NCBI RefSeq assembly: GCF_040744945.1
Contig: NZ_CP160453.1
Coordinates: 5,394,001-5,458,000, forward strand
Source of the DNA: Saccharothrix sp. HUAS TT1
Lineage (GTDB): Bacteria > Actinomycetota > Actinomycetes > Mycobacteriales > Pseudonocardiaceae
Length of the DNA stretch: 64,000 nucleotides
Direction: 5' to 3'
Below the pieces are notes generated by a model. The model saw only the letters and a program-made list of their open reading frames with translations, was not told the origin of the DNA and did not search any database. This document shows positions 1 through 64,000 of this stretch, one piece after another; the stretch's first letter is position 1, and every line of letters begins with the position of its first letter. The position numbers were made by a program, and so were the translations under genes.

Positions 1-245
1 GCCACGAAGCTGTAGCCGCTCGCCGGGTTGCGCATGGACACCAGGTCCTTCAGGAACGACACCTGCATCGTCGCGCCGTCCAGCAGCATGCCCCGGTGCC
101 AGCCGAACCTCGGCTGGCGCTCGAAGAACTCCGCCCTCAGCGTCCCGACCTCCGCCAACGCCACCGCGAGCGCCAGGTTCGACGGTCCGAACCCGACGCC
201 GACGACGTCGGCAACCGTGGTGCTCCCGCGCGGTACCGCAGCCAA
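1..245 (-). CDS. L-ornithine/L-lysine N-monooxygenase (SidA/IucD/PvdA family), N-terminal part only
   Basis: Only the first ~81 codons are inside the window; the gene continues past the left edge. The translation shows the FAD-binding motif GVGFGPSNLALA, then FFERQPRFGWHRGM and the family-typical stretch MQVSFLKDLVSMRNP. These are hallmarks of the FAD/NADPH enzymes that hydroxylate the side-chain amine of ornithine or lysine for hydroxamate siderophores and related N-O metabolites. I chose a TTG start at 245-243 because GGAGG lies 8 nt upstream and no ATG or GTG is nearby. It starts 24 bp after the stop of the upstream FAD monooxygenase on the same strand, so the two are probably co-transcribed. 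Ornithine versus lysine cannot be decided from this fragment. Confidence 0.88.
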   Translation of the reverse strand, partial: MAAVPRGSTTVADVVGVGFGPSNLALAVALAEVGTLRAEFFERQPRFGWHRGMLLDGATMQVSFLKDLVSMRNPASGYSFV

Positions 246-269
246 TCGCTCCGCCTCCCCAGTGGCGCG

Positions 270-1451
270 TCAGATGAAGTCGAGCAGCTCCTCGGTCAGC
301 AGGTCCTCCATCGGCATGAGCCCGGCGACGACGGCGAAGTAACCGGAGGTCAGCTCCGGGTCCGCGGCGATCGCGCGCAGCATGGCCAGCCGTGCGCCGG
401 TGACCTCCAGGCGCGCGAGCTGCAGCGTGCCGTGGTAGCTCTCGACCAGTTCGTCGTCCCTTCGAGCGGCCCAGGCGCGCAGGCCGGCGGCCCTCGTGGC
501 GGGGTCGCGCAGGCCGGCGCCGAGCGCGTCGGTCAGCAGCTCGGCCTGCAGGAACGCGTTGGAGATGCCCTGCGCGGTGATCGTGTCCCGGTGGTGCCCG
601 GCGTCGCCGACCAGCGCCCAGCCGGGACCCGCGGCCCGGCGGAAGAAGTTGCGCTGGTCGCCCGTGCCGACCAGCCTGCCGACCTGCTCGCCGCCCGCCA
701 GCTGCTCGAACACCTCGCCCGCCGTGGTGGCCAGGGCGTCCAGGTGCGCGGCGCGCGGGTCGGTGCGGACCTGGTCGAACAGGTCCTGCGGGAAGTACGT
801 GGCCAGGACCGTCGCGCCCCCGTTGGTCGGGATGGTGGCGATCCAGCGGCCGGTGCGCTCGTGGAACCCGAACCCGGTGTCGAGCCCGGTCCACAGCGAG
901 TAGTACACGCAGCTCAGGCGCGGGTCTTCGACCTCGGTGGGCGCCGCGACCAGGTCGGCGACCCGGGAGCGCATGCCGTCCGCGCCGACGACGAGGTGCG
1001 CCCGCGCGGTGACCTCGTCGCCCGAGGGCGCGCGGAACCGCACCCCCGTGACCGCGTCGCCGTCGGTGACCAGGCCCTGCACCGGCGAGGAGTCGGAGAA
1101 CTCGGCGCCCGCCGCCACCGCCGCGTCCACCAGCGCCTGGTCCAGCACGTGGCGGCGGGGGCCGTAGGCGGAGTCGATGCCCCCGAACGCGGGCGCGCGG
1201 CTGCTCAACCGCACGTCGCCGACCGTGTAGGTGACCGTGTCCAGCCGCGGCGCGCCCGAGGCGGTGATCGCGTCCAGCACGCCCCAGCGGGCCAGCCTGG
1301 CCACGCCCGGCTGGTGGATGTAGAGCGTGGACATGGTGTCGGACGGGAACCGGGCGCGGTCCAGCAGCAGCACCCGGTAGCCGCGACGGGCGAGCAGCAG
1401 CGCGGTGGCCGCGCCGGCGCACCGGGCGCCCACCACCACGGCGTCGTACAT
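270..1451 (-). CDS. FAD-dependent monooxygenase (PHBH-like superfamily)
   Basis: A 393-residue flavoprotein. Residues 3-35 form the Rossmann motif VVVGARCAGAATALLLARRG ending in an acidic LLLD strand, a DG motif follows (LVVGADGMRSRVA), and the second FAD motif is WALVGDAGHHRD near residue 290. This layout is that of group A flavin hydroxylases and related geranylgeranyl-reductase-like enzymes acting on small molecules. GAGGAGGG sits about 8 nt before the ATG. It is divergent from the NRPS gene and lies 24 bp upstream of the amino-acid N-hydroxylase, so it probably serves the same product. The substrate is not evident. The family call is firm; the role is inference. Confidence 0.82.
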   Translation of the reverse strand: MYDAVVVGARCAGAATALLLARRGYRVLLLDRARFPSDTMSTLYIHQPGVARLARWGVLDAITASGAPRLDTVTYTVGDVRLSSRAPAFGGIDSAYGPRRHVLDQALVDAAVAAGAEFSDSSPVQGLVTDGDAVTGVRFRAPSGDEVTARAHLVVGADGMRSRVADLVAAPTEVEDPRLSCVYYSLWTGLDTGFGFHERTGRWIATIPTNGGATVLATYFPQDLFDQVRTDPRAAHLDALATTAGEVFEQLAGGEQVGRLVGTGDQRNFFRRAAGPGWALVGDAGHHRDTITAQGISNAFLQAELLTDALGAGLRDPATRAAGLRAWAARRDDELVESYHGTLQLARLEVTGARLAMLRAIAADPELTSGYFAVVAGLMPMEDLLTEELLDFI

Positions 1452-1507
1452 GCCCGCCCTCCTCGACTGCGCGCACCCGGCCTGTCCGGCGACGGTGACA
1501 AATGGCG

Positions 1508-1559
1508 GATAAAGCGATCGGGAAACAGGTCCGCTTAGATCGCGGAATATCGCTTATCG
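1508..1559. promoter_or_regulatory. Imperfect inverted repeat, candidate operator
   Basis: GATAAAGCGATCG at 1508-1520 is mirrored by ATCGCTTATCG at 1549-1559; the arms differ by one extra A. A smaller CCGC...GCGG pair (1531-1545) lies between them. It sits about 57 bp upstream of the start of the minus-strand operon and about 85 bp upstream of the NRPS -35 box, so a regulator bound here could control both directions. Function is inferred only from symmetry and position. Confidence 0.35.
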
Positions 1560-1644
1560 TTCGCAACGTAACTCATCGCCGGACGGAGCGCAACGGGCCG
1601 GAATAGCTGGCGCAGCCAGCGGAAAAGGCCCGTAGTTCGTTGTC

Positions 1645-1673
1645 TTGACAACCCCTGGGGTGGCTGCTGTAGT
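1645..1673 (+). promoter_or_regulatory. Sigma70-like promoter for the NRPS operon
   Basis: A perfect -35 box TTGACA (1645-1650), a 17-bp spacer and TGTAGT (1668-1673; 4 of 6 matches to the -10 consensus). It points towards the NRPS. Transcription would begin near 1680. Confidence 0.5.
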
Positions 1674-1911
1674 GGCCTGGGAGAGCGACGAGCACTGGGG
1701 GTGCGGATGTCACGGGGTTCGTCGCAGTAGTTGTGCCGATTAGGCCGACCGGGTGTTCCAAGACCTGTTCGGACGCGTACGTAATTGCGCGTGGTGGCGT
1801 ACCGGAAATCTTCGGCGCGCCGATCGGGCGCGCAACGCACGATGACGCCGCGAGCCCGGCCCGACCGGGGCGGGCGCGTCCGCGCATGCCCGTGAACGGA
1901 TGGGGATGACG

Positions 1912-4900
1912 ATGGCTGACAGTGTCGCGCAAGCCAGGCGGGAGCTCCTGCGCCGGCTGCTCTCCTCGACGGGCGGCGCACCGGCCGAGCCGGTGCGGAC
2001 TGCCGAACGGCCCGACCGGGTCCCGGCGTCGGCCGCGCAGAACCGCCTGTGGTTCCTCGACCAGCTCAACGGGCCCAACGCCGCCTACAACGTGCCGTTC
2101 GTGCTGCGGCTGCGCGGAACCCTGGACGAGGACGCGCTGTGGTCGTCGCTGGACGACCTGGTGGCGCGGCACGAGGTGCTGCGGACGACGTTCGAGGTCG
2201 AGGACGACGAGGTCCACCAGGTGATCGGGGACGCCCGACCGCTGCCGCGCGAGGTGCTGGACCTGCGCGCGCTGCCCGCCGCCGAGCGCGACCGGGCGGT
2301 GGACGACGCCGTCCGGTCCGCCGCCGCCCGCCCGTTCCGGCTGGACGGCGAGCCGCTGGTGCGGGCGTCGCTGCTGCGGGTGGACGACCGCCTGCACCAC
2401 TTCGTGCTGAACCTGCACCACGTCGTCACCGACGGCTGGTCGGAGACCGTGCTGTTCCGCGAGTTCGGCGAGCTGTACTCGGCGCGGGTCCGCGGCGTGC
2501 CCGCCGACCTGCCGCCGGCCGCCCAGTACGCCGACTACGCGGTGTGGGAGGCGGGCCAGGCGGGCGGCCCGCTGTTCGAGGCGCAGCTCGCGCACTGGCG
2601 CGACCGCCTGTCCGGTCACCTGGGCGAGGCGGGCATCCCGGCCGACCGGCCGCGCCCGGACGGGTCCAGCACGCGCGGCGACAACGTGCCGGTGGCGGTG
2701 CCCGACGACCTGCGGGCCCGGCTCGGCGGCACGTCCCTGTTCACCGGCGTGACGACCGCGCTGGCGGTGCTGCTGCACCGGTACGGCGACCAGGACCGGG
2801 TGATCGTCGGCGTGCCGGTGGTCAACCGCACCCGCGAGGACTGGGAGTCCGCCGTCGGGTTCTTCGCCAACACCGTGGCGCTGCGGGTGGACCTGTCCGA
2901 CAACCCGACGCTGGCGCAGGTCGCCGAACGGGTGACCGCGGAGGTCCTGGACGCCCTCACCCACCAGCACGTCCCGTTCGACCGGGTGGTGGACGCGCTG
3001 GACGCCCAGCGCGGCGCGGGCATGAACCCGGTGTTCCAGGTGATGTGCTCGGTCAACGCCACCACGCCGCCGCCGGCGATGGCCGGGCTGGACGTGCGGC
3101 TGCGGGCGTTGGACAACGACACCGCGAAGTTCGACGTCGAGCTGGCGGTGGAGTACGACGAGCACGGCGTGGAGTGCCGCTTCGAGTACGCCACCGACCT
3201 GTTCGACCGGCCGACCGTGCAGGCGCTGGCCGAGCACTACCGGGTCGTGCTCGACGCGCTGCTGACCGCGCCGGGCACCCGGGTCGGCGACCTCGTGCTG
3301 GCCGACGAGGCGTCGGCGACCGTCGTGCTGGACGGCGTCGAGGCCGTGCTGCGCGACCGTTACGGCGCACCGGTTCCCGTCGGTGTTCCGGGTCGCGTGT
3401 GGACGGACGGCCGCGAGGACGGCCGGGTGGCGCGGGTCCGCCGCGACGGCGTGGTCGAGGCGGTGCGGACCGACGCGGGCACGACGGCGAGCGAGGACTT
3501 CGTCGAGCCGGTCACACCGGTCGAGCGCGAGCTGGCCGCCATGTGGTCCGAAGTGCTCGGCCGGGCCGCGGTGAGCCGGGACGACAACTTCTTCCGCGGC
3601 GCGGGCGGCGACTCGATGCTGGCGACCAAGGTCGTGGTGCGCGTCCGGCGCAAGTGGGGCGTGCGCATCACCGTGCGCCAGATGCTCCAGTTCCCGGTCC
3701 TCAAGGACCTCGCCGCGCACCTCGCGCCGCTGGTGCCCGGGACCGCGCCGGACGACGCCCTGGTGATCGACGCCGCGCCGGCGGTCGAGGACGTGCCGCT
3801 GTCGTTCGCCCAGCAGCGCCTGTGGTTCATCGACCAGCTCGAACCGGACAGCGCCGCCTACAACATCGCCGAACTGCTGGAGATCACCGGGCCGTTGCGC
3901 GTCGACGCCCTGGAACGGGCGCTGAACGCCGTGATCGCGCGGCACGAGGCGCTGCGGACGTCGGTGGCGCTCGTGGACGGCGCGCCCGTGCAGCGGATCG
4001 CGTCCGAGCTGAGGCTCACCCTCTCCGTTGTGGACGGGAGGTCACCGGAAGAGGCGGTGGCGCAGGCGTGGCACGAGGCGGACCGGCCGTTCGACCTGAC
4101 CGCCGGACCCCTGCTGCGCGCCACCCTCTACCCGACGGGCCCGGACCGGCGCCTGCTCGCGCTCAACTGGCACCACCTCGTCTTCGACGGCTGGTCGCAG
4201 GACCTGTTCTTCCGCGAGCTGACCGCGTTCTACGCCCGCGAGACCGGCCGGGACGCGGACGTGCCACCACCGCCGGTGATCCAGTACGCCGACTACACGC
4301 GCTGGCAGCGCGCGGCCCTGCGGGCCGCCGAACTGGTGCGGTTGCAGGACTTCTGGTCCACCGCGCTGGCCGGCGCGCCCGCGCTGCTGGAGCTGCCCAC
4401 CGACCGGCCGCGGCCCGCCGTGCGCGGCACCACCGGCAGCAGCCGGTTCCACGACGTGCCCGCCGACCTGGTCGCCGGCCTGCGCGAGGTCGCCGACCGG
4501 CACGGCGTGACGCTGTACCTGGTGCTGTTCGCCGCGTTCAACGCCCTGCTGGCCCGGCACAGCGGGCAGACCGACATCGTGGTCGGCGGCACCACGGCCA
4601 ACCGCGCCACCGAGGAGACCGAACGCGTCGTCGGCCTGTTCGTCAACACCCTCGCGCTGCGCACGGACGTGTCGGGCAACCCGGCGTTCGGCGAGCTGGC
4701 CGCCCGCGCGCGGGACACCGTCACCGCCGCCTACGCCCACCAGGACCTGCCGTTCGAGCAGGTGGTCGAGCTGCTGCGGGTGGAGCGGTCGTCCAGCCGG
4801 ACACCGCTGTTCCAGGTGCTGTTCGACTACCAGGAGGGCAGCTGGTCCACCCTGGAGCTGGACGGGCTGGCCGTCGAACGGGTGCGCGGCGCGGACAACG

Positions 4901-6954
4901 CGGCCATGTTCGACCTGACGTTCGTCGCCGTGGTGGACGACGACGGGTTGCACTGCGACCTCCAGTACGCCACCGACCTGTTCGACGAGGCCACCGCGGT
5001 GCGGCTGCTGGACCGGTGGGAGACCCTGCTGCGGGCCGTCGTGCGCGACCCGGACGCCCGCCTGTCCGACCTGGACGTGCTGCCGGCCGCCGAGCGCGAG
5101 CTGGTGACGCGCCGGTTCGGCGCGCCGAGGCCCGCGGTCGGCGGCCGGGAACCGGTGCCGGCGCGGATCGCGGCGCACGCCGTGCGGCGGCCCGGCGCGA
5201 CCGCCCTCGTGCAGGGCGACCGGCGGGTGTCGTACGCGGACCTGGACGACCTGTCGGCCCGGCTGGCCGCCCACCTGGTGTCGTCGGGCGTCGGGCGCGG
5301 CGACCTGGTGGTGGTGTGCGCGCCGCGCGGCGTCGAGTACGTGATCGGCTCGTTGGCGGTCATGCGCGCCGGCGCGGTGTACGCCCCCGTCGACGCCGCG
5401 TTCCCCGCCGCCCGCGTGGCGCAGGTGCTGACCACGGCCGGTGCGGCGGCGGTGCTGGTGACGGGGGAGACCCGGGACCTGGTCGACGGGTTCGCGGGCG
5501 TCGTCGTGGCGGTGGACGAGCCGCGCGACCCGGCGCCCGCGCCCGACGTGCCGATCGGCCCCGAGGACGCGGCCTACGCCATCCACACCTCCGGCTCGAC
5601 CGGGCAGCCCAAGGGCGTGCTGCTCGACCACGGCGGCCTGGCGCTGCGCGTCGACTGGTACAACGCCGACTGCGCGACGACCGAGCACGACCGGGTGTCG
5701 CAGATCGCGGGCACCGGGTTCGACGTGTCGGTGCTGGAGATCTGGTCCGCGCTGACCGCCGGGGCCGAGCTGCACCTGGCCGACCCGGACACCACGGCGT
5801 CCGGCGAGCACGCCGTGCGCTGGCTGGCCGAGCACGGCATCACGGTCGGCTTCCTGCCCACGCCGCTGTGCGAGCTGGCGCTGGACGTGCCGTGGCCCGC
5901 CGGCAGCCCGTTGCGGGTGCTGAGCACCGGCGGCGACGCGCTGCGCAAGCGGCCCGCGCCGGACGCGCCGTTCACCCTGCTCAACCTGTACGGCCCGGCC
6001 GAGGCCACGGTGGTGACCACGAGCTGCGCCGTGCCGCCGACCGGGCCGCGGGTGCCGTCCATCGGCATCCCGGTGCCCGGCGCCCGCGTGCACGTGCTCG
6101 ACCGGCACCTCAACCCGGTCGGCGTCGGCGTGCCGGGCGACCTGCACGTCGGCGGCGGGGGAGTGGCGCTGGGCTACGTCGGCCGGCCCGACCTCACCGC
6201 CGACCGGTTCGTGCCGGACCCGTTCGGCTCCGGGGACCGCCTCTACCGCACCGGCGACCTCGTCCGCTGGCTGCCCGACGGCTCGCTGGACTACCTCGGC
6301 CGCATCGACACGCAGGTGCAGCTGCGCGGGTTCCGGGTCGAGCTGGGCGAGGTCGAGGCCGTGCTGCTGGCGCACCCCGACGTCACCGACGCCGTGGTCG
6401 TCGCCCGCGACCTGCCCGGCATCGGCCTACACCTCGTCGCGTACGTCGTGGGCGGCGCGGACGCCGACGACCTCCGCGCGCACCTGCGCGGCAGGCTGCC
6501 GGACTACATGGTGCCGGCCGCGCTGCACCCGCTGCCCGAGCTGCCGCTCAACCGCAGCGGCAAGGTCGACCGGGCCGCGCTGCCCGAACCGGACCGCGCG
6601 GGCGGCGAGGAGCACGTCGCGCCGCGCACGGACGTGGAGGTGGCCGTCGCGGCCATCTGGTGCGAGCTGCTGCGGGTGGACCGCGTCGGCCTGCACGCGA
6701 ACTTCTTCGCGCTGGGCGGGCACTCGCTGCTCGCCACCCAGGTCGTCACGCGCCTGCGCGCGGAACTGCACCGCGACCTGCCCGTCCGACAGCTCTTCGA
6801 GACACCGACCGTGGCCGAGCTGGCCGCGGTCCTGTCCGACGCCCAGACCACCGAGACCGCCGAAACCTCGGGGACAACCGGGACCGCCGGGGCCGTCGAA
6901 CCCGCGGTCGTGCGGCGGGAACGCCGCTTGCAGCAGCTTCCAGTCACCTCCTGA
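1912..6954 (+). CDS. Non-ribosomal peptide synthetase, C-T-C-A-T
   Basis: A 1680-residue NRPS. Domains: condensation 1 (~36-480, HHVVTDG near 168), carrier protein 1 (GGDSM, Ser568), condensation 2 (~615-1050, HHLVFDG from His754), adenylation (~1080-1560, TSGSTGQPKG near 1226, LNRSGKVD at its end) and carrier protein 2 (GGHSL, Ser1605), then a Thr/Glu-rich tail. The first module has no adenylation domain, so carrier 1 must be charged in trans. There is no thioesterase, so release must occur elsewhere. Three in-frame ATGs cluster at 1900-1914; I chose the third because GGGGA lies 5 nt before it. The aminomutase gene follows after 14 bp, which suggests a shared transcript and a beta-amino acid building block. 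The adenylation pocket residues match no specificity code I know. Confidence 0.93.
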   Translation: MADSVAQARRELLRRLLSSTGGAPAEPVRTAERPDRVPASAAQNRLWFLDQLNGPNAAYNVPFVLRLRGTLDEDALWSSLDDLVARHEVLRTTFEVEDDEVHQVIGDARPLPREVLDLRALPAAERDRAVDDAVRSAAARPFRLDGEPLVRASLLRVDDRLHHFVLNLHHVVTDGWSETVLFREFGELYSARVRGVPADLPPAAQYADYAVWEAGQAGGPLFEAQLAHWRDRLSGHLGEAGIPADRPRPDGSSTRGDNVPVAVPDDLRARLGGTSLFTGVTTALAVLLHRYGDQDRVIVGVPVVNRTREDWESAVGFFANTVALRVDLSDNPTLAQVAERVTAEVLDALTHQHVPFDRVVDALDAQRGAGMNPVFQVMCSVNATTPPPAMAGLDVRLRALDNDTAKFDVELAVEYDEHGVECRFEYATDLFDRPTVQALAEHYRVVLDALLTAPGTRVGDLVLADEASATVVLDGVEAVLRDRYGAPVPVGVPGRVWTDGREDGRVARVRRDGVVEAVRTDAGTTASEDFVEPVTPVERELAAMWSEVLGRAAVSRDDNFFRGAGGDSMLATKVVVRVRRKWGVRITVRQMLQFPVLKDLAAHLAPLVPGTAPDDALVIDAAPAVEDVPLSFAQQRLWFIDQLEPDSAAYNIAELLEITGPLRVDALERALNAVIARHEALRTSVALVDGAPVQRIASELRLTLSVVDGRSPEEAVAQAWHEADRPFDLTAGPLLRATLYPTGPDRRLLALNWHHLVFDGWSQDLFFRELTAFYARETGRDADVPPPPVIQYADYTRWQRAALRAAELVRLQDFWSTALAGAPALLELPTDRPRPAVRGTTGSSRFHDVPADLVAGLREVADRHGVTLYLVLFAAFNALLARHSGQTDIVVGGTTANRATEETERVVGLFVNTLALRTDVSGNPAFGELAARARDTVTAAYAHQDLPFEQVVELLRVERSSSRTPLFQVLFDYQEGSWSTLELDGLAVERVRGADNAAMFDLTFVAVVDDDGLHCDLQYATDLFDEATAVRLLDRWETLLRAVVRDPDARLSDLDVLPAAERELVTRRFGAPRPAVGGREPVPARIAAHAVRRPGATALVQGDRRVSYADLDDLSARLAAHLVSSGVGRGDLVVVCAPRGVEYVIGSLAVMRAGAVYAPVDAAFPAARVAQVLTTAGAAAVLVTGETRDLVDGFAGVVVAVDEPRDPAPAPDVPIGPEDAAYAIHTSGSTGQPKGVLLDHGGLALRVDWYNADCATTEHDRVSQIAGTGFDVSVLEIWSALTAGAELHLADPDTTASGEHAVRWLAEHGITVGFLPTPLCELALDVPWPAGSPLRVLSTGGDALRKRPAPDAPFTLLNLYGPAEATVVTTSCAVPPTGPRVPSIGIPVPGARVHVLDRHLNPVGVGVPGDLHVGGGGVALGYVGRPDLTADRFVPDPFGSGDRLYRTGDLVRWLPDGSLDYLGRIDTQVQLRGFRVELGEVEAVLLAHPDVTDAVVVARDLPGIGLHLVAYVVGGADADDLRAHLRGRLPDYMVPAALHPLPELPLNRSGKVDRAALPEPDRAGGEEHVAPRTDVEVAVAAIWCELLRVDRVGLHANFFALGGHSLLATQVVTRLRAELHRDLPVRQLFETPTVAELAAVLSDAQTTETAETSGTTGTAGAVEPAVVRRERRLQQLPVTS

Positions 6955-6968
6955 GCAACGGAGCACAG

Positions 6969-8117
6969 ATGTCGGAGTCATTCGCCGCGCCCGCAGCGGC
7001 GCCGGGAGCGCCTTCCCCCGAGCAGTGGTCGGACTGGCGCTGGCACATGCGCAACCGCGTCACGAACCTCGACAAGCTGCGCCAGTGGGTGAAGGTCAGC
7101 CCCGCGGAGGAAGAGGCGATCGCCGGGACGGCGGGCAAGTACCGCTGGAGCGTCACGCCGTACTACGCGTCCTTGATGGACCCCGAGGACCCCAACTGCC
7201 CGGTCCGGTTGCAGGCCGTGCCGTCGCACGGCGAGATGCTGGAGTTCCCGGACGCCGACGTCGACCCGGTCGGCGACATGTTCTACCGCAAGACCAACCG
7301 CATCGTGCACAAGTACCCCGACCGGGTGATCATGCTGATCACCGAGTCGTGCCCGGTGTACTGCCGGCACTGCACCCGGAAGTTCCACACCACGGACGTG
7401 GAGGGCACGTACTTCCGCGACAACGAGGGCGGCGACTTCGAGGAGGACTTCCGCTACATCCGGGAGCACCCGGAGATCCGCGACGTCCTGCTCACCGGCG
7501 GCGACCCGCTGTCCTACCGGGACGAGAAGCTGGAGGAGATCATCTCCGGCCTGCGCGCCATCCCCAGCGTCGAGATCATCCGCATCGGCAGCAGGTTCCC
7601 CGTGCTGCTGCCGCAGCGGATCACCGACGAGTTCTGCGAGATGCTGGCCCGGCACCACCCGGTGTGGCTGAACACCCACTTCAACCACTCGCGCGAGATC
7701 ACCCCCGAGGCGGCGGCGGCCGTGGACCGGCTGCTGCGCCACGGCGTGCCGGTCGGCAACCAGACCGTGCTGCTCAAGGGCATCAACGACGACGTGGACA
7801 CGATGCGCAAGCTGATGACGGACCTGCTGCGCATCCGGGTCCGGCCGTACTACCTGTACCACTGCGACAACGTCACCGGCGTCTCCCACTTCATGACCTC
7901 CATCGAGAAGGGCTGGGAGATCATGGAGGGCCTGCAGGGGCACATGACCGGCTTCGGCGTGCCCCAGTACGTGGTGACCACGAAGATCGGCAAGATCCCG
8001 GTGAGCCAGCCGTACCACGAGGTGGTGGAGGACGGCTTGGCGCTGCGCAACTACCGGGGGCAGACGATGACCGTCACGGGCGAGCACTACCGGGTGACCA
8101 AACCACCGACCGGGTGA
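6969..8117 (+). CDS. Radical SAM amino-acid 2,3-aminomutase (KamA-like, substrate uncertain)
   Basis: A 382-residue radical SAM/PLP enzyme that moves an alpha-amino group to the beta carbon. The [4Fe-4S] cysteines are Cys128, Cys132 and Cys135 (CPVYCRHC); LLTGGDPL is the SAM-binding GGE-like motif. The presumed PLP lysine is Lys342 in VVTTKIGKIPV. Clostridial lysine 2,3-aminomutase grips the substrate side-chain amine with Asp293 and Asp330. Here the first is kept (Asp300 in YHCDN), but the second is Thr337 and the neighbouring glycine-rich loop is two residues shorter. The substrate may therefore not be plain lysine; arginine, glutamate or an N-hydroxylated lysine are options. It lies 14 bp after the NRPS and ends at a strong terminator. 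Confidence 0.88.
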   Translation: MSESFAAPAAAPGAPSPEQWSDWRWHMRNRVTNLDKLRQWVKVSPAEEEAIAGTAGKYRWSVTPYYASLMDPEDPNCPVRLQAVPSHGEMLEFPDADVDPVGDMFYRKTNRIVHKYPDRVIMLITESCPVYCRHCTRKFHTTDVEGTYFRDNEGGDFEEDFRYIREHPEIRDVLLTGGDPLSYRDEKLEEIISGLRAIPSVEIIRIGSRFPVLLPQRITDEFCEMLARHHPVWLNTHFNHSREITPEAAAAVDRLLRHGVPVGNQTVLLKGINDDVDTMRKLMTDLLRIRVRPYYLYHCDNVTGVSHFMTSIEKGWEIMEGLQGHMTGFGVPQYVVTTKIGKIPVSQPYHEVVEDGLALRNYRGQTMTVTGEHYRVTKPPTG

Positions 8118-8123
8118 GTCGTC

Positions 8124-8160
8124 GCGGTCCGGCCACCCGTGGCGCGGGTGGCCGGACCGC
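8124..8160. terminator. Bidirectional terminator
   Basis: A perfect 16-bp stem, GCGGTCCGGCCACCCG with its complement, around a 5-nt loop. It sits between the convergent aminomutase gene and the unknown gene that ends at 8168. There is no U-tract, as is common in high-GC actinomycetes. Confidence 0.8.
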
Positions 8161-8167
8161 GTTCCCG

Positions 8168-9358
8168 TCAGAGCGGGCCGTCCGGCCGCCGCCCGCTCGC
8201 CACGGCCGCCACCTGCTCGGGGGTGAACGGGGGGTCGAGCAGGTCCGCCCGCTGGGCGTGGCAGCGGAACATGTCCGCGATGTAGTGCATCCGGTCGGGC
8301 AAGTCGGACCAGTCCCGCGTGGCGGTGTCGAGCAGGCTGTCAGCGGTCGGGTCGACCGCCTTGAGCAGCGCCAGCAGCTCGGGGTGCGACAACCTCGCCA
8401 GCAGCGGCGGGAACCGCGCGGGCAGGTCCTCGCCCAGGTCGAGCACTTCGCCGCCGGGCAGCGCCATCGTCATCAGGTGCTCGGTGACCGCCCGGCGCAC
8501 CAGGGCGCGGGCGTGGTCGGCCAACCGCTCGGTCGCGGCCCGGACGGGCGTGCGGCGGCCGAGCACGGTCAGCAGCACCCGGCGCAGCCACCTGACCACC
8601 CGGTTGCCCGGCAGGACCAGGTCGAGCAGCCGCCGTTCCAGCTCCTCCGGGTCGATGACGGGCGCCTCCATCGCGGCCGTGATCTCGGGTTGCAGCCGGG
8701 TCTGCTCGTGCAGGCCGACCTCGATGTTGGCCAGCAGCAGCAGTTCCGCCCGCTCCTTCGGGTCGGTGGCGAACCTGGCGTGGTGGTAGCGGGTGAACGC
8801 CTGCCTCAGGTAGCGCTGCCCCTCGGGCGGCTCACCGGGTCGCAGCGAGTCGCGGAACCGCGCGATGCGGTCCTCGTCGACCTCCTCGGCGTCGGCGAAC
8901 TCGGCCAGGAACCGGGCGAACTCGCGGGCGACCTCCTCGAAGACCTTGAGGTTCCCCCGCGCCGCCGCCTCGCCGGCCGCGTCCAGCCGCGCGGTCGCCA
9001 GGACGGCCTGGCGCACCAACCGCCCGCCGTCGTCCAGCACCCGCCGCGGCACCGCGAGCCGCAGGCTCCGGACGACCACCTCGACCAGCGCCGCCGTCTC
9101 GGGCGACTCCAACCGCCGCCGCAGGTCCTCCTGCCGGATCGTCCGGCCGACCTGCTTCGACGCCCACACCGCGAACGTGCACCAGTTGGCCGCCCCGCCG
9201 GTGACCGCCGCCAGCTCCCGGGACAGCTCGTGGTAGCAGTGCGTGATCTGGAGGTTCCGGACGACGGCCTCCGGCCGCGCGGCGATCCGCTCGACGTCGG
9301 CCACCGTCGGCGGGACGCCGCCGACCGACTCGCGCACGTCCTCACTGGCTCGGGTCAT
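8168..9358 (-). CDS. Conserved-looking protein of unknown function
   Basis: 396 residues, rich in Arg, Ala and Leu, predicted mostly alpha-helical and soluble; no signal peptide or membrane segment. I recognise no enzyme motif. Distinct features are a segment with THCYHELSRELA followed by ANWCTFAVWASKQVG (about residues 40-70), and long amphipathic helices, including a basic stretch VVRWLRRVLLTVLGRRTP near residue 255. Third-position GC is high and GGAAGG lies upstream of the ATG, so it is a real gene. It is last in a minus-strand series: glycosyltransferase fusion, acyl-CoA ligase, this gene, with gaps of 63 and 73 bp. That link to the NRPS cluster is by position only. Confidence 0.75.
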   Translation of the reverse strand: MTRASEDVRESVGGVPPTVADVERIAARPEAVVRNLQITHCYHELSRELAAVTGGAANWCTFAVWASKQVGRTIRQEDLRRRLESPETAALVEVVVRSLRLAVPRRVLDDGGRLVRQAVLATARLDAAGEAAARGNLKVFEEVAREFARFLAEFADAEEVDEDRIARFRDSLRPGEPPEGQRYLRQAFTRYHHARFATDPKERAELLLLANIEVGLHEQTRLQPEITAAMEAPVIDPEELERRLLDLVLPGNRVVRWLRRVLLTVLGRRTPVRAATERLADHARALVRRAVTEHLMTMALPGGEVLDLGEDLPARFPPLLARLSHPELLALLKAVDPTADSLLDTATRDWSDLPDRMHYIADMFRCHAQRADLLDPPFTPEQVAAVASGRRPDGPL

Positions 9359-9431
9359 CGACGCCGACCTTCCTGTCCCGGGGTTCCTGCCCTGTTGGTC
9401 GTCACGGGGGCGGAGAACGTGACACCCCGGT

Positions 9432-10883
9432 TCAGGACTCCCAGGTCCGCACGACGTGCCGGCGCAACTTGCCCGAGCCGGTGCGCGGCAGGGCGGGGAC
9501 GAAGGCGACCTTGCGCGGCACCTTGTACGGGGTCAGGTGGTCGCGGGCCAGGGTGAGGAGGGCGTCGGCCAGGGCGTCGTCCGCCAGGGGGCCGTCGGCG
9601 CGGACGACGTGGGCGCGCAGGTGGACCGAGCCGTCGGCGTCGGTGGTGGCGGAGACGGCGGCCTCGCGGACCTGCGGGTGGCCGGTCAGGAGGTGTTCGA
9701 CCTCCAGCGGGTGGACCTTGATGCCGCCCACGTTCTCGATGTCGTCCAGCCTGCCGGTGACGCGGACGAAGCCGTCGGCGTCGATCGAGGCCAGGTCGCC
9801 GCTGGCGTACCAGTCGTCGGTGCGCTTCGCCGTGCCGTCCTCGTGGACGCCGAGGGTGACGGTCGGGCCGCGCAGCTCCAGCCGGCCGACGACGTCCGGT
9901 CCGACCGGGTCGCCCCCGTCGTCCACGACGCGCACCTCGAACGGCGGCAGCGCGCGGCCCACCGTGCCGACCCGGCGGGCGGTCGGGGTGTTGTGGGTGA
10001 ACGCCTGCCCGGCCTCGGTGGAACCGATGCCGTTGAGCAGGCGGTCGCCCAGCACCTCCATCAGCCGCTCCTCCAGCGACTCCACCAGCACCTCGCCCCC
10101 GGTGGCGGCGACGCGGAGGTTGGCCAGCCGGTCCGCGCCGGGGTGGGCGATGAGCTTGCTGTAGAACGTCGGCACGGCGAACAGCGCGGTCACGTCGTAC
10201 TTGTCCACGATCGCCAGCACGTCGTCCACCAGCGGGGCGTGCGGGTTCAGCACCACGTGGCACCCGCTGAACAGCGGGAAGACCAGGGAGTTGATCAGGC
10301 CGTAGGAGAAGTACATCTTGGACACCGAGTGCACGACGTCGGTCGGCCCGAGGTCGAGCGCGGCCACGGCGAAGGACCGGTGGTGGGTGGCCGGGTCGCC
10401 GTGCAGTCGCGGGCACAGCCGCGGCACGCCCGTGGTGCCCGAGGTGAACGTGGCGTACACCTGGTCGTCCGAGGCGCGCGGCGTGACCGGGACCGGCGGG
10501 CCGCCGTCCAGTTCGGCGAACGTGGTCACCGGGAAGGCGGTCGTCGGGATCGCGTCGGCGGCGCGGCGCACGACCAGCGCGGGCCGGGCGGCTGCCAGCA
10601 CCTGGCGCAGCTCGTCGGGGTGCAGCCGGGGGTTGAGCGGGACGGCCACCGCGCCGGCGTGCGCCGCGCCCAGGAAGGTCAGCACGAAGTCCGGCCCGTC
10701 GTCGAGCACGAGCGCCACCCGGTCGCCGGCCCGCACGCCGGCGCGGACCAGCGCGCCGGCCACCCGCGCCGCGCCCTCGTACACGTCGGCGTGCGTCAGC
10801 ATGGCGCCGTCGACCTCGTAGGCCGGGCGGTCCAGCCACCCTCCGGCGTCGGCTCCGGCGCGCAGCGCTTCGACCAGGTTCAT
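9432..10883 (-). CDS. Acyl-CoA ligase / AMP-binding enzyme (benzoate-CoA ligase-like)
   Basis: 483 residues of the ANL superfamily. Visible motifs: TSGTTGVP (P-loop-like A3, near residue 170), GIGSTEAGQ (A5), YASGDLASID (A7), GRLDDIENVGGIKVHP (A8) and the C-terminal RTGSGKLRRH with the catalytic lysine. The sequence around SVSKMYFSYGL and NGIGSTEAG resembles benzoate/4-hydroxybenzoate-CoA ligases more than fatty-acyl ligases. It would activate a carboxylic acid to an acyl adenylate, then to a CoA or carrier thioester. In this cluster it could supply an aryl or acyl starter to the NRPS, perhaps to the carrier protein without its own A domain; that is inference. GGGAGA precedes the ATG. Confidence 0.85.
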   Translation of the reverse strand: MNLVEALRAGADAGGWLDRPAYEVDGAMLTHADVYEGAARVAGALVRAGVRAGDRVALVLDDGPDFVLTFLGAAHAGAVAVPLNPRLHPDELRQVLAAARPALVVRRAADAIPTTAFPVTTFAELDGGPPVPVTPRASDDQVYATFTSGTTGVPRLCPRLHGDPATHHRSFAVAALDLGPTDVVHSVSKMYFSYGLINSLVFPLFSGCHVVLNPHAPLVDDVLAIVDKYDVTALFAVPTFYSKLIAHPGADRLANLRVAATGGEVLVESLEERLMEVLGDRLLNGIGSTEAGQAFTHNTPTARRVGTVGRALPPFEVRVVDDGGDPVGPDVVGRLELRGPTVTLGVHEDGTAKRTDDWYASGDLASIDADGFVRVTGRLDDIENVGGIKVHPLEVEHLLTGHPQVREAAVSATTDADGSVHLRAHVVRADGPLADDALADALLTLARDHLTPYKVPRKVAFVPALPRTGSGKLRRHVVRTWES

Positions 10884-10946
10884 CCCAGTGCTCTCCCTGC
10901 TCGGTCCCGCCCGTGCTCGCGGGCGGGGGACGTCTTGCGGACGGCG

Positions 10947-12701
10947 TCAGCGGTCGGCCGGCCGGGTCGCGGCCGACTCCGCGCGCCACGCCCGCACCGC
11001 GTCGAACACCCCGGCGGTGGCCTCCAGGCACGTCAGCGGCGCGGGACCACCGCGCAGCGCGCCGAGGAAGTCCGCCCCGGCTGTGGGTGACGCGACGAGG
11101 TCGGCGGTCAGCACGCCGCCGTCGCCGGTGATGGTGAGGTGGAGCCGGGGTTCGCCCCGGCCCAGCTCGACCGTTCCGCTCAGGGTTCCGGCGGACGCGG
11201 TGGCCCGCACGCGGTCGTGCGTCGCGGTGGTGGTGCGGAGGTCGGTGACGGGGGCGCCGAGCACGCGTTCGAGCGCGTCGAGCGCGTCGGGGCCGAGGTC
11301 GGCGACGAGGTCGTGGCCGGTGGGGTGGTCCAGGCGCAGCGCGAAGCCGCGCGGGGCGCCGGCGTCGCCCCCGGTGATGGCTTTGTTCAGCGCGGTCAGG
11401 TCCGGGTGGTGGGCCCAGGGCAGGTCGACCGAACAGCGGCCCGGCGCCCGGCGGGCGGCTTCGACCAGGGCGGGGAGGTCGTCCAGGGCCGGCTTGGCGA
11501 GCAGGACGTGCAGGCCCCGGCGCAACGCGGTCAGCACCGCGCCGGTGTTCGGCGCGTGGACCAGGACGCCCTCGGCGGGCACCGTTTCGACCAGGTGGGT
11601 GCTGTCGCGCAGGGCCCAGGGCGCGTCGTGGGCGCGGGCGGCGGTCAGCAACGCGCGCGAATCGGGATCGGCCACGCCGACCACCCGAACCCCGCGCAGG
11701 CCCGCCACCGGCAGGGCGCCGGCTCCGGAGCCCGCGTCTCCCGCGCCGAGCACCAGGAGCCGCACGTCCGCCGGCTCCCCGGTGGCCAGCGCGCCGTCGC
11801 TGGCGAAGAAGCTCAAGTCGGCCGACCCGACCTCGGCGTCCGCCGACACCGACACCAGGGGCCGGTCCAGGTCGCTGTAGTCCTTCCGCACCGGAACCCA
11901 CTCCAGCGCCTCCGCCGGGTGCGACGGCCCCGCCGCGAACAGCTCGGCCCACCGGCTGCGGATCACCCGCGTGTGGCGCTTCCAGATCGGCAGCTTGTCG
12001 TGCCCGACGTGGTTGAACGTGGTGCCCTCGAAGTGCCGCACCGCCACCGACCCGACGTACCGAAGCCGCTCGCCGTCGGCGCGCAGCCGGCAGCACAGGT
12101 CGACGTCCTCGCACAGCGACACCGGGTCGAACGACACGTCGAACCCGCCCACCCGCCGGAACGAGCTGTGCCGGACCATCAGCGCGGCCGTGGGCGCCCA
12201 GCTCTGCTCGCGGTGCTCCCGGTGCGCGGCGGTCAGCGGCTGCCCGCGCCCGACCGGCCCGATGCGGCCGTCGGAGGTGGACGCGCCGCCCGCGCACTGC
12301 ACGAGCCCGCTGTCACCGGGGTAGAGCAGCAGCGGCGACACGCCGCCCAGACCGGGGTCGGCGGCCAGCTCGGCGGCCAGCACCTCGACGACGTCCGGGT
12401 CGTCCACGAGCACGTCGTTGTCCAGGAACAGCAGGTACTCGCCGCGGGCGGCGGCCGCGCCGACGTTGCGCCGTTCGCTGCCGCCGCGGTCGTCCTCGTG
12501 GCGCAGCACCACGAGCGGGCGGGGGTGGTCCAGGGCGGCCAGGTGCTCGGCGGTGCCGTCGTCGGAGCCGTTGTCCACCACGACGACCTCGAAGTCACCG
12601 GACGCGCGGGCCAGCGAGTCCAGGGCCCTGCGCGTGTGCTCCAGGCGGTTGCGGACCAGCATGACGACCGAGACCAGGCCCGGTACCAGGGTCGGGTTCA
12701 C
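10947..12701 (-). CDS. Family 2 glycosyltransferase fused to a Gfo/Idh-like domain
   Basis: 584 residues with two parts. Residues ~10-275 are a GT-A family 2 glycosyltransferase: VSVVMLVRNRLEHTRRAL, VVVVDNGSDDGT, FLDNDVLVDD (DxD-like metal site) and an acidic LCEDVDLCCRLR catalytic region. From ~310 onward the chain resembles the Gfo/Idh/MocA fold, with VVGVADPDSR as cofactor strand and GLHVLLAKPAL where true oxidoreductases usually have EKP, so the lysine is kept but the glutamate is lost. I chose GTG at 12701 because GAAGGG lies 7 nt upstream; an ATG 60 bp further up would add an unlikely leader. It is first in a minus-strand operon with the acyl-CoA ligase. Donor and acceptor are unknown. 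Confidence 0.8.
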   Translation of the reverse strand: MNPTLVPGLVSVVMLVRNRLEHTRRALDSLARASGDFEVVVVDNGSDDGTAEHLAALDHPRPLVVLRHEDDRGGSERRNVGAAAARGEYLLFLDNDVLVDDPDVVEVLAAELAADPGLGGVSPLLLYPGDSGLVQCAGGASTSDGRIGPVGRGQPLTAAHREHREQSWAPTAALMVRHSSFRRVGGFDVSFDPVSLCEDVDLCCRLRADGERLRYVGSVAVRHFEGTTFNHVGHDKLPIWKRHTRVIRSRWAELFAAGPSHPAEALEWVPVRKDYSDLDRPLVSVSADAEVGSADLSFFASDGALATGEPADVRLLVLGAGDAGSGAGALPVAGLRGVRVVGVADPDSRALLTAARAHDAPWALRDSTHLVETVPAEGVLVHAPNTGAVLTALRRGLHVLLAKPALDDLPALVEAARRAPGRCSVDLPWAHHPDLTALNKAITGGDAGAPRGFALRLDHPTGHDLVADLGPDALDALERVLGAPVTDLRTTTATHDRVRATASAGTLSGTVELGRGEPRLHLTITGDGGVLTADLVASPTAGADFLGALRGGPAPLTCLEATAGVFDAVRAWRAESAATRPADR

Positions 12702-12720
12702 AGAGGGCCCTTCACCGATG

Positions 12721-12924
12721 GGATCGTTCCGACGCTGCTCGTCGCCGCGCCCATCGAGCACGACTGGGGGTGGTGGGTGCCCGTGCGCGGCGTGACATCA
12801 CGCGACCGCCCCACGGGTCGTCCGGTCCACTATGGTGGGGATCGACCACTTCCGGATCAGTGGCGGCCGTGCGGATGACCTGAGGACAACTCGCCTCCCG
12901 GCGAGCTGGATCGTTCCGGCGCTG
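12721..12924 (+). repeat. Pair of near-identical 17-mers in a divergent promoter
   Basis: GGATCGTTCCGACGCTG at 12721-12737 recurs at 12908-12924 with a single A-to-G change. The copies lie inside the 283-bp divergent region between the glycosyltransferase fusion (start 12701) and the hydrolase gene (start 12985). The core GGATCGTTCC is partly self-complementary. It is a possible binding site for one regulator on both promoters. Confidence 0.4.
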
Positions 12925-12984
12925 AGCGTAGGTGCTGCCCGACGGGTGCGCCAGCACGTGAATCGGACTTCCGAAGGGGTAATC

Positions 12985-13845
12985 GTGGAAGACCTCGCGC
13001 GGAACTCCCATTCCCGGTACGAACCGCGCCCGCCCGCCGATCCGGAACAACCGGGAGAGCCCATTCGAACGGCATTGTTCTGCCACGCGGCGGGTTTCAC
13101 CGGTCGGGTCTGGCGATCGGCCGTGGGGGAACTGCGGACGCCGGTGCGCGCGGTCGCCCCGGACCTGCGCGGCCACGGTTCCGCGGCGCCGCTGGCCGAG
13201 GACGCGGACTGGGGCGTGTTCGCCGACGACGTCCTCGCCGAGGCTCGCGCGCTCGGTCCGGGCCCGCTGATCGGCGTGGGCCACTCGTTGGGCGGCACGG
13301 CCCTGCTGCTCGCCGAGGCCCGCGCGCCGGGCACGTTCGACCTGATCACCTGCTTCGAGCCGATCCTGGCCACCCACCACGACCCGGCGTTCGCCGAGGC
13401 GGCGGCCCGGCGGCGCGCGGTGTTCGCGTCCCGGGCCGAAGCCCTCGCCCGCTACTCGACCCGACCGCCGTTGTCGCTGCTCGCGCCGGACGTCCTCGTC
13501 GACTACGTGGACTCCGGCCTGGTCGCCGACCCGGACGGCGGGCTGCGGCTGTGCTGCCCACCCTCGGTGGAGGCGCAGCTGTTCCGGACGGCGACCTCGG
13601 CGCCGTGGCGGGAGGCGCTGCCGGAGGTGCGCTGCCCGACGATCTTCCTGCGCGGCGGCGAGTCGGTCGTGGTGACCGCGGAATCGCTCGCGGCGGCCTG
13701 CGCCGAGCTGCCCGCGGGCCGGGTGCGGGAAGTGCCGGGACTGGACCACCTGGGTCCGCTGACCCGACCGGGCGCGTTCGCGGGGGTCCTCGATTCGATC
13801 TTCGCGGAGTTCGGCGCGCTCGCGCCCGGCCGTTCACGACCGTGA
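12985..13845 (+). CDS. Alpha/beta hydrolase
   Basis: 286 residues of the alpha/beta-hydrolase fold. It has the oxyanion segment FCHAAGFTGRVW, the DLRGHG loop, the nucleophile elbow GVGHSLGG (Ser in GHSLG), an acid candidate in RGGESVV and the catalytic histidine in GLDHLGP near the C-terminus. It is probably an esterase, lactonase or type II thioesterase-like enzyme. Start chosen as GTG 12985 with GAAGGGG 5 nt upstream; an earlier in-frame start lacks a ribosome site and would add 51 non-conserved residues. It is divergent from the glycosyltransferase operon, so its membership in the NRPS cluster is uncertain. A cytoplasmic location is likely (no signal peptide). Confidence 0.8.
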   Translation: MEDLARNSHSRYEPRPPADPEQPGEPIRTALFCHAAGFTGRVWRSAVGELRTPVRAVAPDLRGHGSAAPLAEDADWGVFADDVLAEARALGPGPLIGVGHSLGGTALLLAEARAPGTFDLITCFEPILATHHDPAFAEAAARRRAVFASRAEALARYSTRPPLSLLAPDVLVDYVDSGLVADPDGGLRLCCPPSVEAQLFRTATSAPWREALPEVRCPTIFLRGGESVVVTAESLAAACAELPAGRVREVPGLDHLGPLTRPGAFAGVLDSIFAEFGALAPGRSRP

Positions 13846-13981
13846 ACCCCGAATTGCCCCGCTTTTGTTCACCGTTGTGAATGTCGGGCTGTTCGCCGTT
13901 CACATATTGCGAGCCCGGCGGCCCCTGAGTTAACGTGCCTGGGATCGCTCCCAGGCGTTTTCGCAGTTCAGGGACGTGAAC
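13832..13981. promoter_or_regulatory. Three copies of a GTTCAC-N4-GTGAAC palindrome
   Basis: GTTCACGACCGTGAAC (13832-13847, perfect, overlapping the hydrolase stop codon), GTTCACCGTTGTGAAT (13867-13882) and GTTCAGGGACGTGAAC (13966-13981). Lone half-sites such as GTTCGCC and GTTCAC fall between them. Position upstream of the pectate lyase suggests binding sites of a dimeric regulator of that gene. Confidence 0.55.
13940..13953. promoter_or_regulatory. CebR/CelR-like operator box upstream of pectate lyase
   Basis: TGGGATCGCTCCCA differs by one base from TGGGAGCGCTCCCA, the operator of the LacI-family cellulolysis regulators CebR/CelR of actinomycetes. It is the core of an 8-bp-stem hairpin (13937-13956) followed by GTTTT, so it could instead terminate the hydrolase transcript. 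Both uses are possible. It lies about 117 bp before the pectate lyase ATG. Confidence 0.5.
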
Positions 13982-14070
13982 CGGCGCGTGTCGCAACCCG
14001 CGCCGGTCGCCTCCGGAATTCCCGGAATTGTCGACGCCGTCTTCCCTGCCACGACACAGGAGAGCCCACG

Positions 14071-15627
14071 ATGAGATTGACACCGCTTGCCGCCGGCGTC
14101 GCCTTGGCCGCGGGCGTCGTCCTGGCGTCACCGCTGTCCGCAGCGGGCGCCGCGACCACGCACCACGAGGCCGAGACGTCGCCCGCCGTCTGCACGGGCG
14201 CCGTCGAGTCCAACTGGCCGGGCTACTCCGGCGCCGGGTTCTGCAACGGCGACAACGCGACCGGCGCGCACGTCCAGTTCACCGTGACCGCGGCGGCCGC
14301 GGGCACCGCGACGCTGGCCGTGCGGTTCGCCAACGGCACCACCACCGGCCGTCCCGCGAACCTCCTCGTCAACGGCACGACCGCGCAGTCGGTGCCGTTC
14401 GAGGGCACGGGCGCGTGGAGCACCTGGGCCACCAGGACGCTGACCGTGAACGTCACCGCGGGCAGCAACACGATCCGGCTCAGCCCGACCACCTCGGCCG
14501 GCCTGCCGAACGTCGACTACCTCGACTTCACCTCCGACGGCACCACGCCGCCCACGGGCACGACGCTGTACGCGGCGCCGAACGGCTCCGACAGCGCGGC
14601 GGGGACGCAGGCGGCGCCGACCACGCTCACCTCGGCCATCTCCCGCATCGCCCCCGGCGGCACGATCTACCTGCGCGGCGGCACGTACCGCCAGGCGCAG
14701 ACCGTCACCATCCCGCAGGGCAGCAACGGCACCGCGTCCGACCGGACGGAGCTGTTCGCCTACCCGGGCGAGACGCCGGTGCTGAACTTCTCCGCGCAGG
14801 CCGAGGACCCGGCGAACCGCGGCCTGGCCGTGAACGGGAACCACTGGCACGTCAGGGGCGTCGTGGTCGAGCGCGCCGGTGACAACGGCATCTTCGTCGG
14901 CGGCAGCAACAACGTCTTCGAGCGCACGGTCACCCGCTTCAACCGCGACACCGGCCTGCAGCTGTCGCGGATGCTGTCCAGCACGCCGCAGAGCCAGTGG
15001 CCCGCCAACAACCTGATCCTCAGCGCGGAGTCGCACGACAACGCCGACTCCGACGGCGAGGACGCCGACGGGTTCGCCGCGAAGCTCACCTCCGGGCCGG
15101 GCAACGTGTTCCGCTACGCCGTGGCGCACAACAACATCGACGACGGCTGGGACCTGTACACCAAGACCGACACCGGTCCCATCGGCGCGGTGACCGTCGA
15201 GGACTCGCTGGCGTACGAGAACGGCACGCTGAGCGACGGTTCCCAGGCGGGCAACGGCGACCGCAACGGCTACAAGCTCGGCGGCGAGGACATCGGCGTC
15301 AACCACGTCATCCGCCGCAACATCGCCCACGACAACGGCAAGCACGGCTTCACGTACAACCGCAACCTCGGCACGATGACCGTGTCGGACAACGTCAGCA
15401 TCGACAACGGCGAGCGCAACTTCAACTTCGACGGCGGCTCGTCGGTCTTCCGCGGCAACACCTCGTGCCGCAGCGGCAGCGGGACCAACGACCGGACGAT
15501 CGGCAACGCCGACTCGACCAACCAGTTCTGGTCGGGCTCCAACGGCTCCCGGTGCGCTTCCTACTCCGGCGGCCTGAACTGGTCCTACGCGTCGGACGGC
15601 AGGCTGGTCGTCACCTTCGGCGGGTGA
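14071..15627 (+). CDS. Secreted pectate lyase, polysaccharide lyase family 9, with N-terminal CBM
   Basis: 518 residues. Residues 1-28 are a Sec signal peptide (MRLTPLAAGVALAAGVVLAS). Residues ~31-150 (HHEAETS...VDYLDF) are a beta-sandwich carbohydrate-binding module of the CBM6/CBM35 type. From ~165 a right-handed parallel beta-helix follows with the PL9 signatures DADGFAAKL, GPGNVFR and NNIDDGWDLYTK; in PL9 enzymes the acidic cluster binds Ca2+ and a lysine acts as base. It cleaves polygalacturonan by beta-elimination outside the cell. GGAGAG precedes the ATG. It is a single-gene unit, with candidate operators upstream and a 17-bp terminator downstream shared with the convergent xylanase. 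Confidence 0.9.
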   Translation: MRLTPLAAGVALAAGVVLASPLSAAGAATTHHEAETSPAVCTGAVESNWPGYSGAGFCNGDNATGAHVQFTVTAAAAGTATLAVRFANGTTTGRPANLLVNGTTAQSVPFEGTGAWSTWATRTLTVNVTAGSNTIRLSPTTSAGLPNVDYLDFTSDGTTPPTGTTLYAAPNGSDSAAGTQAAPTTLTSAISRIAPGGTIYLRGGTYRQAQTVTIPQGSNGTASDRTELFAYPGETPVLNFSAQAEDPANRGLAVNGNHWHVRGVVVERAGDNGIFVGGSNNVFERTVTRFNRDTGLQLSRMLSSTPQSQWPANNLILSAESHDNADSDGEDADGFAAKLTSGPGNVFRYAVAHNNIDDGWDLYTKTDTGPIGAVTVEDSLAYENGTLSDGSQAGNGDRNGYKLGGEDIGVNHVIRRNIAHDNGKHGFTYNRNLGTMTVSDNVSIDNGERNFNFDGGSSVFRGNTSCRSGSGTNDRTIGNADSTNQFWSGSNGSRCASYSGGLNWSYASDGRLVVTFGG

Positions 15628-15633
15628 GCGCGG

Positions 15634-15672
15634 ACGCGCGTGCGCCGCTCACGTCGAGCGGCGCACGCGCGT
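15634..15672. terminator. Bidirectional terminator
   Basis: A perfect 17-bp stem (ACGCGCGTGCGCCGCTC and complement) around a 5-nt loop, between the convergent pectate lyase and xylanase genes. Confidence 0.85.
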
Positions 15673-15688
15673 CGTGCCCGTGCCGGGG

Positions 15689-16369
15689 TCAGCTCACCGT
15701 GATGTTCGAGTTGCCGCTGCTCCGGTAGCCCTCGGTCGCCATGATCATGTAGTACCGGAAGCCGCCCAGCTGCATCCCGGCCCGCGACCACGCGTCGAAG
15801 TGGTTGCCGGTGGTGATGGTGCCGCCGGTCTTCTTCTGCTGCCGGACGCTCCAGAACTGCGGGAACGTCTTCGTGCCCTCGACCGACGGCGCGTTGTACC
15901 GCATCGTGTGGTAGATGTCGTACGTGCCGCCGTCGCTGGTGACCGTGCCCCGGTGCGTGCCGGTCGGCCGGTAGTCGCCCCAGTTGTCCACGATGTAGTA
16001 CTCGACCAGCGGGTTGGACGTCCACCCGTACAGGCAGAGGTAGCCGTTGCCGGACGGGTTGAAGCTGCCCGAGTAGCGCACCGTCCGCCGGCTGCCGGTG
16101 CTCCAGCCCTTGCCGCACACGAAGTTGCCGGTGTTCCGCCACGAGGTGCTGTACTGGCCGCCCGAGCCCATCGTCATGGAGACGGTGTTCTGCGCGTCGG
16201 TCCAGAACGAGTAGTAGTAGCCGTTGTGGGTGCCGGTCTGGTTCGTGGTGACGGTCTGGGCGTTGGCGGTGCCGGGCAGGATCAGCCCGGACCCGACCGC
16301 GGCCAGCGCGCCGGCACCGCCGAGGAACAACCTGCGGCTGATCGGGTGAGCGGGGGCGTTGTCTTCCAT
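15689..16369 (-). CDS. Secreted endo-1,4-beta-xylanase, GH11
   Basis: 226 residues. The N-terminus carries a twin-arginine signal ([10 protein letters not shown], then a hydrophobic run to about residue 37). The mature part is a single GH11 jelly roll: [23 protein letters not shown], then the nucleophile Glu123 in [10 protein letters not shown] and the acid/base Glu213 in ATEGYRSSG. No binding module is attached. It hydrolyses internal beta-1,4 bonds of xylan outside the cell. The length is normal for the family. GGAGGAAG lies 8 nt before the ATG. The upstream region carries three copies of TTGCGAAA. Tat export rather than Sec is known for some Streptomyces xylanases. Confidence 0.95.
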
Positions 16370-16510
16370 CGGTGTGCTTCCTCCTCATTGAGGTCAGCGG
16401 GAGGCCACCCGTGCGGTACGACTCCGGGGGCCGCCGTGGTCGCATTCACGACCGATCGATGCAGACAGTGTTCGGCCGACTCCGCCGAGTTGTCAACGAT
16501 TATCGTAACC

Positions 16511-16573
16511 TTGCGAAAACACCCCGGTCGAATTGCGAAACAGTTTGTGGCCGGGTTCGCGGGTATTGCGAAA
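16511..16573 (+). repeat. Three TTGCGAAA direct repeats upstream of the xylanase
   Basis: Identical octamers at 16511-16518, 16533-16540 and 16566-16573, with start-to-start distances of 22 and 33 bp, about two and three helical turns. A palindrome ACGATTATCGT (centre near 16502) lies just beside the first copy. They sit 140-205 bp upstream of the xylanase start, in unusually AT-rich sequence, and are likely regulatory. Confidence 0.5.
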
Positions 16574-16594
16574 AGCGTTCGGGGAATGTGAGCC

Positions 16595-16789
16595 CTAATC
16601 GGTTTGGCGAACGCCCTGAGTGGACGAGACCCACGCGAGCGCGTCGTCCACGACCGGGAACGCGCTCAGCAGCGAGCCGATCGTGGTCAGCTCGATCGGC
16701 CGCAGCACGGCGACGACGGGCACGCCACCCGTGGACGTGACCCGGATGTCGAGGGTCGGTGGAGGAGGCTGACCCATCGGCTCGGCCAC
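16595..16789 (-). CDS. Small protein of unknown function
   Basis: 64 residues starting at a GTG, with GGGAG 6 nt upstream. The sequence begins MAEPMGQPPPPTLDIRV and ends in a segment with VDDALAWVSSTQG. Third positions are strongly GC, and a beta-strand-like run VPVVAVLRPIEL is visible, so it is probably translated. I see no signal peptide, membrane segment or known motif. It stands alone upstream of the xylanase control region on the same strand; its stop is about 20 bp from the nearest TTGCGAAA box. It could be a spurious frame, hence moderate confidence. Confidence 0.5.
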   Translation of the reverse strand: MAEPMGQPPPPTLDIRVTSTGGVPVVAVLRPIELTTIGSLLSAFPVVDDALAWVSSTQGVRQTD

Positions 16790-17106
16790 GACGACTCCCG
16801 GTGCGATGCGTTGTCGAACCTCAGTTGTACCAGTCCGGCTTCACGAGCAGGGTCCGGCGTCGGCCGGGGAAGCGGCCATCTCGCACCAGCTCCATGGTTG
16901 CACTCTGCGGTATTCGGCGGTCGATGCCAAGGCGCACCGGCGCCGCGCTCGCGGGCCGTCAGCTCCTCAAGCCCGCAGGACCGCGCGGACGGGCCTGGCG
17001 GGGTGGGGTGGGTGCGTCATGCGGTGCGGGTCCTCGTCGCTGGTCCGGCCGCTCACCCTGGTCGCCCCGGGCTCGCGCGACCGCAAGCGGAAGCCCCGGT
17101 CGCGGT
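16790..17106. other. 317-bp gap between small gene and SGNH lipoprotein gene
   Basis: No convincing gene. On the minus strand a 24-codon frame (16895-16821) starts with ATG and ends with DWYN just upstream of the 64-residue gene, but it lacks a ribosome site. No clear terminator or promoter consensus is visible. Confidence 0.4.
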
Positions 17107-18024
17107 CTAACGCCCGATGGCGGTCAGCACGGCCGTGGCGATGGCGTCGTGGCCGGCGGGTGTCGGGTGCACGTCGGTGCGCTCGCAGAAGTACGTCAGG
17201 GCGCACGCCTTGGCGACCGGCGCCGGGATCTGCCCGTAGGTCGGGTCCTCGGTCATCTCGGTCAACGGCTCGTAGCCGCCGGTCGCGGCCGTGATGTCGA
17301 CGAACTCCGCGCCGACCTTCTCGTACTCGGCCTTGAGGGCGGTGTTGAAGAAGTCGCGGAACAGCGACACCGACAGCCGGGCGAGGTCCTGGCCGTTCGG
17401 GAAGGCCGGGGACACCCACGCGCCGAGGAACATGTCCGGGTAGGTCAGGCCCACGATCCGCGCGTCGCCGGCGGCCTCGCGCAGGGCGGGCAGGATGACG
17501 GCCAGGTTGGTCCGGATCTCGGCCACGGCCCGGGACGCGCACCCCATCGCGTCACCCGACTGCGCGCACGGCGCGAGGTCGTTGCCGCCGATCACCACCG
17601 TGACCAGGTCGATCCGACCCCGGTTCTCGCGCAGGGTCTGCACGGCCAGGTCGAGCTGGGTGCGGCCCGCCGGGTCGGGCGCGTCGGGCCCCCGGTTGTT
17701 GGCGGCGCAGCCCGCCTGACCGCGCAGCTGGCCGGACGTCGCGCCGCTGCACGCCAGGTTGACCAACCGCAGGTCCGACCGCTCGGCGACGAGGTAGGGG
17801 AAGCCGTCCCGCCCGGAACCGCCGGCATCGGCCGGCCGCGCGCCGGTGGCGTAGGAGTCGCCCAGGGACACGTACACGCGTTCGGCGGGCGGTGCGCTGC
17901 TGGACGGTGCGCTGTCGGATGGTGCGCTGTCGGACGTGGAGGGGGAGGTCGAGGGGTTTCCGGTGCACGCGGCGAGCACCGACAGCAGCGCTCCGACCAG
18001 TGCGGTTCGCCGAAGTGCCGGCAC
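17107..18024 (-). CDS. SGNH-hydrolase family lipoprotein
   Basis: 305 residues. GTG 18024 is chosen because GGGAGGGG lies 5 nt upstream; from there the chain starts with a lipoprotein signal ending in the lipobox LSVLAACTG, then a Ser/Pro-rich tether. The catalytic domain has block I GDSYATG (nucleophile Ser), block II around NLACSGATSGQL, block III VVIGGNDLAPC (oxyanion Asn) and block V DVHPTPAGHDAIA (Asp and His). This is the GDSL/SGNH esterase-lipase layout, with Cys residues positioned as in secreted actinomycete SGNH lipases. It would hydrolyse acyl or acetyl esters at the cell surface, possibly polysaccharide acetyl groups given its neighbours. It is divergent from the GH92 gene. Confidence 0.85.
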   Translation of the reverse strand: MPALRRTALVGALLSVLAACTGNPSTSPSTSDSAPSDSAPSSSAPPAERVYVSLGDSYATGARPADAGGSGRDGFPYLVAERSDLRLVNLACSGATSGQLRGQAGCAANNRGPDAPDPAGRTQLDLAVQTLRENRGRIDLVTVVIGGNDLAPCAQSGDAMGCASRAVAEIRTNLAVILPALREAAGDARIVGLTYPDMFLGAWVSPAFPNGQDLARLSVSLFRDFFNTALKAEYEKVGAEFVDITAATGGYEPLTEMTEDPTYGQIPAPVAKACALTYFCERTDVHPTPAGHDAIATAVLTAIGR

Positions 18025-18162
18025 GCTCGCCCCTCCCTGCCCGGTGGTTGATCGTTCCCAGCCTACAGCGGCTCCCGCGCTCGCACCGGGTGGTCCACTG
18101 TGGACCGGACGGGTGCTCCGGCGGCCGTTCGGCCGGCGACCCGATTCCACACCGCCGTGGAA

Positions 18163-18263
18163 CCTGACCGGTCAGGGAGGTGGACAGGGCTGGACTAACG
18201 AGGCGGTGGTGCGCGACAGTCGTGGCGGTGACCGGGCACCCGGGTCGCCTGACAACGTTGTCA
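18163..18263. promoter_or_regulatory. Two perfect 14-bp palindromes upstream of GH92
   Basis: CCTGACCGGTCAGG (18163-18176) and TGACAACGTTGTCA (18250-18263). The second has the central CG and near-operator form typical of LacI-family sites and ends 20 bp before the GH92 start codon, overlapping the likely transcription start. The first is in the middle of the divergent region with the SGNH gene. Confidence 0.6.
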
Positions 18264-18283
18264 CCCAGAGAGGTCCACCGCCG

Positions 18284-21200
18284 ATGCCGCTCCGAAGAGG
18301 CAACACGCTCCTGCTGGCCGCCGCGCTGGTCCTGCTCGGGACGCCGGCGACCGCCGTTGCCGCAGCCCCCGACCCCGTCGACCCGACCACTCTGGTCAAC
18401 CCGTTCGTCGGCACGCAGAACTTCGGCAACACGTTCCCCGGCGCCAGCGCGCCGTTCGGCATGGTGCAGGTCAGCCCGGACACCGGCGGCCAGGGCGGGT
18501 ACGACTACCAGCAGTCGGAGATCCACGGCTTCAGCCAGACGCACCTGTCGGGCGTCGGGTGCGGGGTGGCCGGCGAGTTGCCGGTCATGCCCACGACCGG
18601 CCCGGTGGACAACGTTGACACGGCCGGCTACCGGTCGAAGTACTCGCACGACGACGAGGAGGCGCGGCCCGGCTACTACCGCGTCGGCCTGTCCCGCTAC
18701 GGGGTGAACGCCGAACTCACCGCGACGCCCAGGACCGGCTGGCAGCGGCACGCGTTCCCGGCCGGGTCGCAGGCGAACGTGCTGTTCAACACCGGCAAGG
18801 CGAACCAGCAGGTGCTCGACTCCGAGGTGCGCGTCGTCGGCGACCGGACCGTCGAGGGGCGCATCCGCGCCGGCCGGTTCTGCGCCGGGCGCGACGAGCA
18901 CACCGTGTACTTCACCGCGACGTTCGACCGGCCGTTCGCGAGCTTCGGCACGTGGCGCGGCACGACCCGGTCGCCGGGCGTCCCGGACGCGGCGGGCCAG
19001 GGCGGCAACGGCGCGTGGGTGACGTTCGACGCGACCGCCGACCGGGACGTGGTGCTCAAGGTCGGCCTGTCCTACACCGGGCTGGACGGCGCGCGGAAGA
19101 ACCTGGCGGCGGAGACCGGCGACTCCTACGACTTCGACGCCACCCGCGCACGGGCGCACCAGGCGTGGGTGGAGCGGCTGAACTCGATCCGGATCGACGG
19201 CGGCGCGCCGGAGCGGCGGGTCGCCTTCTACACCGCGCTCTACCACTCGCTGCTGCACCCCAACCTCGCCGGCGACGTGGACGGCCGCTACACCGGCTTC
19301 GACGGGCGGGTGCACACCGCCGAGGGCTTCACGCCGTACCAGAACCTGTCGCTGTGGGACACCTACCGGCCGCAGAACCAGCTGCTGGAGCTGCTGGAGC
19401 CGCAGGTCGCCCGGGACGTCGCGCTGTCGGTGGTGGCGAGCGGCCGGGACGGCGGGTGGTTGCCGCGCTGGGCGCTGGCCAACAGCGAGACCAACATCAT
19501 GACCGGTGACCCGGTGACGCCGTTCCTGGTCGAGGCGTGGTCGAAGGGCCTGCTCGCCGGGCACGAGGAGGAGGCGTACGAGCTGCTGAAGCGCAACGCC
19601 ACCACGTTGCCGCCCGCCGACTCGCCGTACAACGGCCGGTCCGGCGTCGAGCACTACAGCGAGCGCGGCTACATCCCGTCGGGCCTCACGCTCGGCGTGG
19701 ACTGCGCGCACAAGGGCGGCGACAACGACTGCGTGCACCCGGCGTCGGCGACGCTGGAGTACGCGGCGGCGGACGCGGCGCTCGCGGTGATGGCGCAGGG
19801 CCTGGGCAAGCGGGACGACGCGCGCCTGTTCGCCGACCGGGGGCAGTGGTACCGCAACCTGTGGGACGCCTCGACCGGCCACTTCCGGCCGCGCACGGCC
19901 GAGGGCACGTGGGTGACGCCGTACAACCCGGTCGACGCCGGCCACCAGTTCCACGAGGGCGGCGCGTTCCAGTACCAGTGGCTGGTGCCGCAGGACCCGA
20001 ACGGCCTGGTGCGGCTGATGGGCGGACGTGAGGCGACCGAGGAGCGGCTGGACGCGTTCTTCGCCTACGACGAGCTGTTGACCGACCCGGCGGGAACCGT
20101 GCGCGAGGACTGGATCACCCAGCCCTACGACTACTACGGCAAGCCCACGTACAACCCGAACAACGAACCGGACCTGCTCGCGCCGTACTTCTACCTGTCC
20201 ACGGGCACGCCCTCGAAGACCGCGACCGTGGTGCGGGCCGCGATGACGTTGTTCACCACCGGTCCGGACGGCATGACCGGCAACGACGACCTGGGCACGA
20301 TGTCGGCCTGGTACGTGTTCTCGTCGCTGGGCCTGTACCCGACCATGAGCGGCGGCGACTTCCTGGCGCTGTCCAGCCCGCAGTTCCCGGGCGCGACCGT
20401 CCGAACGGGACAGCGCACGCTGACCATCACCGCGCCGGGCGCGAGCGACGCCAACCGGTACGTGCAGCAGGTGTCGCTCAACGGCCGGGACGTGCGCAAG
20501 ACGTGGCTGGACTGGGACGCCGTCGTCGCCGGCGGCACGCTGGCGCACCGGCTCGGCGCCACGCCGTCGTCGTGGGGCACCGCTCCCGGCGCCGAGCCGC
20601 CGTCGATCAACCGCGCGCAGGCCGACGACCGGCGGCACGTCGACGCGTCGCTGCGGCAGACGTCGGCGGTCGTGCCGACGGCGGACGCGCCGCAGACCGT
20701 CGCGCTGACCCTGGACGTGCTCGCCCAGGCGCCCGGCGCGGTGCCGGTGCGGGTGGCGGCGACCGCGCCGGCCGGCTGGTCGGTCACCACGCCCCGGCTG
20801 CTGACGGTGAAGTCCGGTCGGCTGCCGACCCAGCGGTCGGCGCAGGTGGTGGTGACGGTGCCCGCCGGCACGCCGGTCGGCGAGCACCCGGTGCGGGTCA
20901 CCGTGAGCGGGCCGAACACCGTCGTGCGGGAGGCCGTGGTGGAGGTGCGGCAGGCGGCGACGTGCGCGGTGGCGGGTGAGCAGTGCGCGGTGGACCTGAC
21001 CGCGGAGCTGAACCACGACGGCACGGCCACGGTCGCGGCGCCCGGCGAGGGCGACTTCGACGGCCAGGGCTGGAGCTACGACGCCGAGCTGCTGCCCGCC
21101 GCCGGCGCGGTGGCGCTGGGCGGCGTGACCTACCAGGCCCCGGACGCGACCGGGACGGCCGCGAACTTCGTCGAGGCGCGCGGTCAGGCGATGCTGCTGC

Positions 21201-21508
21201 CCGAGGGTGGGTACAGCTCCCTGCGCCTGGTCGCGTCGGCGCACAACGGTCCGGTGACCGCCGGTGTGACGGTCCGGTACGCCGACGGCAGCACCGCCGA
21301 AGTTCCGGTGACGGTCGGCGACTGGGCCGGCTCCGGCGGCGCCGTCGTGCTGGAGATGCCGCACCGCATCAAGGCCGGTCAGGGCGTGGACGGCCCGCCG
21401 GTGCGGCTGTTCGGCGCGACCCTGCCGCTCGACCCGGCCAAGACCGTGCACTCCGTGACGCTGCCCGACGACCCGCGGGTGGAGGTGTACGCGATCACGC
21501 TGGTGTAG
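18284..21508 (+). CDS. Secreted alpha-1,2-mannosidase, GH92
   Basis: 1074 residues with a Sec signal peptide (LLLAAALVLLGTPATAVAAA). The main part (~30-770) is GH92: VNPFVGTQNFGNTFPGASAPFGM near the N-terminus, HGFSQTHLSGVGC, and the catalytic-domain stretch GNDDLGTMSAWYVFSSLG. These Ca2+-dependent enzymes remove alpha-mannose from N-glycans or mannans. Residues ~800-890 form a NEW3/NPCBM-associated beta-sandwich (AATAPAGWSV), and ~905-1074 a final NPCBM-like beta domain. Such tails usually help substrate binding. GAGAGG lies upstream of the ATG. It is single-gene, with a LacI-like palindrome next to the start and a terminator at 21521. Glycoprotein or yeast mannan scavenging is the likely role. 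Confidence 0.92.
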   Translation: MPLRRGNTLLLAAALVLLGTPATAVAAAPDPVDPTTLVNPFVGTQNFGNTFPGASAPFGMVQVSPDTGGQGGYDYQQSEIHGFSQTHLSGVGCGVAGELPVMPTTGPVDNVDTAGYRSKYSHDDEEARPGYYRVGLSRYGVNAELTATPRTGWQRHAFPAGSQANVLFNTGKANQQVLDSEVRVVGDRTVEGRIRAGRFCAGRDEHTVYFTATFDRPFASFGTWRGTTRSPGVPDAAGQGGNGAWVTFDATADRDVVLKVGLSYTGLDGARKNLAAETGDSYDFDATRARAHQAWVERLNSIRIDGGAPERRVAFYTALYHSLLHPNLAGDVDGRYTGFDGRVHTAEGFTPYQNLSLWDTYRPQNQLLELLEPQVARDVALSVVASGRDGGWLPRWALANSETNIMTGDPVTPFLVEAWSKGLLAGHEEEAYELLKRNATTLPPADSPYNGRSGVEHYSERGYIPSGLTLGVDCAHKGGDNDCVHPASATLEYAAADAALAVMAQGLGKRDDARLFADRGQWYRNLWDASTGHFRPRTAEGTWVTPYNPVDAGHQFHEGGAFQYQWLVPQDPNGLVRLMGGREATEERLDAFFAYDELLTDPAGTVREDWITQPYDYYGKPTYNPNNEPDLLAPYFYLSTGTPSKTATVVRAAMTLFTTGPDGMTGNDDLGTMSAWYVFSSLGLYPTMSGGDFLALSSPQFPGATVRTGQRTLTITAPGASDANRYVQQVSLNGRDVRKTWLDWDAVVAGGTLAHRLGATPSSWGTAPGAEPPSINRAQADDRRHVDASLRQTSAVVPTADAPQTVALTLDVLAQAPGAVPVRVAATAPAGWSVTTPRLLTVKSGRLPTQRSAQVVVTVPAGTPVGEHPVRVTVSGPNTVVREAVVEVRQAATCAVAGEQCAVDLTAELNHDGTATVAAPGEGDFDGQGWSYDAELLPAAGAVALGGVTYQAPDATGTAANFVEARGQAMLLPEGGYSSLRLVASAHNGPVTAGVTVRYADGSTAEVPVTVGDWAGSGGAVVLEMPHRIKAGQGVDGPPVRLFGATLPLDPAKTVHSVTLPDDPRVEVYAITLV

Positions 21509-21520
21509 GCCGTCGGCCGA

Positions 21521-21557
21521 GCCCACCCGGCGCCGGGGCAGGACGCGCCGGGTGGGC
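21521..21557. terminator. Bidirectional terminator
   Basis: A 13-bp stem (GCCCACCCGGCGC and complement) with an 11-nt loop, between the convergent mannosidase and AfsR-type genes. Confidence 0.75.
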
Positions 21558-21586
21558 CCCGCCGCTCCGGCGGCTGCCGACCGCGA

Positions 21587-24500
21587 TCACGTCACGCCCA
21601 CCACGTCCGGGACGGCCAGCACCGCGCCGCGTGCGACCGCCGCGTGCCAGTGCCGCTCGCCCAGCAGCTCCACCCCGGCCGCGCGCACCTGGTCGAGCGA
21701 CGGCACGTCGACGGCCGGCGCGGGCACGCCCAGGTCGTCGCGCAGGGCGGTGGCGAGACCGGTCAGCTCGGCGGCGCGGGTCGGGTCGCCGAGCGCCAGG
21801 TGCGCCGCCGCCATCGCGTCCAGCACACCGGCCTGCCGCCAGCGGTCGCCGACCTGCCAGTGCGCTTCCAGGCTCCGGTGCAGGTCGGACAGCGCGGCGG
21901 CGGCCCGCCCGGCGCGCAGCTCGACCAGGCCGAGCAGGTTCAGCGCCCAGGCGGCGCCCTCGGGGAAGTCCAGCCCGGTGAACACGGTCAGCGCCTGCTC
22001 GGCGAGCCCGCGCGCCCGCTCGTCCTGGCCCCGGTGCAGCGCGACGAAGGCCAGGTGCACCCGGACCGACGCGGAGTTCTCCGGGTCGTCCAGCGCGCCG
22101 TAGCGGCGCAGGGCGCGTTCCAGCAGCGGCTGCGCGGTGTCCAGGGCGCCGGCGAGCCAGGAGTTGAACCCGGTCATCTGCAGGACGTCGGCCTGGCCGG
22201 GGTCGTCGTCGGTGTCCTGGTAGGCGAGCAGCGCCTCGGCGTACCACGCGCCCGCGCGCACGTGCTCGCCGCGTTCGCAGGCGATCGACCCGAGCAGCCG
22301 CAGGCAGCGCGCCGCCGCCGGGGTGTCGCCGTCCTCGCGGTAGCTCGACAGCGCCGCGTTCGCGTGCCGCGCGGCCTCGGCGTAGGAGCCCTCGAAGTAG
22401 CTGAGGAACGCGACGGCGAGCACGGCCGGCGCGCGTTCGGCCGCGGTCGCCCCGGTCTGCCGCTCCAGGGCGTCCAGCAGCCAGCGGCGCCCTTCGGCGT
22501 ACCGCCCGCGCAGTCGGCAGTAGCGGGCCAGCGCGACCGCCATGGTCAGCTCGTCCGGGTCGCGCCGAGCGGCGTGCCGGGCCAGGGCGGCCCGGACGTT
22601 CTCGTGGTCGGCGGCGAGCCGGTCCAGCCAGTGCGCCGCGTCCGGCCCGCGCAGCCGGCGGTCGGTCTCCCGGGCCCGGTCCAGGTAGTGGGCGGCGTGC
22701 CGGTCCCTGGCCGCGCGGTCCTCGTCCGGTTCGGCGGCCAGCCGCCCGGCGGCGTGGTGGCGCAGCGTCTCCAGCAGCCGGTACCGGGTGCGCCCGCCGC
22801 GGCGGTCCGCGACGACGAGCGACTTGGCCTCCAGTTCGGCGAGCACGTCGACGGCGGCGGCCTCGGACTCGGACCACACGTGCGCCGCCGCGTCCAGCGC
22901 CCAGCCGCCGGCGAACACCGCGAGCTGCCGGAACCGCTGCCGGGAGGCCGGGCGCAGGGCCTCGTAGCTCCAGGCCAGGGCGGCGTCCAGCGCGCGGTGG
23001 TGCGGCCTGCCGTGCGCCGGGCCGCGCAGCGTGCCGGGTTCCCGCAGGCGTTCGGCGATCTCGGCGACGGTGAGGACCGCGGTGCGGGCGGCGGCCAGTT
23101 CCAGGGCCAGCGGCAGGCCGTCGAGCCCGGCGCAGACCGCGGCCAGCGCCGGCGCGTCCGCGTCGGTCAGGTCGCGGACCGCGGGCAGGGCGGCGCGGGC
23201 CAGGAACAGCCGGACGGCGTCGTAGCGGCGCAGCTCGGCCAGCGTGCGGGCGTCCGGGCCGGGTGTCGGCAGCGGGCGCACCGGCCACACCGTCTCACCG
23301 GCCGCGCCGAGCTGGCCGATGCTGGTGGCGAGCACGCGCAGTCCGGGGCAGGACGGCAGCAGGGTGGCGAGCAGCGCGGCGCACGCCTCGGCCAGGTGCT
23401 CGCAGTTGTCCAGCACCAGCAGCAGCCGCCGGGACCGCAACGCGCGCACGAGCGCGGCGGGTGTCGGGTTCTCTCGCACGCCGACCGCCTCGCACACGGC
23501 AGCGGGCAGCAGGTGCGGCTCGGCGGTCGCGGTGAGGTCGACGAACGCGACCGCCGAGTCCCGGGCGACGACCTCGGCCACCGCGATGGCCAGCCGGGTC
23601 TTCCCGCTGCCGCCGACGCCGGTGAGGGTGGTCAGCCGCCGCTCGGCGAGCAGGCCGACCAGCCCGGCGACGTCGACGTCGCGACCGACCAGCCCGGTCA
23701 CCGGCGCCGGAACACCGGACACCCACTGCCCGCCACCGCCCTGTCCGCTGCCTTGCCCGCCACCGTCCTGTCCGGCCACCGGTAGGCCGCCGCCCTGCCC
23801 GCCGCCGTCTTGCCAACCGCCGCCTTGCCCGGTCACCGACTGCCCGCCGCCCGGCCCGGTCACCGGCGTTCCGGACCTCGGCGCCGTTCCGCCGATCCAC
23901 CCACCCGCCGCCGTGATCGGCAACCCCGCGGTCTCGTCGTCGGCCAGGACCAGCGCCTCCAACCGCCGCAGCGCGGGACCCGGCCGCACGCCCAGCTCCG
24001 CCGCCAGCACCGCGCGCGCCCGCCGGTACGCCGCCAGCGCGTCGGCCCGCCGACCGTCCCGGTGCAGGGCGAGCACCAGCAGCTCCCACAACCGCTCCCG
24101 CAGCGGGTGCCGCACGACCAGCGCCTCCAGCTCCGCCCCGACCGACCGGTGCCCGCCCAGCGCGAGATCGGCCGCGCACAGCTCCTCGACCACCTGCAAC
24201 CGCAGCTCGTGCAACCGGTTCGCCTCGGCCCGCGCCCACTCGCCCAGCGCGCAGTCGACCAGCACGTCACCGCGCCACAGGTCCAGCGCGGCCCGCAGCC
24301 GCCGGGCCGCGGCCTCCGGCGACTCGGCGCGGTCGGCCTTGATCAGGCGGGTGAACCGGTCCACGTCCAGCTGGTCGGGCGGCACGGTCAGCACGTAGCC
24401 GGGCGGCCTGGTGCCGACCAGCCCGCCCAGGCCGCGCGCGTCGAGCGCCCGCCGCAGGTGCGCGACGTGGGAGTGCAGGCCGCGCAGCGCCGACGGCGGC

Positions 24501-24664
24501 GGCCGCACGTCCCACAGCCCGTCGATCAGCGCCTCCTGGGACAGCACCTGCCGGGCGCGCAGCGCCAAGAGCCCGAGCAGCGCGCGCCGCATCGGCCGGC
24601 CGATCGGGACCGGACCGCCCGGACCGACGACCTCCAGCGGGCCGAGCACCCTGATCTCCAGCAT
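21587..24664 (-). CDS. AfsR/SARP-family transcriptional regulator (BTAD + NB-ARC ATPase + TPR)
   Basis: 1025 residues. Residues 1-95 are the OmpR-like winged helix of SARPs (MLEIRVLGPLEVVG, SALRGLHSHVAHLRRAL); ~95-245 is the bacterial transcriptional activation domain. A low-complexity Gly/Gln linker follows (~260-330). Then comes an NB-ARC-type ATPase with Walker A GVGGSGKTRLA and Walker B LLLVLDNCEHL, and a long C-terminal TPR array. Start ATG 24664 (GGAG upstream) is preferred over a frame that would add a basic leader. It lies between the mannosidase and the RTX-like gene, far from any matching biosynthetic operon, so its target is unknown; control of the nearby secreted enzymes is possible. 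Confidence 0.9.
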   Translation of the reverse strand: MLEIRVLGPLEVVGPGGPVPIGRPMRRALLGLLALRARQVLSQEALIDGLWDVRPPPSALRGLHSHVAHLRRALDARGLGGLVGTRPPGYVLTVPPDQLDVDRFTRLIKADRAESPEAAARRLRAALDLWRGDVLVDCALGEWARAEANRLHELRLQVVEELCAADLALGGHRSVGAELEALVVRHPLRERLWELLVLALHRDGRRADALAAYRRARAVLAAELGVRPGPALRRLEALVLADDETAGLPITAAGGWIGGTAPRSGTPVTGPGGGQSVTGQGGGWQDGGGQGGGLPVAGQDGGGQGSGQGGGGQWVSGVPAPVTGLVGRDVDVAGLVGLLAERRLTTLTGVGGSGKTRLAIAVAEVVARDSAVAFVDLTATAEPHLLPAAVCEAVGVRENPTPAALVRALRSRRLLLVLDNCEHLAEACAALLATLLPSCPGLRVLATSIGQLGAAGETVWPVRPLPTPGPDARTLAELRRYDAVRLFLARAALPAVRDLTDADAPALAAVCAGLDGLPLALELAAARTAVLTVAEIAERLREPGTLRGPAHGRPHHRALDAALAWSYEALRPASRQRFRQLAVFAGGWALDAAAHVWSESEAAAVDVLAELEAKSLVVADRRGGRTRYRLLETLRHHAAGRLAAEPDEDRAARDRHAAHYLDRARETDRRLRGPDAAHWLDRLAADHENVRAALARHAARRDPDELTMAVALARYCRLRGRYAEGRRWLLDALERQTGATAAERAPAVLAVAFLSYFEGSYAEAARHANAALSSYREDGDTPAAARCLRLLGSIACERGEHVRAGAWYAEALLAYQDTDDDPGQADVLQMTGFNSWLAGALDTAQPLLERALRRYGALDDPENSASVRVHLAFVALHRGQDERARGLAEQALTVFTGLDFPEGAAWALNLLGLVELRAGRAAAALSDLHRSLEAHWQVGDRWRQAGVLDAMAAAHLALGDPTRAAELTGLATALRDDLGVPAPAVDVPSLDQVRAAGVELLGERHWHAAVARGAVLAVPDVVGVT

Positions 24665-24671
24665 CCCGGTG

Positions 24672-24706
24672 GTCGCTCCTCTCCGGCGCCTGCTGGGAGG
24701 AGCGAC
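24672..24706 (-). terminator. Terminator after the RTX-like gene
   Basis: GTCGCTCCTC (24672-24681) pairs with GAGGAGCGAC (24697-24706); flanking GGTGG/CCACC extends the stem imperfectly. It would separate the RTX-like gene from the AfsR-type gene on the same strand. Confidence 0.6.
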
Positions 24707-24736
24707 GACCACCGCCGGAAATACACCGGAACCGGC

Positions 24737-25504
24737 TCAGGTGACGGATTCGCAGCCCACCGCCGTCCCACCGCCCTCGCCGACGTCGCAGCCGTCGACC
24801 TCGGCGCCGCCGTCGAGCAGGTCGAACCCCGCGCCGCCGACGAGCCGGTCCGCGCCCGCCGAGCCGGACAACCGGTCGTCACCGGGGCCGCCGACGAGCT
24901 TGTTCGCCGGCCCGGACCCGATGAGCACGTCGTCGCCCGCGCCACCCACCAGGTGCTCCACCGACCGCTGGACGGTGTCCCGCTCGCCCGGCGAGCCGTC
25001 GTCGCCCACCGCGCCGTCGAGGTCCGCCAGCACCCCGTTGACCCGCTCGGCGTAGGCGACCACGTCGTCGTCGGCGCCGCCGTCCAGCACGTCGTCCCCG
25101 GACCCGCCGTCGAGGACGTCGTCCCCGTCCGACCCGTTGAGCACGTCGTTCCCCGCGCCGCCCAGCAGGTGGACCGACATCGGGTCGCGGACCAGCAGCC
25201 CGTCGTCACCGTCGCGGCCGTCCAGCACGACCGCCGTGACGCCGGTCAGGTCGCAGGTCACCTTGTTCGGGTAGCCCGAGGCGGGGGAGGGGACGCACCC
25301 GCCCAGCAGGTCGATCGGGCCGGCCTTGTCGTCGACGTCCACGTGGCCGGCCCCGCCGGGCAGCAGGCTCACCCGGTTGGCGACCCCGTCGTGACCGGTG
25401 AAGCGCAGCGTCGCGCCGAACACCCCCACCGACCCGGCCGCGACGGGCGCGGCCGGTGCCAGCGGGAGGATCAACAACGACGCGGCGATGCCCAACACGC
25501 GCAC
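24737..25504 (-). CDS. Secreted RTX-like calcium-binding repeat protein
   Basis: 255 residues, GTG start with GGAG 6 nt upstream. A signal peptide (MRVLGIAASLLILPLAPAAP) leads into a beta-rich region and then from ~110 repeated GGxGxDxLxG-type nonapeptides: GGAGNDVLNGSDGDDVLDGG, GGAGDDVLIG, GGPGDDRLSG, GGAGFDLLDGG. These fold into a Ca2+-binding beta-roll in RTX proteins. No catalytic domain is present, so it is probably a structural or adhesive secreted protein. Two Cys pairs (GGCVPSP...VTCDL and DGCDV...VGCES) could make disulfides. Sec-type secretion in a Gram-positive, rather than type I export, is the usual situation for such actinobacterial proteins. Confidence 0.8.
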   Translation of the reverse strand: MRVLGIAASLLILPLAPAAPVAAGSVGVFGATLRFTGHDGVANRVSLLPGGAGHVDVDDKAGPIDLLGGCVPSPASGYPNKVTCDLTGVTAVVLDGRDGDDGLLVRDPMSVHLLGGAGNDVLNGSDGDDVLDGGSGDDVLDGGADDDVVAYAERVNGVLADLDGAVGDDGSPGERDTVQRSVEHLVGGAGDDVLIGSGPANKLVGGPGDDRLSGSAGADRLVGGAGFDLLDGGAEVDGCDVGEGGGTAVGCESVT

Positions 25505-25559
25505 TGTGCTCTCCTGTCGTCCTGGGAACGTTGTGCGGCGCAGGGGAGCAGCCGCCGGT

Positions 25560-25576
25560 TGCCGTCCGGTTGCCGC
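25560..25576 (+). repeat. 17-nt repeat, copy 1
   Basis: TGCCGTCCGGTTGCCGC, identical to 26525-26541. It lies 56 bp upstream of the RTX-like gene start (minus strand). The second copy lies 85 bp upstream of the next minus-strand secreted-protein gene, so the pair may be a shared regulatory element. Confidence 0.4.
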
Positions 25577-25603
25577 GCAGGCCCCCGGACGGCGGTCCGG
25601 TCG

Positions 25604-26440
25604 TCAGCCGCAGATGCCGTACCCCATCAGCCCCCAGGCCGGTGGGGCGGCCCCGGTCGCCTTGTTGGCGCGCGCGGCCATCGTGTCCGCGTCGACCGCG
25701 TGCACGACGTCCAGGTACACCAGGCCGCTGCCGGGGGTGATCGACGCGCCGACGCTGTAGAGCGCCCGGCCGTTCGCGCAGGACGTGTTCAGCGACTTGG
25801 ACGGGTCGACCGACACCGGGGCCGACCACATGACCAGCTGCGCGGTGGTGTTGGCGCACACCGCGAACGCGGTGACGCTCCAAGTCGTCCGGTTGCGGCC
25901 GGGGATGAGCGTGCCGCGCACGGTGACCGACTTGAGCGTGCTCGACGGCACGACGTGGTCCAGCACCACGTCACCGCCGCCGTTGTTGATCCGGCCGCCG
26001 ACGCCGATCAGGGTCTTGTCGCCGCACCCGGCGGACACGACCGAGGCGCTGAGCGGGCCGGTCACCGACACGACGTCCCACCCCGCCGGCGGCGTGGCGC
26101 ACAGGGCTTCCCCCGTCATCCGCCAGAGGTCGGGCGTCGACCGGGCCTCCCTCAGCGTGGTGGTGAAACCGCTGCCGTCGTCGTGCGGTTCGAGCCGGTC
26201 GATGGCGATGTCGCCCTGGACCGTCGTCGACGGCGCGGTCAGGTAGCCACCGCCGCCGGTGACCACCGTGCCCGGCGGGCAGTTCACGGTGACCGACTTG
26301 TCCGCGCTGCTCGACGCCGTCGTGACCGCCACGCGCACGTGTCCCGGCGGGTCCGCCGCCGCGGGCGCCGCCGCGCCGAACCCCGAGACCGCTGCGGCGG
26401 CCAGGACCGCCACGACCCGGGCCGCTCTGGTGATGACCAT
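25604..26440 (-). CDS. Secreted protein of unknown function
   Basis: 278 residues. ATG 26440 has GGAAGG 7 nt upstream and begins a signal peptide (RVVAVLAAAAVSGFGAAAPAAA). The mature protein has two internally similar halves, each with a Cys-containing start followed by a glycine-rich strand: VNCPPGTVVTGGGGYL near 50, then SAGCGDKTLIGVGGRI, and later TSCANGRALYSVGASI. This Cys-x-Gly-x-VGG pattern is seen in actinobacterial secreted proteins of unknown role. No enzyme motif was found. It lies directly upstream of the RTX-like gene on the same strand, with a shared 17-nt repeat in both promoters, so the two may be co-regulated. Confidence 0.75.
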   Translation of the reverse strand: MVITRAARVVAVLAAAAVSGFGAAAPAAADPPGHVRVAVTTASSSADKSVTVNCPPGTVVTGGGGYLTAPSTTVQGDIAIDRLEPHDDGSGFTTTLREARSTPDLWRMTGEALCATPPAGWDVVSVTGPLSASVVSAGCGDKTLIGVGGRINNGGGDVVLDHVVPSSTLKSVTVRGTLIPGRNRTTWSVTAFAVCANTTAQLVMWSAPVSVDPSKSLNTSCANGRALYSVGASITPGSGLVYLDVVHAVDADTMAARANKATGAAPPAWGLMGYGICG

Positions 26441-26524
26441 GGGAGCACCTTCCGTCCGTGCGGCCGGGCCACACCGGCCGGCCGCGCACCGACGAACCCT
26501 GGGCCACGCCGGCTGCCGAACGCC

Positions 26525-26541
26525 TGCCGTCCGGTTGCCGC
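26525..26541 (+). repeat. 17-nt repeat, copy 2
   Basis: Identical to 25560-25576 (TGCCGTCCGGTTGCCGC). It lies in the 238-bp divergent region between the unknown secreted protein (start 26440) and the S8 protease (start 26679). Nearby GCGGCAG/CTGCCGC (26583-26606) forms a small hairpin. Confidence 0.4.
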
Positions 26542-26678
26542 CCGGCCTCGCGACCGGCAGGGGGCAGCCGGGCCGCCGGACAGCGGCAGTTCTTACGGGC
26601 TGCCGCACCGGTCCGCGCCGCGACCACCGGCCGACGTGTCACGCTCGGTGGTCGGATCTCAACCCTGCGGAGGTTTCG

Positions 26679-28229
26679 ATGAAGCGGAAAACCGTTGCGG
26701 TGAACGGGGTGTTGGGCGTCGCGGCGCTCACCGCCGGGCTGCTGGTGGGTGCGCCACCGGCGGGCGCGGCGGAGGGCGACATCAAGCTCGCCGCCGCCGG
26801 CACGGCCGTGCCGGGGCACTACCTGGTGGTGCTGGAGGACGAGGCCGGCGCCCAGGCGGCCGACCTGACCGCCAAGCACGGCGGCACGGTCACGGCCACC
26901 TGGCGGCACGCGTTGCGCGGCTTCGCCGTCAGCGCCAGTGAGCGGGAGGCGAAGAGGCTGGCCGCGGACCCGGCGGTCCGGTCGGTCAGCCAGGACGGCC
27001 TGGTCCAGGCGGTCGCCACCCAGCCGAACCCGCCGTCGTGGGGCCTGGACCGCATCGACCAGCGCGACCTGCCGCTGAACGCGTCCTACAACTACGACAC
27101 GACCGCGTCCAACGTCCGCGCGTACATCCTCGACACCGGCATCCGGACCACCCACTCGACGTTCGGCGGCCGGGCGTCGTGGGGCTACGACGCGGTGGAC
27201 GGCACCAACACCGACTGCAACGGCCACGGCACGCACGTGGCGGGCACCGTCGGCGGCAGCCAGTACGGCGTCGCCAAGGGCGTGCGGCTGGTCGCGGTCC
27301 GCGTGCTCAACTGCGCGGGTTCCGGCACGTTCGCCCAGGTGGTCAGCGGTGTCGACTGGGTGACCGCGAACGCCGTCAAGCCCGCGGTGGCGAACATGAG
27401 CCTCGGCGCGCCCGCCTCGGCGGCCACCGCGCCCCTGGAGGCGGCGGTGCGCAACTCCATCGCCTCCGGCGTCACGTACGCCCTGGCGTCCGGCAACTCC
27501 AACAGCGACGCGTGCGGCTTCAGCCCGGCGCTGGTGCGCGAGGCGATCACCGTCAACGCCTCGACCAGCTCCGACGCGCGCGCGTCGTTCTCCAACTTCG
27601 GCACGTGCTCGGACATCTTCGCGCCCGGCCAGGACATCACCTCGTCGTGGCACACCGGCGACGCCGCCACCAACACCATCAGCGGCACGTCGATGGCCGC
27701 ACCGCACGTCGCGGGCGCCGCGGCGCTGCACCTGGCCACGCACACCGGTGACACCCCGGCGACCGTGCAGGCCGCGCTGGTCAACGCCTCCACGCCGAAC
27801 AAGATCACCAACCCGGGCGCGGGCTCGCCGAACCGCCTGCTGCACACCGGCACGACCACCGGCGGCCCGTCGACCGTCACGGCGATCCGCTACCTCGGCG
27901 GTCGCGGCGACCACCTCACGTCCGTCACCGGCGCGCCGTCGGGCTACGTGGTCGAGACCTCCCTGGGCCGGCTGCTGACCGCCCAGGCGCCGGGCACGCA
28001 CCCGCTGTACCGCTGCGTGATCGGCTGGGACAACTTCACCTCGTACGACGTCAACTGCGAGGGCCAGACCCGCGTCGGCCTGCTCGGCTACGCGCACGAC
28101 GGCCAGGTCGCCGGCAGCCACCCGATCTACCGCTGCCTGGTGCGCGGCAGCGGTGACCACATGGAGTCCTACGACGCGAACTGCGAGGGCCAGATCACCG
28201 AGGGCAACCTGGGCTACTTCCTCGACTAG
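26679..28229 (+). CDS. Secreted subtilisin-like serine protease (S8, proteinase K-like)
   Basis: 516 residues. Signal peptide to ~30, then an I9 inhibitor-type propeptide (PGHYLVVLEDEAGA ... RSVSQDGLVQ, to ~120). The catalytic domain has Asp152 (YILDTGI), His183 (GHGTHVAG) and Ser338 (SGTSMAAPHVAG), the S8A triad, with Cys residues as in proteinase K relatives. After ~395 comes a C-terminal extension holding two copies of a unit with HPxYRC, a DxxSYDxNCEGQ motif and LGY; this resembles the DUF5648-type lectin-like repeat and may bind substrate. GGAGG lies 6 nt before the ATG. It is a scavenging extracellular protease in the same secreted block as the polysaccharidases. Confidence 0.92.
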   Translation: MKRKTVAVNGVLGVAALTAGLLVGAPPAGAAEGDIKLAAAGTAVPGHYLVVLEDEAGAQAADLTAKHGGTVTATWRHALRGFAVSASEREAKRLAADPAVRSVSQDGLVQAVATQPNPPSWGLDRIDQRDLPLNASYNYDTTASNVRAYILDTGIRTTHSTFGGRASWGYDAVDGTNTDCNGHGTHVAGTVGGSQYGVAKGVRLVAVRVLNCAGSGTFAQVVSGVDWVTANAVKPAVANMSLGAPASAATAPLEAAVRNSIASGVTYALASGNSNSDACGFSPALVREAITVNASTSSDARASFSNFGTCSDIFAPGQDITSSWHTGDAATNTISGTSMAAPHVAGAAALHLATHTGDTPATVQAALVNASTPNKITNPGAGSPNRLLHTGTTTGGPSTVTAIRYLGGRGDHLTSVTGAPSGYVVETSLGRLLTAQAPGTHPLYRCVIGWDNFTSYDVNCEGQTRVGLLGYAHDGQVAGSHPIYRCLVRGSGDHMESYDANCEGQITEGNLGYFLD

Positions 28230-28238
28230 CCGGTAGCC

Positions 28239-28307
28239 GCGACCCCGTCCGCGGGGGAGCGGGTCGCGGTCTCGGCGGTGGTTCCGGGAGGGGCCACCGC
28301 CGAGACC
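28239..28307. terminator. Tandem terminator hairpins
   Basis: A 7-bp stem GCGACCC/GGGTCGC (28239-28267) followed by a 14-bp stem GGTCTCGGCGGTGG (28268-28281) with its complement (28294-28307). They lie between the convergent protease and ABC exporter genes. Confidence 0.8.
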
Positions 28308-28312
28308 GGCGG

Positions 28313-30172
28313 TCAGACCGCGGCGGCGAACTGGGCCGCGTAGAGGCGGTGGTACGAGCCCTCGGCGGCCATCAGCTCGTCGTGGCTGCCCTGCTCCACG
28401 ATCCGCCCGGACTCCATCACCAGGATCACGTCGGCGTCGCGGATGGTCGACAGCCGGTGGGCGATGACGAAGCTCGTCCGCGACGACCGCAGGGCCGCCA
28501 TGGCGTGCTGCACCAACGACTCCGTGCGGGTGTCGACCGAGCTGGTCGCCTCGTCCAGGATCAGCAGCGACGGGTTGGCCAGGAACGCCCGCGCGATGGT
28601 CAGCAGCTGCTTCTCGCCCGCGCTGACGTTCGTCGCCTCCTCGTCGATGACCGTGTCGTACCCGTCCGGCAGCGTGCGCACGAACCGGTCCACGTAGGTG
28701 GCCCTCGCCGCGGCGATGATCTCCTCGTCGGTGGCCGACGAGTTGCCGTAGGCGATGTTGTCCCGGATCGTCCCGCCGAACAGCCACGTGTCCTGGAGCA
28801 CCATGCCGGTCTGCGAGCGCAGGTCCTCCCGCTTCAGCGCGGTGATGTCCACGCCGTCCAGCGTGATGCGCCCCGAGTCCAGCTCGTAGAACCGCATGAT
28901 CAGGTTGACCAGCGTGGTCTTGCCCGCGCCGGTCGGACCGACGATCGCCACCGTCTGGCCGGGCTCGGCCACCAGCGACAGGTCCTCGATCAGCGGCTGC
29001 TCCGGCCGGTAGGAGAAGCCGACGTGCTCGAACTCCACCCGGCCGCGGCGCTCGGCGGGCAGCGACGCCTCCGCCGGGTCCGGCTCCTGCTCCTCGGCGT
29101 CGAGCAGTTCGAACACCCGCTCGGCCGACGCGACACCGGACTGCATCAGGTTCGCCATCGACGCCACCTGGGTCAGCGGCTGGGTGAACTGGCGCGAGTA
29201 CTGGATGAACGCCTGCACCTCGCCCAGCGTCATCGCGCCGGACGTGATGCGCAGACCGCCGACCACCGCGACCGCGACGTAGCTGACGTTGGACAGGAAC
29301 ATCATCATCGGCATGATCAGGCCGGACACGAACTGCGCGCCCATCGCCGAGCCGAGCAGTTCGTCGTTGCGGCGCTCGAACTCCTGCTCCGACTCCCGCC
29401 TGCGGCCGAAGACCTTCACCAGCTGGTGGCCGGTGAACGCCTCCTCGATGTGCGCGTTCAACGCGCCGGTGTGCTTCCACTGCGCCACGAACAACGCCTG
29501 CGACCGCTTGCGGATCCGCCCGGTCGCCACCACCGAGATCGGGATCAGCAGCAGCGCGATCAGCGTCAGCAGCGGCGAGATCGTCACCATCATCACCAGC
29601 ACGCCGACCACGGTCAGCAGCGACACCAGCAGCTGGCTCAGCGTCTGCTGCAGCGTCGTGGCCACGTTGTCGATGTCGTTGGTGACCCGGGACAGCAGCT
29701 CGCCGCGCGGCCGGCCGTCGAAGTAGCGCAGCGGCAGCCGGTGGATCTTCTCCTCCACGTCGGCGCGCAGCCGGAACACGAAGCGCTGCACCACGTTGTT
29801 CAGCACCCGGCCCTGGAAGTAGCCGAACACCGACGACGCCAGGTACAGCGCCATCACCCACAGCAGGACGGCGCCCAGCGCGGCGAAGTCGACGCCCGCG
29901 CCCGGCACGCCGCGCGCCCGGCCGAGCACGCCCTCGAAGATGATGTCGGTGGCGTGACCGAGGATCTTCGGCCCGGCCACCGAGAACGCCACGCTGATGA
30001 CGCCCAGCGCCACCACGAGCAGCAGCGCGGTCCGCTCGGTCCGCATCCGCCGGGCGAGCCGGCGCGCGGACGGGCCGAAGTTCTCCGCCTTGCCCATCGG
30101 CATGCCCATGCCGGGCATGCCGCCGCCCATCCGGGGCGGCGGGGCGGAACGGGACGGGGTGGTGGTGCTCAT
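28313..30172 (-). CDS. ABC exporter half-transporter (permease-ATPase), catalytic partner
   Basis: 619 residues: a Met/Gly-rich cytoplasmic N-terminus, a six-helix type IV exporter membrane domain (~60-350) and a nucleotide-binding domain. Walker A is GPTGAGKTTLV, Walker B with catalytic Glu is LLILDEATSSVD, and the switch His is intact in VIAHRLSTI. The signature is non-standard, VSAGEKQLL. Its partner has the opposite pattern, so together they form a heterodimeric multidrug exporter with one canonical and one degenerate ATP site, as in TmrAB or BmrCD. Its ATG overlaps the partner stop by 4 bp (ATGA), which implies coupled translation. Substrate unknown; drug export is likely from the TetR and lyase neighbours. 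Confidence 0.9.
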   Translation of the reverse strand: MSTTTPSRSAPPPRMGGGMPGMGMPMGKAENFGPSARRLARRMRTERTALLLVVALGVISVAFSVAGPKILGHATDIIFEGVLGRARGVPGAGVDFAALGAVLLWVMALYLASSVFGYFQGRVLNNVVQRFVFRLRADVEEKIHRLPLRYFDGRPRGELLSRVTNDIDNVATTLQQTLSQLLVSLLTVVGVLVMMVTISPLLTLIALLLIPISVVATGRIRKRSQALFVAQWKHTGALNAHIEEAFTGHQLVKVFGRRRESEQEFERRNDELLGSAMGAQFVSGLIMPMMMFLSNVSYVAVAVVGGLRITSGAMTLGEVQAFIQYSRQFTQPLTQVASMANLMQSGVASAERVFELLDAEEQEPDPAEASLPAERRGRVEFEHVGFSYRPEQPLIEDLSLVAEPGQTVAIVGPTGAGKTTLVNLIMRFYELDSGRITLDGVDITALKREDLRSQTGMVLQDTWLFGGTIRDNIAYGNSSATDEEIIAAARATYVDRFVRTLPDGYDTVIDEEATNVSAGEKQLLTIARAFLANPSLLILDEATSSVDTRTESLVQHAMAALRSSRTSFVIAHRLSTIRDADVILVMESGRIVEQGSHDELMAAEGSYHRLYAAQFAAAV

Positions 30173-31902
30173 GCGGCCTGCTCCGAGGTCAGCTGCGACT
30201 GGACGATCTCGACGTAGGTGGGGCAGGTGTCGAGCAGTTCGTGGTGGGTGCCGATGCCGACGACGCCGCCGCCGTCGAGCACCACGATCCGGTCGGCGTC
30301 CAGGATCGTGGAGACGCGCTGGGCGACGATGACCACGACCGCGTGCCGCGTGTGCGGTCGCAGCGCGGCGCGCAGCCGTGCGTCGGTGGACAGGTCGAGC
30401 GCCGAGAACGCGTCGTCGAACAGGTAGATGTCCGGCTTGCGGACCAGCGCGCGGGCGATGGACAGCCGCTGCCGCTGGCCGCCGGACACGTTCGTGCCGC
30501 CCTGGGCGATCGTCGCCTCCAGCCCCTCGGGCATCTCGGCGACGAAGTCGCGCGCCTGCGCGACCTCCAGCGCCTCCCACAGCTCCTCGTCGGTGGCATC
30601 GGGGTTGCCGTAGCGCAGGTTGGACGCGATCGTGCCGGTGAACAGGTACGGCCGCTGCGGCACCAGGCCGATCCGCGAGCACAGGGCGTCGACGTCGACC
30701 TCGCGCACGTCCGCGCCGTTGACCAGCACACCGCCCCCGGTCACGTCGATCAGCCGCGGCACCAGGTTGAGCAGGGTCGTCTTGCCGGTGCCGGTGCTGC
30801 CGATGATCGCGGTGCGCTGCCCGGCCTCGGCCCGGAAGGTGATGTCGCGCAGCACCGGCTCGTCCGCGCCGGGGTAGCGGAACTCCGCGCCGCGGAACTC
30901 GACCGAGGCGTGCCGGGGCAGTTCGGGCAGCGGGGTGGTCGGCGGCACGACCGAGGATTCGGTGTCCAGCACCTCGTTGATCCGCTCGGCGCTCACCGCG
31001 GCCCGCGGGATCATCATGGAGATGAACGTCGCGAACATCACCGCCATCAGGATCTGCATCAGGTAGCTCAGGAACGCCGTCAGCGCGCCGATCTGCATCT
31101 CGCCGGAGTCGACCCGGTACGCGCCGAACCACAGCACGGCGACGCTGGAGCCGTTGAGCAGCAGCATCACCACCGGGAAGATCATCGCCTGGAGCCGCCC
31201 GACGCGCAGCGCGGTGTCGGTGAGGGCGCTGTTGACGTCGGCGAAGCGCCGGGTCTCGGCGCGCTCCCGGACGAAAGCCCGGACCACCCGGATGCCGGAC
31301 AGCTGCTCGCGCAGCACGCGGTTGACCTCGTCGACGCGCTCCTGCATCAACCGGAACTGCGGCACCATCCGGACGACGATCAGGCCGACGGCGATCGCCA
31401 GCGCGGGCACGCACACGACGAGCAGCCAGGACAGGCCGACGTCCTCGCGCAGCGCCATGATGATGCCCGCCACGCACATGATCGGCGCGGTGACCAGCAT
31501 CGTGCAGGACATCACCACGAGCAGCTGGACCTGCTGCACGTCGTTGGTGGTGCGGGTGATCAGCGACGACGGGCCGAGCGTGGCGACCTCGCGCGCGGAG
31601 AACTCGCCGACGCGGCGGAAGACGGCGGCGCGGACGTCGCGGCCGAAGCTCATCGCGACGCGGGCGCTGTAGTAGACCGCGCCGACGGACGAGAGGATCT
31701 GGACGATCGAGACGGCGACCATCCAGCCGCCGGTGGACAGGATGTAGCCGGTGTCACCGGCGGCGATGCCGAAGTCGATGATGTCGGCGTTGAGGCTCGG
31801 CAGGTACAGCGAGGCGATGGTGCCGATCAGCTGTAAGACGAGCACAACCGTCAACTCGCGTCTGTACGGCCGCAGGTGGTTGCGCAGCAGGCGGCTCAGC
31901 AA
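30169..31902 (-). CDS. ABC exporter half-transporter with degenerate ATP site
   Basis: 577 residues: membrane domain ~20-305 and a nucleotide-binding domain with Walker A GSTGTGKTTLL and a good signature NVSGGQRQRLS. The catalytic Glu is replaced by Asp (YLFDDAFSALD) and the switch His by Gln (IVAQRVSTI), so this half has the non-hydrolysing site of a heterodimer. Start chosen as TTG 31902 with GGGGGAG 5 nt upstream; the only upstream ATG in frame would overlap the divergent TetR gene by 50 bp. It is first in a two-gene operon with the other half and divergent from the TetR-type regulator, which probably represses it. Confidence 0.9.
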   Translation of the reverse strand: MLSRLLRNHLRPYRRELTVVLVLQLIGTIASLYLPSLNADIIDFGIAAGDTGYILSTGGWMVAVSIVQILSSVGAVYYSARVAMSFGRDVRAAVFRRVGEFSAREVATLGPSSLITRTTNDVQQVQLLVVMSCTMLVTAPIMCVAGIIMALREDVGLSWLLVVCVPALAIAVGLIVVRMVPQFRLMQERVDEVNRVLREQLSGIRVVRAFVRERAETRRFADVNSALTDTALRVGRLQAMIFPVVMLLLNGSSVAVLWFGAYRVDSGEMQIGALTAFLSYLMQILMAVMFATFISMMIPRAAVSAERINEVLDTESSVVPPTTPLPELPRHASVEFRGAEFRYPGADEPVLRDITFRAEAGQRTAIIGSTGTGKTTLLNLVPRLIDVTGGGVLVNGADVREVDVDALCSRIGLVPQRPYLFTGTIASNLRYGNPDATDEELWEALEVAQARDFVAEMPEGLEATIAQGGTNVSGGQRQRLSIARALVRKPDIYLFDDAFSALDLSTDARLRAALRPHTRHAVVVIVAQRVSTILDADRIVVLDGGGVVGIGTHHELLDTCPTYVEIVQSQLTSEQAA

Positions 31903-31914
31903 CGATGCTCCCCC

Positions 31915-31967
31915 ATAAGAAACGGATCGTGTCTGGCATGCAAGGTAGACCCGGACGATAAGAAACG
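31915..31967. promoter_or_regulatory. TetR/ABC intergenic operator candidates
   Basis: A 20-bp imperfect palindrome at 31931-31950, GTCTGGCATG then CAAGGTAGAC, matches in 7 of 10 half-site positions. It is flanked by two identical direct repeats ATAAGAAACG (31915-31924 and 31958-31967), 43 bp apart, about four helical turns. All lie between the exporter start and the TetR start, a classic place for an autoregulating TetR operator. Confidence 0.5.
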
Positions 31968-31999
31968 CAAAGTATCTAAAGAGAGGGCAAAGGGACAGG

Positions 32000-32626
32000 G
32001 TGTCAGGGACGAAGTCGCGCCGTCGTGGGGCGCAGCTGGAGCAGGCCATCCTGGACGCGGCCTGGGACGAGCTGCGCGCGGTCGGCTACGCCCGGCTCAC
32101 CGTGGAGGCGGTGGCCACCCGGGCGGGGACGAGCAAACCCGTCATCTACCGCCGCTGGGGCGGGCGGGCCGAGCTGGTGCTGGCGGCGTGGATGCGCCAC
32201 GTGCCGGTGGAGCACGACGTGCCCGACACCGGCACGCTCAGCGGTGACCTGCGCGACCTGTTCGGCCGCATCGCGCGCCGGGCCGACTCGATGATGAACG
32301 AGGTGGTGGCGGGCGTGATGGGGGAGGCGTTCCGCCACCCCGAGGTCACCGCGCTGCTCGGCGAGCGACTGGCCGACCCGTCACCGCTGACCGAGGCGGT
32401 GGAGGCGATCGTCGTCAACGCCGTGGCGCGCGCCGAACTGCCGCCGGTCGACCTGCCGCACCGGGTGAAGCGGCTGCCGCTCGACCTGGTCCGCTCCGAG
32501 TCGATGATGGCCAACTGCGGCGCCGCGCTGACCGAGGAGGCGGTGGCGTCGCTGGTGGACGAGGTCTACGTGCCCCTGCTGCACGGCCTCGCGGCGGCGC
32601 GGGCGGAGGAGATCAGCGGGGGGTGA
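32000..32626 (+). CDS. TetR-family transcriptional regulator
   Basis: 208 residues, GTG start with AAAGGGA upstream. The N-terminal helix-turn-helix (~12-60) is clear: AILDAAWDELRAVGYARLTVEAVATRAGTSKPVIYRRWGG, given here only as landmarks AILDAAWDE, VATRAGTSK and YRRWGGRAEL. The C-terminal part is an all-helical ligand domain of the TetR_C type common in actinomycetes. It is divergent from the heterodimeric ABC exporter and probably represses it until a ligand binds. Its last 14 bp overlap the end of the convergent lyase-like gene. Confidence 0.9.
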   Translation: MSGTKSRRRGAQLEQAILDAAWDELRAVGYARLTVEAVATRAGTSKPVIYRRWGGRAELVLAAWMRHVPVEHDVPDTGTLSGDLRDLFGRIARRADSMMNEVVAGVMGEAFRHPEVTALLGERLADPSPLTEAVEAIVVNAVARAELPPVDLPHRVKRLPLDLVRSESMMANCGAALTEEAVASLVDEVYVPLLHGLAAARAEEISGG

Positions 32627-33494
32627 CCCTGGCCAGGGCGCCGCTCTCCAGCGCGACCCACAGCGCGCCGTCCGGCCCGACCGCGATGCCGTGCGGTTCC
32701 GAGTGGGCGTCGGGCAGGGCGTGCGACCGGACCTCCAGGTCCGAGGTGATCACGCCGACCCGGTTGCCCGCCCACTCGGTGAACCAGTGGTTGCCGCGGC
32801 CGTCGGCGACGATCGCGTGCGGCCGGGCCTCGCGGTCGGCCAGCGGGAACTCGGTGACCGTCCCGTCCGGGGTGATCCGGCCGACCTGACCCGCGTTGAT
32901 CTCCACGAACCAGACGGCGTCCGCGCCCGCGCAGACGCCCACCGGCCCGGCGCCCGGCGTCGGCAGGGGGTGGACGGCCACCTCGCCGCTCGCGTCGATC
33001 CGCCCGATGGCGTTGGCCTGGTTGAGCGCGAACCACATCCCGCCGTCCGGGCCCGCGGTGATGGCGGACGGGTACGAGCCGGAGACCGGCAGGGCGAACT
33101 CGGTGATCTCGCCGCCGGTGGTGATCCGGCCGATGCGGTCGGCGTTGACCTCGGTGAACCAGAGCGCGCCGTCGTGCCCGACCGCGATCCCGTACGGCCC
33201 GCACTCCGGCGTGGGCGGCGTGAACTCCGCCAGCGCGCCGTCCGTCGTCAGCCGGCCGATGCGGTGCGCCAGGTGCTCGGTGAACCACAGCGCGCCGTCC
33301 GGGCCGGTGACGATGACCGTCGGTCCGCTGCCCGGCTCCAGCCGGTGGCTGGTGGACTCCCCGCCGGGCTCCAACCGGCCGATCGCGCCGGCCCGGACCA
33401 TCGCGAACCAGAGCGCCCCGTCGGGCCCGGCGGTGACGCCGTACGGGCCGCTGTCGCGGTCGGCGAGGTCGAAGGTCTCGATGGGAAGTGACAC
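32613..33494 (-). CDS. Virginiamycin B lyase-like beta-propeller (Vgb family)
   Basis: 293 residues made of seven ~40-residue blades, each with the signature GPDGALWF followed by NxIGRI/HRIGRL and a short strand such as TEF. This is the Vgb fold, whose founding members open the ester ring of type B streptogramins using Mg2+. Near the C-terminus PHGIAVGPDGALWVALES keeps a His and a Glu in the order of the Vgb catalytic His and metal Glu. Many family members have no tested antibiotic activity, so the substrate is uncertain. GTG start; the gene overlaps the TetR gene tail to tail. With the exporter it suggests a resistance block. Confidence 0.75.
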   Translation of the reverse strand: MSLPIETFDLADRDSGPYGVTAGPDGALWFAMVRAGAIGRLEPGGESTSHRLEPGSGPTVIVTGPDGALWFTEHLAHRIGRLTTDGALAEFTPPTPECGPYGIAVGHDGALWFTEVNADRIGRITTGGEITEFALPVSGSYPSAITAGPDGGMWFALNQANAIGRIDASGEVAVHPLPTPGAGPVGVCAGADAVWFVEINAGQVGRITPDGTVTEFPLADREARPHAIVADGRGNHWFTEWAGNRVGVITSDLEVRSHALPDAHSEPHGIAVGPDGALWVALESGALARVTPR

Positions 33495-33625
33495 GGCGGG
33501 TGGTCGTTCCTCGTCATTCGGCGGTGGTGAGGTCGATCATCGCAGACCCTGGCGTTGGTGGAGTCGATCGGCGGGTGGCTCTGGTTGACTGCTGCGGGGG
33601 GACGGCCACTGTTCGAGGAGCGTGG

Positions 33626-34681
33626 ATGGCATCGGCTGGTTCGTTGAGCGCCCGGGAGATCGCACTCGCGGAACGCTTGATCAGTGCTGGTCTGGATCAA
33701 CCGCAGGCTGTGCTCGCCGTCGCCATGTGCACGCGTGGTCATGCCCGGCCTGAGCGGGAGGTGGTGGACCTCGTTCGCCAGTACCCCGGCTTGTCGACCC
33801 CTGGAGTCGCGGAAGCGGCCCTGGCGGCACTCCGCCGCCGGGGTTGGGTGGTCGAGCGGGAGGTCAAGGACACGATGGTCCTCTGCAGCGCCTCACCCGA
33901 CCTGCCGGTCCAGTCCGCGGAATTCGTCGGGGATCCGGCCTTCGCCGAGGCGATGCGGCAGAGCCGGAGCGTGAACCAGCCCGAGGTCCGGATCTTGGGC
34001 CACATGCACGACCCTGGTGTCTACGAGACCTTCGGGCCGCGAATCAGGACGGCGACGCACGAAATCCTGTTGCCGATGATCAACACCACGCCGAACCTCG
34101 CTCAAGTCGCCGACCTGCAGAGCGTCGCTCGCTCCGGGGTGTCCGTCAGGGTCCTCCTCGCGGCGCCGAAACTCGCCGCGAGGATTCGCGGGAATGTTTC
34201 ACTCGCGGAGTCGAAGGGGAGGATCGAGGGGTGGGTCAGGAATTCGGACGGGTACGACAACTTCGAAGTGAGGGTGACGAACCGCGCATCGGACCTGTGG
34301 GCGGCCAGCAGCATGTACCTCGACGGTCGTCTACTCAGGTTCGACGTCTTCGACCCGGTTTCCCAGCGCACCACCCAAGGCGTCATGGTCGAGGTGGTGG
34401 CCGACGGTGTGACGAACCTGGCGCTGATCTTCAAGGCGATGTTCGACGAGGCGTGGCAGAGGAGCCGCAGACCGGGATTCACCGGAGCACTGACTGCCAT
34501 CACCCGCGTGATCTGGTTGCCCGTGATCGCCGCGTTGGCCTTCGGAGTGGCACTCCTCCTCGCGAGCCCCAGTTCGGTGCCCGTCGCCTTCACCGGCGGT
34601 GTCCTGGCTGGACTGATCTCGAACTACCTGCCGAGGGTGCCGGAGGCCGTGTCACGAGTGGTCGAACGGCTGAGGAGGTAG
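33626..34681 (+). CDS. Winged-helix / PLD-like membrane-anchored protein (unknown, partner of radical SAM)
   Basis: 351 residues; ATG 33626 has GAGGAG 5 nt upstream. Residues ~10-90 look like a winged helix (VVDLVRQYPGLSTPGVAEAALAALRRRGWVVE in pieces: REVVDLVRQYPG, ALAALRRRGWVV). Residues ~105-290 resemble the phospholipase-D-like fold of TrmB-type sensors: ATHEILLPMI, SGVSVRVLLAAPK, then a strand-rich half with YLDGRLLRFDVF and FDEAWQRS, but no HxK catalytic pair. The end (~298-340) is hydrophobic: VIWLPVIAALAFGVALLLA and AFTGGVLAGLIS, probably one or two membrane helices. It is likely a non-enzymatic sensor. GC is clearly lower than in neighbours. The stop is separated by only 9 bp from the radical SAM gene. 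Function unknown. Confidence 0.72.
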   Translation: MASAGSLSAREIALAERLISAGLDQPQAVLAVAMCTRGHARPEREVVDLVRQYPGLSTPGVAEAALAALRRRGWVVEREVKDTMVLCSASPDLPVQSAEFVGDPAFAEAMRQSRSVNQPEVRILGHMHDPGVYETFGPRIRTATHEILLPMINTTPNLAQVADLQSVARSGVSVRVLLAAPKLAARIRGNVSLAESKGRIEGWVRNSDGYDNFEVRVTNRASDLWAASSMYLDGRLLRFDVFDPVSQRTTQGVMVEVVADGVTNLALIFKAMFDEAWQRSRRPGFTGALTAITRVIWLPVIAALAFGVALLLASPSSVPVAFTGGVLAGLISNYLPRVPEAVSRVVERLRR

Positions 34682-34690
34682 GTGGAGCGG

Positions 34691-35596
34691 ATGGCAGGAC
34701 ACTGCGCGGCGTGCACCTCGCTCGCGATCGTGTCGCCCGGTTGTCGCGAGGCGTTCGTCCGCATAGGGGTGACGAAGCTGCACTGGGAGTGCTGGTCCTC
34801 GTGCAACCTGCACTGCAAATTCTGCTACCGCACGGAGGACGTTCCTCTCGACCACGAGTCCGGGCTGAGGCTGATCGACGTGTGCGCGTACGCCGGAGTG
34901 CGGACCTTCGTCTTCGCTGGTGGCGATCCCTCGCTCCGCTCAGACCTGTCAGAACTCATCGACCATGCCTGCGCATCAGGTCTGGTGGTGGAGCTTCAGT
35001 CGAACTTCCAACGGTTCGACGCTCGTGTCAGGGACAGGGTCGCGGACGGACGGGTATCGCTCAGCGGCTTGTCCCTGGACGCGGCGACGTCGTCGGCGCA
35101 CGATGGTTTCAGGTCCACCCGGGGCAATTTTCGCGCCGTGATTTCTGCGCTGGAATTCCACGAGGGTGCCGGTGCTCCGGTCATAGTCAGAACCGTCATC
35201 ACCCGGCAGAACTGGCGGGAGACTGCGGAGATCGCCGAGCTGTTGTCGCGCTACGAGGTCGTCAAGCGTTGGTCCTTGCTGCAATTCACCCCCGTGGGAC
35301 GGGGTTTCGCCAACGCCTCGATGTACCGACTCGATGACGAGCGGAACTTCGAAGACGCCGCCCGGACAGCAGTTGAGAACTACCGGGGCGCCGGTGAAGT
35401 GGACATCTACCGATCAAATGACAAGCAAGGAACCTATGCGCTGGTCACCGCTGCGGGAAATCTGTACGGCGTGACTCCGGAACCGGCCGGCGGCACGTAC
35501 CCGGTGGTGGGATCCATGCTGCGCGACCACCTCTCGACCCTCGCCGCCGGTCTGCCGTTCTCACGGCACCGCCACCAGGTCAGGTATGGCCACTGA
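34691..35596 (+). CDS. Radical SAM enzyme of unknown function
   Basis: 301 residues. Cluster cysteines Cys38, Cys42, Cys45 (CNLHCKFCY) are in the CX3CX2C pattern; the SAM motif is FAGGDPSL. The N-terminus adds Cys5, Cys8 and Cys18, which might bind metal. Later landmarks are SLSGLSLDAA, VIVRTVITRQNW, KRWSLLQFTPVGRG and DKQGTYALVTAAGNLYGV. The order of strand motifs (LSLD, RTVIT..N, RW.LLQF) recalls MoaA- and viperin-type enzymes, but the family-specific residues do not fit either clearly. ATG 34691 is used; GTG 34682, 3 bp after AGGAGG, is the alternative. It is translationally linked to the winged-helix/PLD-like gene, and both have low GC. Substrate unknown; probably a nucleotide or a peptide. 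Confidence 0.8.
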   Translation: MAGHCAACTSLAIVSPGCREAFVRIGVTKLHWECWSSCNLHCKFCYRTEDVPLDHESGLRLIDVCAYAGVRTFVFAGGDPSLRSDLSELIDHACASGLVVELQSNFQRFDARVRDRVADGRVSLSGLSLDAATSSAHDGFRSTRGNFRAVISALEFHEGAGAPVIVRTVITRQNWRETAEIAELLSRYEVVKRWSLLQFTPVGRGFANASMYRLDDERNFEDAARTAVENYRGAGEVDIYRSNDKQGTYALVTAAGNLYGVTPEPAGGTYPVVGSMLRDHLSTLAAGLPFSRHRHQVRYGH

Positions 35597-35632
35597 GTGG
35601 CGGTGCAGCGGCACCTCTGACCGCACGTTTCA

Positions 35633-37042
35633 TCACCCGCTGGACGTGCAGGTGACGTCCGGGCTGGGGGTGGCGGGGCCGTTGGCGGTGAAGCCGAACG
35701 TGGTGGAGCCCGCCACCGGCAGCTCGGCGTTGTGGTCGGCGTTGCTGACCGACACCGAGCCGTCGTCCACCCTGAGCGTGCCGTTCCACAGGTTGCTGAT
35801 CGCGTGGCCGTCCGGCTGGGGCCAGGTGACGGTCCAGTCGGTCAGCGCGTGCTCGCCCGCGTTGCGCACGGTCACCTGGGCCTGGTAGCCGCCCGGCCAG
35901 GAGTTGGTGACGCCGAAGCGCGCGCTGCAGTCCGACGTCACGGGCACGATCGCGGGGCCGGTCGGGTCGGTGGTCGTGGTGGTGCCCGGGACGGTGGTCG
36001 ACGTGCCGTCGGCGGTCGGCGGGACGGTGGTCGAGGTGCCGGCGACGGTCGTGCTCGGGTCCGGTCGGGCGGCGTTGTCGGGCGCCCGGTCCAGGCTCAG
36101 CCGGTTGCCGATCACGACACCGCCCACGACCAGCACCGCGGCCCCGGCGATCAGGGCCACCCGCCGCCACGGCGCCTGCCGTTCCGGCGGCGCGGGCAGC
36201 GGGCGCGTGTCGCCGGACTGCTGCGCCCACGGCAGCGGCCGGCCCTCGACCACCGCGCCCAGCAGGGCGTGCAGCTCGGCCATCGTCGGGCGCTCGGCCG
36301 GGTCGCGGCGCAGCACGTGCGCCAGCAGGTCGCCGAGCGGGCCGGGGAACCGCAGCGGCGCGACCTCGCCCTCCGACACGCGCCGCAGCAGCGCGTACGG
36401 GTTGTCCGTCGTCCCGAACGGCGGGTGGCCCTCCAGCGCCGTGTACAGCGTCGCGCCCAGCGAGTACACGTCCGACGCGAACACCGCGTCCTGACCGGCC
36501 GCCACCTCCGGCGCGAGGAACGCCGGTGTGCCGACCACGATCCGCGGGTCGGTCACGGTGCCCTCGCCGATCGCCCTGGCGATGCCGAAGTCGGCGATCT
36601 TCGCGGTGCCGTCCTCGCCGAGCAGGACGTTGAACGTGGTGACGTCCCGGTGCACGACCCCGGCCGCGTGCGCCGCCGCCAGCGCCGACGCCACCTGCCA
36701 CCCGACGCCCGCCACCAGCTCCTCGGGCAGCGGCCCGCGCTCGTCGACCACCTCGGCCAGCGTCTGCGACGGCAGGTACTCCATCACCAGGCAGGGCTTG
36801 CCGCCGTGCTCCACGACGTCGTGCACGGTGACCGCGTGCGGGTGCCGCAACCGGGCGGCGACCCGCCCCTCGCGCACGATCCGCTCCACCGCCTCCGGCG
36901 AGCTGCCGGACCCGACGAACTTGACCGCGACCGCCCGGCCCAGCCGCTCGTCCCGCGCCCGCCAGACCACCCCGGAGGCCCCGCGCCCGATCAGCTCCAC
37001 CAGGCGGTAACGCCCCGCGATGACCTCGTCCCGTTCCGACAC
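35633..37042 (-). CDS. Membrane Ser/Thr protein kinase with extracellular cellulose-binding module (CBM2)
   Basis: 469 residues, GTG start. A PknB-type kinase fills ~10-275: glycine loop GRGASGVVW, VAVKF, HRD motif in VVHRDVTTFNVLL, metal site ADFGIAR and APE in FLAPEVA. The usual lysine after HRD is Thr, so activity may be altered. A membrane helix (VALIAGAAVLVVGGVVIG) is followed by a Thr-rich linker with STTV repeats. The end (~365-469) is a CBM2: CSARFGVTNSWPGGYQAQVTVRNAG, whose strands and tryptophans mark a type A cellulose-binding face. The cytoplasmic kinase could thus sense cellulose or chitin outside, fitting the secreted hydrolases nearby. Substrates are not evident. Confidence 0.9.
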   Translation of the reverse strand: MSERDEVIAGRYRLVELIGRGASGVVWRARDERLGRAVAVKFVGSGSSPEAVERIVREGRVAARLRHPHAVTVHDVVEHGGKPCLVMEYLPSQTLAEVVDERGPLPEELVAGVGWQVASALAAAHAAGVVHRDVTTFNVLLGEDGTAKIADFGIARAIGEGTVTDPRIVVGTPAFLAPEVAAGQDAVFASDVYSLGATLYTALEGHPPFGTTDNPYALLRRVSEGEVAPLRFPGPLGDLLAHVLRRDPAERPTMAELHALLGAVVEGRPLPWAQQSGDTRPLPAPPERQAPWRRVALIAGAAVLVVGGVVIGNRLSLDRAPDNAARPDPSTTVAGTSTTVPPTADGTSTTVPGTTTTTDPTGPAIVPVTSDCSARFGVTNSWPGGYQAQVTVRNAGEHALTDWTVTWPQPDGHAISNLWNGTLRVDDGSVSVSNADHNAELPVAGSTTFGFTANGPATPSPDVTCTSSG

Positions 37043-37190
37043 AGCCAGAAGCTAACTCGTCACGAGCCCGTCGGGCCACCTCCACCCGGCCGGCGACCCG
37101 AAGAAGAGGTGGCGCGTTCGGCGCAGCACTGAATGCGCCGAAAGGGGTAGTGCGCGGTCGGACGTGGGTGTTCCGGCCGGTGAGCAGGCC

Positions 37191-37224
37191 GACCGCGCGA
37201 TCCGGTCGGCCGGATCGCGCGGTC
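37191..37224. terminator. Terminator after SARP gene
   Basis: A perfect 15-bp stem GACCGCGCGATCCGG with its complement and a TCGG loop. It is about 110 nt past the SARP stop codon in the 290-bp gap before the kinase gene; the rest of that gap shows no gene. Confidence 0.75.
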
Positions 37225-37332
37225 GCGACAAGGATGATCTGCGGCGGCCCGGCCTGCCGGGAGAGCGGCGAGGGCATCGACGGCCCACCGGGTGGACCGG
37301 CGCGCGGCGGGGCGCGGCCGGTCCGGTCCCGG

Positions 37333-39456
37333 TCAGACGCCGTTCGCGCCCGGCGGCAGCCCCGCCAGCGCCATGACGTGCGCCGCGCGCCGGTCCGGGC
37401 GCCGGAGCGCCAGTGGCGCGCCCTCCGGCTCCCGCCTCGGCCACGGGTCGGTCTCCCCGGCGCCGAACGGGCCGTTGTCCGCCGTGGACAGCATGACCCG
37501 GCGCAGTCGGTCGACCGTGCCGTCGCGGGGCGGGTCCAGGGTGATGGACGCCGCGTGCGGCTTGCCGCCGCCCCAGCTGGGCCTGCGGTCGCGCAGCGCG
37601 GGCGTCGCCGAGACGACCGCCAGCAGCGGCACGGGGTTGTCCGAGTCCGCCAGGCACTCCACCGCGTCCAGCACCTCCTCACCGGCCAGGTGCACGTCGC
37701 GCAGCACCACCACCAGCGGGTGGTCGCGGGCGACCAGTTCCAGGAACCGCCGCCACGCCGTCAGCGCCCCGCCGTCCGGCAGGGTCGGGTCGAACAGCGG
37801 CAGCAGCCGGGTCGCCAGCGCGTCCGCCTCCGCCCGGCCCACCGCGCACACCGTCGACGACAGCTTCGCCCGCACGGTGTCCAGCCCGTCCTCCGGCCGC
37901 ACGCCGCAGTACCCGCGCAGCACGTCGGCCACCGCGCCCAGCGGCTCGCCGGGCACGACCCGGGTGTCCACCACGCACGCGCCGTCCACCGAACCGGCGA
38001 ACCGGTCCAGGAACGCGTCCGGCTCACCCAGCACCGTCACCAGGTGCGGCGTCTCGCGGCGCAGGGTCCGGTCGAGCAGGCCGCGCACCACGGCCAGTTC
38101 GCTGTCGTGCTCGTCGGCGTGCGCGCGACACCCGGTGATCTCCCACGCGCCGTCCGCGGTCTCCGTGCCCTGGAACGCCGCACCGGTCAGCTCCCGGGTC
38201 TGCCCGCAGATCCACACCGCGCCCTCCGGCACGGACGACAGCACCTGGTGGCAGTGGTCGACCAGCGCGCCGTTGACCGTCGGCGGCGCGTCCCGCTCGG
38301 TCAGCACCAGCGCCTCGCCGGTCGCCACCGCGATGTGCACGGCGAGGCCGCGGCTCATCCCGTCGGCGAAGCAGTCCCGCAGCGCCAACGCCGCCCGCAC
38401 GGCCCGCGCCTCGTCGTCACCGTGCGCGTACGGCCCGCCGAACACCGCCAGCGACGCCGAGCCGATGGACGTGGCTACCGTGCCGCCCAGCTCCTCGATG
38501 CCCGACCGCGCCATCGCCGTCGCCTCGGCCAGCGCGTGGTCGACCACGGCCGGGTCGACGTCGGTGATCCCGCTGCGCGGCCGGACCCGCACCAGCGCCA
38601 CCGTCAGGCGCCGCCGCTGCGCCCCGGAGGACGTCCGGGGCGCCGGGATCGGCTCCACCGGCCGCAGGTGCCGGACCACGGCCTGCTTCCGCCCGGCGGG
38701 CAGCGCCAGCGACGGGTCGTGGGTGAGGATGGCCTGCTGCAACTTCTGCAGCGCCGGGCCCGGTTCCAGGCCCAGGTCCTCCACCAGCGACGTGCGCAGC
38801 CTGCTGTACACGGCCAGGGCGTCCGCGTGCCGCCCGCACCGGTACAGCGCCAGCATCAGCTGGCCGCACGACCGCTCGCGCAGCCGCTCCGCCTCGACCA
38901 CCGCCTCCAGCTCGCCCAGCACGGACTGGTGCCTGCCGCACGCCAGCTCCGCGTCGAAGTAGTCCTCCATCGCGTCGAGCCGGGCGTTCTCCACGACGGT
39001 CAGCTCGGGCCAGCAGATGCCGCTCTCCACGAGGTCGGCCAGCGCCGCGCCGCGCCACGTGGCCAGCGCCTCGCGCAGCACCTTCGCCTCGACCTCGGGC
39101 CGGCCCCGCTCGGCACGGCCGCGCTCGGCGAGCTCGTGGAACCGGTACAGGTCCACCCGCGCCGGGTCCACCTGCAGGACGTAGCCGGGCGCCTGGGTGG
39201 ACAGCCGGGGCGCGCCCGGCCCGTCGGTCGCCGACAGCGCGGCCCGCAGGCTCCACACCGCGTTCTGGAGCATCTTCCGCGCCGAGGCGGGTGGGTCCTC
39301 ACCCGGCCACAGCGCGGACAGCAACTGGCTGGTCGGCACCACCTGGTTCGCCTTGAGCAACAGGAAGCCGAGCGTGGCGCGCTGCTTGATGCCGCCGAGC
39401 GCGATCGGTCGCCCGTCGTGCAGCACTTCCAGTGGACCCAGTAATCGGAACTCCAT
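37333..39456 (-). CDS. SARP-type regulator with inactive cyclase-homology and degenerate ATPase domains
   Basis: 707 residues. The N-terminus is a SARP winged helix (MEFRLLGPLEVLHDG) plus BTAD (to ~255). A class III adenylate-cyclase-like domain follows (~290-440: RRLTVALVRVRP, GSASLAVFGGPYAHGDDEA, HIAVATGEALV), but both metal-binding Asp positions are lost (VRV and IGS replace the usual FAD and IGD). The rest resembles an AAA_16 ATPase whose P-loop is replaced by LGEPDAFLDRF and whose Walker B reads VVVLRDVHLA. It should therefore act as a DNA-binding activator without nucleotide turnover, perhaps with ligand binding. It is last of a minus-strand operon with the MFS exporter and imine-reductase-like gene. 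GGGGGA precedes the ATG. Confidence 0.85.
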   Translation of the reverse strand: MEFRLLGPLEVLHDGRPIALGGIKQRATLGFLLLKANQVVPTSQLLSALWPGEDPPASARKMLQNAVWSLRAALSATDGPGAPRLSTQAPGYVLQVDPARVDLYRFHELAERGRAERGRPEVEAKVLREALATWRGAALADLVESGICWPELTVVENARLDAMEDYFDAELACGRHQSVLGELEAVVEAERLRERSCGQLMLALYRCGRHADALAVYSRLRTSLVEDLGLEPGPALQKLQQAILTHDPSLALPAGRKQAVVRHLRPVEPIPAPRTSSGAQRRRLTVALVRVRPRSGITDVDPAVVDHALAEATAMARSGIEELGGTVATSIGSASLAVFGGPYAHGDDEARAVRAALALRDCFADGMSRGLAVHIAVATGEALVLTERDAPPTVNGALVDHCHQVLSSVPEGAVWICGQTRELTGAAFQGTETADGAWEITGCRAHADEHDSELAVVRGLLDRTLRRETPHLVTVLGEPDAFLDRFAGSVDGACVVDTRVVPGEPLGAVADVLRGYCGVRPEDGLDTVRAKLSSTVCAVGRAEADALATRLLPLFDPTLPDGGALTAWRRFLELVARDHPLVVVLRDVHLAGEEVLDAVECLADSDNPVPLLAVVSATPALRDRRPSWGGGKPHAASITLDPPRDGTVDRLRRVMLSTADNGPFGAGETDPWPRREPEGAPLALRRPDRRAAHVMALAGLPPGANGV

Positions 39457-39550
39457 GGTTTCTATCCCCCAGCTGTCGTCGGACGGGCCGGAGCGGGTGG
39501 TCCCGCCCCGGCCGCCACGTGATCGGCGGCGTTGCCGAACCGACCACGCG

Positions 39551-41047
39551 TCAGGCGTTGCTCTTCTCCGCGGGGATCTCCCGCTCCGCCGAGGAACCGC
39601 GCACCAGCACCGCGGTCACCACCGCGATGGCCACCGTCGCCACCGCGCCCACCAGGCCGACCACGTTCAACCCGGAGGTGAACGCCGACCGCGCGGCCTC
39701 GACCACGTCCGCGCCGCCCACGGCCAGCGCTCCGGCCAGCGACTCCACCGCGTCGGCCGGGACGCCCTCGGGCAGCTGGGACCGGTACACCGCGGTGCCC
39801 ACGCTGCCCAGCACCGCGACACCCAGCGCCAGGCCGAACTCCATGCTGGTCTCCGACATCGCCGCCGCGGACCCGGCCCGCTCGGCGGGCGCGGCGCCCA
39901 CCACCAGCTCGGTGCCCAGCGCCATCATCGGCCCGATGCCCAGGTAGACCACGACCAGCCCGGTCACCACCAGCGCGAGGCCGCCCGGACCGTCCACGAA
40001 CACCAGCAGCAGGTAGCCCACCGCCGACACCGCGAGCGCCGCCGCCACCAGCTTGCCGGGCGCGACCCGCTTCGCCAGCGCCGGCGCCACCATCGACGAC
40101 GCGATCATCGCCACCGCCGAGGGCAGCAGCCACAGCCCGGCGGCCAGCGGCGAGTGGCCCTCGACCATCTGCAGGTACTGGGTCACGAACATGTAGACCA
40201 CGCCGACGACCGCGAGGCCGACGAGCAGGGCCAGCAGCGCCCCCAGGAACGCCGGTCGCGAGAACAGCCGCACGTCCAGCAGCGGGTCCGGCAGCGACTT
40301 CTGCCGCCGCACGAACACCACGGCCAGCCCCAGGCCGACGACGATCGCCGCGATCGCGCCCAACCCGAGGCCGTCCGCCGCGACGACCTTGAGCCCGTAG
40401 ATCACCGGCAGGATCGCCGCCAGCGACAGCAGCACGCTCACCAGGTCGATCCGACCCGGGTCGGGGTCGCGCGACTCGGGCAGCAGGATCGGCGCGGCCA
40501 CCAGCAGCAGCACCATCACCGGCACCGCCAGCAGGAACACCGAGCCCCACCAGAACAGCTCCAGCAGCGCGCCGCCGATCAGCGGGCCCGCCGCCACGCC
40601 GACCGAGAAGCACGCCGCCCACACCGCGATCGCGACGCCGCGCTGGCCCGCGTCGTGGAACATGTTGGTGATCAGCGCCAGCGTCGAGGGCATCAGGGTC
40701 GCGCCCGCGATGCCCAGCAGGGCCCGCGCGCCGATCAGCATCGCCGGGTCGGTCGCGTACGCGGCGGCCACCGACGCCGCGCCGAACGCCAGCGCGCCGA
40801 TCAGGAGCAGCTTGCGGCGGCCGATCCGGTCGCCGAGCGTGCCCATGGTGATCAGGAACCCGGCGATCATGAACCCGTACACGTCGATGATCCACAGGGT
40901 CTCGGCGCCGCTGGGGCGCAGGTCCGCGCCCAGGTGCGGCAACGCGAGGTAGAGCACCGTCGCGTCCACCGACAGCAGCAGCGTCGGCAGCGCGAGCACG
41001 GCGAGCCCGAGCCACTCCCTGGCCCCGGCTCGTTCGGTGCGTTCCAT
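39551..41047 (-). CDS. MFS drug exporter, DHA2 family (14 membrane segments)
   Basis: 498 residues, almost wholly hydrophobic, with the arrangement of 14-TM EmrB/QacA-type antiporters. Motif A is GTLGDRIGRRKLLLIG in loop 2-3, motif C-like GVAAGPLIGGAL appears in TM5, and TM1 holds the family motif LSVDATVLYLALP with an Asp used in cation coupling. It exports hydrophobic or cationic compounds by proton antiport and is the likely exporter or self-resistance pump for the polyketide. GGAAGGGGAAGG lies before the ATG. The imine-reductase-like gene is 36 bp upstream and the SARP 94 bp downstream, all on one strand. Confidence 0.92.
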   Translation of the reverse strand: MERTERAGAREWLGLAVLALPTLLLSVDATVLYLALPHLGADLRPSGAETLWIIDVYGFMIAGFLITMGTLGDRIGRRKLLLIGALAFGAASVAAAYATDPAMLIGARALLGIAGATLMPSTLALITNMFHDAGQRGVAIAVWAACFSVGVAAGPLIGGALLELFWWGSVFLLAVPVMVLLLVAAPILLPESRDPDPGRIDLVSVLLSLAAILPVIYGLKVVAADGLGLGAIAAIVVGLGLAVVFVRRQKSLPDPLLDVRLFSRPAFLGALLALLVGLAVVGVVYMFVTQYLQMVEGHSPLAAGLWLLPSAVAMIASSMVAPALAKRVAPGKLVAAALAVSAVGYLLLVFVDGPGGLALVVTGLVVVYLGIGPMMALGTELVVGAAPAERAGSAAAMSETSMEFGLALGVAVLGSVGTAVYRSQLPEGVPADAVESLAGALAVGGADVVEAARSAFTSGLNVVGLVGAVATVAIAVVTAVLVRGSSAEREIPAEKSNA

Positions 41048-41083
41048 CGTCCTTCCCCTTCCAGCTCAGGCAAGTGAGCGTGC

Positions 41084-41962
41084 TCAGTCGGAGTGCGGGT
41101 CGCGCAGGACCTCGATCAGGCTGGCGAACCCGTCGCCCGCGTGTCCCCGGCGGATCGCCTGTTCCACCCGCGTCAGCAGGAAGCCCGGCAGCCCGTCGTC
41201 CACACCGCCCGTCCGGCTCGCGGCGAGCAGGCGCTCGACCACGACCGCCTGGTGGCCGAGCGTCGTGCCGGGGTACTCGCCCCGGTCGACGCCCGCCATC
41301 AGCTCGGGCACGGACCCGACGGCCCGCTGCAGCCACCGGGTGGCGTGCGGCAGGAAGTCGGTGGCGGCCAGGTGCTCGGACGACACCAGCGAGAGCCCGT
41401 GCAGCAGACCGGCCCACGCGCTCCACATCACGCCGTGCAACGCCATCTCGTACAGCGCGGGCAACCCGACGTCGTCGCCCAGGTAGGTGCAGGTGCCGCC
41501 CAACGCGGTCAGCGTCGGCTCGTGCTCCTGGTACAGCTCCTTCGGTCCTCCGTAGAACGTCAAAGTGGTGTCCGAACCCAGCTCTTCGGCCGTGGTGAGG
41601 ATCGCCCCGTCGATGTAGCCGACGCCTCGCGAGGCCGCCCACGAAGCGGTGTCGCGGGCGTCTTCCGCAGTGCCCGCGGTGAGGTTCACGACCACTCGTC
41701 CGGTGGTGCCGTCCAGCGAGTTCACGATCTCCCGCATCGCGCGGTGATCGACTACGCGGACGACCACCAACGGGCTCGCCGACACGGCCTCTACCAGCGT
41801 CGCGGCCCGGATCGCGCCGTTGGCCGCCGGCTCTTCCGGACGCTGGTGGGAACGGTGCCAGACCGTTGTCCGGTGACCCGCTCCCACGAACGCCCGGGTG
41901 AGCGCCGACCCCATCGGCCCGAGGCCGATCACCGTCACAGGCGAACGGTCGCCCGCCGTCAT
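41084..41962 (-). CDS. Imine reductase-like NAD(P)-dependent oxidoreductase 1
   Basis: 292 residues of the 6-phosphogluconate-dehydrogenase-like superfamily. The Rossmann motif is VIGLGPMGSAL with HRSHQRPEE after beta-2 suggesting NADPH, then VVVNLTAGTAEDA, YIDGAI and the helical motif LYEMALHGVMW characteristic of imine reductases. In that motif most (R)-type imine reductases carry Asp, and this copy has Glu, so its catalysis may differ. Such enzymes reduce cyclic imines to amines. It is first of the operon with the MFS exporter and divergent from the AfsR-like gene. The second copy at 45358 has the regular Asp. A role in reducing a polyketide-derived imine is inference. Confidence 0.8.
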   Translation of the reverse strand: MTAGDRSPVTVIGLGPMGSALTRAFVGAGHRTTVWHRSHQRPEEPAANGAIRAATLVEAVSASPLVVVRVVDHRAMREIVNSLDGTTGRVVVNLTAGTAEDARDTASWAASRGVGYIDGAILTTAEELGSDTTLTFYGGPKELYQEHEPTLTALGGTCTYLGDDVGLPALYEMALHGVMWSAWAGLLHGLSLVSSEHLAATDFLPHATRWLQRAVGSVPELMAGVDRGEYPGTTLGHQAVVVERLLAASRTGGVDDGLPGFLLTRVEQAIRRGHAGDGFASLIEVLRDPHSD

Positions 41963-42024
41963 CTCCGCCCCCCTCGTCCCGACGTCGTCACTGTGTCGTG
42001 GGACCCTCCCGATCGGCTCTCAGC

Positions 42025-42046
42025 GACCTCTCGGGGACCTCGGGGA
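42025..42046 (+). promoter_or_regulatory. 11-bp spaced direct repeats, SARP-site candidate
   Basis: GACCTCTCGGG (42025-42035) is followed directly by GACCTCGGGGA (42036-42046). Weaker partial copies lie one unit before and after. This is in the 134-bp divergent region between imine reductase 1 and the AfsR-like gene; SARPs bind heptamers repeated every 11 bp. Confidence 0.45.
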
Positions 42047-42096
42047 GTGTTCGTGAGCACGCTCTCCGTTACAGATGACCTTGATCGTCAGCCGTT

Positions 42097-45000
42097 ATGG
42101 TGTGTTTTGTGCGTTTCGGCATCCTGGGGCCCCTGACCGTCTGGACAGAGGACGACCGCGTCGTCCCTGTTCCGGGGGTGAAGGCGCGCACCCTCCTGGC
42201 GTGCCTCCTGGCGCACGGCGGCGGGGCGGTCTCGGCCGACCGCCTGGCCGAGGAGCTGTGGGGCGACTCGCCGCCGAGCAACCTGGCCGGCGCCCTGCAC
42301 ACCAAGGTCTGGCAGCTGCGCCGGGCGCTGGACGACGCGGAGCCGGGCGCGGGGGAGCTGGTGGTGTCCCGCCCGCCGGGCTACCTGCTGGACGTGACCG
42401 CCGGCGCGGTGGACGCCCGCCGGTTCGCCGCGCTGCTGGGCGCCGCCCACGAGAGCGCCGACCTGCGGGCCAAGGCGGCCCTGCTGGGCGACGCCCTCGC
42501 CCAGTGGCGAGGTCCGGCGCTCGCGGACTTCGTCGACGCCGACTTCGCCCAGCCGGTCGTGGCGCGGCTGGAGGAGCTGCGGCTCACCGCGCTGGAGGAC
42601 CGGGCCGAGGTCATGCTGGGCCTCGGCGAGCACGGCCTGCTGGTCGGCGAGCTGGGCGACCTGCTGGCGCGGCACCCCCTGCGGGAACGGCTGCGCGCCG
42701 CGCACATGCGCGCCCTCTACGCCGCGGGCCGGCAGAGCGAGGCCCTGGCGAGCTTCGACGCCCTGCGCTCCACGTTGTCCGGGGAGCTGGGGCTGGAGCC
42801 GAGCGCCGAGCTGGTCGCGCTGCGCCAGGCGATCCTGGAGCGCGACCTCCGGCTCACCCCCATGCCGTCCCCGATCACGACGGCCGCCCGCCCGCTGACC
42901 AACCTGCCCGTGCAGATGACGCCGCTGATCGGCCGGGACGCGGCGATCGGGCAGGTGCGCGCGCTGCTGGACGCGAGCAGGCTGGTGACGCTCAACGGCA
43001 TCGGCGGCGTCGGCAAGACCAAGCTGGCGCTGGCCGCCGCCGCCGAGGTCGCCGACCTCTACCCGGACGGGGTGTGGCTGGTCGAGCTGGCCACGCTGGA
43101 GTCGCCGGACGGCGTGGTGGAGGTCGTGGCGACCGTGCTGGGCGTGCGGGACGAGGTGACCGGCGCGGGACCGCCGGTCGCGCTGATCACGCGGTTGGCG
43201 GACGCGTTGCGCACCAAGCAGCTGCTGCTGGTGCTGGACAACTGCGAGCACGTGGTCGAGCGGGTCGCGGACGTGGCCGAGGTGCTGCTGATGGCCGCGC
43301 CCGGCGTGCGCATCCTGGCCACCAGCCAGGAGCCGCTGGGCATCGCGGGCGAGCGGCTGTGGACGGTGCCGCCGCTGACCCTGCCCGACGCCGACGGCGC
43401 GTCCACGGCGGTGGAGCTGTTCGTGGCGCGCGCGACGGCGGCGGCCCCGGACTTCGCGCTGGACGGGTCCACGGTGGACGGCGTGCACGCGATCTGCCGC
43501 CGGCTGGACGGCATCCCGTTCGCGCTGGAGCTGGCCGCGACCCGCGTGCGGGCGCTGGGCGTGCACGAGGTCGCGGCCCGCCTGCGGGACCGGTTCTCGC
43601 TGCTGACCGTCGGCAGGCGGGGCGCGCCCGCCCGGCAGCAGACGCTGCGGGCGGCGATCGACTGGAGCTGGGACCTGCTGTCGAACCGCGAGCGGGTGGT
43701 GCTGCGCAGGCTCTCGGCGTTCAGCGGCGGCTGCCCGCTGACCGCGGCGGAAGAGGTGTGCGCCGGCGACGGCATCGAGCAGGACGAGGTGGTCGACCTG
43801 GTGGCGCGGCTGGTGGACCGGAGCCTGGTGAGCGCTTCGGACGTGGCCGGGGCGCGCCGGTACCGGTTGCCCGAGTCGGTGTCCGCCTACTGCGCCGAGC
43901 GGCTGCGCGAAGCGGGGGAGAGCGATCGGACGCGGACCCGGCACGCCGCCTACCACGCCGACTTCGCCGTGCGGGTGATGGCGCACCTGCGCGGCCCCGA
44001 CCAGCGCCGGTGGCTCGAACTGGCCGACGTCGAGGCGGCCAACTTCCGGGTCGCCCTGGACACCGCGGCGTACCAGGGCCGGGCGGACCTCGCGTTGCGC
44101 ACGGTCAACGCGCTGGCCTGGTACTGGTTCCTGCGCGGGCGGCTCGGCGAAGCCACGCGCGCGTTCGTGGCGGCGTTGGCCATCGAAGGGCCTTCCGACC
44201 CGTCGGAGCGGGCCAAGGCGCTCGCGTGGCAGGCGGGGTTCAGCCTGCGCGCGGGCGAGTCGACCTACCCGCTGGAGAACTACGACGAGCTGGCCGACGA
44301 GATCGCCGACCCGCTGAGCCGGGCCACGGCGCGCTGGTTCCTCGGGTTCGCCCGCATCGGCTACGGCGACCAGGACAGCAGCGAGAAGCGCATCGACCGG
44401 GCGTTGGGCGAGTTCCGCTCGCTGGAGGACCGGTGGGGCATGGCGGCCGCGCTGGCCGCGCTGGCGACGCAGGCGGTGCTGCGCGGCGACCTGGACGCGA
44501 CCCAGCAGTACGGCGAGGAGAGCGCCGCGCTGTTCCGCGACGTCGGCGACGGCTGGGGGCAGCTGCAGGCGGGTGACGCGCTGGCGTCGTTGGCGGAGGT
44601 GCGCGGTGACTACGACCACGCGGTGCGCGTGCACCGGGAGGGCCTGCGCATCGCCGAGACGCTGGGGCTGTGGTCGGAGGTGTCGACCAAGCTGTCCGGC
44701 CTGGCCCGGATCGGGCTGCTCAAGGGCGACTACGCCCAGGCGCGCGAGCTGCACGAGCGGGCGATGCGGCTGGCCGCCGAGCAGAGCTTCACCTTCGGCG
44801 AGCAGTTCGCCGAGGTCGGGCTGGGCCTGGGCGCGCGGAGGCAGGGCCGGTTGGACGCGGCCGAAGCGCACCTGCGGCGCTGGCTGGACTGGTGCCGCCA
44901 GCTGGACGGCGACGTCGGCGAGGCGTTGATCCTGGCCGAGCTGGGGTTCGTGGCCGAGCAGCGCGGTGACGCGGCCGGCGCGCTGGCGCTGCACCAGGAG

Positions 45001-45297
45001 GGGTACTCGGCGGCGAAGGCCACCGGCGACCCCCGGTCGCTGGCGCTGGCGCTGGAGGGCCTGGCGGGCGCGCTGGCGGTGGCCGGTCGGCACGTCGAGT
45101 CGGCCACCCTGCTCGGCGCCGCCACCGCCGCCCGCGAGAACGCCGGCGCGCCGCTGCCCGAGGCCGAGCGCGGCGACGTGACGCGGATCGAGAGCACGTT
45201 GCGCGCAGCGCTCGGCGACGGGTTCGCGGAGCACCACGAGCACGGTCGCGCGCTCGACCCCGTCACGGCGCACGCCCTGGTCGACCAGAGGAGCTGA
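42097..45297 (+). CDS. AfsR-like regulator (BTAD + NB-ARC ATPase + TPR)
   Basis: 1066 residues. SARP winged helix and BTAD fill ~1-260 (FGILGPLTVW, LHTKVWQLRRALDD, LYAAGRQSEALASF). An intact NB-ARC/STAND ATPase follows from ~270 (Walker A NGIGGVGKTKLALA, Walker B LLLVLDNCEHV), then TPR repeats to the end (e.g. ALGEFRSLEDRWGMAAAL). Such proteins switch on antibiotic operons, with ATP binding controlling oligomerisation. No Shine-Dalgarno precedes ATG 42097 or the alternative GTG 42109, so the mRNA may be leaderless. It is divergent from the imine reductase/MFS/SARP operon, next to 11-bp repeats it may bind. It is likely a pathway-specific activator of the polyketide cluster. Confidence 0.9.
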   Translation: MVCFVRFGILGPLTVWTEDDRVVPVPGVKARTLLACLLAHGGGAVSADRLAEELWGDSPPSNLAGALHTKVWQLRRALDDAEPGAGELVVSRPPGYLLDVTAGAVDARRFAALLGAAHESADLRAKAALLGDALAQWRGPALADFVDADFAQPVVARLEELRLTALEDRAEVMLGLGEHGLLVGELGDLLARHPLRERLRAAHMRALYAAGRQSEALASFDALRSTLSGELGLEPSAELVALRQAILERDLRLTPMPSPITTAARPLTNLPVQMTPLIGRDAAIGQVRALLDASRLVTLNGIGGVGKTKLALAAAAEVADLYPDGVWLVELATLESPDGVVEVVATVLGVRDEVTGAGPPVALITRLADALRTKQLLLVLDNCEHVVERVADVAEVLLMAAPGVRILATSQEPLGIAGERLWTVPPLTLPDADGASTAVELFVARATAAAPDFALDGSTVDGVHAICRRLDGIPFALELAATRVRALGVHEVAARLRDRFSLLTVGRRGAPARQQTLRAAIDWSWDLLSNRERVVLRRLSAFSGGCPLTAAEEVCAGDGIEQDEVVDLVARLVDRSLVSASDVAGARRYRLPESVSAYCAERLREAGESDRTRTRHAAYHADFAVRVMAHLRGPDQRRWLELADVEAANFRVALDTAAYQGRADLALRTVNALAWYWFLRGRLGEATRAFVAALAIEGPSDPSERAKALAWQAGFSLRAGESTYPLENYDELADEIADPLSRATARWFLGFARIGYGDQDSSEKRIDRALGEFRSLEDRWGMAAALAALATQAVLRGDLDATQQYGEESAALFRDVGDGWGQLQAGDALASLAEVRGDYDHAVRVHREGLRIAETLGLWSEVSTKLSGLARIGLLKGDYAQARELHERAMRLAAEQSFTFGEQFAEVGLGLGARRQGRLDAAEAHLRRWLDWCRQLDGDVGEALILAELGFVAEQRGDAAGALALHQEGYSAAKATGDPRSLALALEGLAGALAVAGRHVESATLLGAATAARENAGAPLPEAERGDVTRIESTLRAALGDGFAEHHEHGRALDPVTAHALVDQRS

Positions 45298-45357
45298 CCC
45301 CGCCCGTCCCGGCCCGCTCCCCGCCGGCCGGGCGGCGGGCGTGCGCCGCGACCGGGA

Positions 45358-46248
45358 CTACTCGGCGGCGGGCTTGCGCAGCACCTCGAACAGCGACCCG
45401 AAGCCGCTGCCCGCGTGACCGCGCTTGATCGCCTCCTGGGCCCGCTGCTTGAGGAATTCCGGCAGCGCGACGTCCACGCCCTGCGCGCGGCTCGCGTCCA
45501 CCAGGTGCTCGATCGCGATGGCCTGCATGCCGAGCGCGGACCCCTCGTCGGGGTAGCTGCCCGCGTCGACCTGGCCCGCGATGCCGGGCACCTCGGGCGC
45601 GATCACGTGCTCGAACCACGCCTGCGCGTACGGCAGGAACGCCTCGGCCGAGACGTTCTCCGACTTCACCAGGGCCAGCGAGTGCATGTAGCCCGCCCAG
45701 GTCGTCCACATCAGGCCGAGCAGCGCGACGTCGTACAGCGACGGCAGGCCCGCGTCCTCGCCGAGGTAGGTGCCCGCGCCGGCGATCGTGGCCAGGCTCT
45801 CGGCGTGGGCGTCGTAGGCGCCCTGCGGGCCGCCGTAGAAGATGAGCGCTTCGTCCGAGCCGATCATCGGGGGGATGGCCATGATCGCGCCGTCCACGTA
45901 GTCGACGCCGCGCCCGGCCGCCCACCCGGCCGTCTCGCGGGCCTCCTCCGGGGTGCCCGAGGTGAGGTTGACGACGGTGCGACCGGCGAGCGCGTCGCCG
46001 AGCGGGTCGAAGAGCTCGCGCATCGCGTGGTAGTCGAGCACGCACACCACGACCAGGTCGCTCGCGGCCACCGCCTCGGCGACCGTGGCGGCCCGGACGG
46101 CGCCCGAGGCGACCAGGTCGTCGGCCTTCTCGGGGGTGCGGTTCCAGACGGTGGTCGAGTGGCCCTTGGCCACGAAGGACTTCGCGAGCGCCGAGCCCAT
46201 GGACCCCAGGCCGATCACTGTCACCGGTGCGCGGTTGTCCGAAGTCAT
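45358..46248 (-). CDS. Imine reductase-like NAD(P)-dependent oxidoreductase 2
   Basis: 296 residues from ATG 46248 (GAGGAGAA upstream; a longer frame adds only a basic low-complexity leader). Motifs: VIGLGSMGSALAKSF, WNRTPEKADDL (NADPH-type loop), VVNLTSGTPEEA, YVDGAIMAIP and LYDVALLGLMW. The Asp in the last motif corresponds to the proton-donor position of (R)-selective imine reductases. It resembles the first copy along its full length, so they are paralogs. It is divergent from the aminotransferase operon across a region with 11-bp repeats. It probably reduces a cyclic imine formed after transamination of the polyketide; that pathway is inferred from context. Confidence 0.82.
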   Translation of the reverse strand: MTSDNRAPVTVIGLGSMGSALAKSFVAKGHSTTVWNRTPEKADDLVASGAVRAATVAEAVAASDLVVVCVLDYHAMRELFDPLGDALAGRTVVNLTSGTPEEARETAGWAAGRGVDYVDGAIMAIPPMIGSDEALIFYGGPQGAYDAHAESLATIAGAGTYLGEDAGLPSLYDVALLGLMWTTWAGYMHSLALVKSENVSAEAFLPYAQAWFEHVIAPEVPGIAGQVDAGSYPDEGSALGMQAIAIEHLVDASRAQGVDVALPEFLKQRAQEAIKRGHAGSGFGSLFEVLRKPAAE

Positions 46249-46556
46249 CTGCAGGTTCTCCTCATGCTGTTCTGGTTCGACGGGGGGCGGCTGGTGCTCC
46301 CGCCGTCGTTCGCCTACCGCCCGTCCAGTCTGACGCGCCGCCCTCTCGGCCTTCTCTCGAACCGCTCCGGCACGTGCGAGAGGTCCGCGGCGGCGGCCGG
46401 GTAATCGCCCGCTCATCGTCCGGTCATCGCCCGCTCACCGGGGACCCCGGTGAACCCTCGATGACCGGCACCCGCCCCCACCTGCGATAGAACAGCGTCG
46501 CTCGCCGAAACCGCGGGCGGCCCTCCCCTCACCATTCACGTCGATCGGAGTGAGAA
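46249..46556. other. 308-bp divergent promoter region
   Basis: No gene. It separates imine reductase 2 from the aminotransferase operon. It holds three tandem 11-bp repeats (46404-46436), an adjacent perfect 15-bp palindrome ACCGGGGACCCCGGT (46437-46451), and a -10-like TAGAAC (46488-46493) pointing to the aminotransferase, with a leader of about 55 nt. Confidence 0.6.
46404..46436. promoter_or_regulatory. Three tandem 11-bp repeats, SARP binding-site candidate
   Basis: ATCGCCCGCTC, ATCGTCCGGTC and ATCGCCCGCTC follow without gaps (46404, 46415, 46426). Copies 1 and 3 are identical. On the other strand the units start GAGCGGG, GACCGGA, GAGCGGG. Exact 11-bp periodicity is the mark of SARP operators. 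Confidence 0.65.
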
Positions 46557-48113
46557 ATGAGCGCTTCTCCCGGTGCGCCCGAATTCGCGGACTCCTACCT
46601 CGTCGAAGTGCTGTCGGAGTTCGGCCTGGCGCTGAAGTACGTGCGCGCCGAAGGCAACACGCTGTACTACCTGGCAGACGACGGCAGCGAGGTCGGCGTG
46701 TTCGACGCCGCCAGCGGGTTCGGATCGCTGATGTTCGGGCACAACAACCCCGAGCTGGTCGAGCACGCCAAGTGGCTGCTCGACCAGCAGACCCCGGTGC
46801 ACGCGCAGTTCTCCGGCTACTCCTACGCGATCAACCTCGCGGCCAAGCTGAACGAGATCGTGCGCCGCGAGCTGAAGACCGAGGACAAGTTCTACGGCCT
46901 GTTCGGCAATTCCGGCGCCGAGGCCGTGGAAATCACGATCAAGCACGCCGAACTCGACCGCGGCATGCGGATCAAGGAGCTGAAGGCGGGCATCGAGAGC
47001 AACATCGAGGCCGCCCGCTCCGCCGTCGAGGGCGGCGCCCGCGTCTCGGAGGCCGCCGCCGCGCTGGCCGGCGGCGCCGACTTCGACCGGCTCGTCACCG
47101 AGGTGCGCCGCCGCAACGCCGAGACCGAGGCCCGCCCGCCGCTGTTCCTCGCGCTGGAGGGCGGTTTCCACGGCAAGCTCGTCAGCAGCGTCCAGCTCAC
47201 CTTCAACGAGGAGTTCCGCGGCCCGTTCAAGTCGCTCGCCGCGCAGGCCCGGTTCATCCCGCGCGAGCGCCCGGAGATGATCTCGAAGGTCGTCGAGGAG
47301 GAGCGGGCCGCGCTGCTGGACGTCGTCGTGCAGGACGGCGTGGTCGACCTGGTCGAGCGCGACTTCCCGGTGTTCGCGGCGTTCCTGGTCGAGCCGATCC
47401 TGGGCGAGGCGGGCATCTACCCGATGACCCGCGAGCTGGCGCGGGCCCTGCGGGAGGCGTGCGACACCATCGGCGTGCCGCTGGTGTCCGACGAGATCCA
47501 GTCCGGCATGGGCCGCTCCGGCACGTTCCTCGCGGGCACCCAGATCGACCTCAAGCCCGACTACATCATCCTGGCCAAGGCCCTGGGCGGCGGTCTGGCG
47601 AAGCTCGGCGTGGTGCTGGTGAACGAGCACCGCTACCGCAAGGACTTCGAGCTGATGCACACCTCGACGTTCGGCCGCGACGGCTTCTCCAGCCGCCTGG
47701 CGCTGAAGTTCCTGGAGATGCTGGAGGCCGACGGCGGCAAGGCCTACCAGCTCGCGGCGGAGCGCGGCGCGAAGGCGAAGGCCATGATGGAGGCGATCAA
47801 GGCCGACTACCCGGACGTCGTCAAGGAGGTCCGCGGCAAGGGCCTCATGCTCGGCTTCGAGCTGCACGACCAGGGCAAGTCGGCCTCGGCGGCGATCCGC
47901 GAGGCGGTCGAGTACGAGGCGCTGGCGTTCGTCATCGGCGGCCACCTGCTGCGCAAGCACCGCATCCGCATCTTCTCCACCGCCTCCAACCTGGAGACGA
48001 TGCGCTTCGAGCCGTCGATCCACCTCAGCGACGAGGAACTCGCCCAGGTCGACGCGGGCTTCCGCGACGTGTGCCAGATCCTCCGCGAGCAGGACGCGGA
48101 CAAGTTCGCGTGA
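46557..48113 (+). CDS. Class III PLP-dependent aminotransferase 1
   Basis: 518 residues, longer than the usual ~430-450. Family motifs: [30 protein letters not shown] (PLP phosphate site), [23 protein letters not shown] (Asp holding the pyridine N) and the Schiff-base Lys341 in [10 protein letters not shown]. Extra length comes from an inserted helical segment (~140-195) between the substrate helix and the FHGK motif, also seen in the second copy at 56474. It would transfer an amino group to a ketone or aldehyde, plausibly on a polyketide intermediate. GGAG lies upstream. It opens the tailoring operon; the P450 start overlaps its stop (GTGA). Confidence 0.9.
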
Positions 48114-49366
48114 CCAGCCGACTGAGCTACCCGGTCATCGACACGGCCGGGCGCGACCTCCACGGCGAGTCCGAGCGCCTGCGCGCGCTCGGCCGCGCCG
48201 TGCGGGTCGAGCTGCCCGGCGACGTGATCGCGTGGTGGGTCACCGACCACGCGCTCGTCAAACAACTCCTCACCGACCCGCGGGTGTCCCGCGACACCTA
48301 CCGGCACTGGCCCGCGTGGGGTGGCGGCGAGAGCGAGCTGGCCCAGACCTGGTCGCTCGCGATGTGGGTCGCCGACCGCAACATGATCACCGCGTACGGC
48401 GCGGAGCACACCCGGCTGCGCAAGCTGGTCGCCAAGGCGTTCACCGCCCGCCGCACGCAGGCGATGCGCCCGCGCATCGAGGCGATCACCGAGGAGCTGC
48501 TGGCGGACCTCGCGGCGGCGCCCGCGGGCGAGGTCGTCGACCTGCGCGAGCGGTTCGCCTACCCGTTGCCGGTGCGGGTGATCTCGGAGCTGCTGGGCAT
48601 CCCGGACGAGATCCGCGGCCCGCTGCTGCGGTCGGTGCACGAGATCATGGACACCTCCGCCGGTCCCGAGCAGGTCAAGGCCAACGAGCTGGAGCTGTAC
48701 CGGCTGATGCACGAGCTGGTCGCGATCAAGCGCACCCGGCCCGGCGACGACGTGACCACCGGCCTGATCCAGGCCCACGACGAGGACGGCGGCCACCTCA
48801 GCGAGCGCGAGCTCGTCGACACGGTCCTGCTGATGTTCACCGCGGGCCACGAGACGACGGTGAACCTGCTCGACCAGACCATCGCCCTGCTGCTGACCCA
48901 CCCCGCCCAGCGCGCCGCCGTGCTCGACGGCGCGCTGGCGTGGGAGGACGTGGTCGAGGAGTCGCTGCGGCTGGAGGCGCCGTTCCCGAACCTGCCGCTG
49001 CGCTACGCCGTGGAGGACATCGACCTCGGCGACGCGTTCATCCCGAAGGGCGACCCGATCGTCATCGCGTTCGGCGCGGCCGGGCGCGACCGGAAGGTGC
49101 ACGGCGAGACCGCCGCCGAGTTCGACCCGACCCGACCCACCCGCCGCGACCACCTCGCGTTCGGCCACGGCGTGCACCACTGCCTGGGCGCACCGCTCGC
49201 GCGCCTGGAAGCCGCGATCGGCCTGCCCGCCCTGTTCGCCCGGTTCCCGCGGCTGCGGCTCGCGGTGCCGGCCGACGAGCTGCGCCCGTTGGGGTCGTTC
49301 ATCTCCAACGGCCACGAGACGTTGCCCGTAGTGCTGACCCGAAGCGGGGAGGAAAGCCATGAGTGA
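48110..49366 (+). CDS. Cytochrome P450 monooxygenase
   Basis: 418 residues, a soluble class I bacterial P450. The I-helix oxygen motif is [11 protein letters not shown], the K-helix EESLRLE supplies ExxR, and the heme loop is [17 protein letters not shown] with Cys358. It hydroxylates, epoxidises or desaturates its substrate with electrons from a ferredoxin; no ferredoxin gene is nearby, so a housekeeping one must serve. The GTG start overlaps the stop of the aminotransferase by 4 bp, implying coupled translation. In context it is a late polyketide tailoring enzyme. Confidence 0.95.
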
Positions 49367-50513
49367 AGTGCTGGACGCGGTCCGGGACCTCGTGCCGAGG
49401 CTGCGCGAGAACGGTGTGGAGGCCGAGGAGAACCGCTGGATCCCCGAGGAGAACGTCGACCTGCTCGACAAGGCGGGCGTCTTCTCGATGGCGGTCCCGC
49501 GCCGGTTCGGCGGCCTGGACCTGCCGGTGGCCGAGCAGATCGCCGTGCTGACCGAGATCGCCCGCGGCTGCGGCTCGACGGCGTGGACGTCGGTGGCCTG
49601 GGTGTCGAGCACCTGGATGGCCACGCTGTACCCCGACCAGGCGCAGGAGGAGATCTTCGCCGGCGGGTCGGTGCGCATCTCCGGCGGCTTCACGCCCACC
49701 GCGAAGGCCACGCCCACCGACGGCGGCTACCTCCTCAACGGGTCCTGGCGGTTCAACACCGGCTGCCGCGGCGCGCACTGGGACCTGCTGGCCGCGATCG
49801 TCGAGCACCCCGACGGCGCCGAGGAGGAGGTGTTCGCGATGGTACCCATGTCGGAGCTGACCATCGCGGACGACTGGCACGTGTCCGCCGCCGCGGGCAC
49901 CGGCAGCTCCACCACCACCGCCAAGGACGTGTTCGTGCCCGCGCACCGCGTCGTCACCGGCGAGGACGCCCTGATGGAGGGCGTGCCGGGCCGCACGCCC
50001 ACGGCGCCGGGTCGGGCCTACAGCCTGATCAGCTACGTCGTCGCGGAGTCCGTCGCCGCCTACATCGGCATGGCCAAGGGCGCGCTGGAGGTCTTCCTGG
50101 AGCGCCTGCCCGGCCGCGGCCTGGCCTACACGTCGTGGACCGACCAGCGGCAGCACCCGTTGACGCAGCACCGCGTCGCGCTGGCGGCGAACAAGATCGC
50201 CGCGGCCGAAGCGCTGTCCGCGTCCTACGTGGACGTGCTCCAGCGGCGCGCCGACGCGGGCGAGCAGCCGACGTGGGAGGAGAAGGCGGCGGTCCGCGGC
50301 CAGGCGGGCACGGCGATCCTGCTGGTCAAGGAGGCCGTCGAAGGGCTGCAGACCATCGCGGGCGCGTCCGCGCTGAGCAAGTTCGCCGCGTTCCAGCGCT
50401 TCCACCGCGACCTGCTCGGCCTGTCCACGCACGGCCTCATGTCGCCCGACATGGGCCTGGAGGTGCACGGGCGGGTCCTGGTCGGCCTCGACCCCGAAAC
50501 CCCGTTCCTGTAG
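49359..50513 (+). CDS. Acyl-CoA dehydrogenase-fold flavin monooxygenase (group D, HsaA/DszC-like)
   Basis: 384 residues with the acyl-CoA dehydrogenase fold: [59 protein letters not shown]. The catalytic glutamate typical of true dehydrogenases is not evident, and the sequence agrees with two-component monooxygenases that use reduced flavin (DszC, HsaA, hydroxylases of PKS clusters). The flavin reductase at 54194 is the obvious partner. The ATG overlaps the P450 by 8 bp, with GGGGAGGAA before it. It probably hydroxylates carbon or nitrogen (N-hydroxylation of an amine is possible). Reaction not deducible from sequence. Confidence 0.83.
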
Positions 50514-50541
50514 CAGAGATCCCACTGGGGGAAAGAGAAAG

Positions 50542-51957
50542 ATGAGCGAGTTGGTCAAGACCGCCGGCCCTACGCGCCGCGGCTTCCTCAAGGCGCTGGC
50601 CACGACCACGGTCGTGGGCAGCGCCCTGCCGCCCGCCGTCGCGTCGGCGGCCGGTCCCGGCGCCCGGTCCACCCACGACGTGATCGTCGTGGGCGCCGGG
50701 TTCGCCGGGGTCACCGCGGCCCGGGAACTGGGCCGCCGGGGCCTGCGGGTCCTGGTGCTGGAGGCGCGGGACCGCATCGGCGGCCGGACGTGGACGACCA
50801 CGTTCGAGGGCGAGCAGGTCGAGCTGGGCGGCACGTGGGTCGACCCGTTGCAGACCACGGTGTGGAACGAGATCGAGGCGCAGCGCATCGGCTTCGTCGC
50901 CGACGCGAGTGCGGAGCGGACGCTCTTCCCGACGGAGAACGGGTTCGGGTTCTTCTCGCCGGAGGAGGCGTTCGGCCGGCAGGGCGAGCTGCTGACGCGG
51001 TTCAGCGAACGCGCGCGCGAGCTGTTCCCCAACGCCTACGACCCGCTGGCGCGGGCCGACCTGCTCCAGGCGCCGGACGCGCTGACGATCCGCCAGCACC
51101 TGGATTCCATGAGGCTGTCGGCGCTGGACGAGAAGTGGCTCTCCGGCGCGACCGGCGGGCTGGGCGGCGGTTCGACGCGGGGCGCCTACACGCAGTTCCT
51201 GCACTGGTGGGCGTTGTGCAACTACAACGCCGAACAGTACTACGGCATCAACACCTACAAGCCCGCCAGCGGCATGAACGGCCTGGCGCGGTCGATCCTG
51301 GCCGAGTCGCGGGCGGAGGTGCGGCTGAACTCGCCGGTCAGGTCGATCGCCGACAACGGCGGGCAGGTCACCGTGCGCACCGTCGCGGGAGCCGTGCACA
51401 CGGCGGCGGCCGTGGTCGTGGCCGTCCCGGTGAACGTGTGGCGCACCATCGAGTTCGCGCCCGGCCTGTCGGCGGCCAAGCTGCAGGCGTCGCGCGAGAC
51501 GATCGGCGTGCCGAACGCGAAGAAGCTGTGGATGCACGTGGCCTCCTCGATCGGCAACACCTACGTGCACGCCCCGGAAGGCGACTACCCCGTCGACACG
51601 CTGCTGCCGTACAAGCAGACGTCCCGGGGCTGGTTGATGATCGGGTTCAGCGGCGACCCGCGGCTCGACGTGAACAACGCCGCACAGGTGCAGGAGGCGG
51701 TCCGGCTGATCGTGCCCGACGCCAGGGTGCTGTCGGTGAAGGGCCACAACTGGGGCGGCGACCGCTTCGCCCTGGGCGGCTGGTCGTTCCGGCGGCCCCG
51801 GCAGCTGACCGGCCTGCTGCGCGCGGTTCAGCAGCCGCAGGGCCGGATCTCGTTCGCCACCAGCGACATCGCCTCCGGCTGGAGCGGCTACGTGGAAGGG
51901 GCGATGGAGTCCGGCCTGGTGGCCGCGGACCAAGTGACGCGCCGCGTGCTGCGCTGA
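50542..51957 (+). CDS. Flavin amine oxidase with twin-arginine signal
   Basis: 471 residues. The N-terminus has a Tat signal (TRRGFLKALATTT, then a hydrophobic run and ASAAG). A GxGxxG FAD motif follows (VIVVGAGFAGVTAARELG), with LEARDRIGGRTWT and the C-terminal FAD contact FATSDIASGWSGYVEGA near 450. These are the flavin monoamine oxidase/L-amino-acid oxidase landmarks, including ELGGTWV. It would oxidise a C-N bond to an imine with H2O2. Tat export in a biosynthetic operon implies a step after folding, perhaps outside the membrane. It sits 28 bp after the flavin monooxygenase and 30 bp before the GMC enzyme, so it is in the same transcript. Confidence 0.88.
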   Translation: MSELVKTAGPTRRGFLKALATTTVVGSALPPAVASAAGPGARSTHDVIVVGAGFAGVTAARELGRRGLRVLVLEARDRIGGRTWTTTFEGEQVELGGTWVDPLQTTVWNEIEAQRIGFVADASAERTLFPTENGFGFFSPEEAFGRQGELLTRFSERARELFPNAYDPLARADLLQAPDALTIRQHLDSMRLSALDEKWLSGATGGLGGGSTRGAYTQFLHWWALCNYNAEQYYGINTYKPASGMNGLARSILAESRAEVRLNSPVRSIADNGGQVTVRTVAGAVHTAAAVVVAVPVNVWRTIEFAPGLSAAKLQASRETIGVPNAKKLWMHVASSIGNTYVHAPEGDYPVDTLLPYKQTSRGWLMIGFSGDPRLDVNNAAQVQEAVRLIVPDARVLSVKGHNWGGDRFALGGWSFRRPRQLTGLLRAVQQPQGRISFATSDIASGWSGYVEGAMESGLVAADQVTRRVLR

Positions 51958-51987
51958 CGCGTCGGACCGCTCGTGGGAGGAGTTGCC

Positions 51988-53520
51988 GTGGTGGAAGCGG
52001 AGGAGTTCGACTACGTCGTGGTCGGCGCGGGTTCGGCGGGCAGCGCGGTCGCGGCGCGGCTGTCCGAGGACCCTGCCGTCACCGTCGCCCTGGTGGAGGC
52101 GGGCGGCCCGGACGACCACCCGGGCATCGCGGTCCCGCTGGGCGCGCTGGAGCTGTTCGGGTCGGAGGTCGACTGGGACTTCACCACCGCGCCGCAGCCC
52201 GGTCTGGGCGGGCGGGAGGTGCCGTGGCCGCGCGGCCGGGTGCACGGCGGCTCGTCGGCCACCAACTTCCAGATGTGGGTGCCCGGCCACGCGGCCGACT
52301 TCGAGGACTGGCACCCGTCCTGGTCGTGGGACCACGTGCGGCCGTACTTCCGGCGGGCCGAGCGCTGGGCGGGTGAGCGCGAGGCCGGTCCCGGGTTCGG
52401 CGCCGCCGGGCCGCTGTGGATCTCACCGCAGCGCGACCCGGACCCGAGCAGCGCGAGGTTCCTCGACGCGTGCGCGGAGGTGGGTCTCAAGCCCGTCGAG
52501 GGCGGGCTGAGCGGGCCCGACAACACCGGGTGCGCGCTCACGCCCGTGACCCAGCGCGAGGGCGTCCGGTGGAGTTCGGCCGACGGCTACCTCAAGCCCG
52601 CGCTGGGCCGGTCGAACCTGACCGTGCTCAGCGGGCGGCAGGCCGAGCGGGTCGTGCTCGACGCGGGAGGCCGGGCCGTCGGCGTGCGACTGGCGGACCG
52701 GGCCCTCAACGCGCGCCGCGAGGTCGTGCTGTGCGCGGGCGCGGTCGGGTCGCCGCACCTCCTGCTGCTGTCCGGGATCGGACCGGCGGACGAGCTGCGC
52801 GCGGCGGGCGTCACCCCCCGGGTGGACCTGCCCGGCGTGGGTCGCGGGCTGCACGACCACATGATCCTCGACCTGGCCGTGCACGCGCCGGGCGCCACCC
52901 GCTTCCTGGAGGACGGCCGCGAGCGGTACGAGCGCGACCGCACCGGGCCGCTGAGCTCGAACATCGCCGAGGCGGTCGCGTTCCTGCGCGCCGACGGCGG
53001 CGACGGGCCGCCGGACCTGGAGCTGATCTGGTCGCCGATGGCGTTCTCCGAGGAGGGCGAGTTCATCCCCGGCTACACCGTGGGCGTGGTGCTGCTGCGC
53101 CCGGAGAGCCGGGGACGGCTCACCCTGGCGTCGGCGGACCCGGCCGTGCCGCCGCTCATCGACCCCGGCTACCTCACCGCGGAAGCCGACGTGCGCACGT
53201 ACGTCGCCGGGGTGCGGTTCGCCGAACGCATCCTCGCCGCGGCGGCGCTGGGCGACCTGCACGACGGGCCGGTCGCGCCGTGGCCCGCCGGCGCCGGGGT
53301 GGCCGACTACGTCCGGGAGCGCGCGAGCACCGTGTTCCACCCGGTCGGCTCGTGCCGGATGGGCGACGTGGTCGACGAACGGCTGCGGGTGCGCGGCGTG
53401 CCGGGGTTGCGCGTGGTCGACGCGTCGGTGATCCCCGCGGCGCCGCGCGGCCACACCCACGCCCACGCCGTGATGATCGCCGAACGAGCCGCCGACCTGC
53501 TCCGCGAAGACCGCGGCTGA
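51988..53520 (+). CDS. GMC family FAD oxidoreductase
   Basis: 510 residues. GTG 51988 is chosen because GGGAGGAG lies 5 nt upstream. FAD motif VVVGAGSAGSAVAARL, second FAD segment GSSATNFQMWVPGH, GMC signature 2-like region GAVGSPHLLLLSGIGP, and the catalytic histidines His451 (FHPVGSCRMG) and the His489-His493 cluster (GHTHAHAV). It is full-length for choline-dehydrogenase/alcohol-oxidase types. It oxidises an alcohol to aldehyde or ketone. In the operon it could prepare a carbonyl for the aminotransferase. A strong double terminator follows, so the transcript from 46557 probably ends here. Confidence 0.92.
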   Translation: MVEAEEFDYVVVGAGSAGSAVAARLSEDPAVTVALVEAGGPDDHPGIAVPLGALELFGSEVDWDFTTAPQPGLGGREVPWPRGRVHGGSSATNFQMWVPGHAADFEDWHPSWSWDHVRPYFRRAERWAGEREAGPGFGAAGPLWISPQRDPDPSSARFLDACAEVGLKPVEGGLSGPDNTGCALTPVTQREGVRWSSADGYLKPALGRSNLTVLSGRQAERVVLDAGGRAVGVRLADRALNARREVVLCAGAVGSPHLLLLSGIGPADELRAAGVTPRVDLPGVGRGLHDHMILDLAVHAPGATRFLEDGRERYERDRTGPLSSNIAEAVAFLRADGGDGPPDLELIWSPMAFSEEGEFIPGYTVGVVLLRPESRGRLTLASADPAVPPLIDPGYLTAEADVRTYVAGVRFAERILAAAALGDLHDGPVAPWPAGAGVADYVRERASTVFHPVGSCRMGDVVDERLRVRGVPGLRVVDASVIPAAPRGHTHAHAVMIAERAADLLREDRG

Positions 53521-53537
53521 CCACCGGTCCCACCACC

Positions 53538-53597
53538 CCGACGACCCGCGCGCCAACCGGCGCGCGGGTCGTCGGCGCATTTCGACCGGAAATGCGC
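53538..53597 (+). terminator. Double terminator after the GMC gene
   Basis: A perfect 17-bp stem CCGACGACCCGCGCGCC with AACC loop (53538-53575), then a second 9-bp stem GCGCATTTC/GAAATGCGC (53575-53597). Confidence 0.85.
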
Positions 53598-53612
53598 GGC
53601 TGATTGCCAAAT

Positions 53613-53641
53613 GAGCGGCCAGTTATTCCTCGGTGAGCGGT
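53613..53641 (+). promoter_or_regulatory. GAGCGG repeats at 22 bp, SARP-site candidate
   Basis: GAGCGGC (53613) and GAGCGGT (53635) lie exactly two 11-bp units apart, with a divergent unit between. The same GAGCGG heptamer core forms the minus-strand repeats at 46404-46436. A possible -10, CATTAG (about 53657), follows, with the SnoaL-like start at 53713. It suggests a second promoter under the same regulator. Confidence 0.5.
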
Positions 53642-53712
53642 CGGGCACGCGGCAGCCATTAGCGTGTTCGGTGGGCCAAGCGGAATCCGTGAGGAAAGCG
53701 AGGACTCTCCCT

Positions 53713-54129
53713 ATGACCGCCCAGATCGACTTGCAGAACCTTGACCTGACCGACGACCCCGATACCCAGAACGACGTTTTCCTGGCCGCGTTCAACTCGG
53801 GTCAGGGCGCGATCTTCGACAGCCTGTACCGGGACGACTCGATTTCCAACCTGTCCGGCGGACCGCTCAACGGCCAGGCGCGCACCGAGGCCATCGTCGC
53901 GCTGCTGGCGACCAAGCCGAAGCTGAAGTCCAAGGTCAAGGCCAACTTCACGGCGGGCGACACGTCGCTGATCATCGTGGAGTACGACCTGGAGATCACC
54001 AAGGAGGACGGCGCCAAGCAGCGCATCCTCGGCAAGTGCACCGACGTGCTGGTGCGCGGCGAGGACGGCAAGTGGATCATGGCGATCGACCGCCCGGTCG
54101 CCGACAGCGTCGAGGACATCCAGGGCTGA
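53713..54129 (+). CDS. SnoaL/NTF2-like protein 1
   Basis: 138 residues with the cone-shaped NTF2-like fold expected from FLAAFNSGQGAIFDSLYRDD in parts (helices), NLSGGPLNGQAR, and the alternating strands VEYDLEITKEDG and WIMAIDRP. Such proteins are polyketide cyclases, isomerases or hydroxylase partners, or ligand binders. It resembles the second copy (57924) in layout and in the ending W-x-x-AID-x-P. First gene of a three-gene operon with the flavin reductase and carboxylase, read from its own promoter. Shine-Dalgarno GAGGA upstream. The exact reaction cannot be told. Confidence 0.78.
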   Translation: MTAQIDLQNLDLTDDPDTQNDVFLAAFNSGQGAIFDSLYRDDSISNLSGGPLNGQARTEAIVALLATKPKLKSKVKANFTAGDTSLIIVEYDLEITKEDGAKQRILGKCTDVLVRGEDGKWIMAIDRPVADSVEDIQG

Positions 54130-54193
54130 GCCGCCCGCGCGGACCGCGTCGTCCGGCGCGGTCCGCGCCCTGTTCGCGGGAAGGACGTGTGCG

Positions 54194-54718
54194 ATGGAAC
54201 TGGCACCCGAGCTGACCGGGGTGTCCCCGACCGAGATGCGCTCCACGCTCGCCCGCTTCGCCACCGGCGTCGTCGTGCTGACCGTCGGTGGCGAGCACAT
54301 GCACGGGATGACCGCCAACGCCTTCAGCTCCGTGTCGCTGGACCCGCCGCTGGTGCTGTGCTGCGTCGCGCGCACGGCCGCCATGCACGGCGCGATCACC
54401 GCGGCGGGGCACTTCGCCACCTCCGTGCTGAGCGGTGACCAGGAGGCCAGCGCCCGTTGGTTCGCCGCCCGCGACCGGCCCCTGGGCCCCGCCCAGTTCG
54501 ACCGGGTCGACTGGACGGCCGGGCCGGTCACCGGCGCGCCGGTGCTGGCCGACTCGCTGGCGTGGCTGGAGTGCGAGCTGGCCGACGTGCACGAGGCGGG
54601 CGACCACACCGTGTTCTTCGGCCGGGTGCTGCGCGCCGGTCGCGGCGACGGCCGGGAGGGGTTGCTGTTCTTCGACGGAGGGTTCCGGCAGGTCGAGACG
54701 AGCGAAGGGCCACGATGA
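54194..54718 (+). CDS. Flavin reductase (HpaC-like, FMN-binding)
   Basis: 174 residues of the flavin reductase-like split-barrel family: MRSTLARFATGVVVLTVGG, GMTANAFSSVSLDPPLVLCCV and ATSVLSGDQEASARWFA are the usual landmarks (phosphate-binding TANAFSS, DPPL). It reduces free FMN/FAD with NAD(P)H and hands it to a two-component monooxygenase; the group D enzyme at 49359 is the natural partner. Shine-Dalgarno GAAGGA upstream. Its stop overlaps the carboxylase ATG (ATGA), implying coupled translation. Confidence 0.92.
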   Translation: MELAPELTGVSPTEMRSTLARFATGVVVLTVGGEHMHGMTANAFSSVSLDPPLVLCCVARTAAMHGAITAAGHFATSVLSGDQEASARWFAARDRPLGPAQFDRVDWTAGPVTGAPVLADSLAWLECELADVHEAGDHTVFFGRVLRAGRGDGREGLLFFDGGFRQVETSEGPR

Positions 54719-56292
54719 GCATTTCCGAGATGGACCTCCGGCCCGCCGCGCGCCCGACGTCGCCGCCGCCGCGCACCATGCGGGCGCTGCGCGACCGGCG
54801 TGACGAACTGGCCGGCCGCATCGGGTTGGGCGACCGGGTCGCGGTGGAGCGCCAGCACCGGCTGGGCAAGCGGACCGCCCGCGAGCGGCTGGAGCTGCTG
54901 CTGGACGAGGGCTCGTTCGTCGAGGTCGACATGTACCGGCGGGGCACCACCGGCGCGCACACCGACGGCGTGGTCGCGGGCTCCGGCACGGTGGACGGGC
55001 GCCGGGTGTTCGTCTACGCGCAGGACTTCACCATCTCCGGCGGATCGCTGGGCGCGGGCCACGCCGAGAAGATCCACAAGGTGCTGGACATGGCCGTGGC
55101 CACCGGGTCGCCCGTCGTCGCGTTGAACGACAGCGGTGGCGCGCGCATCCAGGAAGGGGTGATGGCGCTCAACGGTTACGGCGGCATCTTCCGCCGCCAG
55201 GTCGAAGCCTCCGGCATCATCCCGCAGATCAGCGTGGTGCTGGGCCCGTGCGCGGGTGGCGCGGCGTACTCGCCCGCGCTGGCCGACTTCACGTTCATGG
55301 TGCGCGAGACCGCGCAGCTGTACCTGACCGGGCCGGACGTGGTGAAGGCGGTCAGCGGCGAGCAGGTGACGCACGACCAGCTCGGCGGCGCCGACGTGCA
55401 CGGCTCCCTGTCGGGCGTGGCGTCGTTCGTGCACGACGACGAGGAGAGCTGCCTGGCCGACGTGCGGCACCTGCTGTCGCTGCTGCCGTCGAACAACCTG
55501 GAGCCGCCACCGCCGTGCGAACCGCCGGAGGACGACGACGTGCGGCCGGAGCTGGCCTCGCTCGTGCCGGTGGAGACGAGCCGGCCCTACGACATCCGGG
55601 CCGTGATCGGCGAGGTCGTGGACGACGGCGACTTCCTGGAGGTCCACGAGGGCTGGGCGGCCAACGTGGTGTGCGCGCTGGCCCGGGTCGGCGGCGAGGT
55701 CGTCGGCGTGGTCGGCAACCAGCCGCTGGTGCTGGCGGGCGTGCTGGACACCGCGGCGTCGCAGAAGGCGGCCCGGTTCGTGCGGTTCTGCGACGCGTTC
55801 AACATCCCGCTGGTGACGCTGGTGGACGTGCCGGGCTTCCTGCCGGGCACGGACCAGGAGTACGGCGGCGCGATCCGGCACGGCGCCAAGCTGCTGTACG
55901 CCTACTGCGAGGCTTCGGTGCCCCGGGTGCAGGTGATCCTGCGCAAGGCGTACGGCGGGGCGTACATCGTGATGGACTCCAGGTCGATCGGCTGCGACCT
56001 GTCGCTGGCGTGGCCGACCAACGAGATCGCGGTGATGGGCGCGGAGGCGGCGGTGAACGTCATCCACCGCAAGGAGCTGGCCGCCGCCGCGGACCCGGAC
56101 GAGCTGCGGCAGGTGCTCGTCACCCGGTACACCGACGAGCTGGCGCACCCGTACTACGCGGCCGAGCGCGGTCTGGTGGACGACGTGATCGACCCGGCGC
56201 AGACGCGCGCGGCGGTCCGGCGCGGGTTGGCGATGCTGCGCGACAAGCGCCGCCGCACCCCGGCGAGGAAGCACGGCAACGTGCCGTTGTGA
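54715..56292 (+). CDS. Acyl-CoA carboxylase beta subunit (carboxyltransferase, PccB-like)
   Basis: 525 residues, full length for propionyl/acetyl-CoA carboxylase beta chains. It shows the two crotonase-fold halves: RLGKRTARERLELLLDEGSF, GGSLGAGHAEKIHKVLDMA, GPCAGGAAYSPALADF (first GG oxyanion hole) and VDVPGFLPGTDQEYGGAIRHGAKLL, ILRKAYGGAYIVMDS (second). It transfers CO2 from biotin to acyl-CoA; the alpha (biotin) subunit must be encoded elsewhere. In this cluster it would feed PKS extender units. The two visible AT domains look malonyl-specific, so a methylmalonyl or unusual unit would be for later modules. Overlaps the flavin reductase stop by 4 bp. Confidence 0.93.
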   Translation: MSISEMDLRPAARPTSPPPRTMRALRDRRDELAGRIGLGDRVAVERQHRLGKRTARERLELLLDEGSFVEVDMYRRGTTGAHTDGVVAGSGTVDGRRVFVYAQDFTISGGSLGAGHAEKIHKVLDMAVATGSPVVALNDSGGARIQEGVMALNGYGGIFRRQVEASGIIPQISVVLGPCAGGAAYSPALADFTFMVRETAQLYLTGPDVVKAVSGEQVTHDQLGGADVHGSLSGVASFVHDDEESCLADVRHLLSLLPSNNLEPPPPCEPPEDDDVRPELASLVPVETSRPYDIRAVIGEVVDDGDFLEVHEGWAANVVCALARVGGEVVGVVGNQPLVLAGVLDTAASQKAARFVRFCDAFNIPLVTLVDVPGFLPGTDQEYGGAIRHGAKLLYAYCEASVPRVQVILRKAYGGAYIVMDSRSIGCDLSLAWPTNEIAVMGAEAAVNVIHRKELAAAADPDELRQVLVTRYTDELAHPYYAAERGLVDDVIDPAQTRAAVRRGLAMLRDKRRRTPARKHGNVPL

Positions 56293-56308
56293 TCGGCTGA
56301 GCGGGAGA

Positions 56309-56344
56309 TCGAGGCCGCCGGGACACCCGTCCCGGCGGCCTCGA
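56309..56344. terminator. Bidirectional terminator 1
   Basis: A perfect 16-bp stem TCGAGGCCGCCGGGAC with ACCC loop, just after the carboxylase gene, in the gap to the convergent aminotransferase. Confidence 0.85.
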
Positions 56345-56409
56345 CCGCGTGCCGGGTGATCGGGGAGGCTCCGGAGTCCGAGCAGGGCGACCAGCGGCTC
56401 AACGCTGAA

Positions 56410-56444
56410 CGGCCCACCGACCGGGGGGAGCGGTCGGTGGGCCG
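56410..56444. terminator. Bidirectional terminator 2
   Basis: A 13-bp stem CGGCCCACCGACC/GGTCGGTGGGCCG with a 9-nt loop, just before the aminotransferase stop (minus strand). Confidence 0.8.
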
Positions 56445-56473
56445 TCGGGGAGAGCCGACCCCCTGGGGGTGGG

Positions 56474-57922
56474 TCAGCCGGGTAGCAGGGCGAACGGGTC
56501 GTCGCGCAGGGCGGTGCAGACCGCGCGCAGGCCGTCGGCCAGTTGCCCGATCTCCTCGTCGGTGATGAACACCGACGGTTCGAACCGCAGGGTGTGCGAG
56601 GCGCTGGCGGTCGGGAAGACGCGCACGCGGTGGGCGTTGAGCAGGTAGCCGGCCAGCACGTAGCCCAGCAGGCCCTGGCCCGCCAGCTCGCCGACCGGTC
56701 CCGCCGCGCCGCTCTGGTCGTGGAACTCCAGGCCCAGCATCAGGCCGCGACCGCGCACGTCGGCGACCACCGCCGGGAACTCGTCCCGCACCGCGCGCAA
56801 CGCCGACTCCAGCGCCGCGCCGCGCGTGGCCGCGCGCTGGTAGACGTCGGTCGACTCGACCAGCTCGACCACCCGCGACCCGATGTGGCAGGAGAACGCG
56901 TCCTTGGCGAACGTCGAGCTGTGCAGCAGCTCGAAGTCCGACACGTACGCCGACTGCCGCATCAGCGTCACCGCCGACTTGGCGACGCCGCCGCCCAGCG
57001 CCTTGGCCAGCAGCACGTAGTCGCCGAGCAGCCCGACGTGCGACGAGGCGAAGAACGCCCCGGTCCGCCCGACGCCGGTCTGGATCTCGTCCACCACGAC
57101 CGGGAAGCCGCCCGCGTCGGCCGCGGCGCGGATGTCGGCCGCGACCTCCGCGTCCAGCACGTGGATGCCGCCCTCGCCCTGGATCGGCTCGACGAAGAAC
57201 GCGGCGATCACCGGCAGGTCCCGCTCGACCAGCCCGCCGTCCTGGACGTCGAGCAGCGTGACGCGGCACGCCTCGACCTCCTTGGCGACCTCGCCGCCGG
57301 ACACGAAGCGCGCCTGCACGGCCAGCGTGCGGAACGGCAGCCGGTAGCCCGCGTTGTGGGTGAGCTGGACGCTGCCCGCCAGCTTGCCGTGGAAGGACCC
57401 CTCCAGCGTCAGGAACACCGGGGGCGCGTCGTACCGGCCCTCGTTGTGCTCGCGCACCCGTTCGGCCAGCTCGGCGGGCGCGTCGGCCAGGTGCGCCTCG
57501 ATCTCCTCGCGCAGCGCCGCCACCCGCGCGCCGCGGGCCATCTCGGCGTGCTTGAGAGCGACCTCGACGGCCTCCGCGCCGGTGCTGGCGAAGATCGCCG
57601 AGTAGGGCTCGTCGGTGCCGAACTCCCGCCACAGCACGCGGTTGAGCGCCAGGGCCAGGTCGTTGGCGTAGGGGTGGTAGGAGAACTGGGCGTGCACCGG
57701 GACCTGCCGGTCCAGCAGCTCCCGGGCGCACTTCACGATCTCCGGGTGGTTGTGGCCCAGCACCAGCGAGCCGTAGCCGCCGACGAAGTCCACCACCGGC
57801 ACCTCGTCACCGGACGGGTGGCGCCACCACAGCGTGTCCGCTTCGCCGCGCACGTACTCGGCGTCCAGTCCCAACTGGGACAACAGGCCGCCCAGGTGCG
57901 CCTCGGCCAGTCGCGGCTCCAT
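56474..57922 (-). CDS. Class III PLP-dependent aminotransferase 2
   Basis: 482 residues, homologous along its length to the copy at 46557: LGHNHPEIVKCA, IFASTGAEAVEVALKHA, LTLEGSFHGKLAGSVQLTHN, VVDEIQTGVGRTG and Lys307 in [14 protein letters not shown]. It keeps the same extra helical segment between the ALKHAEMARGA and FHGK motifs. The pair may transaminate different positions of the product, or one may act on a carrier-bound chain; this is inference. The start codon lies 1 bp after the stop of the second SnoaL-like gene (TGACATG), with no clear Shine-Dalgarno, so translation is probably coupled. Confidence 0.9.
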   Translation of the reverse strand: MEPRLAEAHLGGLLSQLGLDAEYVRGEADTLWWRHPSGDEVPVVDFVGGYGSLVLGHNHPEIVKCARELLDRQVPVHAQFSYHPYANDLALALNRVLWREFGTDEPYSAIFASTGAEAVEVALKHAEMARGARVAALREEIEAHLADAPAELAERVREHNEGRYDAPPVFLTLEGSFHGKLAGSVQLTHNAGYRLPFRTLAVQARFVSGGEVAKEVEACRVTLLDVQDGGLVERDLPVIAAFFVEPIQGEGGIHVLDAEVAADIRAAADAGGFPVVVDEIQTGVGRTGAFFASSHVGLLGDYVLLAKALGGGVAKSAVTLMRQSAYVSDFELLHSSTFAKDAFSCHIGSRVVELVESTDVYQRAATRGAALESALRAVRDEFPAVVADVRGRGLMLGLEFHDQSGAAGPVGELAGQGLLGYVLAGYLLNAHRVRVFPTASASHTLRFEPSVFITDEEIGQLADGLRAVCTALRDDPFALLPG

Positions 57923-57923
57923 G

Positions 57924-58298
57924 TCAGTTGTCGCCGAACGGGTTGTCGATGGCGTAGCGCCACTTGCCGTCCGGGCCCTTGCGCAGCACGTCCAGACCCG
58001 TGCCGGAGAGCGGTTCCTCGCCCTCGACGTCGAACGACCAGTCGACGACCAGCAGCGCCGTGTCCCCGGTCACGTAGGACTCCTTGAGCTCGGCGCGCAT
58101 CGCCGGGCGCTTGGCCATGAACTCCTTCACGGCCTGCTCGTGCTCGACGCCGCTGATGGGCTTTTCCGGGTCCCACACCGACACCGCGTCCTCGGTGTAG
58201 AGCGACAGGACGGCATCGGCGTCGCCCGCGTTCATCAGCTGGACGTACAGCGCGGTCATCTTCGTGGCGTCGTCGGGCAGCGTGACGTTCGTGGTCAT
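57924..58298 (-). CDS. SnoaL/NTF2-like protein 2
   Basis: 124 residues from ATG 58298 (a longer frame adds a non-conserved leader). Landmarks: TALYVQLMNAGDADAVLSLY, VSVWDPEKPISGVEH, LLVVDWSFDVEG and WRYAIDNPFGDN. It is an SgcJ/ketosteroid-isomerase-type NTF2-like protein and parallels the copy at 53713. Known relatives act as cyclases, isomerases or hydrolyse polyketide intermediates. It is first in a two-gene operon with aminotransferase 2, divergent from the PKS, with which it shares a 192-bp control region. Confidence 0.78.
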   Translation of the reverse strand: MTTNVTLPDDATKMTALYVQLMNAGDADAVLSLYTEDAVSVWDPEKPISGVEHEQAVKEFMAKRPAMRAELKESYVTGDTALLVVDWSFDVEGEEPLSGTGLDVLRKGPDGKWRYAIDNPFGDN

Positions 58299-58368
58299 GG
58301 ACCAGTCCTTTTCTGGGTCGGCTGGTTCTGGGTTTGGCCGGAATGACGGATCCGACGTTAACCAGGGC

Positions 58369-58386
58369 TCGGTCACGCGTCGGTAA
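58369..58386 (+). promoter_or_regulatory. TCGGT(C/A)A repeats 11 bp apart in the PKS promoter
   Basis: TCGGTCA (58369-58375) and TCGGTAA (58380-58386), one 11-bp unit apart, in the divergent region between SnoaL-like 2 and the PKS. TTCTGGG also repeats at 58311 and 58326. Weak candidate SARP or other activator site. Confidence 0.35.
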
Positions 58387-58490
58387 TTCGCCGACCGGAG
58401 AACGCCCGCCTACCGCTTCATGACTGCCCGGGCGGAATTCCTCGGTAGAACCGGAGATCGGAAACCATCACGCTCGCGAAGGGCTTGTCG

Positions 58491-61400
58491 ATGACGAACC
58501 TGGACGACACGGTCGCGGTGGTCGGTGTGTCCTGCCGGCTGCCCGGCGCGACCGACCCGGCCGCGTTCTGGCGGCTGCTGCGCGATGGCCGGGACGCGGT
58601 GACCGAGGTGCCCGCGGACCGGTGGGAGGCGTTGTCGCCGGAGACCAGGGCGGTGCGGGGCGCGCGGTACGGCGCGTTCCTGGACGCGGTGGGCGACTTC
58701 GACGCCGGGTTCTTCGGCATCTCCCCCCGGGAGGCCGCCGCCACCGACCCGCAGCAGCGGCTGGTGCTGGAGCTGGCCTGGGAGGCGCTGGAGGACGCCG
58801 GGATCGTGCCCGCGTCGCTGGCGGGCACGGCGGCCTCGGTGTTCGTGGGCTCGTTGCGCGACGACTACGCCGGGCTGGTGCTCGGGCGCGGCGCGATCAC
58901 CCAGCACACCAACACCGGCACGCACCGCGGCATCATCGCCAACCGGGTGTCGTACGCGCTGGACCTGCGCGGGCCGAGCGTCGTGGTGGACACCGCGCAG
59001 TCGTCGTCGCTGGTCGCCGTGCACCTCGCGGCGGAGAGCGTGCGCAGCGGCGAGTCGCCGCTGGCGCTGGCGGCGGGCGTGAACCTGAACATCCTCGGCG
59101 AGGGCGCGCTGGGCGCGGACAAGTTCGGCGGCCTGTCCCCGGACGGCCGGTGCTTCACCTTCGACGCCAGGGCCAACGGGTACGTGCGCGGCGAGGGCGC
59201 GGCCGTGCTGGTGCTGAAGCCGCTGCGCGCCGCCCTGGCCGACGGCGACGACGTGTACGCGGTGATCCGGGGGAGCGCGGTCAACAACGACGGCGCGACG
59301 CCGGGCCTGACCGTGCCGCGGCCCGCGGCGCAGGCGGCGGTCGTGCGGGCGGCGCAGCGGCGGGCCGGGGTGGACCCCTCGGCGGTGCAGTACGTGGAGC
59401 TGCACGGCACCGGCACGCCGGTCGGCGACCCGATCGAGGCCGCCGGGCTGGGCGAGGCGTTCGCGGGCCGGGCCGAGCCGCTGCCCGTGGGGTCGGTGAA
59501 GACGAACGTCGGGCACCTGGAGGGCGCGGCGGGCGTCGTCGGCCTGCTGAAGTCGGTGCTGGCCATCCGGCACCGCGAGCTGCCCGCGAGCCTGAACTTC
59601 GACACGCCCAACCCCGAGGTGGGGCTGACCGAGCACAACCTGACCGTCCACACCGGGCACACCGACTGGCCGCACCCCGACCGGCCGCTGGTGGCCGGCG
59701 TGAGCTCCTTCGGCATGGGGGGCACGAACTGCCACGTGGTCGTCGCCGAACCGCCCGCCCGGCAGGCCGCACCCGACGTCACCGAGGCGTCCTCGCCCGC
59801 GGTCGTCCCCATTTCCGGGCGCACGCCCGAGGCGCTGCGGGCGCACGCCGCGCTCCTCCGGGGAACCGAGGGCGAGCCGCGCGACCTCGGCTGGTCCCTC
59901 GCCACCACGCGCACGTCGTTCGAGCACCGGGCAGTGGTCATCGCGTCCGACCGCGACTCCCTCGACGCGGGCCTGGACGCCATCGCGTCGGGTGTGCCCG
60001 CGTCCCACGTCGTCAGCGGCGCCGTCACGGACGGCTCGCTCGGCGTCGTCTTCACCGGCCAGGGCGCGCAGCGCGCCGGCATGGGCGGTCTGCTGCACCG
60101 CGCGTTCCCGGTGTTCGCGGAGGCGTTCGACGAGGTCTGCGCGCACCTCGACCCCGGGCTGCGCGACGTCATCACCTCGGGCGAGGGCCTGGACGACACG
60201 GCCTGGACCCAGCCCGCCCTCTTCGCGGTCGAGGTGGCCGCCTACCGGCTGGCCGAGTCGTGGGGCCTCGCGCCGCGGGTCGTGCTGGGCCACTCCATCG
60301 GCGAGATCGCGGCCGCCCACGTCGCCGGCGTCCTGTCCCTGCCCGACGCCTGCGCCCTGGTGAGCGCGCGCGGCAGGTTGATGGGCGCGCTGCCCGCCGG
60401 CGGCGCGATGCTCGCGGTGGAGGCGGCCGAGGAGGAGCTGGACCTGCCGGACGGCGTGGCGCTCGCCGCGGTCAACGGTCCGCGGTCGGTCGTGGTGTCC
60501 GGGCACGAGGACGCCGTCACCGCCTACGCGGAGACCCTGACCGGCCACCGCACCAAGCGGCTGACCGTCAGCCACGCGTTCCACTCGCCGCTGATGGACC
60601 CGATGCTGGACGAGTTCCGCGAGGTCGTGCGCGGCCTCGCGTTCCACGAGCCGGTCATCCCGGTGGTGTCGACCGTGCGCCCCGACGCCGACCTCACCGA
60701 CCCCGAGCACTGGGTCCGCCAGGTCCGCGAACCCGTCCGGTTCCTCCAGGCCGTGCGGGCGCTGGAGGTCGCCACGCTGGTCGAGGCCGGACCGGACGGC
60801 GTGTGCTCCGCGATGGCGGCCGACGCCGGTGTGCGCGCGTTCCCGATGATGCGCAAGGGCCAGGACGAGGTGACCACCGTGCTGACCGCGCTCGCCGCCG
60901 CCCACGCGCGCGGCGTGGCCGTCGACTGGTCCGCCCTGCGCGTCGGGCGGCGGGTCAAGCTGCCCACCTACCCGTTCCAGCGGGAACGGCACTGGCTGGA
61001 CGAGCGCGCCCAGTCGGTCGGCGTCCGTCCGGTCGGCGCCCGGCCCGCGCCGGCGGCGGGTCGGCTCGCGGCCGCCGAGCCGGTCGAGAGGTCGGCGGAC
61101 GTCTCCCGGCTGGTGGTCCACCACGTCGCCGCGGTGCTCGGGACGGAGCCGGGCAAGGTCGACGCGCGCCGGCCGTTCCGCGACCTCGGGTTCGACTCGC
61201 TGATGGGCGTCGAGCTGCGGGAGAACCTGGCCGCCGCGACCGGCCGCGACCTGCCCACCGGTCTGCTGTTCGAGCACCCCACCCCGCGAGCCGTCATCGC
61301 CTACCTCCAGCAGGACGACATCGCCGACGAGACCCCCGAGCCCGGCGAGCAGAGCCACGAGCCGATCGCGATCGTGGGCATGGCGTGCCGCTTCCCGGGC

Positions 61401-64000
61401 GGCGTCGAGTCGCCGCGGGACCTGTGGCGGCTGGTCGCCGAGGGCCGCGACGCGATCGGCCCGTTCCCGACCGACCGCGGCTGGGCGGGCGACCTCTACC
61501 ACCCGGACCCGGACCGCTCCGGCACCAGCTACGTGCGGGAGGGCGGCTTCCTGGCCGGGGCGGGCGAGTTCGACCCGGCGTTCTTCGGCATCTCGCCGCG
61601 CGAGGCGCTGGCCATGGACCCGCAGCAGCGGCTGCTGCTGCAGACCGCGTGGGAAGCCGTGGAGCGGGCGGGCATCGACCCGGAGTCGTTGCGCGGCAGC
61701 CGGACCGGCGTGTTCGTCGGCGGCACGGCGGCCGACTACGGCCCGCGCATGCACGAGGCGTCCGACCAGGCCGAGGGCCACGTGCTGACCGGCGCGACGC
61801 CGAGCGTGATGTCCGGCCGCATCGCCTACCAGCTCGGCCTGGTCGGGCCCGCGCTCACCGTGGACACGGCGTGCTCGTCGTCCCTGGTGGCCCTGCACCT
61901 CGCCGTGCGGTCGCTGCGCAGCGGTGAGTCCAGCGCCGCGATCGCGGGCGGCGTCACGGTCATGGCGACGCCCGGCATGTTCCTGGAGTTCTCCCGCCAG
62001 CACGGCCTGGCCGCCGACGCGCGCTGCAAGTCGTTCGCCGCCGACGCGGACGGCACGGCGTGGGCCGAGGGCGTCGGCGTGGTCGTGCTGGAGCGCCTGT
62101 CCGACGCCCGCCGCAACGGCCACCGCGTGCTGGCCGTCATCCGGGGCAGCGCGATCAACTCCGACGGCGCGTCCAACGGCCTCACCGCGCCCAACGGCCG
62201 GTCGCAGCAGCGGGTCATCCGCCAGGCGCTGGCCGACGCGGGGCTGGCGCCGCAGGACGTCGACCTGGTGGAGGCGCACGGCACCGGCACGTCGTTGGGC
62301 GACCCGATCGAGGCGGAGGCGATCCTCGCCACCTACGGCCGCGACCGCGATGAGCCGCTGTGGTTGGGCTCGTTGAAGTCCAACATCGGGCACGCGCAGG
62401 CGGCGGCCGGCGTGGGTGGCGTGATCAAGCTGGTGGAGGCGATGCGGCACGGCGTCATGCCGCGCACGCTGCACCTCACCGAACCCACCCCGAAGGTCGA
62501 CTGGGCCGCGGGCGGGGTCGAGCTGCTGGCCGAGGCCCGCGAGTGGTCCGCCGACCGCCCCCGCCGGGCGGGCATCTCGTCGTTCGGCATCAGCGGCACC
62601 AATGCGCACCTCGTGCTGGAGCAGGGCGACGTCCACGAGCCGACGCCCGCCGAGTCGACGCCCGCTGAGCCGACGCCAACCGCGCCCGCCGTGCCCGTGC
62701 CGTGGGTGTTCAGCGGTCGGGACGAGGAAGCCGCCCTCGCCAACGCGGACCGCGTCCGAGGCCGCGCCGACGTCGCCGAAGTGGCCCGCGCGCTGGCCGA
62801 ACGCACCCGGTTCGACCACCGGGCCGTGCTCGTCGGCGTCACGCCCGAGGACTTCGCCACCGCCGCGCCCCTCACCGGCCGCGCCGTCCCCGACGGCCGC
62901 ACGGCGGTGCTGTTCACCGGTCAGGGCGCGCAGCGCGCGGGCATGGGACGCGAGCTGTACGAGGCGTTCCCGGTGTTCGCCCGCGCCCTGGACGAGGTCG
63001 CCGACGCCTTCGCGCCGCACCTGGACGCGCCGCTGAAGGACCTGATGTTCGGCGACCACCCGGAGCTGCACGAGACCCGCTGCACCCAGCCCGCCCTGTT
63101 CGCCTTCGAGACCGCGCTGCACCGGCTGGCCGAGCACCACGGCCTCGTCCCCGACCTGGTGGCCGGGCACTCGATCGGCGAGCTGGTCGCCGCCCACGTC
63201 GCGGGCGTGCTCGCGCTGGACGACGCGGCGAAGCTGGTCGCCGCGCGCGGCCGGCTCATGCAGTCGGCGCGGCGCGGCGGCGTGATGATCTCCGTGCAGG
63301 CGACCGAGGCCGACCTCGGGGAACTGCCCGTGGGCGTGGCGCTCGCGGCCGTCAACAGCCCGACCTCGCTGGTGCTCGCGGGCGACGAGGACGCCGTCAC
63401 GTCGTTCGCGAGCAGGTTCCCGCGCGCCCGGAAGCTCCAGGTCAGCCACGCGTTCCACTCCTCGCACATGGACGACGTGCTGGAGGAGTTCCGCGCGGTC
63501 GCCGCGACGGTCACCCACCACGACGCGCGCATCCCGGTGATCTCCACCGTCACCGGCGCCCCGCTCGTCCCGGACGCCGACCACTGGGCGCGCCAGATCC
63601 GCGGCACGGTCCGCTTCCTGGACGCCGTGCGCGGCTTGGAGCAGCACGGCGCGACGGTGTTCGTGGAGGTCGGCCCGGACGCGGTCCTCGCACCGCTCGC
63701 GCAGGCCGCGGGCGTCACGGCGGTGTCGCTGGGCCGGGCGAACCGGCCGGAACCGGTGACGGCGGTGTGGGGCATGGCCCACGCGCACGCCCACGGCGCG
63801 CCGCTGGACGTGGCGTCGTTCGCCCCGGACGCGGACCGGGCCGACGACGTGCCGACCTACCCGTTCCGCCGCGACCACTACTGGCTCACGTCCCGGCCGC
63901 GCACCGCGGGCCTGGTCACCGGCGCGGTCGAGCTGGCCGAGCGGGACGAGGTCGTGCTCACCGGCGAGGTGTCGCTGACCGCCCAGCCGTGGCTGGCGGG
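58491..64000 (+). CDS. Modular type I polyketide synthase: KSQ-AT-ACP loading, then KS-AT-DH (truncated)
   Basis: 1836 residues are visible; the gene runs off the right edge. The first KS has Gln170 in place of the active cysteine (VDTAQSSSL), the mark of a decarboxylating loading KSQ. Its AT has GHSIGE and HAFH (malonyl type), and the ACP has LGFDSL with Ser903. Thus malonyl is loaded and decarboxylated to acetyl. Module 1 has a normal KS (Cys1128, DTACSSSL; later HGTGTSLGD and NIGHAQAA), an AT again of malonyl type (GHSIGE, HAFH), and the first strands of a DH ending at AQPWLAG. No docking domain is seen at the N-terminus, as expected for the first PKS protein. ATG 58491 with GAAGGG upstream. 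Confidence 0.95.
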   Translation, partial: MTNLDDTVAVVGVSCRLPGATDPAAFWRLLRDGRDAVTEVPADRWEALSPETRAVRGARYGAFLDAVGDFDAGFFGISPREAAATDPQQRLVLELAWEALEDAGIVPASLAGTAASVFVGSLRDDYAGLVLGRGAITQHTNTGTHRGIIANRVSYALDLRGPSVVVDTAQSSSLVAVHLAAESVRSGESPLALAAGVNLNILGEGALGADKFGGLSPDGRCFTFDARANGYVRGEGAAVLVLKPLRAALADGDDVYAVIRGSAVNNDGATPGLTVPRPAAQAAVVRAAQRRAGVDPSAVQYVELHGTGTPVGDPIEAAGLGEAFAGRAEPLPVGSVKTNVGHLEGAAGVVGLLKSVLAIRHRELPASLNFDTPNPEVGLTEHNLTVHTGHTDWPHPDRPLVAGVSSFGMGGTNCHVVVAEPPARQAAPDVTEASSPAVVPISGRTPEALRAHAALLRGTEGEPRDLGWSLATTRTSFEHRAVVIASDRDSLDAGLDAIASGVPASHVVSGAVTDGSLGVVFTGQGAQRAGMGGLLHRAFPVFAEAFDEVCAHLDPGLRDVITSGEGLDDTAWTQPALFAVEVAAYRLAESWGLAPRVVLGHSIGEIAAAHVAGVLSLPDACALVSARGRLMGALPAGGAMLAVEAAEEELDLPDGVALAAVNGPRSVVVSGHEDAVTAYAETLTGHRTKRLTVSHAFHSPLMDPMLDEFREVVRGLAFHEPVIPVVSTVRPDADLTDPEHWVRQVREPVRFLQAVRALEVATLVEAGPDGVCSAMAADAGVRAFPMMRKGQDEVTTVLTALAAAHARGVAVDWSALRVGRRVKLPTYPFQRERHWLDERAQSVGVRPVGARPAPAAGRLAAAEPVERSADVSRLVVHHVAAVLGTEPGKVDARRPFRDLGFDSLMGVELRENLAAATGRDLPTGLLFEHPTPRAVIAYLQQDDIADETPEPGEQSHEPIAIVGMACRFPGGVESPRDLWRLVAEGRDAIGPFPTDRGWAGDLYHPDPDRSGTSYVREGGFLAGAGEFDPAFFGISPREALAMDPQQRLLLQTAWEAVERAGIDPESLRGSRTGVFVGGTAADYGPRMHEASDQAEGHVLTGATPSVMSGRIAYQLGLVGPALTVDTACSSSLVALHLAVRSLRSGESSAAIAGGVTVMATPGMFLEFSRQHGLAADARCKSFAADADGTAWAEGVGVVVLERLSDARRNGHRVLAVIRGSAINSDGASNGLTAPNGRSQQRVIRQALADAGLAPQDVDLVEAHGTGTSLGDPIEAEAILATYGRDRDEPLWLGSLKSNIGHAQAAAGVGGVIKLVEAMRHGVMPRTLHLTEPTPKVDWAAGGVELLAEAREWSADRPRRAGISSFGISGTNAHLVLEQGDVHEPTPAESTPAEPTPTAPAVPVPWVFSGRDEEAALANADRVRGRADVAEVARALAERTRFDHRAVLVGVTPEDFATAAPLTGRAVPDGRTAVLFTGQGAQRAGMGRELYEAFPVFARALDEVADAFAPHLDAPLKDLMFGDHPELHETRCTQPALFAFETALHRLAEHHGLVPDLVAGHSIGELVAAHVAGVLALDDAAKLVAARGRLMQSARRGGVMISVQATEADLGELPVGVALAAVNSPTSLVLAGDEDAVTSFASRFPRARKLQVSHAFHSSHMDDVLEEFRAVAATVTHHDARIPVISTVTGAPLVPDADHWARQIRGTVRFLDAVRGLEQHGATVFVEVGPDAVLAPLAQAAGVTAVSLGRANRPEPVTAVWGMAHAHAHGAPLDVASFAPDADRADDVPTYPFRRDHYWLTSRPRTAGLVTGAVELAERDEVVLTGEVSLTAQPWLA

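Follow-up and report, generated by a model that had tools for sequence, protein, structure and literature searches.

What does a two-gene cassette do when it stands by itself between unrelated genes of an actinomycete genome? We address this question for a locus of Saccharothrix sp. HUAS TT1, taking as our frame a stretch of 64,000 nucleotides around it (contig NZ_CP160453.1, positions 5,394,001 to 5,458,000; hereafter the window). A preliminary description of this DNA had read the pair as a possible defence or conflict cassette, in which a membrane protein (gene A) is encoded next to a radical SAM enzyme (gene B). By combining sequence comparison, structure prediction and the reading of gene neighbourhoods, we conclude that the pair is probably an undescribed antiviral module.

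Table 1. Features of the cassette and of its two genes, in window coordinates.
Feature	Position	Strand	Basis or remark
Cassette region	33495..35632	.	In place of the short conserved Vgb_lyase/kinase spacer of five congeners
Gene A	33626-34681	+	ORF, 351 aa; relatives; predicted structure
Gene A, winged-helix-like N-terminal domain	33650..33895	+	Residues about 9-90; helix and strand order of the model; TrmBL2 matches start at residues 7-10
Gene A, PLD-like domain	33977..34474	+	Residues 118-283; His and Lys of the HKD motif missing, Asp233 retained
Gene A, C-terminal hydrophobic helical hairpin, probable membrane anchor	34475..34675	+	Residues about 284-350; hydropathy
AGGAGG, ribosome-binding-site-like	34673-34678	+	Sequence; 12 nt before the gene B ATG
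Gene B	34691-35596	+	Radical SAM enzyme of predicted viperin fold, 301 aa from ATG
Gene B, four-cysteine motif C5, C8, C18, C34	34703..34792	+	Not part of the radical SAM triad
Gene B, radical SAM CxxxCxxC triad C38, C42, C45	34802..34825	+	Alignment rows

Both open reading frames are real and lie where they had been placed, with 9 bp separating the gene A stop codon from the gene B ATG; a possible alternative start is the GTG at 34682 that immediately follows the stop codon. The flanks are, as described, unrelated: a divergent Vgb_lyase gene on the left (32613-33494) and, on the right, a Ser/Thr kinase gene (35633-37042, convergent) that encodes a C-terminal cellulose-binding CBM_2 domain. 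The G+C counts given for three sample lines (36, 34 and 45 of 60) are exact, and the compositional difference holds for the cassette when it is compared with the 64-kb window: the 2138 bp between the flanking genes have 65.3% G+C, whereas the 1,153 other stretches of that length (step 50) average 73.6% (s.d. 2.2) and are all richer (z = -3.7). Third-position G+C (GC3) is 0.83 in gene A and 0.78 in gene B; the median of 42 script-picked ORFs of the window is 0.968, and two short ones among them that fall below both genes (0.64 and 0.70) may be mispredictions. Scans for sigma-70 promoters and terminators were empty.

Among 199 genomes searched, 24 of them congeners, gene A occurs only in its own genome and in genome G077, and the close gene B family is absent from all 24 congeners, whose best match is a distant paralogue in G022 (4.6e-35). 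Orthologues of the two flanking genes adjoin each other in five of the 24 (G001, G002, G004, G020 and G022); the gap measures 213-255 bp in the last four, and G001 has the same spacer with a partial kinase match. For the remaining 19, no adjoining flank orthologues were seen among the kinase matches listed, ten having a Vgb_lyase match elsewhere and nine none at E <= 1e-40. Alignment of these empty sites reveals a conserved spacer common to all five congeners, and because nothing in the window matches this spacer even when three mismatches are allowed, the cassette has replaced it rather than split it. As judged from these sequence comparisons, the cassette was apparently acquired horizontally and recently. 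The kinase/Vgb_lyase spacer of the five congeners (L128-L132) also holds a long and strong hairpin that is conserved among them (one copy has z = -7.4).

Gene A has no match at E <= 1e-4 among 72,556 plasmid records and no relative in a scan of viral contigs, and gene B has none at E <= 1e-10 among 50,697 phage records. The plasmid records give 20 matches to gene B, all annotated TIGR04053 and none covering 80% of the query, and IMG/VR holds seven B-like loci that are 20-30% identical to it. On the strength of these plasmid, phage and viral-contig searches we rejected carriage of the cassette by phage or plasmid; insertion by an element with terminal repeats was rejected too, none of at least 14 nt being recognised at the cassette edges. 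Two of these seven IMG/VR loci, on the viral contigs L108 (7980-8867) and L109 (7962-8792), encode high-scoring pVips (271 and 261 bits, respectively).

That gene B encodes a radical SAM enzyme, as initially proposed, is confirmed by its match to PF04055 (6.8e-14). Of the triad, C38 and C45 are found in 52 of 52 alignment rows and C42 in 51. In 44 rows the N-terminal part is represented, and 43 of these hold all four cysteines of the additional motif; C5 and C8 are missing in 8 of the 52. The predicted structure has the viperin fold over the full length of the protein, and the viperin profile NF038283 aligns over positions 4-280 of 281, at 60 bits and thus short of the curated NCBIfam cut-off of 180; all 30 members of set A1 match the same profile at E <= 1e-5 (best 3.6e-29). 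The pVip score is 71 bits, against 261-271 bits for the two viral-contig pVips. Other radical SAM families match gene B as well as or better than viperins do, which counts against the reading we favour below: TIGR04053 scores 95 bits, SkfB 86 and BlsE 75, compared to 60 or less for viperins, with the non-viperin matches covering mainly the common core. For the gene B model, SkfB also has the best Foldseek E-value, and VIA ranks one viperin entry, 6b4c, below SkfB (21.5). Gene B shares the radical SAM core and profile matches with all three families, but its structure fits SkfB and BlsE worse than viperin (TIGR04053 was compared by profile alone).

We then mapped the NTP-binding residues of mouse viperin, which we take to be K120, R194, K220, N222, R245 and K247, with the three lysines as phosphate ligands, onto the 52 gene B rows by hhalign columns. 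R194 corresponds to R141, which is kept in all rows, and R245 to R193, an arginine in 37 of 52. At the position of K120 gene B has T72, a variable site with lysine in 0 of the 49 rows listed (of 52); K220 corresponds to I165, with no lysine in any of the 52, N222 to R167, found in 52 of 52, and K247 to S195, which is serine in 37 rows and lysine in one, that of Lentzea. Since the three phosphate-ligand lysines are not kept, an NTP substrate is doubtful; gene B probably acts on something other than an ordinary NTP. The enzyme is predicted to share the fold of viperins and pVips but departs from them in the replacement of several CTP-ligand positions, in its extra four-cysteine motif and in its partner, a membrane pseudo-PLD protein.

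The model of gene A (pLDDT 82.7, pTM 0.64, with confidence dropping to 43-75 over residues 291-351) has a winged helix followed by a PLD-like ligand domain, a feature of the TrmB family. The winged-helix/PLD-like protein of the preliminary description is therefore upheld: its PLD-like part is clear by structure, and by sequence PLDc_2 stays below its cut-off (12.6 bits, cut-off 27) and is the only Pfam match at E <= 1, the TrmB profile giving none. The HxKx4D motif is found in 0 of 14 gene A rows, with the aspartate kept in 14 of 14. An active PLD nuclease was accordingly rejected as an assignment, the HKD motif being missing throughout, and a PLD-like domain without catalytic residues makes a role as PLD nuclease effector unlikely. 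Hydropathy peaks at 2.61 over residues 284-328, and in 3 of the 14 rows it indicates no membrane segment. We base the likeness to TrmB on Foldseek ranks and domain order; VIA-align places PLD nucleases (16.2 and 15.8) about level with TrmBL2 (15.3). Gene A resembles TrmB/TrmBL2 regulators in the succession of the two domains, but differs in its C-terminal hydrophobic hairpin, its enzyme partner and the lack of a Pfam TrmB match, and its domain orientation departs from that of TrmBL2 (r.m.s.d. about 24 Å over both domains).

We read nine gene A loci: the window, Rhodococcus (G933, L144), Micromonospora craterilacus (L001), Lentzea pudingi (L002), and L103 and L124-L127 from the genus of G077. 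A B-like enzyme accompanies gene A in the first four of these nine, and gene A is present at all four close-B loci read; homologues of the two genes are thus adjacent in other genomes as well, and the neighbourhood of the pair is not that of a housekeeping pathway. Two further pairs are suggested only by equal-sized source contigs (P0078/P0002, 11054; P0081/P0008, 3553). Distribution is sporadic: gene A occurs in 5 of 297 genomes of the family, and a search of 394 genomes of the class returned its own genome and three weak partial matches; protein searches gave at least six and at least seven gene A proteins. We found 66 close gene B proteins, for most of which no gene A partner is known.

Enzymes of nucleotide metabolism recur around these genes. 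In Lentzea, a histidine phosphatase gene lies between gene A and the B-like gene, with a PRPP synthase gene next on the other strand; in Micromonospora, a cytidylate-kinase-like (PF13189) gene and a NUDIX gene come after the pair, the kinase weakly matching the kinase part of the PADLOC viperin-kinase fusion (9e-5). Together with the predicted viperin fold, these neighbours support the initial impression that gene B is nucleotide-enzyme-like. The genus of G077 has close gene B in 0 of 60 genomes (E <= 1e-30) and gene A, with no B-like match, in 5 of the 60 (5 of 80 in a larger sample). In this genus the surroundings of gene A include an XRE regulator gene (in L103 tested with HTH_31) and a gene that we read as cupin-like; in L127 the two are about 3.4 kb away. 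The cupin-like label, which we also give to a gene near gene A in Lentzea (L002), comes from reading, Pfam showing no match above cut-off in L002, L103 or L125. A DCD-family gene (PF22769) stands by gene A in L125, as does a similar gene, by reading, in L126, and an AIRS-family gene lies near gene A in L103, with a similar one, again by reading, in L125. Because gene A occurs with different nucleotide enzymes, we infer that it is the sensing part.

In L125 (5985-11208), the XRE, cupin-like, DCD-family, gene A and AIRS-like genes form one run that lacks a B-like gene, possibly a second use of gene A. A parallel row, composed of a MazG-like gene, a membrane protein gene and a B-like radical SAM enzyme, is found in L104 (G022:C1:5745000-5763000) at 8526-10527, where the MazG-like gene scores 20.7 bits, just under its cut-off, and the B-like enzyme 68.8 bits on the pVip profile. 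We do not use this row as main evidence because no Pfam family matches its membrane protein above cut-off and because G022 was the only one of 200 genomes to have that protein.

The strongest evidence for a defence role comes from one genome, Rhodococcus G933, where the relatives of genes A and B overlap by four bases. Both are embedded in a type 2 BREX (Pgl) operon and share its strand, with pglX on one side and pglY (BrxC-PglY) on the other. This operon also encodes PglW, PglZ, BrxD and BrxHI (PglW and BrxD tested on cut pieces), so that the pair is surrounded by all six genes of what we take to be the type 2 core: pglW, pglX, pglY, pglZ, brxD and brxHI. A small ORF on the other strand between Rhodococcus B and PglY has no PADLOC match. 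G933 is the one genome concerned out of 361 of its family and out of 14 of its genus. MzaC-like (215 bits) and MzaB-like (89 bits) genes lie directly upstream of the Rhodococcus PglW gene (L146, 564-5145).

Five neighbours tested in the window include neither BREX core genes nor a recognised complete defence system. Among them, the kinase reaches 237 bits with the mad6 kinase model and 235 with that of PD-T4-6, and the ABC protein reaches 87 bits with mad3; we ascribe these scores to general homology among kinases and among ABC proteins. Type 2 BREX houses a relative of the pair in one Rhodococcus genome, but the window neighbours tested lack any BREX gene and the pair is an accessory rather than a core component. 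The defence reading of the preliminary description stands in part: the checks that it set out were mostly favourable (adjacent homologues in other genomes, no housekeeping neighbourhood, a composition unlike that of the window), and the BREX operon lends direct support from a single genome.

We see about an even chance that this locus is an antiviral module gained by horizontal transfer, in which gene B makes an altered nucleotide-like molecule and gene A senses or gates it at the membrane. Gene B would use the 5'-deoxyadenosyl radical to alter a nucleotide or nucleotide-like phosphate compound, and its product would hamper phage replication, like the ddhNTPs of viperins. For gene A we envisage a sensor or regulator of TrmB type anchored in the membrane, with a winged helix that would contact DNA or a partner and a catalytically dead PLD-like domain that would bind a small ligand; the enzyme would be produced or released once an infection upsets the membrane or the pool of nucleotides. 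Against this reading stand the occurrence of gene A with no B-like match in one genus, the restriction of the BREX embedding to one genome, the many close gene B proteins for which no gene A partner is known, the 3 of 14 gene A rows in which hydropathy indicates no membrane segment, and the finding of no recognised complete defence system among the five window neighbours tested.

Other divisions of labour have to be weighed. Gene B might make a small signal that, on binding the pseudo-PLD domain of gene A, leads the hairpin to disturb the membrane and stop the infected cell; the compact layout of two closely spaced genes, the hydrophobic hairpin and a PLD fold stripped of catalytic residues, as suits ligand binding, all agree with this, but the retained winged helix and the quite different enzyme neighbours fit a sensor or regulator better and a clear membrane segment is missing in 3 of 14 gene A rows, so that we find this account rather doubtful. 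It is unlikely that the pair serves small-molecule biosynthesis, of a nucleoside antibiotic or a cofactor, in which gene B would work like BlsE, or like a different nucleotide-sugar enzyme, under the control of gene A: the window cassette consists of two lone genes between unrelated ones, one relative sits within a BREX operon, and the distribution is sporadic. Gene B as an SkfB-like RiPP maturase, acting on gene A or on a small peptide, can draw on SkfB being a top match both by profile (86 bits) and by Foldseek E-value, but we regard it as very unlikely.

We tentatively propose a broader scheme, which we consider possible but less than probable. A new class of viperin-fold immunity would exist in which gene B, having a rebuilt phosphate pocket and an extra metal site of four cysteines, turns out a derivative of a nucleotide that is not a ddhNTP. 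Its membrane TrmB-like pseudo-PLD partner would be a dedicated sensor or receptor and a general partner of nucleotide-altering enzymes in actinomycetes (viperin-like, dCTP-deaminase-like and AIR-synthase-like), and the pair would form a second layer in type 2 BREX.

Among the papers listed in our literature searches we found no description of this pair, judging by title and start of abstract, nor was there one by term search in the accessible text of PMC12839542, PMC7159879 and PMC10732462. In the main text of the first of these, a BREX survey, neither 'radical SAM' nor 'viperin' occurs as far as that text was available, and a single radical SAM effector, belonging to another system, is named in the accessible part of PMC7159879.

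What would be new here is viperin-like enzyme chemistry with a new partner. Viperins are common to animal and bacterial immunity, and the control of the bacterial ones is little described in the literature we searched. From the altered pocket of gene B we would expect a product different from ddhCTP, ddhUTP and ddhGTP, and the place of the Rhodococcus relative in a BREX operon offers a concrete setting for a phage test. If our reading is true, the coupling of a viperin-fold enzyme to its own sensor-like membrane protein would provide a testable handle on how such enzymes are switched.
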